Positions 1 through 58,116 of a stretch of 58,116 nucleotides of DNA are shown piece after piece (the first letter of the stretch is position 1; every line of letters starts with the position of its first letter). This DNA is from Brevundimonas sp. GTDB taxonomy: Bacteria; Pseudomonadota; Alphaproteobacteria; Caulobacterales; Caulobacteraceae. Below the pieces are notes generated by a model. That model searched no databases. It saw only the letters and a program-made list of their open reading frames with translations, and was not told where the DNA came from. Where the stretch lies: the NCBI RefSeq assembly GCF_019636155.1, contig NZ_JAHBYB010000013.1:1-58116 (forward strand), read 5' to 3'. A program made the position numbers and the translations under genes.

Positions 1-372
1 TTCGGCGGCCAGCTTTTCGGTCATGGTGTTTTCACCACGGTTGCGGGCGGCGTTGACCAGCCAGCGGATGGCCAGGGCGCGGCGACGGTCGGGACGAACC
101 TCGACCGGCACCTGATAGGTGGCGCCGCCGACCCGGCGCGAACGCACTTCGACCGACGGGGCGACGTTCTCCAGGGCGGTATGGAAGGTGGCGACCGGCT
201 CCTGGTCCTTCTTCTTCTCGGCCAGGATGTCGAAGGCGCCGTAGACGATGTTCTCGGCGACGGCCTTTTTGCCTTCGTACATGACGTAGTTCATGAATTT
301 GGTGACGATCAGGTCACCGAATTTGGGATCCGGCAGGACTTCACGCTTCTGGGCGCGGTGACGACGGGACAT
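1..372 (-). CDS. rpsG: 30S ribosomal protein S7 (partial, C-terminus outside window)
   Basis: The first 124 codons of S7 are present, from an ATG at 372; the gene runs off the left edge, so about 30 residues of a usual 157 are missing. The N-terminus [20 protein letters not shown] and the internal [11 protein letters not shown] and [16 protein letters not shown] stretches are typical of S7. S7 nucleates assembly of the 30S head on 16S rRNA and contacts the E-site tRNA. It lies 39 bp after rpsL, the standard str-operon order (rpsL-rpsG, then fusA and tuf beyond the edge), and should be co-transcribed with it. Confidence 0.97.
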
Positions 373-411
373 GGATGTATCCTCTTGAATCTATAGGGCG
401 CGCAGGGCGGA

Positions 412-786
412 TTACTTCGGACGCTTGGCGCCGTAGTGCGAACGGCGCTGCTTGCGGTCCTTGACGCCTTGCGTGTCCAGCACGCCGCGCAGGATGTGGT
501 AGCGGACGCCGGGCAAGTCCTTGACGCGGCCGCCGCGGATCAGGACCACCGAGTGCTCCTGCAGGTTGTGGCCTTCGCCGGGGATGTAGCACACGGCTTC
601 GTAGCCGTTCTTGGCCAGGCGGACCTTGGCGACCTTACGCAGGGCCGAGTTCGGCTTCTTCGGGGTCGTGGTGTAGACGCGGGTGCAGACGCCGCGGCGC
701 TGGGGCGAACCCTCCAGGGCCGGCACCTTGTTACGGGTGGGCTTGGGCTTGCGGGGCTTGCGCATCAGCTGGTTGATCGTGGGCAT
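412..786 (-). CDS. rpsL: 30S ribosomal protein S12
   Basis: This encodes a 124-residue S12, the usual length, beginning [13 protein letters not shown]. An upstream in-frame extension exists to 912 but is not S12-like, so the ATG at 786 is chosen. The decoding-site residues are intact: [12 protein letters not shown] contains the Lys43 equivalent and [13 protein letters not shown] the Lys88 equivalent, so known streptomycin-resistance substitutions are not seen. It is the first gene of the str operon and is preceded by a long leader with a promoter and an intrinsic terminator. Confidence 0.98.
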
Positions 787-910
787 TCGATACCGTCTCG
801 ACTTCTGTATGGAGGCGTGTGCCTTTCGGCCGGAGCGCCTCATGGACCTTCTTCTGAACGGGAAAGGGTTTCCCCGCCCGGGCGGCTTTGCGAGACCGTG
901 TCGCCGGCTC

Positions 911-949
911 AAACAGAAAAGCCGGAACGCGCGCTTCGGGCGTTCCGGC
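911..949 (-). terminator. Intrinsic terminator in the rpsL leader (possible attenuator)
   Basis: On the minus strand GCCGGAACGC (949-940) and GCGTTCCGGC (930-921) form a perfect 10-bp stem, followed directly by TTTTCTGTTT. It lies between the rpsL promoter and the rpsL start, not after a gene, so it would stop rpsL transcripts unless bypassed. Confidence 0.7.
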
Positions 950-1019
950 GGGCTCAGCCCGTCCGTTCGATTGTGACGATCGCGAGGGACGGCGAACCGC
1001 CCGCCTCGAAAGTGCGCGC

Positions 1020-1048
1020 CCTTTACGCGGCGCCGGGCCCAAGGTCAA
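1020..1048 (-). promoter_or_regulatory. Putative sigma70-type promoter for rpsL-rpsG
   Basis: Read on the minus strand: TTGACC (-35), a 17-bp spacer and TAAAGG (-10). Transcription would begin near 1012, roughly 225 nt upstream of the rpsL ATG. Confidence 0.5.
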
Positions 1049-1121
1049 GCGGAACGGTCAGAAAGGCCAGCCCCAATACGGCCACGGTCGCTGGCTCCAC
1101 TGGGCGAAAGCGGGAGGGCGT

Positions 1122-1907
1122 GTGAGGCGGATCGACTGGACCTGGCCCAGAGGCGCGGAGCGCGGGCGGCTGCCGGCCCTGGTCGCGGCGTCGGTGGCCC
1201 TGCACGCCGTGGTGCTGGGCTATATGGCCCTGCGCACTTTCGACGCGCCCAGCCTGCCCGCCTTCGAGCCGGTCCGGCAGGCCATCCCCCTCGATCTCAC
1301 GCCACGCCCCCTGTTGCAGGGCGAACGACGGCGACAGCCGGCGGCTGCGGTCGAGGCGCCGACCCCCGCCCTGTCGCGCACGGCGCCAGCATCGGAGGCC
1401 GCGCCCGTCGCCCCCCGCAGCCGACGCGAGGAGGACGAGACGCCCCAGGCCCCGGCCGGCCGCATGGCCGCCCCGGCCCCCGCGGGCGCCCCGGCCCCGC
1501 CCGACGGCGCCTGGCAGGTTCGGCGCGAGAGCCTGGGCGACGGGGTGGCGCGCACCCTGCGCCAGGGCCTGCCCGGCTGCGGCATGATGTTCGACCGGCT
1601 CAGCGCCGCCGAACAGGCCCTGTGCGATCAGAGGTTCAACGCCGCCGCCGGCCGCGCCGCACCCCTGGCGGGAACCGGCAACCCCGAACGCGACGCCCGG
1701 TTCGCGGCCGAGGGCGAGCGCGAGCTACGCCGCTATGAAGCCCGGCGCCGGCCCCTGTCGGGCGGGACAGGAGTGGTCGGGCCGGGTGACTGTCCGGGAT
1801 CGAATTTCGGGGTCGGCTGCGCCGGCGCCCACCTGCCCGACGTCCAGGGCGTCGACATGCGCCAGGGCGCGACCACCACCCACAACTCCAGCCAGCGCCA
1901 GCGATAG
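1122..1907 (+). CDS. Hypothetical membrane-anchored Pro/Ala-rich protein (TonB-like architecture)
   Basis: I do not recognise a named family. From the GTG at 1122 the product is 261 residues. Residues about 20-38 (LVAASVALHAVVLGYMAL) form one transmembrane anchor with a short basic cytoplasmic start. A Pro/Ala-rich linker (about 50-135) follows, then a C-terminal periplasmic part with cysteines in GLPGCGMMF, QALCDQRF, GDCPGSNFGVGCAGAHLP. This layout recalls TonB/TolA-like proteins, but no TonB C-terminal domain is evident. The reading frame is open to 888; the GTG is preferred because it immediately precedes the anchor. It is transcribed against its neighbours and separates rpoC from rpsL. 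Confidence 0.6.
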   Translation: MRRIDWTWPRGAERGRLPALVAASVALHAVVLGYMALRTFDAPSLPAFEPVRQAIPLDLTPRPLLQGERRRQPAAAVEAPTPALSRTAPASEAAPVAPRSRREEDETPQAPAGRMAAPAPAGAPAPPDGAWQVRRESLGDGVARTLRQGLPGCGMMFDRLSAAEQALCDQRFNAAAGRAAPLAGTGNPERDARFAAEGERELRRYEARRRPLSGGTGVVGPGDCPGSNFGVGCAGAHLPDVQGVDMRQGATTTHNSSQRQR

Positions 1908-1913
1908 GGCGCG

Positions 1914-1944
1914 AAAAAGGGCGGCCCGTCGCCAGACCGCCCTT
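1914..1944 (-). terminator. rpoBC terminator
   Basis: On the minus strand AGGGCGG and CCGCCCT pair around a 12-nt loop and are followed by TTTT. It lies 24 bp after the rpoC stop. A T-poor run on the other side makes it weaker for the convergent gene ending at 1907. Confidence 0.75.
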
Positions 1945-1967
1945 CCCGTCTCGGATCGTCAGGCCGA

Positions 1968-6164
<4,197 letters not shown>

Positions 6165-6193
6165 CTTGGTTTCCTTGCTGCGGGTTGGCCCGC

Positions 6194-6295
6194 GATAAAT
6201 AGTGTCGGATGAACAGTGATCAGTGGTCGGTGATTAGTGACTAGTGGCTGGGACGAGGCGGCTTTCGCCACTAATCACTAGCCACTAATCACTTT
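6194..6295 (-). repeat. Imperfect inverted repeat of AGTGATTAGTG-type units between rpoB and rpoC
   Basis: Two arms built from the units AGTGATCAGTGG, GTGATTAGTG and CTAGTGG face each other (about 6215-6250 and 6270-6295) around the small GGCTTTCGCC hairpin. On the minus strand about 25 positions pair with a few mismatches and G.U pairs. The T run at the upstream end (6294-6298) lies on the plus strand, so this is not an intrinsic terminator for rpoB. It may slow transcription or mark a processing site in rpoBC mRNA. Confidence 0.6.
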
Positions 6296-6305
6296 TTCCA
6301 CTGCC

Positions 6306-10430
<4,125 letters not shown>

Positions 10431-10799
10431 TCTGTTTTCCCAATCAGCGGGCCGGGAGGCGGACCCGCAATCAATGCAGCGGCCACGGCGCGCCTATCCG
10501 GCGTCCGCGGCGTTTAAGGTTTCGGCGTCCACCCTCGGCCCGATCCGGGCCAGGACGCCTGAAATGCAGGGCTCCCTTGGGGAGGAGCGCGTCTTCGCAC
10601 CGGTCGGAGGGCGACGGACCGGGCCTCGACGCTTTCGCGCGCGACTCGTACGGAGTGATGCGGAACGCGCTGATATACTCGCTTTTCGGACGAAATAAAG
10701 GCCGGGGTCGCGGTTTCTTTTCCGCCGCGTCAGGAAAGGAAACTGGCCCCCGCCGGGATGGGCGGCGATCCTCGGTCGCGAACCCTCGGAGAAGCCCTC
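10431..10799. promoter_or_regulatory. Divergent regulatory region of rpoB and the PAN-domain gene
   Basis: A 369-bp gap without a credible gene. It must hold the promoter of rpoB (minus) and of the gene at 10800 (plus). The only AT-rich patch is around 10670-10700 and contains TATACT on the plus strand (10675-10680). I could not assign a clear -35 box to either strand. Confidence 0.35.
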
Positions 10800-11450
10800 A
10801 TGCGTCTCGCCATCCTGGCCGTTCTCGCCCTGACCGCCGCCCTCGGCTGGGGCGCCGCCTCGTCCGCGCGACAGACCGGCGTCGCCCCGGTCGGCAGCCC
10901 CGCGCGCTGTCTCGCCGTGGCCTCGGTCATGGTCGAAGCCGAGTCGGAGTCAGTCCGCGCGGGCCGGATGATTTTGGCCTTGGGCGAAACCAATGGCGCA
11001 TCCCAGGCCGACATGGCCCGCACCCGCCAGTCGGTCGAGGAGGCCGAACGCGCCGTGGCCTCGTCCCGCGCGATCGCCGCCCGCTTTCCCCCGGACACGC
11101 GCGTCGATGCGACGACCAAGCGCCACCTGATGGATGCGGTCAGCATCGGCGCCCTGCGCACCGAACTGGCCGACTGCGCCGCCTCGCCCGCAGCCGCGCC
11201 GGCCCCGTCCCGCGTCGTCAACGGCTTCGTTCGCGAAGACGGACAGGACCGTCCGGGCAACGACCTTGGCATGGTCGAGGTGCGGACCGACGACTTCGAG
11301 GCCTGCCGCGCCCTGTGCGCCGCCAACGACCGTTGCCGCGCCTTCACCCTCTACACCCCGCCGCCGCGCGAAAAGAGTTTCTGCTGGCTGAAACACGCCG
11401 CCGGGCCGGCCAGGGCCGATCCCCACTCCGTCGGCGGCGTGCGGCGGTAG
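10800..11450 (+). CDS. Secreted protein with C-terminal PAN/Apple-like domain
   Basis: The product has 216 residues from the ATG at 10800, preceded by a GGAG ribosome site. Residues 1-23 are a Sec signal peptide (MRLAILAVLALTAALGWGAA). The middle part is helical and rich in Glu/Arg. The C-terminal third shows the PAN_4-type pattern: NDLGMVEVRTDDFEACRALC, ANDRCRAFTLY, and a final FCWLKHAAG, with the paired cysteines expected for this disulphide-bonded fold. PAN domains bind proteins or carbohydrates; the ligand here is unknown. It stands alone on the plus strand opposite rpoB. Confidence 0.75.
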   Translation: MRLAILAVLALTAALGWGAASSARQTGVAPVGSPARCLAVASVMVEAESESVRAGRMILALGETNGASQADMARTRQSVEEAERAVASSRAIAARFPPDTRVDATTKRHLMDAVSIGALRTELADCAASPAAAPAPSRVVNGFVREDGQDRPGNDLGMVEVRTDDFEACRALCAANDRCRAFTLYTPPPREKSFCWLKHAAGPARADPHSVGGVRR

Positions 11451-11598
11451 CGGCCTTAGCTACCCCTCTCATCCCTCTCCCATCGGGAGAGGGTCAGGAA
11501 CGCCAACTGCGCGCGCCAGGGAACCCAACCCCCTGATCCCGCGCGCCAATCCCGCCGCCAACATCATCTCACACGCCTGGGCTGAGAACGGCCCTATA

Positions 11599-11906
11599 CT
11601 CCCCAGGTCCCGTCGCATGGGGAGGCCGCGAGGCCAGCGACTTCGCGGCGGCGGGAGCGGAGGAAGCGGGGCTGTGCGTTGTGTCACTCACACGCATGGG
11701 CCTGCGGTCGTCGGATCGGACAGTCATTGGCGACGGGTCCGGCGACCGAGGGAGGGCCGAGGGGGTTACTCTGGCCGTTCCGGGACCGGGTCGTTGGCCC
11801 GGCCCGCCCGCCGCGGGCCACCGGGAGTAGCCGAAAAGATCGGCGCCCGCCCCGAGCTCGTGGAAACCCTCCGTGCGGAGCGTCAGACCTCTCGCCGAAC
11901 ACGGCA
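11599..11906 (+). ncRNA. Candidate structured RNA, copy A (no known family recognised)
   Basis: This is the 308-nt core. Predicted helices on the plus strand are: GGCC-GCGA-GGCC with a GNRA tetraloop (11624-11635); an 11-bp hairpin with one bulged U (11672-11699); a 10-bp stem CGGTCGTCGG/CCGGCGACCG (11705-11714 with 11739-11748); GGCC/GGCC (11755-11776); a 9-bp stem with one bulged A (11781-11806); GCCGA-AAAGA-TCGGC (11830-11844); and CTCC-GTGC-GGAG (11869-11880). Against copy B, pairs 11786/11802, 11787/11801 and 11790/11798 covary. Single changes at 11677, 11697, 11757 and 11869 exchange Watson-Crick and G.U pairs. A TATACT box (11595-11600) precedes it on the same strand. Transcription is untested. 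Confidence 0.6.
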
Positions 11907-11995
11907 CTCATACATCCCCGCCGGGCGATGGCCCGACGCTCCGCCGCCTTCCCATCACTTCGCAGCATCCGCTGGCGCGGAGGCGCCGCCAATTC

Positions 11996-12084
11996 CGCCC
12001 TCAAGCCGCGAGCCGCCGCGCGGCGAGCATAGGGCAGGCCATTGCCCTCAAGCCGCGAGCGACCGCGTCGCGAGCATAGGGCAA
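11996..12084. repeat. Pair of about 43-bp palindromic units (REP-like)
   Basis: Two units (11996-12038 and 12041-12084) of the form GCCCTCAAGC-CGCGAGC-...-GCGAGCATAGGGC follow each other. Related paired units lie at 19342-19431 in the opposite orientation. Arms pair GCCCT/AGGGC with an inner GC-rich palindrome. They lie inside the composite element and account for its extra length over copy B. Confidence 0.75.
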
Positions 12085-12092
12085 CCAACAAG

Positions 12093-12243
12093 CCTTCTCC
12101 CCTTGTGGGAGAAGGTGGCCCGCGCAGCGGGTCGGATGAGGGGGAGGCCTGATCCAGGCTGATCATCAGACGCCCATCGCGCGGACCCAGCCCCCCTCAT
12201 CCGTCAGGCTTCGCCTGCCACCTTCTCCCACAAGGGGAGAAGG
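12093..12243. repeat. 150-bp palindromic module
   Basis: The module begins CCTTCTCCCC-TTGTGGGAGAAGG and ends with its inverse, CCTTCTCCCAC-AAGGGGAGAAGG. Two GATGAGGGG/CCCCTCATC arms flank a variable centre. Equivalent copies lie at 41489-41640 and, in coding sequence, at 46499-46648; a half copy lies at 12393-12450. Confidence 0.85.
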
Positions 12244-12540
12244 ACGATGGGGCGCTAAGGGGCTCTTCGGGACACGACGAACAGACCCCCTCCGTCTCGG
12301 CCGCTGCGCATCCGATCCACCTCCCCATCGCTGCGCGACAGGGAGGAGACGGACGGGGCCAGCATCCGACGCCGTCTCACACGCCGGAGAGACCCCTCAT
12401 CCGTCAGGCTTCGCCTGCCACCTTCTCCCGCAAGGGGAGAAGGACGATGGGGCGATGGAGGGGCGCTTGGACCACGCGACGAACAGACCCCTCCTTGAAC
12501 CCCGTTTCTGAGGGCGCAACAGGATGCTAAGCGTAGCCAC

Positions 12541-13062
12541 ATGACCCAGTTGATCGCCCCCGCCATCGCCGCCATCGCCGCCCTTTCGCTCGCCGCCTGC
12601 GCCACCGCCCCGGCGGCCCCGCCCGCGCCGACCGTTCCCGCCGGCCCTGCCAGCCAGGAGGGCTGGGACGCCGGTCAGGCGGCCTATCTGGCCTGGAACG
12701 GACAGCGTCGCGGCTGGACCACCACCGCCTCCGGCCTGCAGTATCGGCGGGTGGGCAGGGCGCATCCCGACGGCGCCCAGCCGGTCGCCGCCGATACGGT
12801 CAAGGTCCACTATCGCGGCGTGCGCATCGACGGGGTCGAGTTCGACAGTTCCTACAAACGGAACGAGCCGGCCGAATTCCCCCTGAACCGCGTCATCCGT
12901 GGCTGGACCGAGGGGGTGGCCCTGATGCGGGTGGGCGAGACCTATGAGTTCGTCATCCCCGCCGACATGGCCTATGGCGCGCGCCGCGTCGGCGCGGACA
13001 TCCCGGCCAATTCTGTGCTGATCTTCACCGTCGAATTGCTGGACGTCGCGCGCGCCGGCTGA
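12541..13062 (+). CDS. FKBP-type peptidyl-prolyl cis-trans isomerase, lipoprotein
   Basis: This encodes 173 residues. The start MTQLIAPAIAAIAALSLAAC is a lipoprotein signal with lipobox LAAC, so the mature protein is probably acylated at Cys20 and faces the periplasm. The C-terminal half is a single FKBP domain: VKVHYRGVRIDGVEFDSSY, then EFPLNRVIRGWTEGVALM, YEFVIPADMAYGARRVG and the final VLIFTVELLDV. The family catalyses prolyl isomerisation during folding of exported proteins. It sits 127 bp ahead of the M61 peptidase gene, possibly in one transcript. Confidence 0.9.
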   Translation: MTQLIAPAIAAIAALSLAACATAPAAPPAPTVPAGPASQEGWDAGQAAYLAWNGQRRGWTTTASGLQYRRVGRAHPDGAQPVAADTVKVHYRGVRIDGVEFDSSYKRNEPAEFPLNRVIRGWTEGVALMRVGETYEFVIPADMAYGARRVGADIPANSVLIFTVELLDVARAG

Positions 13063-13189
13063 TCGGCCGGGCGGGCGAACATGAACCCGATTTAAGATTG
13101 CGGCGGCCGTGCGGCGCTTGACCCCCCGGACGGCGCGGGGTCACCTGCGCGCCGCCGCGCGTCCTGCGGCCATGATCCGGGTTCCGAAG

Positions 13190-15133
13190 ATGAAGCGTCA
13201 CCTGCTGGCCGTCTGCGCCGCCGCCCTGCTGATCGTCGCCGATGGGACGGCGCTGGCCCAGACCGCGGCCCCCGCCCTGCCCCGGCCCCTGCCGCCGATC
13301 CCGGAGACGCAGGACATCGCCTATCCCGGCGTCATCGACGTGGCGGTCGACGCCACCGATGTGCAGCGCCGCGTCATCTCGGTGCGCCAGACCATCCCGG
13401 TGGCGGCCGCCGGTCCCATGACCCTGCTGTATCCGGCCTGGATTCCCGGCCATCACGGCCCGGTCGGGCCGATGCGCAACATCGCCGGCCTGGTGATCAC
13501 CGCCGACGGCCAGCGGCTGGACTGGCTGCGCGACACGGTCGACACCTTCGCCTTCCACATCGACGTCCCCGCCGGCGCCCGCTCCATTCAGGTCGAGTTC
13601 CAGTGGCTGACCCCGATCGACGACAGCACCCAGCGCACCGTCTTCACCGACGAAATCGTCAATGTGCAGTGGGAGAAGGCCCTGCTCTATCCGGCCGGCT
13701 ACAGCCACCGCCGGATGATGTTCCGCCCGACGCTGAAACTGCCCGAGGGTTGGGGCTATGGCGTGGCCATGCCGACCACCGCGACCGAGGACGGCTGGAT
13801 CCGCTTCGACCCCATCACCCTGGAGCATCTGGGCGACAGCCCGGTCTTCGCCGGCATGCACTATCGGATGGTCGATCTGGACCCGGGCGGCCGCTCGCCG
13901 GTGCGGCTGCACATCGTCGCCGACAAGCCCGAGAGCCTGAACGCCTCCGACGAGCAGATTCAGCTGCTGCGCAACCTGGTGACCCAGGCCGACCGGCTGT
14001 ATCACGCCCGCCATTTCGACCATTACGACATGCTGCTGGCCCTGACCGACCGGCTGGGCGGCATCGGGCTTGAGCATCACCGCTCGTCCGAGAACAGCGC
14101 CGATCCGGCCTTCTTCACCAACTGGGGCGGCCTGCGCGGTGATCGCGAACTGCTGCCGCACGAATACAACCACTCTTGGAGCGGCAAATTCCGGCGCCCG
14201 GCGGACCAGTTGGTCAACAATTTCAACACCCCGCTGCAGAACAGCCTGCTGTGGGTCTATGAGGGCAACGACCAGTACTACGGCCTGGTCCTGGCCGCGC
14301 GCTCGGGCCTGCTGAGCAAGGAGGACGCCCTGGCGTCCCTTGCCTCGGCCGCCGCCGCCTATGACAACAATCCCGGCAATGCGTGGCGCGCCCTGCAGGA
14401 CACCACCAACGACCCGATCTACACCCAGCGCCGGCCCCAGGCCTGGCCCAGCTATCAGCGCAGCGAGGACTATTACCGCCAGGGCCAGATGATCTGGCTG
14501 GAGGCCGACACCCTGATCCGCGAACAGACCAACGGCCGCAAGTCGCTGGACGATTTCGCCCGCGCCTTCTTCGGCATGGACGACGGGGTGTGGGATCCCA
14601 AGCCGTTCGAGTTCGCCGAGATCGTCTCGGCCCTGAACGGCGTCATGCCCTACGACTGGGCCGCCTTCCTGCGCGAACGGCTGGACGGCGTCGGCCCGAC
14701 GGCGATCGAGCCCCTGTCCTGGATCGCCCGCAGCGGCTACCGGCTGGTCTATGACGACAAGCTGCCCGAGTTCCAGAAAACGCTGAACAGCGAATACGGC
14801 CGCAACGACTTCACCTATTCCCTGGGCTTCATGGCCAGCAACGCCAACCGGATCACCGGCGTCCAGTGGGGCGGCCTGGCCTGGCAGGCCGGTCTGACCA
14901 AGGGCTGGGACATCATCGCCATCGGCGACCGGGCGCCCACGCCCGAGGGCCTGCGCGAGGCGGTCACGGCGGCCAAGGACAGCACTGATCCCATCGTCCT
15001 GACGCTGAAGCGCGGCGACCGGGTCCGCACCGTCAGCTTCGACTACCACGGCGGCCTGCGCTATCCGCGGCTGGAGCGGGTTCCCGGCACGCCCGACCGC
15101 CTGGGCGACATCCTGGCGCCGCGGGCGCGGTGA
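13190..15133 (+). CDS. M61 family (glycyl aminopeptidase-type) metallopeptidase with PDZ domain
   Basis: The product has 647 residues from the ATG at 13190; GTG (13109) and ATG (13172) further upstream are in frame, but the signal peptide MKRHLLAVCAAALLIVADGT starts at 13190. The N-terminal beta domain is followed by the gluzincin motif in LLPHEYNHSWSGKFR (HExxH) and a downstream Glu in WVYEGNDQYY. A C-terminal PDZ-like segment (VQWGGLAWQAGLTKGWDIIAI) completes the M61 layout. It is predicted to act in the periplasm on peptides with N-terminal Gly/Ala. It ends close to a CCCTCTCCC-GCT-GGGAGAGGG repeat hairpin. Confidence 0.93.
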   Translation: MKRHLLAVCAAALLIVADGTALAQTAAPALPRPLPPIPETQDIAYPGVIDVAVDATDVQRRVISVRQTIPVAAAGPMTLLYPAWIPGHHGPVGPMRNIAGLVITADGQRLDWLRDTVDTFAFHIDVPAGARSIQVEFQWLTPIDDSTQRTVFTDEIVNVQWEKALLYPAGYSHRRMMFRPTLKLPEGWGYGVAMPTTATEDGWIRFDPITLEHLGDSPVFAGMHYRMVDLDPGGRSPVRLHIVADKPESLNASDEQIQLLRNLVTQADRLYHARHFDHYDMLLALTDRLGGIGLEHHRSSENSADPAFFTNWGGLRGDRELLPHEYNHSWSGKFRRPADQLVNNFNTPLQNSLLWVYEGNDQYYGLVLAARSGLLSKEDALASLASAAAAYDNNPGNAWRALQDTTNDPIYTQRRPQAWPSYQRSEDYYRQGQMIWLEADTLIREQTNGRKSLDDFARAFFGMDDGVWDPKPFEFAEIVSALNGVMPYDWAAFLRERLDGVGPTAIEPLSWIARSGYRLVYDDKLPEFQKTLNSEYGRNDFTYSLGFMASNANRITGVQWGGLAWQAGLTKGWDIIAIGDRAPTPEGLREAVTAAKDSTDPIVLTLKRGDRVRTVSFDYHGGLRYPRLERVPGTPDRLGDILAPRAR

Positions 15134-15149
15134 GGAGCATGCCTAAAGT

Positions 15150-15170
15150 CCCTCTCCCGCTGGGAGAGGG
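15150..15170. repeat. CCCTCTCCC/GGGAGAGGG palindrome
   Basis: Perfect 9-bp arms around GCT. The same hairpin with other loops occurs at 11473-11493, 42144-42164 and 42282-42300. It has no T tract and is better seen as a dispersed repeat than a terminator. Confidence 0.7.
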
Positions 15171-15208
15171 GCGGGTGCGGCTGTAATGGCGAAACCGCCT
15201 GTTGCACG

Positions 15209-15240
15209 AAAAACGGGCCGGGGAGCGATCCCCGGCCCGT
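15209..15240 (-). terminator. rplJL terminator
   Basis: On the minus strand ACGGGCCGGGG pairs perfectly with CCCCGGCCCGT around ATCGCT and is followed by TTTT. It lies 34 bp beyond the rplL stop. Confidence 0.9.
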
Positions 15241-15273
15241 CGATCGTCAGCCGCGAGGCTGGCGCAGGACAGA

Positions 15274-15663
15274 TTACTTGATCTGGACCTTGGCGCCGGC
15301 TTCCTCGAGCTTCTTCTTCAGCTCTTCGGCGGCTTGCTTCGAGACGTTCTCGACGACGTTCTGCGGAGCGCCTTCGACCAGGTCCTTGGCTTCCTTCAGA
15401 CCCAGGTCGGTGCGGACGCCGCGGACTTCCTTGATGACGTTGATCTTCTTGTCGCCGCCGTCGACCAGGACGACGGTGAACTCGGTTTGCTCTTCGCCAG
15501 CCGGAGCGGCTTCAGCGCCGGCGCCGCCGCCGGCGGGCATGGCCATCGCGACCGGAGCAGCGGCGCTGACGCCCCACTTTTCTTCCAGCAGCTTGGACAG
15601 TTCGGCGGCTTCGAGGACGGTCAGCTTGGACAGGTCTTCGACGATCTTGGACAGGTCAGCCAT
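15274..15663 (-). CDS. rplL: 50S ribosomal protein L7/L12
   Basis: This 129-residue L7/L12 begins [20 protein letters not shown], the dimerisation domain that binds L10. An Ala/Gly/Pro-rich hinge follows ([18 protein letters not shown]), then the factor-binding C-terminal domain ([20 protein letters not shown] ... KVQIK). It forms the flexible stalk that recruits GTPase factors. It follows rplJ by 59 bp and is closed by a strong terminator. The long antisense frames over it are artefacts. Confidence 0.98.
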
Positions 15664-15722
15664 GGTTCGTTTTCCTTCGGAGGATTGGGTTCAGTAGAGG
15701 GTTATGCAGAGATGGAAGTCGC

Positions 15723-16238
15723 TTAAGCGGCGTCTTTCGTGGCGTAGGCGTTGAACACCCGCGCCAGTTGACCCGCAGGCGCCTGGACCACGCCGGCGAT
15801 CTTGGTCGCAGGCGCGTTGAGCAGACCCAGCAGCGAGGCGCGGATCTGGTCCAGCGACGGCAGTTTGGACAGGGTTTCGACACCCTTGGCGTCCAGCACC
15901 TTGTCGCCCATGAAGCCGCCCTGGACGACGAACTTGTCGTTGCCCTTGGCGAATTCGGCGGTGACCTTGGCGGCCGTCACCGGATCGGGGGCGTAGGCGA
16001 TGCCCACCGGACCCTTGAACAGGGGGTGGTAGTCGCTGCCCTCTTCGGCTTCGAGCGCCTTCAGAGCCAGGCGGTTCTTGATCACCTTGAACGCGGCGCC
16101 TTCCTTGCGGAGGCGGCCACGCAGGTCTTCCATTTCCGCAACGGTCAGACCCAGGTTGTGGGTCACGACCACGGCGCCGGCGTCAGCGAAGACGCCCTTC
16201 AGCGTCTCGATCGACTCGGCCTTTTGTGCGCGGTCCAT
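15723..16238 (-). CDS. rplJ: 50S ribosomal protein L10
   Basis: This encodes L10 of 171 residues (MDRAQKAESIETLKGVFADA), including the RNA-binding part (VIKNRLALKALEAEEGSDYH, GPVGIAYAPDP) and the C-terminal helix that carries L7/L12 dimers. It is the first gene of the rplJL unit and in most bacteria represses its own mRNA through a leader structure; a 300-nt leader is present here. Separation from rplA by about 3 kb of other genes differs from E. coli. Confidence 0.97.
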   Translation of the reverse strand: MDRAQKAESIETLKGVFADAGAVVVTHNLGLTVAEMEDLRGRLRKEGAAFKVIKNRLALKALEAEEGSDYHPLFKGPVGIAYAPDPVTAAKVTAEFAKGNDKFVVQGGFMGDKVLDAKGVETLSKLPSLDQIRASLLGLLNAPATKIAGVVQAPAGQLARVFNAYATKDAA

Positions 16239-16536
16239 TGCGGTCTCCAGTCTTGGTATTCGCCGCCGGGGTCATTCCCGACGACGGATTGGCATGGCGC
16301 GCCGCATCGCTGCGAAACGTCCTGCCGGTCGTATTGTCCGAAGGAAGCGCGAACCCGATCCGTCCCGGTTGCGAGACTGACCAGCGTCCGTTGCGTCCCC
16401 ATCTCCCCACGGCGTCAGACGGCTGTCTGACCGTTACGGCGCGGGCGGCCCCCGCACCCCGAAGTTCTCGGACAGGACCGTCACGACGCGAGGTCATGAC
16501 GGGAAGCGGCGCTCATACAGGCGCGCGCCGGGAAAA
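16239..16536 (-). promoter_or_regulatory. rplJL leader (probable L10 autoregulatory region)
   Basis: This roughly 300-bp gap lies upstream of rplJ with no convincing gene. On the minus strand it contains a perfect hairpin GTCAGAC-AGCC-GTCTGAC (16414-16431) and further pairing-rich sequence near CGCAACCGGGACGG. In many bacteria this position carries the L10 leader bound by L10(L12)4. I could not fold it reliably enough to confirm that family. Confidence 0.4.
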
Positions 16537-17043
16537 TCAACGCCTGGCGGGCTTGGCGCTGTCGATACCGGCCGCGCAGTCGAAATCGGCGCAGAATTTG
16601 GTGATCATCTCCTGCAGGTAGCGCACCTGCGCCTCCTGCATCAGTTGCGCCTGAGCGATGCCCAGCCGCATGCCCTTGTTGGCGATAGACCGCCCCAGCG
16701 GCCCCTCATAGAGCGCCAGCTGGGCCTCCAGCTCCTCTTCGGTGAAGGTCTCGGCGTAAAGGGTCGCGATGCGCGGCAGCATGTCCTGGACCATCCGCAC
16801 CGCCATGTCCGGCACATTGCGACGCAGCCAGGCGGCCTGATCTGCGGGCAAGGTCTCCATCCCGCCCATGGCCGAGGTGACCTCCTGCTCCATCAGCTTG
16901 CTGAGGTTGTTCAGATAGTCGCCCTGGGACGCCTCCATCAGCCGCTCGGCCAGTTCGACCCGGCGCGCGTCCGGCTCCTGGGCCAGGACGGGGCTGGCGA
17001 ACGCCAGGCACAGGGCGGCCACCAGGCCGAGGATGCGGGACAT
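16537..17043 (-). CDS. DUF2059 domain-containing exported protein
   Basis: The product has 168 residues from the ATG at 17043 (MSRILGLVAALCLAFASPVLA), chosen over the in-frame GTG at 17055 because that GTG is itself part of the GGTGGAG ribosome site. A Sec signal peptide ends at about residue 21. The rest is helical and matches the DUF2059 pattern: RRVELAERLMEASQGDYLN, ATLYAETFTEEELEAQLALY and ALYEGPLGRSIANKG. The domain is common in periplasmic proteobacterial proteins of unknown function. It is transcribed in the same direction as, and 42 bp after, the NUDIX gene. Confidence 0.85.
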   Translation of the reverse strand: MSRILGLVAALCLAFASPVLAQEPDARRVELAERLMEASQGDYLNNLSKLMEQEVTSAMGGMETLPADQAAWLRRNVPDMAVRMVQDMLPRIATLYAETFTEEELEAQLALYEGPLGRSIANKGMRLGIAQAQLMQEAQVRYLQEMITKFCADFDCAAGIDSAKPARR

Positions 17044-17085
17044 GACAGGCTCCACCCGGACGCGAACGATCTTTCGCGGATACCG

Positions 17086-17559
17086 CTAGCCGTGATCGTC
17101 CGCCGCGCCAAGCCGCGTCTCATCCGAAGCGAAGGCCCGGATCAGGGCGCCCAGGTCCGTTTCATCGACCATGACGCTGGCCCGGTCGGCGCGGAACCAG
17201 CGGCGGGTGCGCTGGGCCGCCTCCTTCCAGCCCGGGTGCTGGCGCTGCACCTGAAGGGCGAAGACCGTCACCCGGGTCGGGCGCGGGCCGCGGCGTTTCA
17301 GCCGCTTCAGATAGCGGAACTCGCCCAGGGGGCTTTCGCCGACCTCGCCCTCGACCCCCGCCTCCTCCAGCGCCTCCTGGGCGGCGGCCTGGGCGTCGCT
17401 GAGGCCCGGCATCCGGCCGCCCTTGGGCGTGACCCAGCGGCCCGTGTCGCGCGAGGTGATCAGCAGGATTTCCAGCACCCCGCCCTGCCCCCGGCGCCAG
17501 CACAGGGCCGCGACCTGACGCCGCTCGGCCGGACGCGATGGGGCGATGACGTCCGTCAC
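17086..17559 (-). CDS. NUDIX hydrolase
   Basis: This 157-residue protein carries a Nudix-type segment: VTPKGGRMPGLSDAQAAAQE followed by ALEEAGVEGEVG. The EExG metal-binding end of the box is intact, but the usual Arg of the REUXEE core is Gln (AAQEALEE) and the GX5E glutamate is not at its normal position. This variant is frequent in alphaproteobacterial relatives of diphosphoinositol-phosphate hydrolases, so the substrate cannot be given. Its start overlaps the end of the PiT gene by 4 bp (ATGA), indicating coupling to phosphate transport and possibly phosphorylated ligands. Confidence 0.82.
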   Translation of the reverse strand: MTDVIAPSRPAERRQVAALCWRRGQGGVLEILLITSRDTGRWVTPKGGRMPGLSDAQAAAQEALEEAGVEGEVGESPLGEFRYLKRLKRRGPRPTRVTVFALQVQRQHPGWKEAAQRTRRWFRADRASVMVDETDLGALIRAFASDETRLGAADDHG

Positions 17560-18557
17560 GTCAGGAACATCCCGCCCAGCCAGAAGAAGACCGCCGCGAT
17601 GGCCGCCGCCGCCGGCATGGTCACGAACCAGGCCGTCACGATCCGCCGCGCCACCCCCCAGCGCACGGCCGAGGCCCGCCGCGCGGCCCCGACTCCGACG
17701 ATGGCCCCGGTGATGGTGTGGGTGGTCGAGACCGGAATGCCCAGGCCGGTGGCCAGGAACAGGGTGATGGCCCCGCCCGTCTCGGCGCAGAACCCCTGCT
17801 GCGGGCTGAGACGGGTAATGCGCGACCCCATGGTGTGCACGATGCGCCAGCCCCCGAACAGGGTCCCCAGGGCGATGGCCGCCTGACAGGTGATCACGAC
17901 CCAGAAGGGCACGTGGAACTCGGTCCCCGCCGGGGCGCGGGACATCAGCAGCACGGCGATGATGCCCATGGTCTTCTGCGCGTCATTGCCGCCATGGCCC
18001 AGGGAATAGGCCGAGGCCGACAGGAATTGCAGCCGCCGGAAAACCTTGTCCGCGAAGGCGGGGTTGGCCCTGACGAACAGCCAGGAGATGATCAGCACCA
18101 GCAGCAGGGCCAGGGCGAACCCCACCGCCGGCGACAGGAAGATGGCCGCGACCGTCTTGCTCACCCCCGCGACCACCACCGCGCCCGTTCCCGCCTTGGC
18201 GATCCCGGCGCCCAGCAGGCCGCCGACCAGGGCGTGCGAACTGGACGAGGGTATGCCCCACAGCCAGGTGATGACGTTCCAGCTGATGGCCCCCATCAGG
18301 GCGCCGAAGATGACCTGGTCCGAGATGATCGCCGGATCGATGATGCCCCGGCCGATGGTGTCGGCCACGTGCAGGCCGAAGAACAGGAAGGCGATGAAGT
18401 TGAAGAAGGCCGCCCAGCCGACCGCATAGAAGGGCGGCAACACCCGGGTGGCGACGATGGTGGCGATCGAATTGGCCGCGTCGTGCAGGCCGTTCAAGAA
18501 GTCGAACAGCAGGGCGACGCCGATCAGGAACCAGAGGATCAGCAGGGCGTGGTCCAT
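17556..18557 (-). CDS. pit: PiT family inorganic phosphate transporter
   Basis: This encodes 333 residues with about ten hydrophobic helices. PiT/PHO4 signatures are present: FLNGLHDAANSIATIVATRV near the N-terminus and SLGHGGNDAQKTMGI in the middle, plus GIPVSTTHTITGAIVGVGAA near the C-terminus. PiT proteins carry metal-phosphate by proton symport across the inner membrane. It lies 9 bp after the DUF47 partner gene, the classic pair for this transporter type, and overlaps the NUDIX gene downstream. Confidence 0.95.
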   Translation of the reverse strand: MDHALLILWFLIGVALLFDFLNGLHDAANSIATIVATRVLPPFYAVGWAAFFNFIAFLFFGLHVADTIGRGIIDPAIISDQVIFGALMGAISWNVITWLWGIPSSSSHALVGGLLGAGIAKAGTGAVVVAGVSKTVAAIFLSPAVGFALALLLVLIISWLFVRANPAFADKVFRRLQFLSASAYSLGHGGNDAQKTMGIIAVLLMSRAPAGTEFHVPFWVVITCQAAIALGTLFGGWRIVHTMGSRITRLSPQQGFCAETGGAITLFLATGLGIPVSTTHTITGAIVGVGAARRASAVRWGVARRIVTAWFVTMPAAAAIAAVFFWLGGMFLT

Positions 18558-18566
18558 GGGGCGCCC

Positions 18567-19211
18567 TTACAGATGCTCGACCAGGACGCCGTTGATGCGG
18601 TTGGCCACGTCCTCGAACCGGTCGATCACCTTTTCCAGGTGATCGTAGATCTCGGCGCCGATGATGAAATCCAGCGCCTGGCCGCCGCGATGGGCCAGGA
18701 ACAGGGCCTTCATCCCCTCGTCGTAGAGCGTATCGCTGTCGCTTTCGAGGCCGGCGACCTGTTCGGTCAGGGTGTTCAGCCGGTCGTGATGGCGCCGCAT
18801 GGCCGGCAGCAGGGACACCGCCTCGGCCGTCAGGGCCGCGCACCGCACCGCGACGTCGCCCAGGGCCTGCATCTTGGGCGGAAAGGCGGTCTGTTCGTAG
18901 AGGGCCACGACCTTGGCGGTCTTCTGCATCTGGTCGATGGCGTCGTCCAGGGAGTTGGTCAGGCCGCGGATGTCCGACCGGTCGAACGGGGTGATGAAGC
19001 TGCGGCGAACGGCGTGCAGCACCTCGCGGGCGATGTCGTCGGCCTCGTGCTCGTGATCCACGATGGCCTGGCGCCAGCGATCAGTCTCGGGCCCGCCGTC
19101 CAGCATCCGCCGCAGGGCGTCGGCCCCCTTCACCAGGGTGGCGGCGTGGGCGTCGAACAGGCGGAAGAAATTGTCCTCGCGCGGCAGCAGGGCCTGGAAC
19201 CAGCTGAGCAT
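18567..19211 (-). CDS. DUF47 family (PhoU-like) Pit accessory protein
   Basis: The product has 214 residues from the ATG at 19211, which has a strong AGGAGG ribosome site; an in-frame extension to 19250 lacks one. The protein is all helical, with PhoU-like metal-cluster motifs such as HEHEADDIAREVLHAV and SLDDAIDQMQKTAKVV, and ends DRFEDVANRINGVLVEHL. DUF47 proteins are cytoplasmic partners that tune PiT phosphate transporters. It is the first gene of a four-gene unit (DUF47, pit, NUDIX, DUF2059) inserted between rplKA and rplJL. Confidence 0.9.
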   Translation of the reverse strand: MLSWFQALLPREDNFFRLFDAHAATLVKGADALRRMLDGGPETDRWRQAIVDHEHEADDIAREVLHAVRRSFITPFDRSDIRGLTNSLDDAIDQMQKTAKVVALYEQTAFPPKMQALGDVAVRCAALTAEAVSLLPAMRRHHDRLNTLTEQVAGLESDSDTLYDEGMKALFLAHRGGQALDFIIGAEIYDHLEKVIDRFEDVANRINGVLVEHL

Positions 19212-19301
19212 GGGCGCCTCCTGAAGCCGTCCGCACCGGACGCGACGCACGCCTATAACGAGTCCGGCGCGCCGTCAGCCCTCTCACGATCTTCAAGCAC
19301 G

Positions 19302-19332
19302 AAAAAGGGCGGCGATCCGAAGACCGCCGCCC
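19302..19332 (-). terminator. rplKA terminator
   Basis: On the minus strand GGGCGGCGGTC-TTCG-GATCGCCGCCC, closed by a UUCG-type loop, is followed by TTTTT. The one G.U pair fits only the minus strand. It lies about 155 bp after the rplA stop, beyond the REP pair. Confidence 0.85.
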
Positions 19333-19341
19333 CATTCTTTT

Positions 19342-19431
19342 TTGCCCTAACGCTCGACGCGCGGCGTCTCGCTGCTTAAGGGCGGTCTTATTGCCCTAAC
19401 GCTCGCGACGCGGTCGCTCGCTGCTTGAGGG
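19342..19431. repeat. Pair of REP-like palindromic units downstream of rplA
   Basis: Two units (19342-19383, 19391-19431) start TTGCCCTAACGCTCG and end GCTGCTTGAGGG or close variants. They are related to the pair at 11996-12084, in reverse orientation. They lie between the rplA stop and its terminator. Confidence 0.75.
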
Positions 19432-19485
19432 TGTCAGGCCGCGTCGGGTCGGAGGTCCCGAAGGGCCGACGACCGCGGCCCAGCA

Positions 19486-20175
19486 TCAGGCTTCCAGGGA
19501 AGCCGGGTCGATCTTGAAGCCCGGGCCCATCGTCGAAGACAGGCTGATGCGCTTCACATAGGTGCCCTTGGCGCCCGACGGCTTGGCCTTCACCAGGGCG
19601 TCGACATAGGCCTTGACGTTGGCTTCCAGGGCTTCCTGGGTGAAGGAGGCCTTGCCGATGCCGCCGTGGGCGATGCCGGCCTTCTCGACGCGAAACTCGA
19701 CCGCGCCGCCCTTGGCGTCCTTGACGGCCTGGGCGACGTTGGGGGTCACGGTGCCGACCTTGGGGTTCGGCATCAGGCCGCGCGGGCCCAGCACCTTACC
19801 CAGGCGGCCGACCAGGGCCATCATGTCGGGGCTGGCGATGACGCGGTCGAAGTCCATCAGGCCGCCGTTGATCTGTTCGTACAGATCCTCGGCGCCGACG
19901 TATTCGGCGCCGGCCGCCTTGGCTTCCTCGGCCTTGGCGTCCTTGGCGAAGACGGCGACGCGGACGTCGCGGCCCGTGCCCGACGGCAGGCTGACCACGC
20001 CGCGGACCTGCTGGTCAGCGTGACGCGGGTCGACGCCCAGGTTGACGGCGATCTCGATCGACTCGTCGAACTTGGCCTTGGCGTTGTCCTTGACGGCCTT
20101 GATGGCGTCGGCGAACGGCATCAGGGCTTCACGATCACCCGTCCAGGCCTGGATGCGCTTGGCTTGCTTGGCCAT
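19486..20175 (-). CDS. rplA: 50S ribosomal protein L1
   Basis: This encodes L1 of 229 residues ([20 protein letters not shown]). Typical motifs include [35 protein letters not shown] and the C-terminal [19 protein letters not shown]1 binds 23S rRNA at the mobile L1 stalk and can repress its own operon. It starts 4 bp after the rplK stop, so the two are translationally close. A pair of palindromic repeats and a terminator follow. Confidence 0.98.
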
Positions 20176-20179
20176 GATC

Positions 20180-20611
20180 TTAGCCCTCCACCACGTTCAG
20201 GCCCATCGCGCGGGCCGAGCCTTCGATGATCTTCGCGGCGGCGTCGATGTCGTTGGCGTTGAGATCCTTCATCTTCTTCTCGGCGATCTCCTGCAGTTGC
20301 TTGCGGGTGATCTTGCCGACCGTCTCGCGGCCGGTCAGCTTGGCGCCCGATTTCAGGCCGGCGGCCTGCTTCAGGTACCAGGTCGCCGGGGGCGTCTTGG
20401 TGATGAAGGTGAACGACTTGTCCTGATAGACGGTGATCACGGTCGGCAGGGGCGTGCCCTTGCCTTCCTTCTCGGTCCGGGCGTTGAACTCCTTGCAGAA
20501 GCCCATGATGTTGACGCCGCGCTGACCCAGGGCCGGGCCGATCGGCGGCGACGGGGTCGCGGAGCCGGCGGGCACCTGCAGCTTGATGTAGCCGAGAATC
20601 TTCTTGGCCAT
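20180..20611 (-). CDS. rplK: 50S ribosomal protein L11
   Basis: This 143-residue L11 ([20 protein letters not shown]) has the N-terminal [21 protein letters not shown] motif region and the RNA-binding C-terminal domain ([33 protein letters not shown]). It forms the GTPase-associated centre and is needed for the stringent response. In most relatives secE and nusG precede rplK; here the upstream neighbours are small orphan frames instead. Confidence 0.98.
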
Positions 20612-20851
20612 TGGTCTCTCCTATGTAGCGGGGAAACTAATCCCCACGGATGAGCCGTGGTGCGGCATGGCGGCCTCCCACGGATTTCCCGCAGCGTCCG
20701 GCAAGCCGGGCGAAGCGAAGGCGCGCCTGTATCAGAGCGGCCCGGCGAACGCAAACGCAGAAGGGTTTTGGTGGTGACGTAGGAGTTTTCGGGATGTTGA
20801 TAAGGCGCTGAGTGGCCTTCAGCGGTTGGGCGTAACCAAGGAGTGCGCCCC
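20612..20851 (-). promoter_or_regulatory. rplKA leader and promoter region
   Basis: No gene is evident. On the minus strand a CCACGG-CTCAT-CCGTGG hairpin (20644-20660) lies about 35 nt before the rplK start. A weak promoter-like TTGCGT, 17-bp spacer, TACAGG lies further upstream near 20720-20750. Neither is strong enough for a firm call. Confidence 0.35.
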
Positions 20852-21040
20852 GTGCATGTTCATCACCATTATATCCACTTCCAGCGTGGCCGTCAGTTTT
20901 TCGGTGTTCGGAAATTGACGATTGAGAACCAGGTTCGTTTCGCGGGCTATTTGAATGGCATCGAATGCGGTCACTGGCCGACCAAGGAGGCGGCGGTGCA
21001 AGCTTTGCTGCGCCGCGCGGCGCAGAGGACGCTTCAGTAG
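20852..21040 (+). CDS. Small hypothetical protein
   Basis: This possible 62-residue gene starts at the GTG at 20852, with AAGGAG 8-11 nt upstream. The sequence VHVHHHYIHFQRGRQFFGV is followed by FAGYLNGIECGHWPTKEAAV and a basic C-terminus. It is His/Arg-rich and I recognise no family. A minus-strand frame over the same bases (20819-21001) is an alternative; the plus frame is preferred only for its ribosome site and the coherent tail, so confidence is low. Confidence 0.35.
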   Translation: MHVHHHYIHFQRGRQFFGVRKLTIENQVRFAGYLNGIECGHWPTKEAAVQALLRRAAQRTLQ

Positions 21041-21096
21041 ATCGAGACTGTGATATGCTCCTTGATCATGGTTCCGCCCTTTCAGATCAATCCATC

Positions 21097-21300
21097 ATGA
21101 CCGGCCCGTCGCACAACGACGAAGAGGCTGGGCCGGAGGACATCGTTCGCGCCATTCGGGAGATTGTCGGAGAGGATGATCGCCTACTTACGCACGAGGA
21201 GGTTCGCGAATTGGAAATGCTACGGTCGCGCCTCAAGCGCCCGTCGAGAACGTCACTGCGTGAATTGGGGCGCAGCCTTGCCAAACCTGAAAAACCGTAA
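21097..21300 (+). CDS. Small acidic hypothetical protein
   Basis: The product has 67 residues from the ATG at 21097 (MTGPSHNDEEAGPEDIVRAI). It is charged and probably helical throughout (REIVGEDDRLLTHEEVRELE, then MLRSRLKRPSRTSLRELGRS), with no signal peptide or membrane segment. The acidic N-terminus and basic C-terminus might suggest a small binding protein, but no family is recognised. In-frame starts at 21055 and 20965 would add residues of poor quality. Confidence 0.45.
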   Translation: MTGPSHNDEEAGPEDIVRAIREIVGEDDRLLTHEEVRELEMLRSRLKRPSRTSLRELGRSLAKPEKP

Positions 21301-21420
21301 TGGAAGGACCAAGGCCAGCCCCTCACGGCTGCTCCCGCAGGCGCAGCATAGTGACGGGGGACGGGAGGGGGGCACGTCAGGATGTATCCTGGATTGTCAG
21401 TAAGGTGTCTGGAGAAGGTC

Positions 21421-21888
21421 ATGCCGCGCAATCTATTCGTCGTTGGAACGATGTTGCTATTGGCCGCGCTGCCGGTCAGCGCTCTGGCACAGGATCCGGT
21501 CGGCGTGGTCCGGCGCGCCGAAAACGTCATCGCGCTTATGTACCGCCCGGACCAGCCGTCGGCGGGGTTCGATCTTTTCTTGTATCCGCGTCCGGCGCCC
21601 GGCGGCGAGATTGGCCGTCATTATCGCATCGGGGTCATGGTCACTTGCGAAGACGGCACGGTTCGCCCCGACGGGACCAACAGTCTGATCTCCGCCAGCG
21701 GCTCTTACATCCGGCAGTATGACGCGCCTTTCGGCGAGGCTCTGTCGGGCATGAGCTGGGACACCCTGCGAAGCGACATCCGGGGCTATATCTGTGACGG
21801 GCGCGCCTTGCCCGTGTATCGACCCAATGGCGAGGACGACCTGATGGACGCCATTGGAACGGCGTTCCAGCGCGGCGGGCTCCGGTGA
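21421..21888 (+). CDS. Exported hypothetical protein
   Basis: The product has 155 residues from the ATG at 21421, which follows GGAGAAGGTC. Residues 1-23 (MPRNLFVVGTMLLLAALPVS ALA) form a Sec signal peptide. The mature part contains ENVIALMYRPDQPSAGFDLF, YRIGVMVTCEDGTVRPD and SDIRGYICDGRALPVYRP. Two cysteines could form one disulphide. No family is recognised. It is the first of a run of exported orphans between rplK and the phasin gene. Confidence 0.65.
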   Translation: MPRNLFVVGTMLLLAALPVSALAQDPVGVVRRAENVIALMYRPDQPSAGFDLFLYPRPAPGGEIGRHYRIGVMVTCEDGTVRPDGTNSLISASGSYIRQYDAPFGEALSGMSWDTLRSDIRGYICDGRALPVYRPNGEDDLMDAIGTAFQRGGLR

Positions 21889-22034
21889 AGATCGTCATGA
21901 GCATGGCCTGAAATCCCGACTCGTCGTCGAACACGGCGGCGCGACGGGTCGGTCCTCGATCTTGGAGCAGGCGCGCCAGTTGGCATGGGGGCGCGTTCTG
22001 TGGCAGTGGTTGCCCACAGATGGCCGTCACGATA

Positions 22035-22982
22035 TCAGAGTCCGACCCTGCTCCGAAGGACGCGCAATAAGTCGTCCAATTCAAAGGTCTCTGTCGTCGC
22101 AGGAACGAGGTTGCAGGCGACGATAAACGCCTCCATCCCGGCCGAGCCGGGCTCCGCCGGCGCCAGTCGCGGACCGATAGTCCGACGAGGATTGTCGGCG
22201 GGCGAGCCGAAATGATGTAGATTGGTGTAGGCCACGGCTGTTGCTCCGGCCCGGCAGCGGATCAGGTGGGTTTGGGTGACATAGTCGTATCTGACGCCGT
22301 CGCGCATCGTGCCGCCACGGCTGAGAGTGACTGTCCTCGCCTGCAACAGGTCGTTGCCCGCATACTGACCTGCCGCCGGTTGGATCGACCCTAAATCCAG
22401 GGCCATGGCCTGCTGGCTGTTTGTCTGGACGACCATCCAGCCCGTTCCGGCCGGCGGGGAAATCGACGCCATCAGACCGGCCTTGGCCTGGATCGCGAGT
22501 TGGTCGGCCGATGGAACGGGCGTACCTGTCATCGCATTCTCGGTACAGGCGCCGTAGCCCGCCAGATAATCGACAGTGTCCGGCACGATTGTCTTGCGCT
22601 CGGCGGCAGGCGGGTAGAGCACCGCCTGGACCGTGGCTTGGCCGAAATGGAAATACGCCTCACTTACCCAAGTGATCTCGTTCCGATCACAGGCCACGAC
22701 CGCGTGGGCCACGACATAGCCATACTGCGCGCCGTCGAAAATGGCTCCTGCCTTGGGCACAAACAGGACATCGATACCCCGAACGTCGGCGTCGGTCGGA
22801 AAGGCGTGGGATTCCTCTTTGCCAACGGAGCTTCGATCCAGAGCGCCGAACATCGCGTCTGTTTCGAAAGCGGGGAACCACTCCCCCGGCCTGCTCTGGG
22901 CGCCCGCCGGTGGTGGCGCCACGAGAAAGAGCGAGGCGAACGCCAAGCTCACGGCTCCGGCGACGAGAGGGCGGTCTGACAT
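22035..22982 (-). CDS. Exported hypothetical protein with two internal repeats (surface-adhesin E-like?)
   Basis: This encodes 315 residues with a clear signal peptide (MSDRPLVAGAVSLAFASLFL ... GAQ). Two halves look related: YGYVVAHAVVACDRNEITWV with SEAYFHFG in the first, and YDYVTQTHLIRCRAGATAVA with YTNLHHFG in the second. This spacing resembles the small surface-adhesin protein E type domain, in which a VxxxxxxxC strand follows a substrate-facing strand, but I am not sure of the family. The C-terminal ETFELDDLLRVLRSRVG is a separate helix. It is convergent with the gene ending at 21888. Confidence 0.6.
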   Translation of the reverse strand: MSDRPLVAGAVSLAFASLFLVAPPPAGAQSRPGEWFPAFETDAMFGALDRSSVGKEESHAFPTDADVRGIDVLFVPKAGAIFDGAQYGYVVAHAVVACDRNEITWVSEAYFHFGQATVQAVLYPPAAERKTIVPDTVDYLAGYGACTENAMTGTPVPSADQLAIQAKAGLMASISPPAGTGWMVVQTNSQQAMALDLGSIQPAAGQYAGNDLLQARTVTLSRGGTMRDGVRYDYVTQTHLIRCRAGATAVAYTNLHHFGSPADNPRRTIGPRLAPAEPGSAGMEAFIVACNLVPATTETFELDDLLRVLRSRVGL

Positions 22983-23132
22983 GGGCGCTCCCAGACTATA
23001 TTTTCCGAAGTCTTCCCGAGAAGACAGGATACGGCAAGGCTTTCAGTACAGACGGAGCGGTGCTGCGGTCAGAAGGGCCCATGAATCCGGCCGTGAACTG
23101 TTCGAAACCGGGGCGAACATCCAGGCGGCTGC

Positions 23133-23561
23133 CTAGGGAACCGGCGCCAGGAAAAGGGCGGCGCGGTAGTCGTTTTCGGGCCAGCGCGGAGCGTCGCACG
23201 AGCTGGTGTAGAGATATCCATCCCCGCCGATCCGCGCGACGACCAGCGCTTCCTGCCCGTCTTCGTACCAGATCGAACACTCCGGGCCTTCCCGACGAGA
23301 GGCATGCCGGACGGTGATCGTGTCTGGATGGCTCCAGCGCGGCAGCATTTTCAGCGGGGCCGTCACCTCGAAGGTCGTCACCGCGAAAGCTTCAGGATCA
23401 GCTGGATCGGGGATGCTCGTCAGCACCCGACCGCGAAAGACCGTGTCGGCCTGCCCGGCATGTTCCGCCGCATTGGCCAGGGGACGGCATGAACACGCAA
23501 GCGCGCCAGTATGAAATGCGGCTGCAATCAGAAGCGCGATGATTGGCACGATTCGGCGCAT
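23133..23561 (-). CDS. Exported protein with N-terminal CSC motif (TIMP/NTR-like)
   Basis: The product has 142 residues. The signal peptide (MRRIVPIIALLIAAAFHTGA LA) leaves a mature N-terminus CSCRPLANAAEHAGQADTVF, and FRGRVLTS and VTTFEVTAPLKMLPRW follow. A Cys-x-Cys at the mature end, a V-F-x-G-x-V strand and later paired cysteines (GPECSIWYEDGQ, SSCDAP) are typical of the netrin/TIMP-like OB fold. Bacterial members are mostly uncharacterised; protease inhibition is not implied. It lies in the accessory run beside the CRISPR-like array. Confidence 0.6.
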   Translation of the reverse strand: MRRIVPIIALLIAAAFHTGALACSCRPLANAAEHAGQADTVFRGRVLTSIPDPADPEAFAVTTFEVTAPLKMLPRWSHPDTITVRHASRREGPECSIWYEDGQEALVVARIGGDGYLYTSSCDAPRWPENDYRAALFLAPVP

Positions 23562-23655
23562 TGAGCGTCCTTTCTCAACGCCAAGCTTAAGTCCCTCTCG
23601 TCGATGGAGGAAGAGGACGGAAAAGCCTGCAGATGCTGATACCTAAACCCGGTCG

Positions 23656-23823
23656 GGTACGGAAAGCGACCGCGCGTGGAGAATCCGTATCTCCTGGGCC
23701 TCGGCGCCGCCGTCGGCGACGGGTACGGAAAGCGACCGCGCGTGGAGAATCCGTATCCTGGGCGACGACGGCATGAACGCCTGGGGTGGTACGGAAAGCG
23801 ACCGCGCGTGGAGAATCCGTATC
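23656..23823. CRISPR. CRISPR-like mini-array: three 36-bp repeats, two 30-bp spacers
   Basis: Repeats lie at 23656-23691, 23722-23757 and 23788-23823 and are identical over 36 bp. The repeat begins GGTACGGAAAGCGACCGCGC and ends GTGGAGAATCCGTATC. Both spacers (23692-23721 and 23758-23787) are exactly 30 bp and unrelated to each other, giving an exact 66-bp period. Repeat ends are self-complementary (TACGGA...TCCGTA). The 36/30 geometry is typical of type II arrays. No cas gene lies in the window and 66 bp is 22 codons, so a coding repeat is the main alternative. It fills the gap between two exported-protein genes. Confidence 0.55.
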
Positions 23824-23866
23824 CTTTCACCGTGCGCGGGAGCGGAAGCCGCAGAAACTTCGCACC

Positions 23867-24487
23867 TTAGAGGTCCGTGTGCTCGCGGGTCCGATCGAAG
23901 CCGAGGGCGCGTTCGATGCAGGCCAGGGCGCGGTTGCGACTTGTCTGACGCGCCCTCAGGTCCGGGCTGAAGAAATCCTCCAGAGCGAAATCGACCGTGA
24001 CGATCCGAGCGGACCCGACACAGGTCCACGAGAGAGTGTCTCCCTCCAGGCGACCGTCCACGAAAACTAGAGACAGAGGATCCTGATGCTCGAACGTGAT
24101 CCCGCTGACCGCCTGCTTTATGCAGGCATAGTCCTGTCGATCACGACGCAGACAATCCAGCGCCGGCTCGGTCAGGTCCGCTAGCTCCGCCGGCGCTGCG
24201 ATCGGAAAAAAGCCGCGCACCGTCAGGGCCGTGATCGCATCTTCGGTCTGGCGGGAAGCCTCGTATCCAAAGCCGAACGATCGGACCGCCATGGGCCATC
24301 TCTGTGGCGGCGGCGCTGTTGGGTAGGGCGGCTGCAGAGGCGGAACCACCTCCTGCGCGGCGGCGAGATTCGGGACGGCGGCGAGGATGACGCCGATCGC
24401 CGTCAGGATGTTCAAGTGCGTGAGAGGTCTCAAGGCCGGACTCCGCTCGGGCCGGCGTACGCCGCCGCCTGACGTTCCAGAGAGCAC
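23867..24487 (-). CDS. Exported hypothetical protein
   Basis: The longest frame gives 206 residues from a GTG at 24487. A hydrophobic signal-like stretch begins only at residue 25 (LNILTAIGVILAAVPNLAAA), which could start at a TTG at 24415, so the start is uncertain. The mature part has a Pro-rich linker (VVPPLQPPYPTAPPPQRWPM) and then a compact domain with two pairs of cysteines (LDCLRRDRQDYACIKQ, WTCVGSARIVTVDFAL, ALACIERALG). No family is recognised. Confidence 0.55.
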   Translation of the reverse strand: MLSGTSGGGVRRPERSPALRPLTHLNILTAIGVILAAVPNLAAAQEVVPPLQPPYPTAPPPQRWPMAVRSFGFGYEASRQTEDAITALTVRGFFPIAAPAELADLTEPALDCLRRDRQDYACIKQAVSGITFEHQDPLSLVFVDGRLEGDTLSWTCVGSARIVTVDFALEDFFSPDLRARQTSRNRALACIERALGFDRTREHTDL

Positions 24488-24723
24488 ACAATACGGGAAG
24501 GCGGTATCCTTGGTCGGCGCGGTTCTGATGATTCTCGCCGATGCATCCCCCCGGGTGCCGACCTGCGATCCGCCCCCGGCTCGGGTCCCCTCGGCAAGAC
24601 CGACCGGCTTTGCAGTGTCCCCGCCGGGCGTCGGAGGTCGTGGGCCGGGTGAACGCCATCCATTGAATAGGGTTGCGTCTTCACAGCAGAGAGGGCGATC
24701 TGGGACGCAGAACGGAGGCGCCT

Positions 24724-25170
24724 ATGAAGAGCCGTGGCATTTTGACCTGCCTTGTCATCGCCGGCGCCTGTGTCGCCTCGCCCGCTATGGCGCAAGACCG
24801 GGCCGCCGATGTCGAGCGGCGGTTCAGCGCCTTCGAGGCTAACTCGCGCCAGGAAGGCAGAAACCTGACCCGAGTGACACGTGGCGCGGCCAGCCTGCGC
24901 CAGGACCGATGGCAATCGTTTGTGACGCCCCCTCTGTCGGCCGGCGCGAACTATTTGTTCGTGGGTTACTGTGACCAACATTGCACCAATGCTGGCCTGG
25001 AAGTGACCGGCATGTGGGGTCAGGTCGTCGGTTCCGATTTCCTGGGTGACGCCAACCCGATAGTATCGGTTCCGAGCACCGAGGCGGGGGCCTACGGGTT
25101 CCGAGGCATCATGAAAGAGTGCAGCCAGGGGGCGTGTCTCATGGAAGTGCGGGTCTATCGCTGGGATTGA
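24724..25170 (+). CDS. Exported hypothetical protein (PPC-like beta domain?)
   Basis: This encodes 148 residues from an ATG with a GGAGG ribosome site. The signal peptide MKSRGILTCLVIAGACVASP AMA is followed by a helical piece and then a beta-rich domain: ANYLFVGYCDQHCTNAGLEV, VGSDFLGDANPIVSVPSTEA and CSQGACLMEVRVYRWD. The pattern FVGYCDxxCTxxxLEV is seen in uncharacterised periplasmic proteins that resemble pre-peptidase C-terminal domains; this is a weak assignment. It precedes the lectin-like gene by 33 bp, possibly in one transcript. Confidence 0.6.
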   Translation: MKSRGILTCLVIAGACVASPAMAQDRAADVERRFSAFEANSRQEGRNLTRVTRGAASLRQDRWQSFVTPPLSAGANYLFVGYCDQHCTNAGLEVTGMWGQVVGSDFLGDANPIVSVPSTEAGAYGFRGIMKECSQGACLMEVRVYRWD

Positions 25171-25203
25171 TACGCGTATCCAGAGTTTTGGGGGATCGAT
25201 GAC

Positions 25204-26040
25204 ATGAGCATCGTCTGGTCTGCTGCCGAACTCGCAGGGGCGTTCGCAAGCGTCGCGATATCGACGCAGATGGTGACGCTGCAGCCGGAAAGGTTGCCGG
25301 GGATGTGCCTGTCAATGACAGGACGGGAGGGCCAGGCGGAAAGCCGCGAATGCGACGGTTCGCCCGCCCAGGAGATCGAGTTGCCGGGCGCGGAGGGTGG
25401 TCCGATCCGCCATGCGGGCAAGTGCCTGGCGCCGCGGGGCGGCGGCCTGTACCCCGAGTTGTTCGCGGAAGCCTGCGACGGGTCGCCCGCGCAGACCTGG
25501 AGGCTTCCCTCCTCGGGAGAGGTGCGCAATGGTGAAGGGCGGTGTCTTGCGCTGCTGGGTCTCTCATCGCGCTCGGGCGAACGCGTTTACGCCGGTGACT
25601 GTCCGGTACGGGTGGAGCCGCAGGGCTGGCGGCAGGTAGATGCCACGCAGCAGACTTACCGCAACATGACCGGCCGGTTCGAGCTTGTCGGACGCGAGGG
25701 GCAATGCCTTGCGTGGATCGATGCCGGGAACTTTCTGGGGCTGGCGCCGTGTGCGGACGTTTCCGAGCAGCGTTTCAGCTTCAATGCAGCGCAGCACGGC
25801 CAGTTTCGGATCAAGAGCGGGTGCCTGGCGGCGGGGTTTCTCGACGGTGGGATGAATATCGGCGATTGCGGGCGCGGTCGCGAAAAAATGTGGCTGCACA
25901 GGGGCGACCAGACGCTGGTGAACGGGCTTGGCCTGTGCGCGACCGTGGAGAGCCAGAGTAACCGTGACGTGATCCGCAATCGGCCGTGCAGGCCGGGGCG
26001 GATCGCACAGCAATGGCGCTTCGTGGCGATCACCGAATAA
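25204..26040 (+). CDS. Ricin B-type beta-trefoil lectin-like protein
   Basis: The product has 278 residues. It shows repeated trefoil units ending in QxW-like motifs: SPAQEIELPG, SPAQTWRLPSSG and RIAQQWRFVAITE, each preceded by GxCLxxxG turns (GMCLSMTGREGQ, GKCLAPRGGG, GRCLALLGL, GQCLAWIDAG). This is the ricin B-lectin / carbohydrate-binding trefoil pattern, here with about six subdomains in two trefoils. The N-terminus (MSIVWSAAELAGAFASVAIS) is only weakly signal-like. Sugar binding is likely but the ligand is unknown. It lies among exported orphans. Confidence 0.7.
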   Translation: MSIVWSAAELAGAFASVAISTQMVTLQPERLPGMCLSMTGREGQAESRECDGSPAQEIELPGAEGGPIRHAGKCLAPRGGGLYPELFAEACDGSPAQTWRLPSSGEVRNGEGRCLALLGLSSRSGERVYAGDCPVRVEPQGWRQVDATQQTYRNMTGRFELVGREGQCLAWIDAGNFLGLAPCADVSEQRFSFNAAQHGQFRIKSGCLAAGFLDGGMNIGDCGRGREKMWLHRGDQTLVNGLGLCATVESQSNRDVIRNRPCRPGRIAQQWRFVAITE

Positions 26041-26181
26041 TTTGGCGGTACAGTCGAGGCTCCCTAGAGCAGCTAAATCTCGCAGCCTTGGATCACAAGC
26101 GCAGGCGGAACGGATGTGCAGGTGTTTGGTGATCAATGTGCTGAGCGACGCTGCTCCAATATTAGCCGAGGAGGCGTTGGC

Positions 26182-26649
26182 TTGGCGATGAAGGTGATCG
26201 CCTTGTTGGCGCTGCCGCTCGCTGGCTGCGCGCCAATGCTGGAGATGCGTGATGGCGAGGCGGCGGATCAGCTTCGCGATGCTGTGCGCCGGTTCTGTGA
26301 GGCGCAGAGTACTGGAGATGTCGAGCGAATTGCCGCTATGTTCGAGCCTGCGCTTGAGGCGGCGATCCTCGGCGCGGCAAGGGACGGGCAGGTTCCAGAG
26401 TTTGCATCAATGCCTGGCGCGAGTGGGTGTGTACCCGGTAAGGTCTGGTATGTCGGTGGTTCGCGACGGATGATCGAGATTCGCTATAGCGGCTTCTCGG
26501 ATCGCGCCGACATCTGGCTGTCGGGCCAGGGACGGTGGTTCGATCTCGCTTATGGCGAGACCGGTGTGAGCCTGCGGGAAAGGCTGGGCCTGAAGCCCAG
26601 GGTCATGGTCTCGCCGACAACGGAGAGGCCGTCGAACGCGAACCGTTAG
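26182..26649 (+). CDS. Putative lipoprotein
   Basis: The product has about 155 residues. GAGGAGG at 26168-26174 best fits a TTG start at 26182, reading MAMKVIALLALPLAGCAPML; an ATG two codons later (26188) is the alternative. The lipobox LAGC is canonical. The mature part contains DQLRDAVRRFCEAQSTGDVE and RIAAMFEPALEAAILGA, reminiscent of small periplasmic helical domains, then KVWYVGGSRRMIEIRYSGFS and a final conserved-looking strand. No family is recognised. GC content begins to fall in this part of the window. Confidence 0.6.
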   Translation: MAMKVIALLALPLAGCAPMLEMRDGEAADQLRDAVRRFCEAQSTGDVERIAAMFEPALEAAILGAARDGQVPEFASMPGASGCVPGKVWYVGGSRRMIEIRYSGFSDRADIWLSGQGRWFDLAYGETGVSLRERLGLKPRVMVSPTTERPSNANR

Positions 26650-27112
26650 ACCGTTGCATCGCCGCCCTAGGCAGCACACAGAGCCTAGGCCCTTGCCAAT
26701 ATCGCCGATAGAAGATTCGGCTGACTGTCGCGACCCCGCCTATTGGTATGCGCCCGAGATCAATGCGTCTGACCTCTCGTTCGGGGCGACGGGGGGGGGC
26801 AACTCAATAATCAATCGTGCAGCCTGGGCGAGTCATGTTCGTCGCGCGGGCCTTCTGCGGTCGCGCTGACTTCTATCTAAGACCAGTCGCAGGAATGGTT
26901 GGAGTTGGAATAATTTTGCACATTAACCTAAACAATGCGACGGTTAACGCGATTATTGCGCACTACGATGGAATTTTTTGTTGATTTTCTCGCTTGAATG
27001 GTCCAACTGACTCCGCGCCGGAGCTACCCGGCATTCACACAACGGAGCCTGCCTATGATCAACACGAGACTTCAGAGGACTGTCCGCCCGACCCGGCCAG
27101 CTACGGGACTGG
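26650..27112. other. AT-richer intergenic region upstream of the transposase
   Basis: This 463-bp gap has a short frame (26654-26869) with no ribosome site or family resemblance. Around 26890-26990 the sequence is markedly AT-richer than the window and holds an inverted TTAACC...GGTTAA (26925-26956). I see no matching terminal inverted repeat on the far side of the transposase gene. Confidence 0.5.
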
Positions 27113-28363
27113 ATGGCTAAACTCGACCGGCGGACCCGCCGCCAAATTCTAGCGAGCCTCTGCGAAGGGGTTTCGATCCGTGCCTGCGAACGCATTTTCG
27201 GCGTCGAGCAGAACACCGTCGCCAAGCTTCTCGACGACGCCGGCGACATGGCCATCAGCTTCATGAAGCGGGCCAAGAATCTTCAGATCGAATACGTCCA
27301 GGCAGACGAACTCTATTCATTCGTCGGCGCCAAACAGGCCACCGTGAAGCGGAAGGGGCAATCGACTGAGGGCACCGGCACGATCTGGTCCTATCTGGCG
27401 GTCTGCGCCAAGACCAAGCTGATCTTCGACTATCATCTCGGCGATCGCAGCACGCCCCATGCGGAGGCGTTTATGCGTTCCGTCGCTGGCAAGCTGGACC
27501 GGAACGACGACGGCAGCTTCCGGCTCAGGCCGACCATCGTCACCGATGGACTGGCCGCCTATCAGGAGGCCGTCTCGACGGTCTTCGGCGATGACGCCAA
27601 CCATGGCGTCTATCTCAACCGCTATACGACCGTCGGCAAGGATGGCCGCAAACTGGTGCGCAAGCAGTATGTGGGCGCCGACCGTGTCGTTCAGTCAGGC
27701 ACGATTGACGACGCCTTTATTCATACGGCCTATATCGAGCGTCAGAACCTGAACGTCCGGATGCGCAACCGCCGTTTCGGGCGGCGGACGAACGCCTTCT
27801 CCAAGTCGATGGAGGAGCACGAGCGGCAACTGGCCCTCAGCCCCGTCTATATGAACTACTGCATCCTGCCGACGCCAAGAAGGCAGCTGGATGAGCACGG
27901 CAAGCCGCTTCTGGATGACGAAGGCAATCCCCTGCCCTGGATCAAGCGCCTGACGCCCGCCATGGAAGCGGGGCTGACGGACGAACTTTGGGACGCGGAT
28001 GATCTCTTGGAACTGACCGACAGTTTCACCGCCGAACGGCGGCGGCAGGAGCGCGAGGCCAAGAAGGCGGCCAAGGCCCAATTGGCGGCTCTTTTCTCTA
28101 AGCCGAATGAGGATGCTCCCGTTCGAGCGCCCTTCTGGGTCTACGAAAGCACCCTTCACCATACGACTAAAATCCATGCCAGCGCGTGCAAGAACTGCAA
28201 CGATGGACAAGGCAAGGGCGGTAAGGGCGGCACCAAGTCCGGTCGTTGGCTGGCATGCGAGAGCCTGGACCGCGCCAAGGCATTGGCTGAGGGGCTTCAG
28301 CCGGACCGTCACAGCACCTGCAACATGTGCCTGGGCAGCTATCGAAAGCGCGGATACCACTGA
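27113..28363 (+). CDS. IS1-family-like transposase with Cys-rich C-terminal extension
   Basis: This encodes 416 residues. An N-terminal helix-turn-helix (RRQILASLCEGVSIRACERI FG) is followed by an IS1-like DDE core: Asp in YVQADELYSFVG, Asp in PTIVTDGLAAYQEAV and Glu in IHTAYIERQNLNVRMRNRRF, with GRRTNAFSKSMEEHERQLAL after it. IS1 transposases are usually about 230 residues. Here about 150 are added, ending in a putative metal-binding domain (KIHASACKNCNDGQG ... HSTCNMCLGSYRKRGYH). No terminal inverted repeats or target duplication are seen, so the gene may be a stranded or domesticated copy. Confidence 0.8.
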   Translation: MAKLDRRTRRQILASLCEGVSIRACERIFGVEQNTVAKLLDDAGDMAISFMKRAKNLQIEYVQADELYSFVGAKQATVKRKGQSTEGTGTIWSYLAVCAKTKLIFDYHLGDRSTPHAEAFMRSVAGKLDRNDDGSFRLRPTIVTDGLAAYQEAVSTVFGDDANHGVYLNRYTTVGKDGRKLVRKQYVGADRVVQSGTIDDAFIHTAYIERQNLNVRMRNRRFGRRTNAFSKSMEEHERQLALSPVYMNYCILPTPRRQLDEHGKPLLDDEGNPLPWIKRLTPAMEAGLTDELWDADDLLELTDSFTAERRRQEREAKKAAKAQLAALFSKPNEDAPVRAPFWVYESTLHHTTKIHASACKNCNDGQGKGGKGGTKSGRWLACESLDRAKALAEGLQPDRHSTCNMCLGSYRKRGYH

Positions 28364-28395
28364 TGCTGGGCTATGGCGTAGCGGCCCGCGCTTCT

Positions 28396-29220
28396 TTAGT
28401 CGATGACCTCCAGGCCGTCGTAGGGCGCCGACGACGGACCGTTGGTCCAATGCCAGGTCTCGGGTGTCCTCTGCATCCCCTGCATGGTTTGGGCAGGCAC
28501 GGCCGGGATGTTCGTCGCCACCTCGACTGAGGAATCGGACGCGGCGAGTACGATGTGGAAGCGATGGGCAGCGCCGCCGAAGTTCACGTCCACGACGATG
28601 GATCGGACGCCGCCAGTCGGGGTGAGGACCTGATCCGCGAAGATGAAGCCCGCCGTCGTTCGTCCCGGATCAACCGTGGTGGTTTGCAGGACCAATCGGC
28701 CACGCTCGGATATGGCGTGGCGAAGCTGAAGATCGATCGCCGCGCTCGACATCTTCAGTTCGCCTGAAGCGCGGCGGAAAGCGATCTCCGTCCGGCGCGG
28801 ATGATCGGCTGCCTGTTGGCAGGCCAGATAACCTTCGATACCGGCGCCGACCCAGGCGGCCGCCATCGCCCGTTCGGCGTCTCGTCTCGCCTCTTGGCGC
28901 AGATAGTTGAAATCCGGGATTCGGAGCGCAGGGCCGTCCTCCAGATAGACCCGCACGTCCTCGGTTCCGAGGTTGATGGGTCGGCCGGAGGTGTTGAAAG
29001 CCGCCAAGGCGAAGTAGAGCCGGTTGGAGGCATTATACCGCACCGGCAGCAGCATCACCGAGCCGGATGGTCCGTTCGACACCATGGCGGCATTGCCGCG
29101 CGAAAAGCGCACGCCCGCTCCGTGATCGGCCGTGGGGATCATTCGATACTCGGGCGGGGAGGATGCGCAGGCTACCAAGCCCAAGCCGAGAAGGAGCACG
29201 ACAGCCTTGGATATGGTCAT
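28396..29220 (-). CDS. Putative lipoprotein
   Basis: The product has 274 residues from the ATG at 29220, which has GAGGGG upstream; the frame is open to 29505 but the signal starts here (MTISKAVVLLLGLGLVAC ASS). The lipobox is LVAC. The mature part has beta-rich stretches such as VMLLPVRYNASNRLYFALAA and FNTSGRPINLGTEDVRVYLE, which resemble bacterial proteins that set surface or envelope stress-like beta sandwiches, then a helical linker with a possible C in YLACQQAAD. Function is unknown. It is divergent from the XRE regulator gene and shares an 18-bp palindrome with it. Confidence 0.65.
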   Translation of the reverse strand: MTISKAVVLLLGLGLVACASSPPEYRMIPTADHGAGVRFSRGNAAMVSNGPSGSVMLLPVRYNASNRLYFALAAFNTSGRPINLGTEDVRVYLEDGPALRIPDFNYLRQEARRDAERAMAAAWVGAGIEGYLACQQAADHPRRTEIAFRRASGELKMSSAAIDLQLRHAISERGRLVLQTTTVDPGRTTAGFIFADQVLTPTGGVRSIVVDVNFGGAAHRFHIVLAASDSSVEVATNIPAVPAQTMQGMQRTPETWHWTNGPSSAPYDGLEVID

Positions 29221-29245
29221 GGGATTCCCCTCAGGTGAAGCAAGA

Positions 29246-29263
29246 TAGGACATTAATGTCCTA
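29246..29263. promoter_or_regulatory. Perfect 18-bp palindrome, probable XRE operator
   Basis: TAGGACATTAATGTCCTA lies between the divergent lipoprotein gene (start 29220, minus) and the XRE gene (start 29299, plus). Position and symmetry suit an operator bound by the adjacent XRE dimer, which would control both genes. Confidence 0.65.
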
Positions 29264-29298
29264 GTGAAGGTTGCGATCTCCCTAACATCGTCTGGCGG

Positions 29299-29508
29299 AT
29301 GGAATGGGAGAAGATCGTCGGCGCCAACGTGAGGCGGCTGCGCAAGGAGCGCGGCCTGAGCCAGGAAGCCCTTGCCGGCGAAGCGGGTCTCGCAATGCGC
29401 CACCTGGGGCGGATCGAACGCGGTGAGGGGAACCCGACCGTCGCCGTTCTCGCCCGTCTGGCCGAGGTGATGAAAGTGCATCCCACGGCGTTCTATGACG
29501 AGCATTGA
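29299..29508 (+). CDS. XRE-family helix-turn-helix regulator
   Basis: This small 69-residue protein is almost entirely one Cro/C1-type HTH: VGANVRRLRKERGLSQEALA then GEAGLAMRHLGRIERGEGNP and TVAVLARLAEVMKVHPTAFY. There is no effector domain, so it probably acts as a simple DNA-binding dimer. It is divergent from the lipoprotein gene at 28396-29220, with the palindrome 29246-29263 between them, suggesting autoregulation and control of that gene. Confidence 0.88.
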   Translation: MEWEKIVGANVRRLRKERGLSQEALAGEAGLAMRHLGRIERGEGNPTVAVLARLAEVMKVHPTAFYDEH

Positions 29509-29608
29509 CTCACATTTCAGCGCAACTGGCCGTCGTTACTAACTTTGCCGGTTTTGCTAAGTCACCACCAGGGTTTTCCCCACCGTCGGCGTTGAAACAT
29601 GACGTTTA

Positions 29609-29623
29609 TTGTGCAGCGCACAA
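29609..29623. promoter_or_regulatory. Palindrome upstream of phasin promoter (PhaR-like operator?)
   Basis: TTGTGC-AGC-GCACAA is a perfect 6+3+6 palindrome ending 7 bp before the -35 box of the phasin promoter. TGC-rich sites of this kind are bound by the PHB-responsive repressor PhaR in related bacteria. The assignment rests on position and similarity only. Confidence 0.5.
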
Positions 29624-29630
29624 AAAGCCA

Positions 29631-29659
29631 TTGACCTTTGTTCGCACTTGCACCATATG
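29631..29659 (+). promoter_or_regulatory. Putative sigma70 promoter of the phasin gene
   Basis: TTGACC (29631-29636), a 17-bp spacer and CATATG (29654-29659). It leads to a roughly 70-nt leader before the phasin ATG. Confidence 0.55.
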
Positions 29660-29735
29660 AGCGGCGTCGCCCCGGATACCCCGGTCGGCGAAAGACATCA
29701 CGCGGATCAACCGCGACCGTTCAGGAGATACGATC

Positions 29736-30227
29736 ATGGCCGACGCCGCCGAAACCGTGAAGAAGACCATCGAAACCGCGACCGCCAACGCCAAGGCCCA
29801 GACCGAAACCGTCAAGGCCCAGGCCGAGAAGTTCCAGGCCGCCGGCGCCAAGGCCGCCCGCGACGCCATGGACAAGTCGATCGCCTCGATGACCGAGATC
29901 AACGCCGAAGGCCAGCGCAACCTGGAAGCCGTCGTCGCCTCGGCCGCCGCCGCCCAGAAGGGCGCCGAAGCCCTGTCGGCCCAGACGGTCGCCTACGCCA
30001 AGAAGTCGTGGGAAGACGGCGTCGCCGCCTCGCAGAACCTGGCCCAGGCCCGTTCGGTCCAGGAACTGATCGAACTGCAGACCACCTTCGCCAAGTCGGC
30101 GATGGAGACCTATCTGTCGGAAGTCACCAAGATGACCGAAACCCTGACCGCCTCGGTCAAGGACAGCTTCAAGCCGATCAACGAGCGCGTCACCGCCTCG
30201 GTCGAGCGCTTCCAGGCCGCCCGCTAA
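29736..30227 (+). CDS. Phasin family protein
   Basis: This encodes 163 residues, almost all amphipathic helix and rich in Ala, Lys, Glu and Thr (VKKTIETATANAKAQTETVK ... AQAEKFQAAGAKAARDAMDK). The phasin domain runs from about residue 40 (SIASMTEINAEGQRNLEAV) to the end (QELIELQTTFAKSAMETYLS). Phasins coat polyhydroxyalkanoate granules and set their number and size. A promoter and a PhaR-like palindrome lie upstream, and an intrinsic terminator lies 100 bp downstream, so this is a single-gene unit. Confidence 0.9.
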   Translation: MADAAETVKKTIETATANAKAQTETVKAQAEKFQAAGAKAARDAMDKSIASMTEINAEGQRNLEAVVASAAAAQKGAEALSAQTVAYAKKSWEDGVAASQNLAQARSVQELIELQTTFAKSAMETYLSEVTKMTETLTASVKDSFKPINERVTASVERFQAAR

Positions 30228-30327
30228 GGCGTTCCGGTTCGGCCGCGGTCAGAAGGCTCCGCCTTCTGGCTGCCACGCGCCGCCCTTCGGGTCGACCCAA
30301 TGCGGCCTGACAGACGTCTATCTGAGA

Positions 30328-30355
30328 GGCCCCGGTCCAAACGCCGGGGCCTTTT
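30328..30355 (+). terminator. Phasin gene terminator
   Basis: GGCCCCGG (30328-30335) pairs with CCGGGGCC (30344-30351) and is followed by TTTT. It closes the phasin transcript. Confidence 0.85.
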
Positions 30356-30602
30356 GGCGTCGGCGCCCACCCCTTCATCATCCGTCGACCGTCCTTCCCA
30401 AGCGCCTCCTCCATCGAGGGGCTGGGACCGCCGCAGGCGGTGGAGAGGTTCCTGGGTTGCACGACGAAAGAACCCTTCTGTCTCGGCCGCTACGCGCTCG
30501 ATCCACCTCCCCATGAAAGGGGGAGGAGACACCCGAAGCGGTCCTGTCATCAAATCTTGACCCCGGCCCCGCATAAGCCGCTCGTCGTCAGTGGAGTTGC
30601 CC
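30356..30602. repeat. Dispersed GC-rich module between phasin and PhoX-like genes
   Basis: Between the phasin terminator and the next start, 30460-30530 repeats the module found at 12271-12350 and, inverted, at 41379-41460: ACGACGAA-AGA, then CTCGGCCGCT, CGATCCACCTCCCC and GGGAGGAGAC. An extra GACCGCCGCAGGCGGT hairpin lies upstream (30426-30441). No gene is seen here. Confidence 0.65.
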
Positions 30603-32018
30603 ATGCGTCTCGATCGTCGCGGTCTGATCACCGGCTCGGCCGCCGCCCTGGCCTTCACCGGCCTGGGCCGTCACGCCCAGGCCCAGACGCCTGGCGCCGC
30701 GGAGGAGACCTACCTCAACGAGGTGGCCGGATACGGTCCCCTGGCGCCCGATCCCAACGGACTGTTCGACCTGCCCGAGGGCTTCAGCTACCAGGTCGTC
30801 TCCCAGTTCGGCCAGACCATGGACGACGGGCTTCTGGTCCCCGGCAACGCCGACGGCATGGCCTGTTTCCCGCTGGGCGGCTCTCAGGTCGCCCTGATCA
30901 AGAACCAGGAACTGCGCCCGACCAGCGCCTCGCACCGCAACTGGGGCCCCGCCGGGTTCAACCAGGAGCGGATCGGCCTGATCGACGCCTCGCGCGCCTA
31001 TGACACCTTCAAGGACGGCCGCCCCCTGCCCGGCGGGACCACCACCATCGTCTATGACCTGGAGACCCGGCGCACGGTGCGCCAGCACCTTTCGCTGATC
31101 GGCACGGCCACCAACTGCTGCGGCGGCCCGACCCCCTGGGGCAGCTGGCTGAGCTGCGAGGAGACCGAGCTGACGCCCGAGACCGGCGACGTCACCCGCC
31201 CCCACGGCTTCGTCTTCGAGGTGCCGGCCGACGCCACCGGCCTGGTGCCCGCCGTGCCGCTGAAGGCCATGGGCCGGTTCGACCACGAGGCGGTCTGCAT
31301 CGATCCGCGCACGGGCATCGTCTATCTGACCGAGGACAAGGTCGACGGCCTCTTCTACCGCTTCATTCCCGAGCGGCCGGGCGAACTGATCCGCGGCGGC
31401 CGGCTTCAGGCCCTGGCCTGGCGCGGCCAGCCGGGCGCCGACACCCGCAACCACGAGGCCCGCGCATGGTCGGTCGGCGACTGGCGCGAGGTGGCCTGGA
31501 TCGACGTGCACGAGGTCGAAAGTCCCAATGGCGACCTGCGCATGCGCGGCCACGCCGACGGCGCCGCCCTGGTCGCGCGCGGCGAGGGAATCTGGTTCGG
31601 CGGCGGCGAGATGTACATGACCGCCACATCGGGCGGCCCGATCCAGCGCGGTCAGATCCTGCGCTACGTCCCCTCGCCCGAGGAAGGGCGGCCGGGCGAG
31701 GCGCGCCGGCCCGGCCGGATGCAGCTGTTCGTCGAATCGACCGACGAGAAGACCCTGAACATGGGCGACAACCTGACCATCGCGCCCTGGGGCCACCTGA
31801 TCGTCTGCGAGGACAACTATTCCAGTTCGATCCGCAACCACCTGAAGGGGGTCACGCCGGACGGGCGGGTCTATACGATCGGCCGCAACGTCTTCACCGG
31901 CAATGCCGAACTGGCCGGCTGCGTCTTCGCGCCCGACGGTCGGACCCTGTTCCTGAACATCTACAACCCTGGCCTGACCCTGGCGGTCACCGGGCCCTGG
32001 GCGGCCTTCCGGAGGTGA
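30603..32018 (+). CDS. PhoX-like (DUF839) alkaline phosphatase family protein
   Basis: The product has 471 residues from the ATG at 30603 (in-frame ATG at 30591 rejected because no ribosome site serves it). A Tat signal is likely: [20 protein letters not shown] with the twin-arginine pair in RRGLIT. Beta-propeller features of the DUF839/PhoX family follow: [57 protein letters not shown] and [19 protein letters not shown]. The Cys and acidic residues fit the PhoX metal cluster, so phosphatase activity is plausible but not proven. The end overlaps the convergent heme A synthase gene by 32 bp. Confidence 0.85.
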
Positions 32019-33114
32019 ACAGCCGCGGCTGGCTGCGCCGCACCATCCACAGATTGACCGTCGCCAGGCCCAGCACGATCGCCGCCCCCGCCTGGTGCAG
32101 CACCCCCAGCGACAGGGGCACGGCGTGGATCAGGGTCAGGACCCCCAGGGCCGCCTGGGCCCAGACGGCGGCCATCAGCACCAGGGCCGAGGCGCCCAGC
32201 CCCTCGGCCAGCCGCCAGCGCCAGGCCTGAACCGCATAGCCGGTGACGAAGAGCATCACCGCATAAGCCCAGATCCGATGCATGAACTGCACCAGACCCT
32301 GGTCGTGCAGCACCGCCAGCGCCCCCTTTCCGGCCCAGTCGACGGGCGGCAGGACGGCGCCGTTCATCAGCGGCCAGTCGGTATAGACCAGCCCTGCCTT
32401 GCTCCCCGCCACCAGGGCGCCCAGCAGGCACTGGACGAACACCGCCCCCAGCAGCAGGGCGGCGCCGCGCGTCCATCCGGCCGGCGACCGCGAATGCTCC
32501 GGTCCCGACCAGGCTTCCAGCCCGGTCCAGATCGCGGCCATGAAGATCACCAGGGCCAGGCCCAGATGCGTGGCCAGCCGCTCCGGCGCCACATCGACCC
32601 GCTCGCTCAGACCCGAGGCCACCATCCACCAGCCGACCAGCCCCTGCAGTCCGCCCAGGGCCAGCAGGACCAGAACCCGCCAGAACAGCCGGTCCGGCAT
32701 CCCCATACGCTTGACCAGCGATCCGGCCGGCGCGGTCCGCAGCACCCAGGCCGTCAGCGCCCGCGCGATCAGGGCGACCAGGACCGGCAGGCCCACGACC
32801 AGGCCGATGATCCGACCCAGGAACCGATGCGCCCATTCCCACCAGAAGATGCCCTGGAACTCGCCCAGGCTCATGCCGGCGTTGACCTGGGCGTATTGCG
32901 GGATGGCCTTGTATTTCTCGAAAGCCTCGGCCCACTGGGCGTCGGTCATCGGCGGGATGGCGCCCAGGATCGGCTTCCATTCCGTGATCGACAGGCCCGA
33001 TCCGGTCAGGCGCGTCGCCCCGCCGACCACCACCATGGCGAACACCAGGGCGGCCGTGACGAACAGCCATACCGCGACTATGCGGTCACGATCCGCGATA
33101 CCGAAACGGTTCAT
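31987..33114 (-). CDS. ctaA: Heme A synthase (COX15/CtaA)
   Basis: This encodes a 375-residue integral membrane protein with about eight helices. The four heme-ligand histidines of the Cox15 type are seen in [33 protein letters not shown] and [12 protein letters not shown]. It oxidises the C8 methyl of heme O to heme A for cytochrome aa3 oxidase. The N-terminal [20 protein letters not shown] is strongly conserved in alphaproteobacteria. Its 3' end overlaps the PhoX-like gene on the other strand. Confidence 0.96.
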
Positions 33115-33250
33115 TCGACGCCCGACGCCAACCCCGATATGCTCGCCGCACGGCTCGCCGCCGCACGTCTGCAGGCCATATGCCCGTCTCGGGCGACGAG
33201 ATCGAGTCGCATTCGACGGACCAACGGTCGCACAGGTTCAGGAGACCGCC

Positions 33251-33505
33251 TTGCTGCAATACGCCGAAGTCATCGCCGCCGTCCTGGGGGCCCTGGCCCT
33301 GGCCGCCGTGGCCGACCAGATGACGGGCCGGCGCGGCCTGTTCGCGGCCATGCTGGTCTCGGGCGTCGGGGCCCTGTGCGGCGCCTTCCTGGCGCTGCGG
33401 GTGTTCGCGGTCGCGGCCCTGACGGACTGGCCCTGGGTCGGCTGGGCCATGGCCGGCTCGATCCTCTGCCTGGGCGCGCATTTCCTGTTCCGGACCAAGC
33501 GATGA
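33251..33505 (+). CDS. Small inner-membrane protein
   Basis: The product has 84 residues, best started at the TTG at 33251, which has GGAG 6 nt upstream; the longer frame to 32399 is antisense to ctaA. Three hydrophobic segments are visible: AEVIAAVLGALALAAVADQM, LFAAMLVSGVGALCGAFLAL and PWVGWAMAGSILCLGAHFLF. Size and layout recall GlsB/YeaQ-type transglycosylase-associated proteins, but the match is loose. It overlaps the DUF2842 gene by 4 bp and is cotranscribed with it. Confidence 0.65.
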   Translation: MLQYAEVIAAVLGALALAAVADQMTGRRGLFAAMLVSGVGALCGAFLALRVFAVAALTDWPWVGWAMAGSILCLGAHFLFRTKR

Positions 33506-33696
33506 ACCCGCGCCTGCGTCGCCTCGTGGCCGCCTGCGCCACCCTGGCCTTCCTGGCATTCTGGGTCTGGGCGGGCATCGCCCTGTCGACCCGCCTGCCG
33601 GCCAACCCCCTGGTCCAGTTGCTGTTCTACGCCGTGGCCGGCGTCGGCTGGGGCGTGCCGCTGTTTCCGCTGTTCAAATGGGCCGAGAAGGGTTGA
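33502..33696 (+). CDS. DUF2842 domain-containing membrane protein
   Basis: This encodes 64 residues with two membrane segments (LVAACATLAFLAFWVWAGIA and LLFYAVAGVGWGVPLFPLFK), ending KWAEKG. The pattern of a short cytoplasmic start, two helices and W-x-x-P-x-x-P-L near the end is that of DUF2842, widespread in alphaproteobacteria and of unknown function. The ATG overlaps the stop of the preceding gene (ATGA). Confidence 0.8.
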   Translation: MNPRLRRLVAACATLAFLAFWVWAGIALSTRLPANPLVQLLFYAVAGVGWGVPLFPLFKWAEKG

Positions 33697-33700
33697 TGCG

Positions 33701-33734
33701 AAAACGGGCGGCCGGTCATCGACCCGCCGCCCGT
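33701..33734 (-). terminator. Terminator of tRNA-Pro
   Basis: On the minus strand ACGGGCGGC and GCCGCCCGT pair around a 16-nt loop, followed by TTTT. It lies 30 bp after the tRNA 3' end. Confidence 0.8.
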
Positions 33735-33763
33735 CTCGGACACCATGCAAATCCAGGATTCGA

Positions 33764-33840
<77 letters not shown>

Positions 33841-33900
33841 AGAGGCGCTCCCTATAGACGGGGGCATGGCGCGCCGCAAACCCAAAATGCCGGTGCGGCC

Positions 33901-34302
33901 TCAACGGGCCAGGACGGTCTCCAGACGCGTCCGCGCCGCCTCGATCTCGGCCAGCAGGCGGCTCAGGCGCACAGCCGACGGCGCCGGTCCGGTCGAGTTC
34001 GGCGCGGGCTCCGCCTCGGCCTCGCCGGCAGGCCCCGGACCTTCGCCCAGCAGCCGCTTCAGCCCGCCTTCCTTGTGCAGGCGCTGGACCCCGCGGATGG
34101 TCAGGCCGTCGTCATGCAGCAGGGTCTTGACCGCCTTCAGAACGGCCACGTCCTGCGGCCGGTAGAAACGCCGGCCTCCGGCCCGCTTGACCGGAGTGAT
34201 GAAGCTGAATTTCGTCTCCCAGAACCTCAGCACATGCTGGGGCGCCCCCACCTCTTCGGCGGCTTCGGAGATGGTGCGGAAGGCGTTCGGGCTCTTGGCC
34301 AC
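33901..34302 (-). CDS. MerR family transcriptional regulator
   Basis: The product has 133 residues. The N-terminal winged HTH is clear: [20 protein letters not shown] then [20 protein letters not shown] and [21 protein letters not shown] short acidic linker and a C-terminal coiled coil ([19 protein letters not shown]) follow, with no cysteine effector site. The gene order plsX-fabH-ihfA-merR is conserved in alphaproteobacteria. It begins 4 bp after the ihfA stop and is probably cotranscribed. Confidence 0.9.
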
Positions 34303-34306
34303 GGGC

Positions 34307-34612
34307 TCAGTCCACGACGGCGTCGTGGACCCGGCTCTTCATGATCTGAGAGGCGCGGAAGCTGATGACCCGGCGCGGATGGATGGTCGCGGGCGCCCCG
34401 GTCTTGGGGTTGCGGCCCATCCGGGCGCGCTTGTCGCGCACCTGGAAGACCCCGAAGCCCGACAGTTTCACCGTCTCGCCGCGTTCCAGCGATTCGACGA
34501 TCAACTCCAGGGTGCGTTCGACCAGGGCCGAGCACTCCTGGCGGGACAGGCCCACCTCGTCATGGACCGCCTCGCAGAGGTCCGCACGGGTCAGAGTCTG
34601 TTGTCCGGCCAC
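34307..34612 (-). CDS. ihfA: Integration host factor subunit alpha
   Basis: The 101-residue version from a GTG at 34612 is chosen because GGGAGG precedes it by 5 nt and the length fits the family; an in-frame extension to 34648 reads [12 protein letters not shown]. Typical IHF features are [40 protein letters not shown] and the DNA-intercalating [18 protein letters not shown]. It dimerises with IhfB to bend DNA. Neighbours are fabH and merR. Confidence 0.95.
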
Positions 34613-34689
34613 CAAAGCCTCCCGGTCCCAAATTTCGCCCGCGCCCATAAGACGGCAACGGGCCGCGATGTCAAAGGCCGCGAAGCGCC

Positions 34690-35667
34690 TTACAGGCGAA
34701 TCGCGCAGGCGCCCCAGGTCAGTCCCCCGCCCATGGCCTCAAGCAGCACCAGATCGCCGCCCTTGATCCGACCGTCGCGGATGGCCGTGTCCAGGGCCAG
34801 GGGAATGGAGGCGGCCGAGGTGTTGGCGTGCTGGGCCACCGTGGTCACCACCTTGTTCTCGTCCAGGCCCAGCCGGTCGCCGACGCCCTTGATGATGCGC
34901 TGATTGGCCTGGTGCGGCACGAACCAGTCGACATCGGCGATCTGGACCCCCGCATTGGCCGCCGCCGCCGTCACCGCCTCGGCGATATTGACCACGGCGT
35001 GACGGAAGACCTGGTTGCCCGCCATGCGCAGATGGCCGACCGAGCCGGTCGTGGCCGGGCCGCCATCAACATACAGCAGGTCCGACTTGGCCCCGTCGCA
35101 GCGCAGGGCGAAGCCCAGCAGGCCGGTGTCGGCGGGCGTCCCCTGGCCTTCGCGGGGCTCCAGCACCACCGCCCCGGCGCCGTCGCCGAACAGGACGCAG
35201 GTGGTCCGGTCGCTCCAGTCCATCAGCCGGGTCATCTCCTCGGCGCCGACGACCAGGGCGCATCGGGCGTTCCCGCGCGCGATGAAGCCGTCGGCGACGC
35301 TCAGCGCATAGACGAAGCCCGAACAGACCGCCTGGACGTCGAAGGCGATACAGGTCGGAACCCCCAGCTTGCTCTGGACGATGGCCGCCGTGGCCGGGAA
35401 GGTCATGTCCGGCGTGGTTGTGGCGACGATGATCAGATCCACATCGGCCGGCGTCCGGCCCGCCGCCTCCAGCGCCTTCTTCGCCGCCTCGGCCGCCAGG
35501 TCGCTGGTCGGCTGGTCGTCGCGGGCGCGGTGCCGCTGGCGGATGCCGGTGCGCTCGACGATCCATTCGTCCGAGGTGTCGACGATCCGGGCCAGGTCGT
35601 CGTTGGTGACGATCTGTTCCGGCAGGTAGGAGCCGGCGCCGGTGATGGCGCTGCGGATGACGCTCAC
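34690..35667 (-). CDS. fabH: Beta-ketoacyl-ACP synthase III
   Basis: This encodes KAS III of 325 residues from a GTG start. The catalytic triad is visible: Cys in [16 protein letters not shown], His in [15 protein letters not shown] and Asn in [15 protein letters not shown]. It condenses acetyl-CoA with malonyl-ACP to begin fatty-acid synthesis. Its start overlaps the plsX stop by 4 bp, the usual phospholipid/fatty-acid gene pair. Confidence 0.97.
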
Positions 35668-36764
35668 TGCAGATTCTCCCCGGCCGCCACGCCCTCGGGT
35701 GCGGCATGAGCCGAATGGTCGAAGACGGCGTCCAGCCGCTTCAGGTTCCCGGCCACCTTGGCCAGATAGTCGCTGCGGCCCAGATCGACCGCGATGCGGA
35801 CGGCCGAGCCGAAGCCCCGGGCGTTGGCGCCGCCATGGCTCTTGACCACCAGGCCGTTCAGCCCCAGCAGGGGGCCGCCGTTGATGGCGTTCGGATCGAT
35901 CCGGTCGCGCATCCGCTTCAGAGCCGGCAGGGCGATCAGGGCGCCCAGTTTCGACGTCAGGCTGGACGACAGGGATTCGCGCAACAGGCCCGAGATCAGG
36001 CGCGCCGTGCCCTCGGCCGTCTTCAGGGCGATATTGCCGGTGAAGCCGTCGGTGACCACCACATCCACCACCCCGGTGGCCAGGTCCGTCCCCTCGACGA
36101 AGCCGTGATAGTGAAGGTTGAAGCCGCCCTCGCGCAGGATGCGGTGCGCCTCGCGCACCTCCTCATGGCCCTTCATGTCCTCGGAGCCGACGTTCAGAAG
36201 GCCCACCCGGGGCCGTTCGACGCCGTGCACGGCGCTCTGGAAGGCCTCGCCCATGATGGCGAATTCGATCAGCTGGGCCGCGTCGCTGTCGATATTGGCG
36301 CCGACGTCCAGCACAGCGGTGTGGCCCCCCTTGATCGTGGGCCAGCTGGCCACCAGGGCGGGCCGCTCCAGCCCTGGCGCGGCCATGCGCAGGATCAGCT
36401 TGGATATGGCCATCAGGGCGCCGGTGTTGCCGGCCGAGACCGCCGCCGCCGCCTCGCCCGTCTTCACCGCCTCGACAGCGTTCCACAGGCTGGAGCCCTT
36501 GCCGCGGCGCATGGCCTGGGCCGGCTTTTCGTCCATGGCCACCACCTTGTCGGTGTGACGCACCTCGACGACGGCGGGATCCAGCCCCACCCGTGCGATC
36601 TCGGCCTCGATGGCCGCGGCGTCGCCGTGCATCAGGAAGCGGACCCCCGCCCCGTCGTGGCGTTTCAGATAGTCCTTCACACCGCCGACGACGACCGAGG
36701 GGCCGACGTCGCCGCCCATGGCGTCCAGCGAGATCGTGGTCGGGGATGACAAGGGGGTTCGCAC
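35664..36764 (-). CDS. plsX: Phosphate acyltransferase PlsX
   Basis: The product has 366 residues from a GTG at 36764. Family motifs include ISLDAMGGDVGPSVVVGGVK near the start, GKGSSLWNAVEAVKTGEAAA, VSAGNTGALMAISKLILR and DGFTGNIALKTAEGTARLI. PlsX converts acyl-ACP to acyl-phosphate for PlsY. The first 15 residues are poorly conserved and the true start may be nearer ISLDAMGG. An extra 10-15 C-terminal residues ([17 protein letters not shown]) run into fabH. Confidence 0.95.
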   Translation of the reverse strand: MRTPLSSPTTISLDAMGGDVGPSVVVGGVKDYLKRHDGAGVRFLMHGDAAAIEAEIARVGLDPAVVEVRHTDKVVAMDEKPAQAMRRGKGSSLWNAVEAVKTGEAAAAVSAGNTGALMAISKLILRMAAPGLERPALVASWPTIKGGHTAVLDVGANIDSDAAQLIEFAIMGEAFQSAVHGVERPRVGLLNVGSEDMKGHEEVREAHRILREGGFNLHYHGFVEGTDLATGVVDVVVTDGFTGNIALKTAEGTARLISGLLRESLSSSLTSKLGALIALPALKRMRDRIDPNAINGGPLLGLNGLVVKSHGGANARGFGSAVRIAVDLGRSDYLAKVAGNLKRLDAVFDHSAHAAPEGVAAGENLQ

Positions 36765-36842
36765 TCCGCTGCGCCGCGGTGCGGCGCTGAATCGAGCGAC
36801 GATAACGCCGCGACGCCCGGATGCAACCGGGCCGACGTTACG

Positions 36843-37367
36843 TCAACCTTGGCCTTCGCCATCGCGAGGCTTCAGCCGGGACAGGACGGCGAAGGGATTG
36901 ATCTCGGCCGGCTCGGGCGGCTGGACGAATTCGGCCCCTGGCTTGCGCGGGAACGGGTCCAGCGACAGGGCCAGCTGTTCGACCGCATAGACGCCCAGGT
37001 CGATACGGCCGTCCTCGATCAGATCCGGCGCCTCATGCTCCAGGGAGACCTCGATCTCGGCGGGGTCGTCCTCGCCGGCCGCCTCGACCAGGTCAATGGC
37101 GAAGGCCCGGTCGATCGACACCGGCAGGGGCTCCAGCGTCAGGCCGCAGTTCTGGACCGCCTCGGCCATGATACGGCCCGTCAACCGCCAGCCGCCCTCG
37201 GACGGCGCGACCTCCAGCCGGGCCTCGAAGGCGTCCAGCGACGCCAGGTCCAGGCTGCGGGCGATGGCCCGGCGGGTCTCGGCCGGCGGCGCCAGCACAC
37301 GGCTCAGCCCCGCGCCGACCTGGTTCATCCGCACGATGTCGCTGAGGGGCGGTTCGGAAACGGTCAT
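36843..37367 (-). CDS. DUF177 (YceD-like) protein
   Basis: This encodes 174 residues from the ATG at 37367, where TGATG overlaps the stop of the preceding gene by one base. The DUF177 pattern is seen in RIMAEAVQNCGLTLEPLPVS IDRAF followed by the C-terminal LGVYAVEQLALSLDPFPRKP GAEF. The family is linked to 23S rRNA/large-subunit protein accumulation (YceD). It usually precedes rpmF-plsX; rpmF is not between here. It follows the cytochrome chaperone gene. Confidence 0.88.
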   Translation of the reverse strand: MTVSEPPLSDIVRMNQVGAGLSRVLAPPAETRRAIARSLDLASLDAFEARLEVAPSEGGWRLTGRIMAEAVQNCGLTLEPLPVSIDRAFAIDLVEAAGEDDPAEIEVSLEHEAPDLIEDGRIDLGVYAVEQLALSLDPFPRKPGAEFVQPPEPAEINPFAVLSRLKPRDGEGQG

Positions 37368-37897
37368 CACTTCACCTCGGCCCAGGCCGGGCCGGCCTCG
37401 ATCTGTCTCAGGGTCTGGGCCGCCAGGGCGGCGCGACTGGCCAGGGCGTAGCGGGCCAGGGCGTCCCCGGCGCCCGCCGCATCGGTCTCCAGCACATTGC
37501 GCGCCAGGGCGGCGGACAGGGCCGCATCCTCGCCCGCCGCCACGGCCGCCTCATAGGCCTGCATCCGGCCATACAGGGCCTCGCCCAGCTTGCGCATCTT
37601 CTTGCCCACCGCGACATCGCCGACGCCCAGTTCGCGCAGGGTGTCGTCCAGGGCCGAGACATAGGTGTCGAACAGGGCCTGGGCCATCTCGCCCCCTTCC
37701 TCGTCCAGGTCGCGCAGCCGCAGGCTGAGCAGCAGGACATGCAGGGTGTAGAGCTCGAACCGCGCGTCGATGCGGTCGGCGACGCCCAGGGCCGTATAGA
37801 AGGCCGGCTGCCGGGCCTGGGCCACGGCATGGGCGTAAAGGCGGTCGATCCGCCCCCGCGACAGGCGCGGGCCGAACAGTGATCGCAGCATCGTCAT
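37367..37897 (-). CDS. Ubiquinol-cytochrome c chaperone family protein (CBP3-like)
   Basis: The product has 176 residues (an ATG at 37891 is an alternative start). Motifs of the Ubiq_cyt_C_chap family are visible: RLYAHAVAQARQPAFYTALG at the start, then FELYTLHVLLLSLRLRDLDE and FDTYVSALDDTLRELGVGDV, with VGKKMRKLGEALYGRMQAYE. It helps assembly of the cytochrome bc1 complex in mitochondria and alphaproteobacteria. It is translationally coupled to the DUF177 gene. Confidence 0.92.
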   Translation of the reverse strand: MTMLRSLFGPRLSRGRIDRLYAHAVAQARQPAFYTALGVADRIDARFELYTLHVLLLSLRLRDLDEEGGEMAQALFDTYVSALDDTLRELGVGDVAVGKKMRKLGEALYGRMQAYEAAVAAGEDAALSAALARNVLETDAAGAGDALARYALASRAALAAQTLRQIEAGPAWAEVK

Positions 37898-37978
37898 CGG
37901 CCCCTTTTCCGCCGCGACGTTGAACTAGGACGCGTGTCCGGCTAGGTCAAAGACCTTGTTTTTCGCAGGCCGACTTTC

Positions 37979-38470
37979 ATGACCCGCACCGCAACCGCCA
38001 TCGCCGTCCGCCTGCTGATCGGCGCCGCCCTTGTGGCGCCCGCCGCCTGCGCCCCGTCTGTCGGAGTGAACGGCTTCCAGGCCATCGACGCCAAGCCCGC
38101 CGACGTGGTGGCGGGAACCGACACCAAGGCGACCGTCCTGGCCCGGCTGGGCTCGCCCTCGACCACCTCGACCTTCGAGAAGGACACCGTCTGGTACTAC
38201 ATCAGCCAGACGACCGAGCAGTACACCTTCCGCATCCCCGAGGTGACCCAGCGTTCGGTCACCGAGATCACCTTCGCCGAAGGGTCCGACCAGGTCGCCT
38301 CGGTCCGCACCCTGGGCCTGGCCGACGGCCGGGTGATGACCATGGATTCGCACGAGACCCCGACCCGGGGCCGCCGCCTGACCATCATCGAACAACTGCT
38401 GGGCAATGTCGGCCGCGGCCACCTGCCCAATTCGGACGAACAGGTCCCGGGCCAGCGCCGCCCCGACTGA
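37979..38470 (+). CDS. bamE: Outer-membrane assembly factor BamE (SmpA/OmlA)
   Basis: This encodes 163 residues with a lipoprotein signal (MTRTATAIAVRLLIGAALVA PAAC). The BamE fold follows: KPADVVAGTDTKATVLARLG SPS and DTVWYYISQTTEQYTFRIPE, with ITFAEGSDQVASVRTLGLAD. BamE supports the BAM complex that inserts outer-membrane proteins. The C-terminal LLGNVGRGHLPN motif is typical of alphaproteobacteria. It is divergent from the chaperone gene 80 bp away. Confidence 0.93.
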   Translation: MTRTATAIAVRLLIGAALVAPAACAPSVGVNGFQAIDAKPADVVAGTDTKATVLARLGSPSTTSTFEKDTVWYYISQTTEQYTFRIPEVTQRSVTEITFAEGSDQVASVRTLGLADGRVMTMDSHETPTRGRRLTIIEQLLGNVGRGHLPNSDEQVPGQRRPD

Positions 38471-38498
38471 TCGCTTCTCGGCACGGAACAAAGAAATC

Positions 38499-38524
38499 GG
38501 CCCCGGAGATCGCTCTCCGGGGCC
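38499..38524. terminator. Bidirectional terminator between bamE and hppA
   Basis: A perfect 11-bp stem GGCCCCGGAGA/TCTCCGGGGCC with a 4-nt loop serves both convergent genes. T tracts are short (GTTTCC on the plus side, GATTTCTTT on the minus side). Confidence 0.7.
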
Positions 38525-38547
38525 GTTTCCTTGGGTCGGAGCCCTGA

Positions 38548-40698
38548 TCAGACGATCTTGCCCGAGGCCAGGACCGCCAGAAGCAGCAGGGCCACGATAT
38601 TGGTGATCTTGATCATCGGGTTCACCGCCGGGCCACTGGTGTCCTTGTAGGGATCGCCCACGGTGTCGCCGGTGACCGAGGCCTTGTGCGCCTCGGAGCC
38701 CTTGGCGTGCAGGACGCCGTTCTTGTCGGTGAAGCCTTCCTCGATCACCTTCTTGGCGTTGTCCCAGGCGCCGCCGCCCGAGGTCATCGAGATGGCGACG
38801 AACAGGCCCGTCACGATGACGCCCATCAGCATGGCGCCCAGGGCGGCGAAGGCGTTGGCCTTGTCCGGCTGGATCATCAGCACGGCCACGAACAGGACGA
38901 TCGGCGACAGGACCGGCAGCAGCGACGGCACGATCATCTCGCGGATGGCCGCCGAGGTCAGGATGTCGACGGCGCGGCCGTACTCGGGCTTGACCTGGCC
39001 GGTCATGATGCCCGGGTTCTCGCGGAACTGACGGCGCACCTCGGCCACCACCGATTCGGCGGCGCGGCCCACGGCGGTCATCGACAGGCCGCCGAACAGG
39101 AAGGGCAGAAGCCCCCCGAACAGCAGGCCGACCACGACATAGGGATTGGCCAGGTCGAAGGCGACCGCGCCCAGACCGTCGAAGAAGCTGCCCGGCGCCG
39201 CTTCGGCCGAGAAATGCTTCAGGTCTTCGGTATAGGCGGCGAACAGAACCAGGGCGCCCAGGCCGGCCGAACCGATGGCGTAGCCCTTGGTCACGGCCTT
39301 GGTGGTGTTGCCCACGGCGTCCAGGGCGTCGGTCGAGGTGCGGACTTCCGACGGAAGACCGGCCATCTCGGCGATGCCGCCGGCGTTGTCGGTGACCGGG
39401 CCGAAGGCGTCCAGGGCCACGATCATCCCCGCCACGCCCAGCATGGTGGTGGTGGCGATGGCGATGCCGAACAGGCCCGCCAGCTGATAGGTGACGACGA
39501 TGCCGATGATGATGGTCAGGGCCGGAAGCGCGGTGGACTCCAGCGACATGGCCAGGCCCTGGATGACGTTGGTGCCGTGGCCCGAAACCGAGGCGTTGGC
39601 GACCGACTTCACCGGGCGGAAGCCGGTGCCGGTATAGTATTCGGTGATGACCACGATGGCGGCGGTGACGACCAGGCCGACCACGCCGGACCAGAACAGG
39701 TTCATCGGGGCGATGCTCAGACCGCCGGCGGTCGAGACCGGGCCGGTGACCAGGGTGTTGATGATCCACCAGACCGCGCCGACCGACAGGACGCCGGTGA
39801 CGATCAGACCCTGATACAGGGCGCCCATGATGTTCTGGCTCTTGCCCAGGCGGACGAAGAAGCTGCCGATGATCGAGGTGACGATGCAGACGCCGCAGAT
39901 GGCCAGCGGCAGCAGCATCATCACGTCCACATAGGGCTGGCCGCGGAAGAAGATGGCGGCCAGGACCATGGTCGCCACGATGGTGACGGCATAGGTCTCG
40001 AACAGGTCGGCGGCCATGCCGGCGCAGTCGCCGACGTTGTCGCCCACGTTGTCGGCGATGGTGGCGGCGTTGCGGGGGTCATCCTCGGGAATGCCGGCCT
40101 CGACCTTGCCCACCATGTCGCCGCCCACGTCGGCGCCCTTGGTGAAGATGCCGCCGCCCAGGCGGGCGAAGATGGAGATCAGCGAGGCGCCGAAGCCCAG
40201 GGCCACCAGGCCGTCGATGACGGCGCGGTCCGTGCCCGCCATGCCCAGGCCCTGGGTCATGAAGGCGTAATAGCCCGCCACGCCCAGCAGGGCGCCGCCG
40301 GCCACGAACATGCCGGTGATGGCGCCCGAGCGGAAGGCCAGGTCCAGGCCCTTGGACAGGCTTTCCGACGCCGCCTGGGCCGTACGCACATTGGCGCGGA
40401 CCGAGATCAGCATGCCGGCGAAGCCCGCCGCGCCCGACAGGACGGCGCCGATCAGGAAGCCGACCGCGGCCCACTGGCCGATCAGCAACCAGGCGGCGAT
40501 CAGGATCACGACCCCGACCATGCCGATGGTGGTGTACTGGCGCCGCAGATAGGCGCTGGCGCCCTCCTGGATGGCCGCCGCGATCTCGCGCATGCGGTCG
40601 TTGCCGGTTCCGGCCTTCATCAGGGCGCCGGTCTGCAGGGCGCCGTACAGCACCCCCAGTCCCCCGGCCGCGATGACCAGCCACAGATAGTTCGTCAT
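38548..40698 (-). CDS. hppA: K+-insensitive membrane pyrophosphatase (proton pump)
   Basis: The product has 716 residues from the ATG at 40698 and about sixteen helices. Substrate-binding motifs are intact: [20 protein letters not shown] and [25 protein letters not shown]. The Lys in [20 protein letters not shown] marks the K+-independent subclass (K+-dependent enzymes have Ala). It hydrolyses pyrophosphate and pumps protons across the inner membrane. An in-frame TTG upstream (40710) is not needed. A huge antisense frame is an artefact. Confidence 0.97.
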
Positions 40699-40867
40699 GG
40701 GTGTTTCCAAACCTCAATTGCCTTGGGCGCGCGGACCCTTGGCGCGGCGGGCTTGTCGCCTCTGTCCGCCTTCCGGTCCCCCCGTGCGCTCACGGACGCG
40801 ACAGCGCGTCCCGCGGGAAATGCGGCGGAAACGTGCCAAATGCGTCAGGCTGACGCAACCGGGGTTT

Positions 40868-41290
40868 TCACCCGGCCCGCATGCCGGTGCGGCGGCGCGG
40901 GGCCTGGGCGACGATCTCGACCCGCGAGACGGCGCCGCGCCCGGCGATCCGGGCCGAATCGGCCATCAGGCTACGCTGCAGGGCCGCCGCGTCCAGCCGG
41001 GTCCAGTCGCCGGGAATCAGGAAGGGCGTCCGGTGCGCGGCCCGGACCAGGGCGTCGCGGAACCAGGCCTCCTTGGGCCGCATCTGCTCGGGCGTGCGGC
41101 CGGCGCCCATGTGCAGGCGCAGGGAGACGAAGACATAGTTCCGCACCCGCCCACCCTCGATCACCGGCAGGCCGACGCCCGAGATGCTCAACGCTGGAGC
41201 GTCGCCCTGTCCGCCCGTGGGTCCGCTGGCGACTGCGGGCGTGGCGACGGCGGCGCCCAAGGTTCCGGCGATCAGGGTGCGACGATCCAT
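40868..41290 (-). CDS. Hypothetical protein with Tat-like signal
   Basis: This encodes 140 residues. The N-terminus MDRRTLIAGTLGAAVATPAV ASG has a twin-arginine pair followed by a hydrophobic stretch, so export by Tat is possible. The mature part includes RVRNYVFVSLRLHMGAGRTP and FLIPGDWTRLDAAALQRSLM, suggesting a small alpha/beta domain of unknown function common in Caulobacterales. It is the last gene before the copy B repeat block. Confidence 0.65.
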   Translation of the reverse strand: MDRRTLIAGTLGAAVATPAVASGPTGGQGDAPALSISGVGLPVIEGGRVRNYVFVSLRLHMGAGRTPEQMRPKEAWFRDALVRAAHRTPFLIPGDWTRLDAAALQRSLMADSARIAGRGAVSRVEIVAQAPRRRTGMRAG

Positions 41291-41488
41291 GGCCCCAGCC
41301 TGGCGGATCGGCGTTAGGATTCAGTTGCCGCGATGGTCGATCCCCTGAAGCTCCCGGCCCGAGCCCCTCGGGTCGCCCCGTCTCCTCCCTGTCGCGCAGC
41401 GATGGGGAGATGGATCGCGCGCGCAGCGGCCGGGACGGAGGGGGTCTGTTCGTCGCGTGGCCCAAGAGCCCCTCCACCGCCTCATCGC

Positions 41489-41640
41489 CCTTCTCCCCTT
41501 GTGGGAGAAGGTGGCAGGCGAAGCCTGACGGATGAGGGGTCGCGCGGGCCCTGGCCATCATCCGACGCTAACCCCACGGGCCTGAGAGACCCCTCATCCG
41601 ACCCGCTGCGCGGGCCACCTTCTCCCGCAAGGGGAGAAGG
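41489..41640. repeat. 150-bp palindromic module
   Basis: Starts CCTTCTCCCC-TTGTGGGAGAAGG and ends CCTTCTCCCGC-AAGGGGAGAAGG, with GATGAGGGG and CCCCTCATC inside. Same family as 12093-12243 and the ribD insert. It abuts the tail of the structured core (4 bp away). Confidence 0.85.
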
Positions 41641-41730
41641 AAGAATTGGCGGCGCCTTCGCCAGCGGATGCTTGCGAAGCTCGGGAAGGCGGCGGAGCGT
41701 CGGGCCTTCGCCCGGCGTGAGGAAACAAGA

Positions 41731-42038
41731 TGCCGTGTTCGGCGAGAGGTCTGACGCTCCGCACGGAAGGTTTCCACGAGCTCGGGGCGGGCGCCGATCT
41801 TTTCGGCTACTCCCGGAGGCCCGCGGCGGGCGGGGAGGTCCAACGAACCCCTCCCGGAACGGCCAGAGTAACCCCCTCGACCCTCCCTCGGTCGCCGGAC
41901 CCGTCGCCAATGACTGTCCGATCCGACGACCGCAGGCCCGTGCGTGTGAGTGACACAACACACAGCCCCGCTTCCTCCGCTCCCGCCGCCGCGAAGTCGC
42001 TGGCCTCGCGGCCTCCCCATGCGACGGGACCTGGGGAG
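41731..42038 (-). ncRNA. Candidate structured RNA, copy B (no known family recognised)
   Basis: The 308-nt core aligns with 11599-11906 without gaps and with 11 differences. The covarying helix here is CGGG-a-GGGGU with ACCUC-CCCG around the conserved loop TCGTTGG (copy A: CCGGG with CCCGG). All other helices of copy A are kept, three of them with U.G pairs in place of C-G. The TATACT box is conserved on the minus strand just upstream (42037-42042). Transcription is untested. Confidence 0.6.
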
Positions 42039-42396
42039 TATAGGGCGGTTCCCAGCCCAGGCGTGTGAGAGGGGGTTGGCGATGGGATTGATGAGCGGGG
42101 TCAGGGGGTTGGGTTTCCTGACGCGCGCAGTTGGCGTTCCTGACCCTCTCCCGATGGGAGAGGGAGGGGCCCGCCGCGTGGCGGCGGGAGGGTGAGGGTC
42201 GGGTGTATGCGATCCGCCGCCAGCCGACCCTCACCCTTTCGCGCAAGTCTGATCGCCTGCGGCTCTCAGGCGCTCAAGCCCTCTCCCAACGGGAGAGGGT
42301 GAATATGTGTATGGCCGAGGGTCGGAGCCTGGGGCCAGCCCCCTCAACCGCCTGCGGCGGTCCCCCTCTCCCCGGTGGGAGAGGATCAAGCGGGTG

Positions 42397-43386
42397 TCAG
42401 TCGTGGGTCCAGCCGGGGTGGTCGATGGGGACCGGCTGGCGCAGGTAGGAGACGGCGACGCCCTGGCCTTCCGCAACCTCTCCGATCCGGGTCAGGCGCA
42501 GCAGGCGGGCCTCGGCGGCGGCGCGCAGGGCGGCCTCGTTGCGCGGCGGCGCCGTCAGCACCAGTTCGTAGTCGTCCCCGCCCGTCGCCAGCCGCACCAG
42601 GGCGGCCTCGGGATCGACCCGGTCGTCGAACCAGGCGGTCGCGGGCGCCGACAGGGGCGTCTTCTCCAGGTCCAGGGCGATGGCGACGCCGCTGGCGGCC
42701 GCGAGATGGCCGGCGTCGGCGATCAGGCCGTCGGAGACATCGGCGCAGGCGCTGGCCAGATCGCGCACCGCCTCGGCGAACTCCACCCGCGGCCGCGGCG
42801 CGCGATAATGGGCGACCAGGGCCTCCAGCCGTTCCGGCGCCAGCCGCAGTTGGCCCCGCGCCGCCATCAGACCCAGGGCCCCGTCGCCGATGGCCCCGGT
42901 GACGAAGACCGCATCGCCGGGCCGCGCCCCGCCCCGCGACACCGCCCGCCCCTTCGGAACCCAGCCCAGGGCGGTCAGGCTGAAACTGAGCGGGCCGGGG
43001 GTGTTGACCGTGTCGCCGCCCATCAGCCAGACGCCGAACTCGGCCTGGTCGGCCTTCAATCCTTCAACGAAGGCCTGACGCTCGGGCCAGCCGCAGCGTT
43101 CGGACCAGCCGCAGGCCAGCAGATAGCCGAACGGCTCGGCCCCCTTGGCCGCCAGGTCCGACAGGTTCACCCGCAACAGCTTCTGCGCCACCGTGTCCAG
43201 CGGATCGTCGGCCAGGAAATGCACCCCCTCGACGAGCGCATCCTTGGTCAGCACCAGATCGAACCCCGGTCGCGTCGGCAGCACCGCTGCGTCGTCCGCC
43301 AGGCCCCGCGCCCATTCGGGATGCGCCAGCGGCTTCAGCAGGCGTTGGATGGTCTCGAACTCTCCGGCGACGTCAACCGCGGGCAT
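42397..43386 (-). CDS. thiL: Thiamine-monophosphate kinase
   Basis: The product has 329 residues from the ATG at 43386; the open extension to 43464 overlaps nusB and is not ThiL-like. Family motifs are [34 protein letters not shown] and [20 protein letters not shown], then [20 protein letters not shown] and [20 protein letters not shown]. It phosphorylates thiamine phosphate to thiamine pyrophosphate. Its start overlaps the nusB stop by 14 bp, so it is the last gene of the glyA-to-thiL operon. Confidence 0.96.
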
Positions 43387-43888
43387 CGCGGGCGACGCCG
43401 TCCAGGGCGGCGTTGACGAATTTGGCTTCGGCCTCAGCGAAGAAGGCCTTGGCCAGCTCGACATATTCGTCGATCACCACCTCGCGCGGGGTGTCGGGCC
43501 GGTCGCGCAGTTCCCACGCCCCGCAACGCAGCAGGGCGCGCAGGGTGGCGTCCAGCCGCTCCAGCCGCCAGTTGGACGCCAGCCTGGCCTTCACGGCCGC
43601 ATCGATTTCGACCTGGCCGGTGACCACGCCGCGCACGATCTGGGCGAAATAGTCCTCGTCCGCCTCGGCCAGCATCTGGCCCTCGATGTCGGCGTCGAAG
43701 CGGTGGCGCGAGAATTCGTCGATGACGGTCTCGACCCCCTCGCCCGCCAGCTCCATCTGATACAGGGCCTGGACGGCGGCCAGGCGGGCGATGGTGCGGG
43801 CGCGGCGCTGCTTGCCGCTCAGCGGGGCTTCGTCCGCCTTGCCGGCCAGCTGGGCCATCACCGATTGCAGGCTGTTGGGGTCGCTCAC
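43373..43888 (-). CDS. nusB: Transcription antitermination protein NusB
   Basis: This encodes 171 residues from the GTG at 43888, which overlaps the ribH stop (GTGA); an internal ATG at 43858 is the alternative. NusB features: [40 protein letters not shown] and [35 protein letters not shown]. NusB binds boxA RNA with S10 and supports rRNA antitermination. The nusB-ribH linkage is widespread. Confidence 0.95.
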
Positions 43889-44364
43889 GCCGTCTGTCCT
43901 TCCGACGCCAGGCCGAGGCGCAGGCGTTTCTTCAATGCGATCAGGTCCAGGCAGGCGCGGGCCGCTCCGCCGCCCTTGTCGCCCTCGCTGATCCGGGCGC
44001 GGGCCCAGGCCTGATCCTCGTCCTCGACCGTCAGCACCCCATTGCCGATGCACAGCCCCTTGAGGCCCAACTGCATGACGCCGGCGGCCGACTGATCCGA
44101 CACGATCTCGAAATGATAGGTCTCGCCGCGGATCACGCAGCCCAGGGCGACATAGCCGTCATAGCGCGGGGCGGTCGGATAGCGGCCGGCTTCCTCGGCC
44201 AGGGCGATGGCGGGCGGAATCTCCAGGGCGCCGGGCACGGTCACCACGTCGAAGTCGGCGCCGCGCGCGCGCAAGGCGTCCTTCGCCCCTTCCAGCAGGG
44301 CGTCGGCCAGATCGTCATAGAAGCGCGCCTCGACGATGAGGACGCGGGGGCCGTCGATCAGAAT
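43885..44364 (-). CDS. ribH: 6,7-dimethyl-8-ribityllumazine synthase, start without AUG/GUG/UUG
   Basis: Lumazine synthase homology starts well upstream of the first usual start codon (44274): the frame reads [35 protein letters not shown] before it. The likely start is ATT at 44364 (159 residues) or CTG at 44361, with GGAGAA 5-8 nt upstream, overlapping the ribBX stop. Further motifs are [37 protein letters not shown] and [18 protein letters not shown]. It makes the pteridine substrate of RibE from ArP and DHBP. Confidence 0.9.
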
Positions 44365-45491
44365 TGGTCTTCTCCGTCCATGTCGCGCCAGCCGACGATG
44401 CGCAGGCCATAGCCTTCCAGCGCGGTCGGATTGGGGCGGGTCGAACTCATCACGATCATGTCGCGCACGCCCAGGTCCAGCAGGATCTGCGCGCCGACTC
44501 CATAGGCCTTCAGCGACCGGTCCACGGCCGCCGGCTTGGCGCCGCCGGCCAGACGTTCGGCCAGGCCCGCCAGTTCCGGGTCGCGCAGGAAGACGGCGAC
44601 GCCGGGACCGTTGTGTTCGCTGATCGCCTTCAGCGCCTTGGGCAGATAGTCCTGCCGCGCCTCGACATGGCCCAGCAGGTCGGCGGCGAAATCCACCTGG
44701 TGCATCCGCACCAGCACCGGCTTGGCCGGGTCGATGCGGCCCTTGACCAGGGCGACATGCTCGACCCCCTCGATGGCGTTCCTGAACAGCATCAGGCGGA
44801 AGGGGCCGCCGTGCACGCTGTCGAACGGCGTCTCCAGCACCCGCTCGACGAACCGTTCGGTGCGGCGGCGATAGGCGATAAGGTCGGCGATGGCGCCGAT
44901 CTTCAGACCGTGCAGCTGGGCGAAGGCGACCAGGTCGGGCATCCGGGCCATGGTGCCGTCGTCGTTCATGATCTCGCAGATCACGCCTGCGGGCGTCAGG
45001 CCGGCCATGCGGCTGATGTCCACGGCCGCCTCGGTGTGGCCGGTGCGGACCAGGACGCCGCCGTCGCGCGCGACCAGGGGGAAGACGTGGCCGGGCGAAA
45101 CGATGTCGTCGGCGCCGCGGTTGGGATCCACCGCCACCTGGACCGTGCGGGCGCGGTCGGCGGCGCTGATGCCGGTGGTCACGCCGTCCTTGGCCTCGAT
45201 CGAGACGGTGAAGGCCGTGCCCATGCTGGTGCGGTTTTCGGCGGCCATGGGCGGCAGGCGAAGCTGGCGCGCCCGGTCGGCGGTGATGGCCAGGCAGATC
45301 AGGCCGCGCGCGTGCTTGGCCATGAAGTTGATCTGGTCCGGCGTCGCGAACTGGGCCGGGATGATGACGTCGCCCTCGTTCTCGCGATCCTCGGCGTCGA
45401 CCAGGATGTAGGGACGGCCGTTGCGGGCGTCCTCCAGGATGTCCTCGATCGGACTGATCGGGCTGTCGTTCATGTTGGCCGCCAGGTTCAT
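44358..45491 (-). CDS. ribB: 3,4-dihydroxy-2-butanone-4-phosphate synthase with degenerate GTP cyclohydrolase II-like domain (RibBX)
   Basis: The product has 377 residues from the ATG at 45491, overlapping the ribE stop (ATGA). The RibB domain (about 15-210) is intact: [20 protein letters not shown] and [20 protein letters not shown], with [20 protein letters not shown]. The C-terminal part resembles RibA, but the Zn-binding cysteines are absent: the corresponding segment is [30 protein letters not shown]. This matches RibBX proteins, whose second domain lacks cyclohydrolase activity. GTP cyclohydrolase II must be encoded elsewhere. Confidence 0.93.
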
Positions 45492-46081
45492 GACGCTGTC
45501 TCCTGCCACCGCGCGAGATATCGCGCCAGCATGTCGATCTCCAGATTGACGGAATCGCCGACCTGCAGACGGCCCAGGGTGGTCGCCGTCCAGGTGTGGG
45601 GGATGATGTTCAGGCCGAATTCCTGACCCGAGACTTCATTGACGGTCAGGGACACGCCATCGACCGTGATCGACCCCTTGGGGGCGATGAAGCGGTGCAG
45701 GGGCGCGGGCGCGGCGATGACGATGCGGTGCGAGCCGCCCTCCGGCGTCACCGAGACGACGCGGCCGAGGCCGTCGACATGGCCCGAGACGACATGGCCC
45801 CCCATTTCGTCGCCCAGCCGGGCGGCGCGCTCCAGATTGACCGGATCGCCCGCCTGCCAGACGCCCAGGGTGGTCCTGGACAGGGTCTCGCCCGACACCT
45901 CGACCGCGAACCAGCCGGGGCCCTTTTCCGTGACGGTCAGGCAGCATCCGGCGTGGCTGACCGAGGCGCCCAGGTCGATGCCGGCCGTGTCCCAGGCGGT
46001 CTGAATCTCATAGCGGCGGTCGCGCGCCGTCTCGGCGACGCTACGCACCCTGCCGATGTCGGTGACGATGCCGGTGAACAT
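45488..46081 (-). CDS. ribE: Riboflavin synthase (alpha subunit type)
   Basis: This encodes 197 residues with the expected internal duplication: [17 protein letters not shown] for the first barrel and [20 protein letters not shown] for the second. It dismutates two lumazine molecules to riboflavin. The gene lies directly after ribD and overlaps ribBX, the usual order. No insertion is seen here, unlike in ribD. Confidence 0.97.
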
Positions 46082-46840
46082 TCAGAGCCTCTCGTATCGC
46101 TCCCACAGGTCGTCACCCAGGGCCTGAACCGCAACCCTGCGAAAGCGCGGCGCATCGGAAAGTCGGGCCAGGGCCAGGGCGGCGACGCCGGGCCGCCCCT
46201 CGGCGCCCAGAAGGATTGGGGCGCGGAACCATTCGATGGCGTCGACGGCGTTTACGGCGAGGAAAGACGCCGCCACCTGCCCGCCGCCTTCGATCAGGAT
46301 CGAGCCGACGCCGCATTCCTCCAGGGCCGCCAGGACGGCGGGGATGGTCGGGCGGCCATTATCGGCCGCCACCTGCCGGACCTCCGCTGCACCGACCGGG
46401 CGCGGTTCGGCGGCGGTCAGGATCAGGGTGTTGGCGGCGGCGACCCTGGCGGACGGGGGCGTGCGCAGGCGGCTGTCGAGGATGACGCGCAATGGGTTCC
46501 TTCTCCCCTCGGGGGAGAAGGTGGGCGGCGGAGCCGCTCGGATGAGGGGGCTGTCCGCTGCGGGCCGATTGTTCGACGAAGACTGCGCGGATACAGCCCC
46601 CTCATCCGTCTCGCTCCGCGAGCCACCTTCTCCCCCCAGGGGAGAAGGAAGTCTGACCGTCAACTCCGGATCGTCGGCCAGCACCGTCTCCACCCCGACC
46701 AGGATGGCGTCATGGGCGGCGCGCAGGCGGTGGCCCTGTTCGCGGGCGGCGTCGCCGGTGATCCATTTGGATTCGCCCGTGGCCGTGGCGATGCGGCCGT
46801 CCAGCGAGGTGGCCAGCTTCAGCGTGACATGCGGGCGCAT
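46082..46840 (-). CDS. ribD: Riboflavin biosynthesis reductase domain (RibD C-terminal type) with in-frame 50-codon palindromic insert
   Basis: The product has 252 residues and starts at the reductase domain ([29 protein letters not shown]) with the ATG overlapping the nrdR stop (TGATG). No deaminase domain precedes it. Reductase motifs DAILVGVETVLADDPELTVR, PLRVILDSRLRTPPSA and SILIEGGGQVAASFL are intact. Between TVRLP and NPLRVILDS lies a 150-bp insert (46499-46648) encoding SPLGGEGGSRSETDEG and on to PTFSPEGRR. It is the dispersed palindromic module, in frame and without stops, placed in a surface-loop position. Confidence 0.88.
   Translation of the reverse strand: MRPHVTLKLATSLDGRIATATGESKWITGDAAREQGHRLRAAHDAILVGVETVLADDPELTVRLPSPLGGEGGSRSETDEGAVSAQSSSNNRPAADSPLIRAAPPPTFSPEGRRNPLRVILDSRLRTPPSARVAAANTLILTAAEPRPVGAAEVRQVAADNGRPTIPAVLAALEECGVGSILIEGGGQVAASFLAVNAVDAIEWFRAPILLGAEGRPGVAALALARLSDAPRFRRVAVQALGDDLWERYERL
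46499..46648. repeat. 150-bp palindromic module inserted in ribD
   Basis: Begins CCTTCTCCCC-TCGGGGGAGAAGG and ends CCTTCTCCCCCC-AGGGGAGAAGG, with GATGAGGGGG and CCCCCTCATC inside. Its length is an exact multiple of three and it reads through in the ribD frame as 50 residues. Confidence 0.9.
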
Positions 46841-47298
46841 CAGCCCTCGTCCAGCCCCTCGTCGCCGAGGAATTTCGCGAAGTCGCTGGTGTGGCGGAAG
46901 TCCTTGTAGACCGAGGCGTAGCGGACATAGGCCACCTCATCCACGCCCTTCAGCGCCTTCATGATGAAGTCGCCGACGACGCTGGAGGGGATTTCGGTCT
47001 CGCCCAGGCTTTCCAGCTGGCGGACGATGCGGTTGACCATCTGTTCGACCTGATCGGCCTGGACCGGCCGCTTGCGCAGGGCCACGCCCAGGGAGCGTTC
47101 CAGCTTGTCCCTGTCGAAGGGCGTGCGCCGGCCGTTGCGCTTCAGGATGACCAGTTCACGCAGCTGCACCCGCTCGAAAGTCGTGAAGCGCCCGTTGCAC
47201 TGCGGGCAGGAGCGCCGGCGGCGGATGGCGGCGCCGTCGTCGGACGGGCGGCTGTCCTTCACCTGGGTGTCCGCATTTCCGCAGAAGGGGCACTTCAT
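46840..47298 (-). CDS. nrdR: Transcriptional repressor NrdR
   Basis: This encodes 152 residues, the standard size. The zinc ribbon [20 protein letters not shown] ... [18 protein letters not shown] and the ATP-cone ([20 protein letters not shown]) are intact. NrdR represses ribonucleotide reductase genes when dATP is bound. It is coupled to ribD (one-base overlap) and begins 9 bp after the glyA stop. A palindrome resembling an NrdR box precedes glyA, suggesting autoregulation of the operon. Confidence 0.97.
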
Positions 47299-47307
47299 GG
47301 CCGGCTC

Positions 47308-48591
47308 CTAGCCGTAGATGGGGAAGCGCGCCGTCAGCTGGCGCACCTGGTCCGCCACCCGCGCCTTGACGCCGGCGTCGGCCTGATCCCCGCCCTTCAT
47401 GCTGTCGATCACATCGGCGATCCAGTGGCCGATCTGCTGGAACTCGGCCTCGCCGAAGCCGCGGGTGGTGCCCGCCGGGGTCCCCAGGCGCACGCCCGAG
47501 GTCACGGTGAAGGGCGCCGTGTCGAACGGCACGCCGTTCTTGTTGCAGGTCATCAGGGCATGCTCCAGTTCGATCTCGGTCGCCTTGCCCGTCACGCCCT
47601 TGGGCCGCAGATCGACCAGCATCAGATGGCTGTCGGTGCCGCCCGAGACGATGGCCAGCCCCCGGTCCACCAGCACGGCCGACAGAGCGCGGGCGTTGGC
47701 CACCACCTGTCCGGCATAGGCCTTGAACTCGGGCTTCAGCGCCTCGCCGAAGGCCACGGCCTTGGCGGCGATGACATGTTCCAGCGGCCCGCCCTGCAGG
47801 CCGGGGAAGACGGCCGAGTTGATCTTCTTGGCGATGTCGCCGTCATTGGTCAGCACCATGCCCCCGCGAGGGCCGCGCAGGGTCTTGTGGGTGGTGGTGG
47901 TGACGACATGGGCGTGGGGCACCGGGTCGGGATAGACGCCGCCCGCGATCAGCCCCGCATAGTGGGCCATGTCCACCATCAGGTATGCGCCCACGCTGTC
48001 GGCGATCTCGCGGAAGCGCTTGAAGTCTATGTGGCGGGAATAGGCGGATGCGCCCGCCAGGATCAGCTTGGGCTTCTCCTGTTCGGCCATCTGGGCGACG
48101 TGATCATAGTCGATCAGATGGTCGTCCTCGCGCACCTTGTAGGTCACGGGGCGGAACCATTTGCCCGACTGGTTGGCGGGCGAGCCGTGGGTCAGGTGGC
48201 CGCCGCAGGCCAGGTCCATGCCCAGGAACGCATCCCCCGGCTGGAGCAGAGACATGAAGACGGCCTGATTGGCCTGGGCGCCCGAGTGCGGCTGGACGTT
48301 GGCGAAGGCCGCGCCGAACAGCTTCTTCGCCCGTTCACGCGCCAGATCCTCGGTGACGTCCACGTATTCGCAGCCGCCGTAATAGCGACGGCCCGGATAG
48401 CCTTCGGCGTATTTGTTGGTCAGGACGGACCCTTGCGCCTCAAGCACCGCGCGCGAGACGATGTTCTCGGACGCGATCAGCTCGATCTGCTCCTTCTGAC
48501 GGCCCAGTTCGCCCTGGATGCCGCCGAAGATGTCGGGGTCGGCCTCGGCCAGGGTGCGCGAGAAATAGTCGGCGTGGGTGAAGGCGGTCAC
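47308..48591 (-). CDS. glyA: Serine hydroxymethyltransferase
   Basis: The product has 427 residues from a GTG. The PLP lysine lies in [18 protein letters not shown]. Other family motifs are [40 protein letters not shown] and [20 protein letters not shown]. It makes glycine and 5,10-methylene-THF from serine. It is the first gene of the operon that continues through nrdR, the riboflavin genes, nusB and thiL. Confidence 0.98.
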
Positions 48592-48654
48592 GGGCGATTC
48601 CGAAACTAGAGAGAGCGACAGAAGGCCCGGACTCTCTACGCCCCGACAACCTTA

Positions 48655-48672
48655 ACCACAACATCTTGTGGT
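48655..48672. promoter_or_regulatory. Palindrome resembling an NrdR box upstream of glyA-nrdR
   Basis: ACCACAA-CATC-TTGTGGT is a perfect 7+4+7 palindrome 64 bp upstream of the glyA GTG. It is similar to NrdR boxes (ACAxxATATxxTTGT type). Only one site is visible, whereas NrdR usually needs two. Confidence 0.45.
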
Positions 48673-48860
48673 CAGCCCTGCCCCAACGCCCGCTTCAGCT
48701 TGGCGACCGCCACGCGCTTCAGGGCCTCGGACTGGTTCGCCGGGCCCAGGGCCGACACCTCGCGACCCGTCGCGACATGAACGGCCGAGCATTTCAGATA
48801 GGGCCCGTTGCGGGTCAGTTCGAGGATGACCTCGCCCAGGTCGGGGTCAGGCGGCGGCAG
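48672..48860 (-). CDS. Small DUF6898-like protein, no AUG/GUG/UUG start
   Basis: A frame of about 62 codons reads [62 protein letters not shown], which resembles the DUF6898 family of about 60-residue alphaproteobacterial proteins. No ATG, GTG or TTG lies in frame before the upstream stop; possible starts are CTG at 48860 (overlapping the hemA 3' end) or CTG at 48839. It directly follows hemA and may be translated by coupling. Its stop lies within the palindrome upstream of glyA. Confidence 0.5.
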
Positions 48861-50073
48861 GGCGGCGCGCCACGTTGCAGTGGGTCCACAGCCGGTCCAT
48901 CGCCGCCACCAGATCGGCCATCATGGCGTCGGTGTGGTTGGGCGACGGGGTGAAGCGCAGACGCTCGGTCCCCTTGGGCACGGTGGGATAGTTGATCGGC
49001 TGGACATAGACGCCGTGGTCTTCCAGCAGCATGTCCGAGATCATCTTGCAGTGGACCGGATTGCCGACCAGCACGGGCACGATGTGGCTTTCGCTGTCCA
49101 TCACCGGAATGCCCGCCTCGGCGAACAGGCGTTTCAGGGTGGCGGCCCGCTCCTGATGGGCGTCGCGCAGTTCGGGATGGGCCTTCAGATGCCGCACCGA
49201 GGCCAGGGCGCCGGCGGTCAGGGCGGGCGGCAGGCTGGTGGTGAAGATGAAGCCCGAGGCCCAGGACCGCACAGCGTCCACGATGACCGCGTCGGCGGCG
49301 ATATAGCCGCCCATGACGCCGATGGCCTTGCCCAGGGTGCATTCGATGATGTCGATCTGGCCCAGCACCCCGTCGCGCTCGGCCACCCCCGCGCCAGTGT
49401 CGCCGTAAAGGCCGACGGCGTGAACCTCGTCCAAGTAGGTCATGGCGCCGTATTTCCGCGCCAGGGCGATGGTCCCGGCCAGGTCGGCGATGTCGCCGTC
49501 CATCGAATAGACGCTCTCGAAGGCGATCAGCTTGGGCGCCTCGGCCGGGGCGTCCTTCAGCAGGGCCTCAAGGTGTTCCAGGTCGTTGTGGGCGAAGATG
49601 TGCCGCTCGCACCCGCCATTGCGGATGCCGGCGATCATCGAGGCGTGGTTCAGGCTGTCGGAGAAGATGATCAGGCCCGGCAGGATGCGCTGGAGCGTGG
49701 TCAGGGTCGCCTCATTGGCCACATAGCCCGAAGTGAACAGAAGCGCCGCTTCCTTGTGGTGCCAGGACGCCAGTTCAGCCTCCAGGTCCACGGCCGAACG
49801 GGTGGTGCCCGAGATGTTGCGCGTGCCGCCCGCACCGGCGCCGGCCGCGTCGATCTCGGCCTTCATGGCCGCCAGGACGTCCGGATGCTGACCCATGCCC
49901 AGGTAGTCGTTCGAGCACCAGACGACCACGTCCTGCTGGCTGCCGTCCGCGCGGCGGCGGCGGGCCGTCGGGAACTGGCCGGCCACCCGCTTCAGGTCGG
50001 CGAAGACGCGATAGCGCCCCTCGCCCTTCACCTGTTCGACGGCGCTCTGGAATGCGGCCCGGTAGTCGTACAA
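48847..50073 (-). CDS. hemA: 5-aminolevulinate synthase
   Basis: The product has 408 residues from a TTG at 50073 ([20 protein letters not shown]), which fits the family start and length; a GTG at 50136 would add 21 residues with no family match. The PLP lysine lies in [17 protein letters not shown]. Other motifs are [19 protein letters not shown] and [20 protein letters not shown]. It condenses glycine and succinyl-CoA, the C4 (Shemin) route typical of alphaproteobacteria. It shares its region with glyA, which can supply glycine. Confidence 0.95.
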
Positions 50074-50206
50074 AGCGGTCAGCCCCGCGCGGATAAACTT
50101 TCCCGCGTGATGCGCCGCCGTGATCGATTTGTCCACGCGATCGGCCGGACAAATCGCCGCAAACCCTTAATTGATAATGGTTCGCAGGTTTTCGACCCCA
50201 AGGGGC

Positions 50207-51115
50207 TCAACCCTTCGGCAGTTCGTCCAGCTTGCCGCGCAGCATCTGCAGGATGGCCGAGAAGTCGCGGCCGCCGTAGCCCAGGCCGTTGAACATCTGG
50301 AACAGGGCCTCGGCCTGGGCGCCCAGGGGGGTGCTGGCCCCCGACTTGGCCGCCGCGTCCTGGGCCAGCTTCAGGTCCTTCAGCATCATGGCCGTGGCGA
50401 ACCCGCCGTCGTAGTTGCGGTTCGACGGCGCGGTCGGCACCGGGCCGGGCCAGGGATAATAGGTCGAGACCGACCAGGACTGACCCGACGACTTGGCGAC
50501 GATGTCGAACATCTTGACCGGGTCCAGCCCCAGCTTCTCGGCCAGGCCGATCGCCTCGCAGGTCCCCAGCATGGTGACGCCCAGGATCATGTTGTTGCAG
50601 ATCTTGGCCGCCTGACCGGCGCCGTGGTCGCCGGCGCGGAAGGTGGCGCGGCTCATCGGCTCCAGCGCCGCCTCGATGCGGGGAAACTGGTCTTCATCAC
50701 AGCCGACCATGAAAGCCAGCGTCCCGGCGTCGGCCGCCATGGTGCCGCCCGAGACAGGGGCGTCTGCGAAGGCATAGCCGGCGTCGCGGGCCAGGCCGGC
50801 GACCTGACGGGCCGTGTCGACGTCGATGGTCGAACAGTCCAGCAGCAGGGTGCTGGTCGGGGCCGCGCCGATGATCTGTTCGGCATAGACGGATCGCACA
50901 TGCGGTCCGGCGGGCAGCATGGTGATGACGATGTCCGCATCCTTGACCGCATCGGCGACCGATCCGGCGGCGGTGCAGCCGGCGGCGACGGCGCGGTCCA
51001 GCGCGTCCTTCGACAGGTCAAAGGCGCGGACAGTGCGGCCCGCCTTCGCCTGGTTGGCGGCCATGCCGCCGCCCATGTTGCCCAGGCCGATGAAGGCGAT
51101 CGTCTGCGTCATCAT
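50207..51115 (-). CDS. mmsB: 3-hydroxyisobutyrate dehydrogenase
   Basis: This encodes 302 residues (a second ATG lies at 51112). The Rossmann motif IGLGNMGGGMAANQAKAGRT, the substrate motif DAPVSGGTMAADAGTLAFMV and the catalytic Lys in AGQAAKICNNMILGVTMLG identify the beta-hydroxyacid dehydrogenase family. MmsB oxidises 3-hydroxyisobutyrate in valine catabolism. Other mms genes are not in the window, so other substrates such as tartronate semialdehyde cannot be excluded. Confidence 0.9.
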   Translation of the reverse strand: MMTQTIAFIGLGNMGGGMAANQAKAGRTVRAFDLSKDALDRAVAAGCTAAGSVADAVKDADIVITMLPAGPHVRSVYAEQIIGAAPTSTLLLDCSTIDVDTARQVAGLARDAGYAFADAPVSGGTMAADAGTLAFMVGCDEDQFPRIEAALEPMSRATFRAGDHGAGQAAKICNNMILGVTMLGTCEAIGLAEKLGLDPVKMFDIVAKSSGQSWSVSTYYPWPGPVPTAPSNRNYDGGFATAMMLKDLKLAQDAAAKSGASTPLGAQAEALFQMFNGLGYGGRDFSAILQMLRGKLDELPKG

Positions 51116-51133
51116 TCTACTCGCTGTGATGGA

Positions 51134-51343
51134 TCAGGCCTGCGGCAGGTCCTCGGCCAGGATGGCCATTTCGAACATGTAGGAGCCGGCCTCGTCCTCG
51201 TCCTCGAAGATGACGCCGATGAACTCGTCATCGACATAGACCTCGGCCGAGTCGGCCTGTTTGCGCGCCTTCACCTTCAGGCCGCCGTGGTTGAAGGTGC
51301 GCTTCAGATGGGTCTCGACGCGCTTGATGTCGGCTTCGGTCAC
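51134..51343 (-). CDS. DUF3126 family protein
   Basis: This small protein has 69 residues from a GTG (VTEADIKRVETHLKRTFNHG) and the conserved SAEVYVDDEFIGVIFEDEDE and YMFEMAILAEDLPQA. DUF3126 is a cytoplasmic alphaproteobacterial family of unknown function. It lies between mmsB and cysE and is likely cotranscribed with mmsB. Confidence 0.9.
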   Translation of the reverse strand: MTEADIKRVETHLKRTFNHGGLKVKARKQADSAEVYVDDEFIGVIFEDEDEAGSYMFEMAILAEDLPQA

Positions 51344-51426
51344 GGGGGGCCTCGTCGTCTCGTCAGGGATGGTGAATTGGGCGCGGACCCTAGTGAGGTC
51401 GGGTCGGCATTGAAACCCCTGACGGA

Positions 51427-51451
51427 AATCCTCCCCCGACGGGGGAGGATT
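51427..51451. repeat. AATCCTCCCCC/GGGGGAGGATT palindrome
   Basis: Perfect 11-bp arms around GAC, 8 bp after the cysE stop. The same sequence with 12-bp arms lies at 54988-55014. Possibly it doubles as a weak terminator, but there is no long T tract. Confidence 0.7.
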
Positions 51452-51458
51452 AAGGGTC

Positions 51459-52280
51459 TCAGATCACGAAATCATAGACGATGTCGGCCAGGGTGTGATC
51501 CATCGTCCGGGCTGGCGTGGCCTCGGTCGGGCAGTTGACCAGCCGCGCCGGGACCCCGGCCACGGTGCAGCCCGCGGGCACCGGCTTCAGCACCACCGAG
51601 CCCGAGGCCACCTTGGCGTAGTCGCCGACGGTGATGTTGCCCAGCACCTTGGCCCCGGCGCCCAGAAGGACGCCCTTGCCGATCTTGGGGTGGCGGTCGC
51701 CGCGCTGGGCGCCCGTGCCGCCCAGGGTGACGGCGTGGAGCATGGAGACGTCGTCGCCGACCACCGCCGTCTCGCCGATGACGATGCCGGTGCCGTGGTC
51801 CAGGAACAGGCCCGATCCCATGCGGGCGGCGGGGTGGATGTCCAGCTGGAACAGTTCGGACATGCGGCTCTGGAAATGCAGGGCCAGGGTCTCGCGGCCC
51901 CGGCCCCACAGCCAGTGGGCCACGCGATAGGCCTGAAGCGCCTGGAATCCCTTGAAGTAGAGGAAGGGCTGCAGGAGGGACCGGATCGCCGGGTCGCGCT
52001 CGGCCACGGCGCCCAGGTCGGCCTCGGCGGCCGAAACGATGGCGGGATCGGCGGCGTAGGCCTCCAGGCACACCTCGCGCACCGTCATGGTTCCCAGTTC
52101 GGCGTCACCCAGCTTGCGTGCGATCTGGAAGCTGAGGGCGCCGGCCAGGTCGCCGTGGGCCAGGACGACGGCGTTCATCTGGGACGCCAGGCCGGGTTCG
52201 TCGCGCGCCGCCGCCTCGGCCGAGGCGCGCAGCTGGCCCCAGACATCCTCGCGGGCGGCGACCACTTCCAGTCGGGTCAT
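51459..52280 (-). CDS. cysE: Serine O-acetyltransferase
   Basis: The product has 273 residues from the ATG at 52280 (frame open to 52325). The left-handed beta-helix shows hexapeptide repeats ending in DHGTGIVIGETAVVGDDVSM and GDRHPKIGKGVLLGAGAKVL, with the catalytic His in SGLFLDHGTG. The N-terminal helical region (FYFKGFQALQAYRVAHWLW) is typical of SAT enzymes. It makes O-acetylserine for cysteine synthesis. Confidence 0.95.
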   Translation of the reverse strand: MTRLEVVAAREDVWGQLRASAEAAARDEPGLASQMNAVVLAHGDLAGALSFQIARKLGDAELGTMTVREVCLEAYAADPAIVSAAEADLGAVAERDPAIRSLLQPFLYFKGFQALQAYRVAHWLWGRGRETLALHFQSRMSELFQLDIHPAARMGSGLFLDHGTGIVIGETAVVGDDVSMLHAVTLGGTGAQRGDRHPKIGKGVLLGAGAKVLGNITVGDYAKVASGSVVLKPVPAGCTVAGVPARLVNCPTEATPARTMDHTLADIVYDFVI

Positions 52281-52302
52281 CGGCGTCTTCCCTTCGCGGC
52301 CA

Positions 52303-52932
52303 TCATAGCCGGTGCAGCATGACATGGGCCAGCCAGGCCGGCAGCAGGCTCTCGCGCGCCATATGGTAGGCCCGCAGGGTCGTCGCCACCGTCAGGGCGT
52401 CCTGGACCTGTCCCTTGCCGATGGCCTCCAGCAGGGTCAGGAAGGGGGTGCGGGCGGTGACGATCACCTCGGTCGGATCGGGCGCGACCGGGGTGGACGA
52501 CAGGCCCCAGCACAGCCAGGTCAGGGCGCGTTCGTCGGTCACCGAGTTGGAGGTCTGGAGCCGCAGGGCCGGCAGCCAGTGCTCGGCCTTCAGCCCGGCC
52601 TCCTCGGCCAGTTCGCGCTTGATCCCGTCCAGGGGGTCTTCCTCGAACGGGGCGCCGCCCTCGGGCATCTCCCATGAGAAGTCGGCGCAGGCGAAGCGCG
52701 ACTGGCCCACCAGGGTCACGGTCCCGTCCTCATGGATCGGCAGGACGCCCACAGCCAGGTTCGCGGGCCGCATGACGGCGTATAGGGCCGGAGCGCCGGT
52801 GGGGGCGACGGCCTCATGCTCGGTCAGGCGCAGCCAGGGGTTCTCATAGACGGTGCGGCCGCCCGCGTCCTTCCACGGCGGCGGCCGAGGCAGGCCCCGG
52901 GCCCAGGGCGGTTCGTTTCCGTCGTCGCTCAT
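52303..52932 (-). CDS. NUDIX hydrolase
   Basis: This encodes 209 residues from the ATG at 52932. The Nudix box is close to consensus: GGAPFEEDPLDGIKRELAEE AG (GX5EX7REUXEEXG). Surrounding motifs VLPIHEDGTVTLVGQSRFAC and SWEMPEGGAPFEE resemble ADP-ribose/ADP-sugar pyrophosphatases. The N-terminal DAGGRTVYENPWLRLTEHEA supports that subfamily. It starts 23 bp upstream of cysE and may be cotranscribed. Confidence 0.88.
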   Translation of the reverse strand: MSDDGNEPPWARGLPRPPPWKDAGGRTVYENPWLRLTEHEAVAPTGAPALYAVMRPANLAVGVLPIHEDGTVTLVGQSRFACADFSWEMPEGGAPFEEDPLDGIKRELAEEAGLKAEHWLPALRLQTSNSVTDERALTWLCWGLSSTPVAPDPTEVIVTARTPFLTLLEAIGKGQVQDALTVATTLRAYHMARESLLPAWLAHVMLHRL

Positions 52933-52977
52933 CGGGCAAGGTATGGCGCCGCGCCGATGCAAATCCTAGCTAGGCCC

Positions 52978-53580
52978 ATGACCCGGACCGACCTCAGCGC
53001 CGCCCTGCCCCTGCCCGCCCCGTCCGACGAGATGCGCCGCCGGCTGGCGGATCGCCGCTCCGGCCCCGCCCAGGCTCTGGCCGCACCGGGCCCTTCGAAG
53101 GCCGAACTGGATGCAATCCTGCGGCTGGGCGCGCGGACGCCGGACCATGGCAAGCTGTTCCCCTGGCGGTTCGTCATCCTGTCGCCCGTCGCCCGCGCGC
53201 GGATCGCCGAGGCCCTGGCGCCCATGGCGGCGCGGCAGGCCGATCCGGGCAAGGCGGCCAAGGTGCTGATGAAACTGACGGCGCCGCCGGCGACGGTTCT
53301 GGTGATCTCGGCCCCCACGCCGGGCCACAAGGTTCCGGTGTGGGAGCAGCAGCTGTCGGCCGGGGCGGTGTGCATGAACCTGGAACACGCGGCCGACGCC
53401 TTCGGCTATTCCGCCAGCTGGATCACCGACTGGTACAGCTATGACCCCGAGGCGACCGCCCTGTTCGGGGTGAAACCGGGCGAACAGGTCGCAGGCTTCA
53501 TCCATCTGGGAAGCCTGGCCGAGCCGCCGCTGGAGCGGCCGCGTCCGGAGATGGCCGGGAAGATCACGCGGATCGACTGA
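52978..53580 (+). CDS. Nitroreductase family protein
   Basis: The product has 200 residues from the ATG at 52978 (52957 also in frame). Family features are MRRRLADRRSGPAQALAAPG, LGARTPDHGKLFPWRFVILS and GAVCMNLEHAADAFGYSASW, ending FIHLGSLAEPPLERPRPEM. It resembles YdjA-type FMN nitroreductases of small size. Its 3' end overlaps the DUF817 gene on the other strand by 17 bp. Confidence 0.9.
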   Translation: MTRTDLSAALPLPAPSDEMRRRLADRRSGPAQALAAPGPSKAELDAILRLGARTPDHGKLFPWRFVILSPVARARIAEALAPMAARQADPGKAAKVLMKLTAPPATVLVISAPTPGHKVPVWEQQLSAGAVCMNLEHAADAFGYSASWITDWYSYDPEATALFGVKPGEQVAGFIHLGSLAEPPLERPRPEMAGKITRID

Positions 53581-54430
53581 TCTCCGGCTCGGGCGGCCGC
53601 GCCAGGGAGACCAGCACAATCGAGATGATCATCAGCAGGAACCAGCTGCCCAGCTTGCCCAGGGACACCGGATGCCATCCGGCGATCTGGCTGGGGTAGA
53701 TCCAGGCGCGCACCAAGGTGCCCAGGTTCTCGGCGATCCAGATGAACAGGGCCACCAGCCCGTAGCCCAGCAGCAGGGGCATGGAGCGGCGCGTCCGGTC
53801 GGCGGTGAAGTGGAACCAGCCGCGCCCGAACAGCAGGGCCGTGGCCGCGAACAGCGCCAGCCGCACGTCCGGCAGCCAGTGGTGGGCGAAGAAGTTGACG
53901 TAGATGGCCGCCGCCAGCAGCCAGGTGGTCCACAGCGGCGGATAGCCGGTCACCCGGATATGGAAGATGCGCTGGACCCGGGCGATATAACTGCCCACCG
54001 CCGCATACATGAAGCCCGAGAACAGGGGCACGGCGCCGATCCGCAGCACCGACTCTTCCGGATAGATCCAGGACCCGTGCGCGGTCTTGAACAGTTCCAT
54101 CACCGTGCCGGCGATGTGGAACAGGAAGATGACCCGCGCCTCCTCCCAACTCTCCAGCCGGAAGGCCAGCATGGCGCCCTGGATGGCCAGGGCGCCGATC
54201 ACCAGCACATCATAGCGGGCCAGCGGCGCCCCATCGGGCCAGACCAGGAAGACCACGACGATCAGGGCCAGCATCAGCCCGCCAAACAGACAGGCCCATC
54301 CCTGTTTCAGCCCGAACCACAGGAACTCATAGGCCCAGCGGCGCGGGCGCGACCGATCCGCCCACGCCTCCGCCCGCGTCATCAGGCGGCGGCCCCAGGA
54401 TTCGAGCGGCAGGCGGGCTTGGGCGTCCAT
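53564..54430 (-). CDS. DUF817 family integral membrane protein
   Basis: This encodes 288 residues from the ATG at 54430 with about seven helices. DUF817 motifs are seen: WAYEFLWFGLKQGWACLFGG, AGTVMELFKTAHGSWIYPEE and VPLFSGFMYAAVGSYIARVQ, with NFFAHHWLPDVRLALFAATA. The histidines might bind metal. The family is widespread and uncharacterised. It faces the nitroreductase gene convergently with a small overlap. Confidence 0.9.
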   Translation of the reverse strand: MDAQARLPLESWGRRLMTRAEAWADRSRPRRWAYEFLWFGLKQGWACLFGGLMLALIVVVFLVWPDGAPLARYDVLVIGALAIQGAMLAFRLESWEEARVIFLFHIAGTVMELFKTAHGSWIYPEESVLRIGAVPLFSGFMYAAVGSYIARVQRIFHIRVTGYPPLWTTWLLAAAIYVNFFAHHWLPDVRLALFAATALLFGRGWFHFTADRTRRSMPLLLGYGLVALFIWIAENLGTLVRAWIYPSQIAGWHPVSLGKLGSWFLLMIISIVLVSLARPPEPEISRSA

Positions 54431-54493
54431 GCGCCGACCTAGCGCGGAGGCGTCCCGCAAATCATGAGCGGAACCTGAGCCTTTTCCGGCGGC

Positions 54494-54955
54494 CTAGCCC
54501 CGGCCGCGATAGGTCGGCACGCCCTGGTCGGGCAGCCACAGGCCCTGGGGCGGGGCGCCGGTCTGCCAGAAGACGTCGATGGGGATGCCGCCGCGCGGAT
54601 ACCAGTAGCCGCCGATCCGCAGCCATTTGGGCGCCAGTCGATCCGCCAGCCGCTTGCCGATGGCCACGGTGCAGTCCTCGTGGAAGGCGCCGTGGTTGCG
54701 GAAACTGGTCAGGTACATCTTCAGCGACTTGGATTCTACCAGCCAGTCGCCGGGGACATAGTCGATGACGATATGGGCGAAGTCCGGCTGGCCCGTCACC
54801 GGGCACAGGCTGGTGAACTCCGGCGCCGTGAAGCGGGCCACATACAGGCTGTCGGGGTGCGGATTGGGCACGCGCTCCAGCACGGCGGTTTCGGGACTGG
54901 TCGGCTGGGCCGTCTGGGCGCCGAGCTGGGAAAGGCCGGAAGTGTCGGTGGTCAT
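54494..54955 (-). CDS. queF: NADPH-dependent 7-cyano-7-deazaguanine reductase (QueF)
   Basis: The product has 153 residues from the ATG at 54955 (54964 also in frame). The catalytic Cys lies in [20 protein letters not shown], and the binding motif [20 protein letters not shown] is intact. C-terminal [20 protein letters not shown] is typical. It reduces preQ0 to preQ1 for queuosine tRNA modification. It belongs to the short, unimodular QueF type. Confidence 0.96.
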
Positions 54956-54987
54956 GCGGGCCATTTAGGCGCTTGCGGCGCCGTTTG

Positions 54988-55014
54988 AAATCCTCCCCCG
55001 GCGGGGGAGGATTT
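54988..55014. repeat. AAATCCTCCCCC/GGGGGAGGATTT palindrome
   Basis: Perfect 12-bp arms around GGC between queF and the nitronate monooxygenase gene. Second copy of the family seen at 51427-51451. Confidence 0.7.
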
Positions 55015-55073
55015 CGTTGCTTTACGTCGCGTCGGCCCGCTAAGCGTAGCCAAAGGAAACCCAGGAGACGCCC

Positions 55074-56006
55074 GTGGCCATTCCCGCCCCGCTGCAAGCC
55101 GGTCTGAAACTGCCGGTCATCGCCGCTCCGATGTTCCTGGTCTCGGGGCCGGACATCGTGGTCGAGTGCTGCAATGCGGGGGTGATCGGAACCTTCCCGT
55201 CGCTGAACCAGCGCACGACCGAGGGCTATCGCGACTGGCTGCAGGCCATCAAGGCGCGGCGCACCGCCGATGCGGCGGCCTATGGCGTCAACCACATCGT
55301 CCATCCGACCAACAGCCGGCTGATGGCGGACCTGGAGGTGACGGTGGCCGAGCAGGTTCCGCTGGTCATCACCTCCCTGGGCGCGGTGCGCGACCTGGTG
55401 GATGCGGTGCACGGCTACGGCGGGGTGGTGTTCCACGACATCGCCAATGTCCGCCATGCGAAGAAGGCGGCCCAGGCGGGGGTCGACGGGCTGATCCTGG
55501 TCGCCGCCGGCGCCGGGGGCCATGCGGGGGTGGTGAACCCCTTCGCCCTGGTCGAGGAGGTGCGCGGTTTCTTCGACGGGACCATCATCCTGTCCGGCTG
55601 TCTGTCGACCGGGCGCGACGTGGCGGCGGCGCGGATGATGGGCGCCGACTTCGCCTATATGGGCACCCGATTCATCAACACGACCGAGAGCCAGGCCCAG
55701 GCCGAATACAAGCAGATGATCGTCGAGGCCGGATCGGCCGACATCACCTACACCCCCGCCGTCTCGGGCATTCCGGCCAACTTCCTGACCCCGTCCCTGC
55801 TGGCCAACGGCATCGACCCCAAGACCCTGCCGGAACACAAGCTGGACATGGGCGAAGAGGCCAAGGCGTGGAAGACGGTGTGGTCCGCCGGCCAGGGCTC
55901 GGGCGCGGTGCACGACGTGCCGACCACGGCCGATCTGGTGGCCCGGATGCGGGCGGAATACGCCCAGGCGGTCTCGGCGTTCAAGGGCGCAGACGCCTTC
56001 GCCTAG
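55074..56006 (+). CDS. Nitronate monooxygenase family protein
   Basis: This encodes 310 residues from a GTG with GGAG upstream. FMN-binding TIM-barrel motifs are PVIAAPMFLVSGPDIVVECC, DGLILVAAGAGGHAGVVNPF and ARMMGADFAYMGTRFINTTE. The class I catalytic His region (GAGGHAG) is present. It probably oxidises propionate-3-nitronate or related nitronates; the name 2-nitropropane dioxygenase is an old synonym. It is followed 33 bp later by an exported TorF-like gene. Confidence 0.93.
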   Translation: MAIPAPLQAGLKLPVIAAPMFLVSGPDIVVECCNAGVIGTFPSLNQRTTEGYRDWLQAIKARRTADAAAYGVNHIVHPTNSRLMADLEVTVAEQVPLVITSLGAVRDLVDAVHGYGGVVFHDIANVRHAKKAAQAGVDGLILVAAGAGGHAGVVNPFALVEEVRGFFDGTIILSGCLSTGRDVAAARMMGADFAYMGTRFINTTESQAQAEYKQMIVEAGSADITYTPAVSGIPANFLTPSLLANGIDPKTLPEHKLDMGEEAKAWKTVWSAGQGSGAVHDVPTTADLVARMRAEYAQAVSAFKGADAFA

Positions 56007-56038
56007 ACTTCGCCATAGGTTCAAGGCAAAGCGGCGGC

Positions 56039-56722
56039 ATGATCCGCACCCTGACGACCGCCCTGTTCGTCGCCACCCTGGCGACCCCGGCCCTGGCCCA
56101 GACCGCGCCGGGGCGATGGAGCGTCGGCTTCGGCGCCGGGACCGACAACCGGTCCAAGGACATCTCCAAATCCGGTGGCGACCCCTATGGCTGGGCCGAG
56201 GCGGAATGGAGCGGATCGGACGGCCGCTTCTACGCCAAGGGTGGCGTGGAAGGGATCAAATCCAACGGGTCTGACCTGGAGGCGACCCTGGGCCTGGGCG
56301 TGCGGCCCCAGGTCGGCGGCTTCGACCTGGACATCAGCGCCGTCCACAAATGGCAGGTGGACGCCATGCCCGGCGTCGATGACGACGCCTGGGAGTTCAC
56401 CGCCAGCGCGTCGCGCGCGATCGGCCCGGCTAAGGCGCGGCTGCAGGTTCAGCATTCGCCGGACGGGTTCGGGACCACCGGCGCCTGGACCTGGGTCGAG
56501 GCACGGGCGGGTTGGGACTTCTCCCCCACCGTCTCGGCCAGCGCCGCCGTCGGCCGACGCGAGCAGGAGCGGGCGGCGGACTACACCGGCTATAATGCAG
56601 GGGTCAGCTGGGCCTTCCATCGCAACGCCGCCCTGGACGTGCGCTGGTACGGGACCGACGGACCGGCGGGCGATCCGCGCTATGCCGACGCCCTGGTGGC
56701 GGAAGTCAGTTTCGGCTTCTGA
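56039..56722 (+). CDS. TorF-like putative porin (Gcw_chp family)
   Basis: The product has 227 residues with a signal peptide (MIRTLTTALFVATLATPALA Q). The mature beta-rich part shows GWSVGFGAG-like, DNRSKDISKSGGDPYGWAEA and GVSWAFHRNAALDVRWYGTD, ending VAEVSFGF with a terminal Phe as in outer-membrane barrels. This fits the Gcw_chp/TorF pattern. Substrate unknown. Confidence 0.75.
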   Translation: MIRTLTTALFVATLATPALAQTAPGRWSVGFGAGTDNRSKDISKSGGDPYGWAEAEWSGSDGRFYAKGGVEGIKSNGSDLEATLGLGVRPQVGGFDLDISAVHKWQVDAMPGVDDDAWEFTASASRAIGPAKARLQVQHSPDGFGTTGAWTWVEARAGWDFSPTVSASAAVGRREQERAADYTGYNAGVSWAFHRNAALDVRWYGTDGPAGDPRYADALVAEVSFGF

Positions 56723-56766
56723 GCGCGGGGGTCGCAATCGAGCGGCGGCGACCCCATCTGCACCTC

Positions 56767-56979
56767 ATGAATTCGCGACCGACCACCATCGAGCGGGCCT
56801 ACGAACTGGCTCGCAGCGGCGCCTGCCGCACCGTTTCCGAGATCAAGCAGCGCCTGACCGCCGAAGGCTATGACCGGGTGCGCGACAGCCTGTACGGCCA
56901 GTCGCTGAACGCCGACCTGCGCAAGCTGTGCCAGGCCCACTATCCGCCCCCGCCGGACAAGGCGAATCAGGGCGACTGA
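56767..56979 (+). CDS. Small hypothetical protein
   Basis: This encodes 70 residues (MNSRPTTIERAYELARSGAC RTVSEIKQRLTAEGYDRVRD). The helical RAYELARSGAC / EIKQRLTAEGYD pattern is conserved in sphingomonads and Caulobacterales in proteins without known function. No membrane segment. It lies 166 bp upstream of cspA. Confidence 0.75.
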   Translation: MNSRPTTIERAYELARSGACRTVSEIKQRLTAEGYDRVRDSLYGQSLNADLRKLCQAHYPPPPDKANQGD

Positions 56980-57145
56980 CGCCAGGTCTTGATTTCGCCG
57001 CCCGGAAGCCCGATCCTGTCGCCGTCGATCTCTACTGCGTAACGCCTGCACCCTTTGCACACGCACCGAGGTCCAAGCCGATCCACCGGAACCGACATTC
57101 GCCGCAGGGGCGTTCCTTGCGGCCAACGCCAATGGAGGTCCTGAT

Positions 57146-57358
57146 ATGGCTACCGGCACTGTGAAATGGTTCAACTCCACCAAGGGCTACGGCTTCATCC
57201 AGCCGGATGACGGCGGCAAGGACGTCTTCGTCCACATCTCGGCCGTCGAACAGGCCGGGCTGCGCGGCCTGGACGAGAACCAGAAGGTTTCCTACGAAAT
57301 CGAGACCGACCGCCGCTCCGGCAAGGAATCGGCCGGTCAACTGAAGACCGAGGGCTGA
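57146..57358 (+). CDS. cspA: Cold-shock protein (CspA family)
   Basis: The product has 70 residues with the CSD RNA-binding motifs KGYGFIQ (RNP1) and VFVHIS (RNP2), beginning [18 protein letters not shown]. It is a nucleic-acid chaperone. A long leader (56980-57145) without another gene precedes it, as in cold-regulated csp genes, and GGAGG lies before the ATG. An intrinsic terminator follows at 57389-57422. Confidence 0.95.
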
Positions 57359-57388
57359 TCGCCCTTCGCTTCGGCGGAACGATTTGAG

Positions 57389-57422
57389 ACGGCGGCGGGG
57401 GCAGGGCCCTCGCCGCCGTTTT
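57389..57422 (+). terminator. cspA terminator
   Basis: ACGGCGGCG (57389-57397) pairs with CGCCGCCGT (57411-57419) and is followed by TTT. Confidence 0.75.
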
Positions 57423-57497
57423 CGCATGCGGGCCAGCGCCCGGTTTCCAAGCTGTGGCAACCGTGCCAGCCTTGGGGCCTGATCGCGGAGCGCCCCC

Positions 57498-58004
57498 ATG
57501 CTGATGACCCTGATGATGCTGGCCCTTGTCCAGGATGCCGACCCCCTGGCCCCCGGCCGGGCGGGCAAGGTGCAGTGCTATGACCCGGTCGTGGCCGAAA
57601 AGACCTGCCGCGCCATCGGCGCCTATCGGTTCGGGCCGGGCGACGAAATCTGGAACGAGTCCCAGTCCCTGCTGGGCGCCAGTCCGCGCATCGTCCTGAC
57701 GGGCCGCACCCGCGTCTGGGTGCGCGACGGCGCCGAATGCGCCCGCAACCAGAACCACGCGGACGAGATCGTCGGCATCCAGGTCAACGGCGTCGCCCTG
57801 GAAGACGGCCAGTACGAGACCGTGCGCGCCCAGATCGGCGCGGCGCTGGAGACCGCCATGGGCGGGGGCGAGCTGTGTTCGACCTACCATGCCAATGACG
57901 ACGGATCCTTGCGCGCCACGGTGACCGTGGGCGGCGTCGACCGGCCCGAGTTCGAAAGCACCGTCCTGTGGGTCGATCCGGCCGAATGGCGGCTGGCGGA
58001 CTGA
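57498..58004 (+). CDS. Hypothetical exported protein
   Basis: This encodes 168 residues with a short N-terminal hydrophobic stretch (MLMTLMMLALVQDADPLAPG) that may act as a signal. The middle contains KVQCYDPVVAEKTCRAIGAY and DEIWNESQSLLGASPRIVLT, and the C-terminus FESTVLWVDPAEWRLAD. Two cysteine pairs are possible. No family recognised. Confidence 0.6.
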   Translation: MLMTLMMLALVQDADPLAPGRAGKVQCYDPVVAEKTCRAIGAYRFGPGDEIWNESQSLLGASPRIVLTGRTRVWVRDGAECARNQNHADEIVGIQVNGVALEDGQYETVRAQIGAALETAMGGGELCSTYHANDDGSLRATVTVGGVDRPEFESTVLWVDPAEWRLAD

Positions 58005-58007
58005 GGT

Positions 58008-58116
58008 TCAGCCCAGGGCCTGGTCCAGGTCGGCGATCAGGTCTTCTGCGGTCTCGACCCCGACGGACAGGCGGATCAGGTTGTCGGTGACGCCGCCGGC
58101 CTCGCGCACCTCTTTC
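58008..58116 (-). CDS. Cys/Met metabolism PLP-dependent enzyme (partial, N-terminus outside window)
   Basis: Only the last 35 codons are present: [35 protein letters not shown]. This C-terminus is typical of cystathionine gamma-synthase / O-succinylhomoserine sulfhydrylase enzymes, where IRLSVGxExxEDLIxDL closes the PLP domain. The exact substrate cannot be told from this fragment. The gene runs off the right edge. Confidence 0.8.

What the first reader, a model, noticed from the sequence alone, without database searches (positions are those of the whole stretch)
11599..11906. Possible new structured RNA: 308-nt core with three covarying base pairs between two inverted copies
The cores at 11599-11906 (+) and 41731-42038 (-) align without gaps. 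Six of the 11 differences fall in one helix and hit exactly three pairs: 11786/11802 (C-G to G-C), 11787/11801 (C-G to G.U) and 11790/11798 (G-C to U-A). The helix also keeps a bulged A and the loop TCGTTGG. Four more differences (11677, 11697, 11757, 11869) swap Watson-Crick and G.U pairs. Only 11820 is unexplained. Other helices, including a GNRA hairpin, are invariant. Neutral drift would not place changes this way. I do not recognise RNase P, tmRNA, SRP, 6S or a known riboswitch.
Basis: partly seen in the sequence, partly recalled or inferred. Interest (0 to 1): 0.95.

Follow-up and report, generated by a model that had tools for sequence, protein, structure and literature searches.

The report
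New multicopy structured RNA in Caulobacterales
The two matching stretches belong to a folded RNA of roughly 350 nucleotides, for which we found no earlier description, that bacteria such as Brevundimonas and Caulobacter carry in many scattered, well-preserved copies; what it does is not known.

Summary
The reading, a new structured RNA, holds and is stronger than claimed, with corrections. The RNA is longer (about 11607-11953): a closing stem and a long-range helix lie beyond 11906. It is a family, not a pair: 14 full copies in this genome, matches in 88 of 121 genomes of the genus, up to 39 matches per genome in Caulobacter. On 70 copies 98.7% of 3371 base-pair cells pair, 35 of 50 pairs change on both sides, 0 of 500 shuffles as high; G.U outnumbers A.C 370 to 12. 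A long-range helix and a pseudoknot also covary. No relevant Rfam match; none in the plasmid, phage and viral searches made. Copies lie at many intergenic sites; one is an insertion with an empty site; two of three comparable sites show within-genome homogenisation; a fixed-site copy is conserved beyond its flanks. Most likely a standalone trans-acting RNA; role and transcription are unproven. Main rival: the RNA of a selfish mobile element.

The parts
11595..11600 (+). TATACT, a -10-like box just before the inferred RNA start
   Evidence: sequence. A TANNNT hexamer lies in the 20 nt before the RNA in 32 of 69 copies, against 3, 14, 0 and 3 of 69 at four control offsets; 37 of 69 lack it. The sigma-70 consensus scan found no full promoter. 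Transcription is inferred.
11607..11953 (+). the RNA (about 347 nt): inferred start at GTCCCGTCGC, inferred end at the 3' strand of the long-range helix
   Evidence: conservation limits in L119 vs L130, 14-copy alignment, tails
11607..11616 (+). P1 5' strand, pairs with 11648-11656
   Evidence: 0 of 2000 permutations reach the observed pairing
11619..11626 (+). long-range helix, 5' strand GGGGAGGC; pairs with 11946-11953 GCCTTCCC and crosses P1
   Evidence: 41 of 43 distinct strand combinations have at least 7 consecutive pairs; 0 of 2000 permutations
11627..11647 (+). P2 hairpin (11627-11633 with 11641-11647), apical loop CCAGCGA
   Evidence: 3 of 2000 permutations, the weakest of the helices tested
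11657..11663 (+). P3 5' strand GCGGAGG, pairs with 11868-11874 CCTCCGT
   Evidence: 0 of 2000 permutations
11672..11753 (+). variable insert between 5' and 3' domains (3 to 272 nt among 69 copies)
   Evidence: it holds the length differences among own copies
11754..11945 (+). 3' domain, model R1/R2 (helices H1 to H8)
   Evidence: cmsearch hit; pair counts
11830..11844 (+). H5 hairpin GCCGAAAAGATCGGC
   Evidence: all 4 pairs change on both sides across copies (helix 7)
11875..11944 (+). closing stem 11875-11884 with 11935-11944, enclosing hairpin 11894-11905, linker and hairpin 11923-11934
   Evidence: helices 8, 9, 10
11889..11894 (+). 5' partner of the loop pseudoknot with the loop of hairpin 11923-11934; only 3 consecutive pairs in this genome
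   Evidence: 55 of 68 copies form at least 4 consecutive pairs, 0 of 5000 permutations
11906..11920 (+). G-poor linker, unpaired in the model, hypervariable between copies
   Evidence: 135 distinct linkers among 176, 3.5% G (that pattern does not match this genome's own linkers); own copies
41683..42030 (-). second copy in the window, same anatomy, -10-like box at 42037-42042, linker about 41716-41731

Best explanation
This is a family of standalone RNA genes in Caulobacterales for which no description was found. Each copy is probably transcribed from a promoter just upstream and yields an RNA of about 350 nt whose fold is closed by a helix between its 5' domain and its 3' end, with a second pseudoknot in the 3' domain. 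The RNA acts in trans as a folded product, most likely the core of an RNA-protein particle or a regulatory RNA, because no gene recurs broadly beside it. The G-poor linker held open next to the pseudoknot is the likeliest contact site. Copies arise by insertion at new intergenic sites, become alike inside a genome, probably by gene conversion, and are kept because the folded RNA is useful. Shown: conserved structure, strand, multicopy dispersal, insertion at one site, within-genome likeness at two of three comparable sites, conservation beyond flanks at one fixed site. Inferred: transcription, gene conversion, trans action, protein partner, benefit to the host.
For: Structure: 98.7% of 3371 cells paired, 35 of 50 pairs with two-sided change, 0 of 500 shuffles, slid partners pair in only 34-48% of cells; similar on an alignment not fitted to a model. 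Strand: 370 G.U against 12 A.C cells. Long-range helix, pseudoknot, P1, P3. Standalone: among neighbours of 51 copies in five genomes the matches between genomes were five pairs of sites that look orthologous, one pair at 71% identity that may be, and one distant match (L117/L100, 32% over 400 aa). Constraint: own copies differ per pair by 0-3% in the 75 columns from the -10 box on, by 0-12% in the rest of the RNA up to the linker, and by 13-24% in the 100 columns before, although both belong to the repeat. Fixed site: L119 vs L130 is 92-100% identical in each 50-nt window wholly inside the RNA; its 14 differences lie in the variable insert (8), the linker (4) and at two positions where G.U and G-C exchange. 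Likeness within genomes: orthologous-site copies 86.5% and 89.3% identical against 93-97% for the best own-genome copies.
Against: No transcript was seen here. Matches per genome run from 0 to 39, and 33 of 121 genus genomes gave none (strict filters), so it cannot be essential everywhere. Insertion polymorphism and flanking repeats fit a mobile element equally well. 37 of 69 copies lack a TANNNT box; no full promoter and no terminator on this strand were found by the consensus scan. The linker and insert are as variable as the upstream DNA. At a third shared site (L054/L129) one copy is closer to a copy of the other genome than to its own. The pseudoknot is weak in this genome.
Confidence: 0.55

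Rival explanations
1. The RNA is the working part of a selfish, non-autonomous mobile element: copies with a good fold are the ones that are copied to new sites, and the host gets nothing.
For: Insertion: the ~694-bp unit of L113 is replaced by 22 bp in G028 and in G015; 4 of 8 G004 sites shared with 12 of the 13 G028 sites compared, two of them on both flanks; 1-18 matches per matching genome in the genus and up to 39 in a sister genus; REP-like repeats flank copies. Multicopy motifs in inconsistent orientation are filed as mobile/repeat candidates by the authors of PMC11109978 (section 13 read).
Against: No transposase was noticed among the few neighbour genes read by eye, and no family recurs broadly (neighbours were not scanned with profiles); no Y1 transposase (PF01797) in this genome, while the control search rings in 5 of 14 genomes; no match in phages or plasmids with three different copies; the RNA core drifts less than the upstream part of the same repeat; a fixed-site copy is constrained.
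Confidence: 0.32
2. The family is a set of sibling antisense RNAs: a common scaffold presents a different seed (the linker) per copy, so each copy controls other messenger RNAs.
For: Linker hypervariable, unpaired in the model and nearly free of G (135 distinct of 176, 3.5% G), flanked by nearly invariant motifs.
Against: Between orthologous copies 4 of about 15 linker positions changed, no faster than the sequence around the RNA, so drift of a spacer explains it; no target test was made.
Confidence: 0.1
3. The fold matters as single-stranded DNA (for instance a recombination or packaging site), not as RNA.
For: Multicopy, intergenic; G.T wobbles are possible in DNA too; the authors of PMC11109978 raise a DNA role for their repeat motif.
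Against: A multi-domain fold of about 347 nt with two pseudoknots is unusual for a DNA site (judgement from general knowledge); a -10-like hexamer precedes 32 of 69 copies, above four control offsets.
Confidence: 0.03

Closest known systems
ROOL, GOLLD, OLE, raiA large bacterial RNAs (PMC12286853, passages seen)
   Same: large, elaborate, function poorly understood
   Different: no Rfam match; not found in the phage and plasmid collections, and no model hit in the viral stretches fetched; many dispersed copies per genome
HEARO / omega RNA of IscB-IsrB elements (343-nt example and IsrB link seen; the rest recalled)
   Same: similar size; copies can stand without their protein (recalled)
   Different: no Rfam match; no nuclease noticed among the neighbour genes looked at
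Mobile/repeat sequence candidates such as MRSC-65-2 (PMC11109978, section 13 read)
   Same: many copies, no consistent orientation to genes, covariation
   Different: MRSC-65-2 is one long stem in diverse phyla; this is a multi-domain fold found in our samples in one order only
RNase P RNA, 6S RNA, tmRNA
   Same: similar size range, structured, separate genes
   Different: this genome has an ordinary RNase P RNA (282.9 bits) and 6S RNA (56.8 bits), one match each, elsewhere; no tmRNA in the window

Membership tests
RNase P RNA (RF00010) | covariance model score above the gathering threshold | tested here: not met
   no hit at the copies; the genome's only match is at G000:C37:48688-49102
6S RNA (RF00013) | covariance model score above the gathering threshold | tested here: not met
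   no hit at the copies; the genome's only match is at G000:C37:94182-94342
tmRNA | tRNA-like domain and tag reading frame, as found by ARAGORN or Rfam | tested here: not met
   ARAGORN finds only tRNA-Pro in the window; no Rfam match
HEARO / omega RNA | covariance model match | tested here: not met
   no Rfam match
HEARO / omega RNA | IscB/IsrB-type nuclease beside some copies | tested here: inconclusive
   no broadly recurring neighbour among 51 copies of five genomes, with 11 left and 1 right neighbours not called; neither neighbours nor genome were searched for IscB
Mobile/repeat structured element | multiple copies at different sites, polymorphic insertion | tested here: met
Mobile/repeat structured element | associated transposase or integrase | tested here: inconclusive
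   no broadly recurring neighbour; PF01797 absent from this genome; other transposase families not searched
ROOL / GOLLD / OLE / raiA | covariance model match | tested here: not met
   no such Rfam match
Protein-coding gene | conserved reading frame or protein family | tested here: not met
   four overlapping ORFs have no Pfam family; one plus frame is open in all 14 own copies, whose lengths differ by 3, 8 or 9 nt, but no frame is open in all ten relatives tested
Structured RNA | compensatory covariation across species | tested here: met
Structured RNA | transcript of the predicted size in cells | not testable with these tools
   no expression data

The most novel reading that the evidence does not exclude
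A new class of large bacterial RNA gene, kept like ribosomal RNA in many copies made alike by gene conversion, that spreads through genomes by insertion and works in trans as the core of an unknown ribonucleoprotein or as an RNA catalyst specific to Caulobacterales.
Probability: 0.35. Interest if true: 0.95.

Novelty: categorically new. Interest (0 to 1): 0.87.

Why it matters
A pseudoknotted RNA of about 350 nt with up to 39 matches per genome has no Rfam family, in a group that contains the model genus Caulobacter. It would join a short list of large bacterial RNAs of unknown function, in hosts that are easily grown and genetically tractable (general knowledge). Its copy number, within-genome likeness and insertion make it a test case for whether a structured RNA can be both a spreading element and a useful gene. 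The covariance model and the secondary structure make it directly testable, for instance in existing Caulobacter RNA-seq data.

Tried and rejected
Protein coding: ORFs of 112 to 254 aa overlap the copies; four of them have no Pfam match, one has no viral relative, and no frame is open in all ten relatives tested, though one is open in all 14 own copies. Known RNAs: Rfam at gathering and permissive thresholds; RNase P and 6S lie elsewhere. Plasmid or phage origin: no blastn match with three different copies. Viral contigs: an exact pattern that does not fit this genome's own version gave 0 stretches; two further short patterns gave 6 and 1 stretches, none of which holds a match to model R2 at E up to 1. 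Viral contigs were not searched with the model as a whole. Common neighbour gene: no gene recurs broadly; a wider tblastn shows some sharing between loci of different species and genera (for example the gene beside L099 in L157, L158 and L222) whose orthology I did not resolve. A tblastx comparison of flanks gave noise from high G+C shadow frames and was discarded. REP-type transposase: not found. Element ends: at L113 both ends carry an inverted GCACGCCT (by eye), at L114 none was seen, so no terminal repeat is claimed. The weak match in G218 (E 9.6e-4) is not counted as a member.

Dropped rows and limits: 11 of 80 copies had no locatable 5' domain; 6 of the other 69 were left out of the long-range test because the tail was out of register or lost; 2 of 70 rows were left out of the pseudoknot test. 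Searches over more than 40 genomes scored few candidates per genome under strict filters, so their counts are lower bounds. A3 was built from 70 loci that I chose out of those held (8 of 14 own copies among them) and is fitted to the model; the structure was drawn by me from such sequences. In one search one of five measures (pair types) was reached by 53 of 500 shuffles. In the tree only 5 of 17 inner branches are well supported.

Literature: ten searches; among the listings seen no paper names this RNA, but the library lacks most subscription journals and supplements were not available. Passages were seen of PMC11109978 (plus its section 13 in full), PMC4287350, PMC11005374, PMC4117421 and PMC12286853. 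PMC5988900, PMC8632094, PMC2864571 and PMC6429828 were searched for terms only and held none of them.

Full report
Observation. The two cores are as described: 308 nt each, gapless, 11 differences at the listed positions, six of them in three pairs of one helix. The plus strand folds better than its shuffles (z -2.6), the minus strand does not (z +0.5). Rfam finds nothing relevant at the copies.

The family. The own genome (2.79 Mb, 40 contigs) holds 14 full copies, 89-100% identical to the query over 342-351 nt, and one fragment at a contig end. A DNA search matched 19 of 61 genomes, own included, all of one genus. A covariance model of the 3' domain (R1) matched 88 of 121 genomes of the genus (74 of 103 of good quality), with 1 to 18 matches per matching genome. 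In the order 34 of 249 genomes and 4 of 48 genera matched, one of the four resting on the weak G218. In genus g13 a second model (R2) matched 21 of 25 genomes with up to 39 matches. g13 is Caulobacter: contigs of G255 and G283 have the exact lengths of contigs of Caulobacter sp. BK020 and BP25; likewise G004 is Brevundimonas halotolerans and G028 B. poindexterae. I checked 24 of the 120 with R2 and all 24 hold a match, two cut by the contig end. A genus of another family (g17) has 13, 8 and 6 matches in three genomes and none in a fourth with R2 (R1 gave that fourth one weak hit); its copies have the same helix order and their own versions of the long-range helix. In a class-wide sample 3 of 385 genomes matched, all of the window's genus. 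Three different copies found nothing in plasmids and phages; pattern scans of viral contigs gave no stretch with the RNA.

Structure. I drew helices by comparing sequences and counted them on a MAFFT alignment of 12 sequences: 97.3% of 600 cells paired, 24 of 50 pairs changed on both sides, 0 of 500 shuffles as high on four of five measures, 53 of 500 on the fifth, the number of pair types. On 70 copies aligned to the model: 98.7% of 3371 cells, 35 pairs with two-sided change, covariation score 0.436 against 0.141 for shuffles and 0.037-0.088 for slid partners. The fit to the model favours the structure; the two-sided changes themselves are in the sequences. G.U cells number 370 and A.C cells 12, which marks the plus strand as the folding strand. 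Beyond the model, the 5' strand GGGGAGGC (GGAGGGC, GGAAAGGG, CGAAGGG in others) pairs with the 3' end (GCCTTCCC, GCCCTCC, CCCTTTCC, CCCTTCG): 41 of 43 distinct combinations have at least 7 consecutive pairs, 63% of mismatched combinations do too, and 0 of 2000 permutations equal the mean. As its 5' strand lies inside P1, this is a pseudoknot that ties both ends together. A second one links the segment before GUCGAA with the loop of the last hairpin (CTTC/GAAG, CTGC/GCAG, CGGA/TCCG, TTT/AAA): 55 of 68 copies have at least 4 pairs, 0 of 5000 permutations; the eight own-genome copies tested have 3. P1 and P3 pass (0 of 2000 each), P2 weakly (3 of 2000). The part between the domains varies from 3 to 272 nt; the linker between ACGGTA and CCGG is hypervariable and almost free of G.

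Gene, not debris. A TANNNT hexamer lies just before the RNA in 32 of 69 copies, against 3, 14, 0 and 3 of 69 at four control offsets; B. halotolerans and most B. poindexterae copies lack it. Hairpins fold just downstream in several of eleven copies. The consensus scan found no complete promoter and no terminator on this strand. So transcription is plausible, not shown. No neighbour gene recurs broadly, though some sharing between loci was left unresolved. Among own copies the 75 columns from the -10 box on differ by 0-3% per pair, the rest of the RNA up to the linker by 0-12%, the linker window by 21%, and the 100 columns before the box by 13-24%. L119 and L130 are single divergent copies beside the same gene in B. 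halotolerans and B. poindexterae: each 50-nt window wholly inside the RNA is 92-100% identical, windows outside 21-88%, and the downstream flank 82% in DNA, its protein 84%. The 14 differences inside the RNA are in the variable insert (8), the linker (4), or at two positions where G.U and G-C exchange.

Spread and likeness within genomes. The L113 copy of B. halotolerans lies between two genes that read like flp pilins (name recalled, from the sequence). In B. poindexterae and in G015 the same place has 22 bp instead of about 694 bp; G014 has no copy there, G104 has one, and G084 was not resolved. Four of eight B. halotolerans sites are shared with B. poindexterae, two on both flanks, two on one. 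At the two sites shared on both flanks the copies resemble their own genome's copies (93-97%) more than each other (86.5%, 89.3%). At L054/L129 the pair is 83.5% alike; L129 is closest to its own genome (96.3%), but L054 to a B. poindexterae copy (88.2%). L119/L130 is a separate lineage, 96.4% alike and about 75% to the rest. The two helix haplotypes among the 14 own copies also suggest exchange between copies. Gene conversion is my inference.

Interpretation. That this is a real structured RNA family without an Rfam entry I hold at about 0.97. That it acts in trans as a host-useful folded RNA I hold at 0.55, mainly because the core of the own copies and a fixed-site copy are constrained. The rival that it is the working RNA of a selfish element (0.32) explains the insertions and the copy numbers but needs a mover that I did not find. 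The variable linker invites an antisense-seed reading, but its rate of change does not exceed that of its surroundings.

Noticed in passing
window about 11476-11495 and 12093-12115; also around 41500-41640 and 42150-42290: REP-like dispersed palindromes (CCTTCTCCC...GGGAGAAGG...CGGATGAGGGG and CCCTCTCCC...GGGAGAGGG) flank both copies and appear beside other copies of this genome and of relatives; no Y1 transposase was found in this genome.
   Followed up: partly
window about 11990-12082: Two tandem units of the kind CTCAAGCCGCGAGC...GCGAGCATAGGGCA follow the first RNA copy; other own copies carry different numbers of such units.
   Followed up: no
L119 and L130: A second, divergent lineage of the RNA (about 75% identical to the main one), one copy each in the sets fetched from B. 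halotolerans and B. poindexterae, at what looks like one orthologous site.
   Followed up: partly
L097, L106, L084, L089, L171, L191, L239: In seven loci of Caulobacter-type genomes a gene for the same PfkB-like kinase (97-99% identical proteins; name by inspection) lies in the fetched stretch with a copy, so this may be an ancestral position.
   Followed up: partly
L113, L251: The insertion of L113 separates two tandem genes (73% identical over 85 aa) that read like flp pilins.
   Followed up: no
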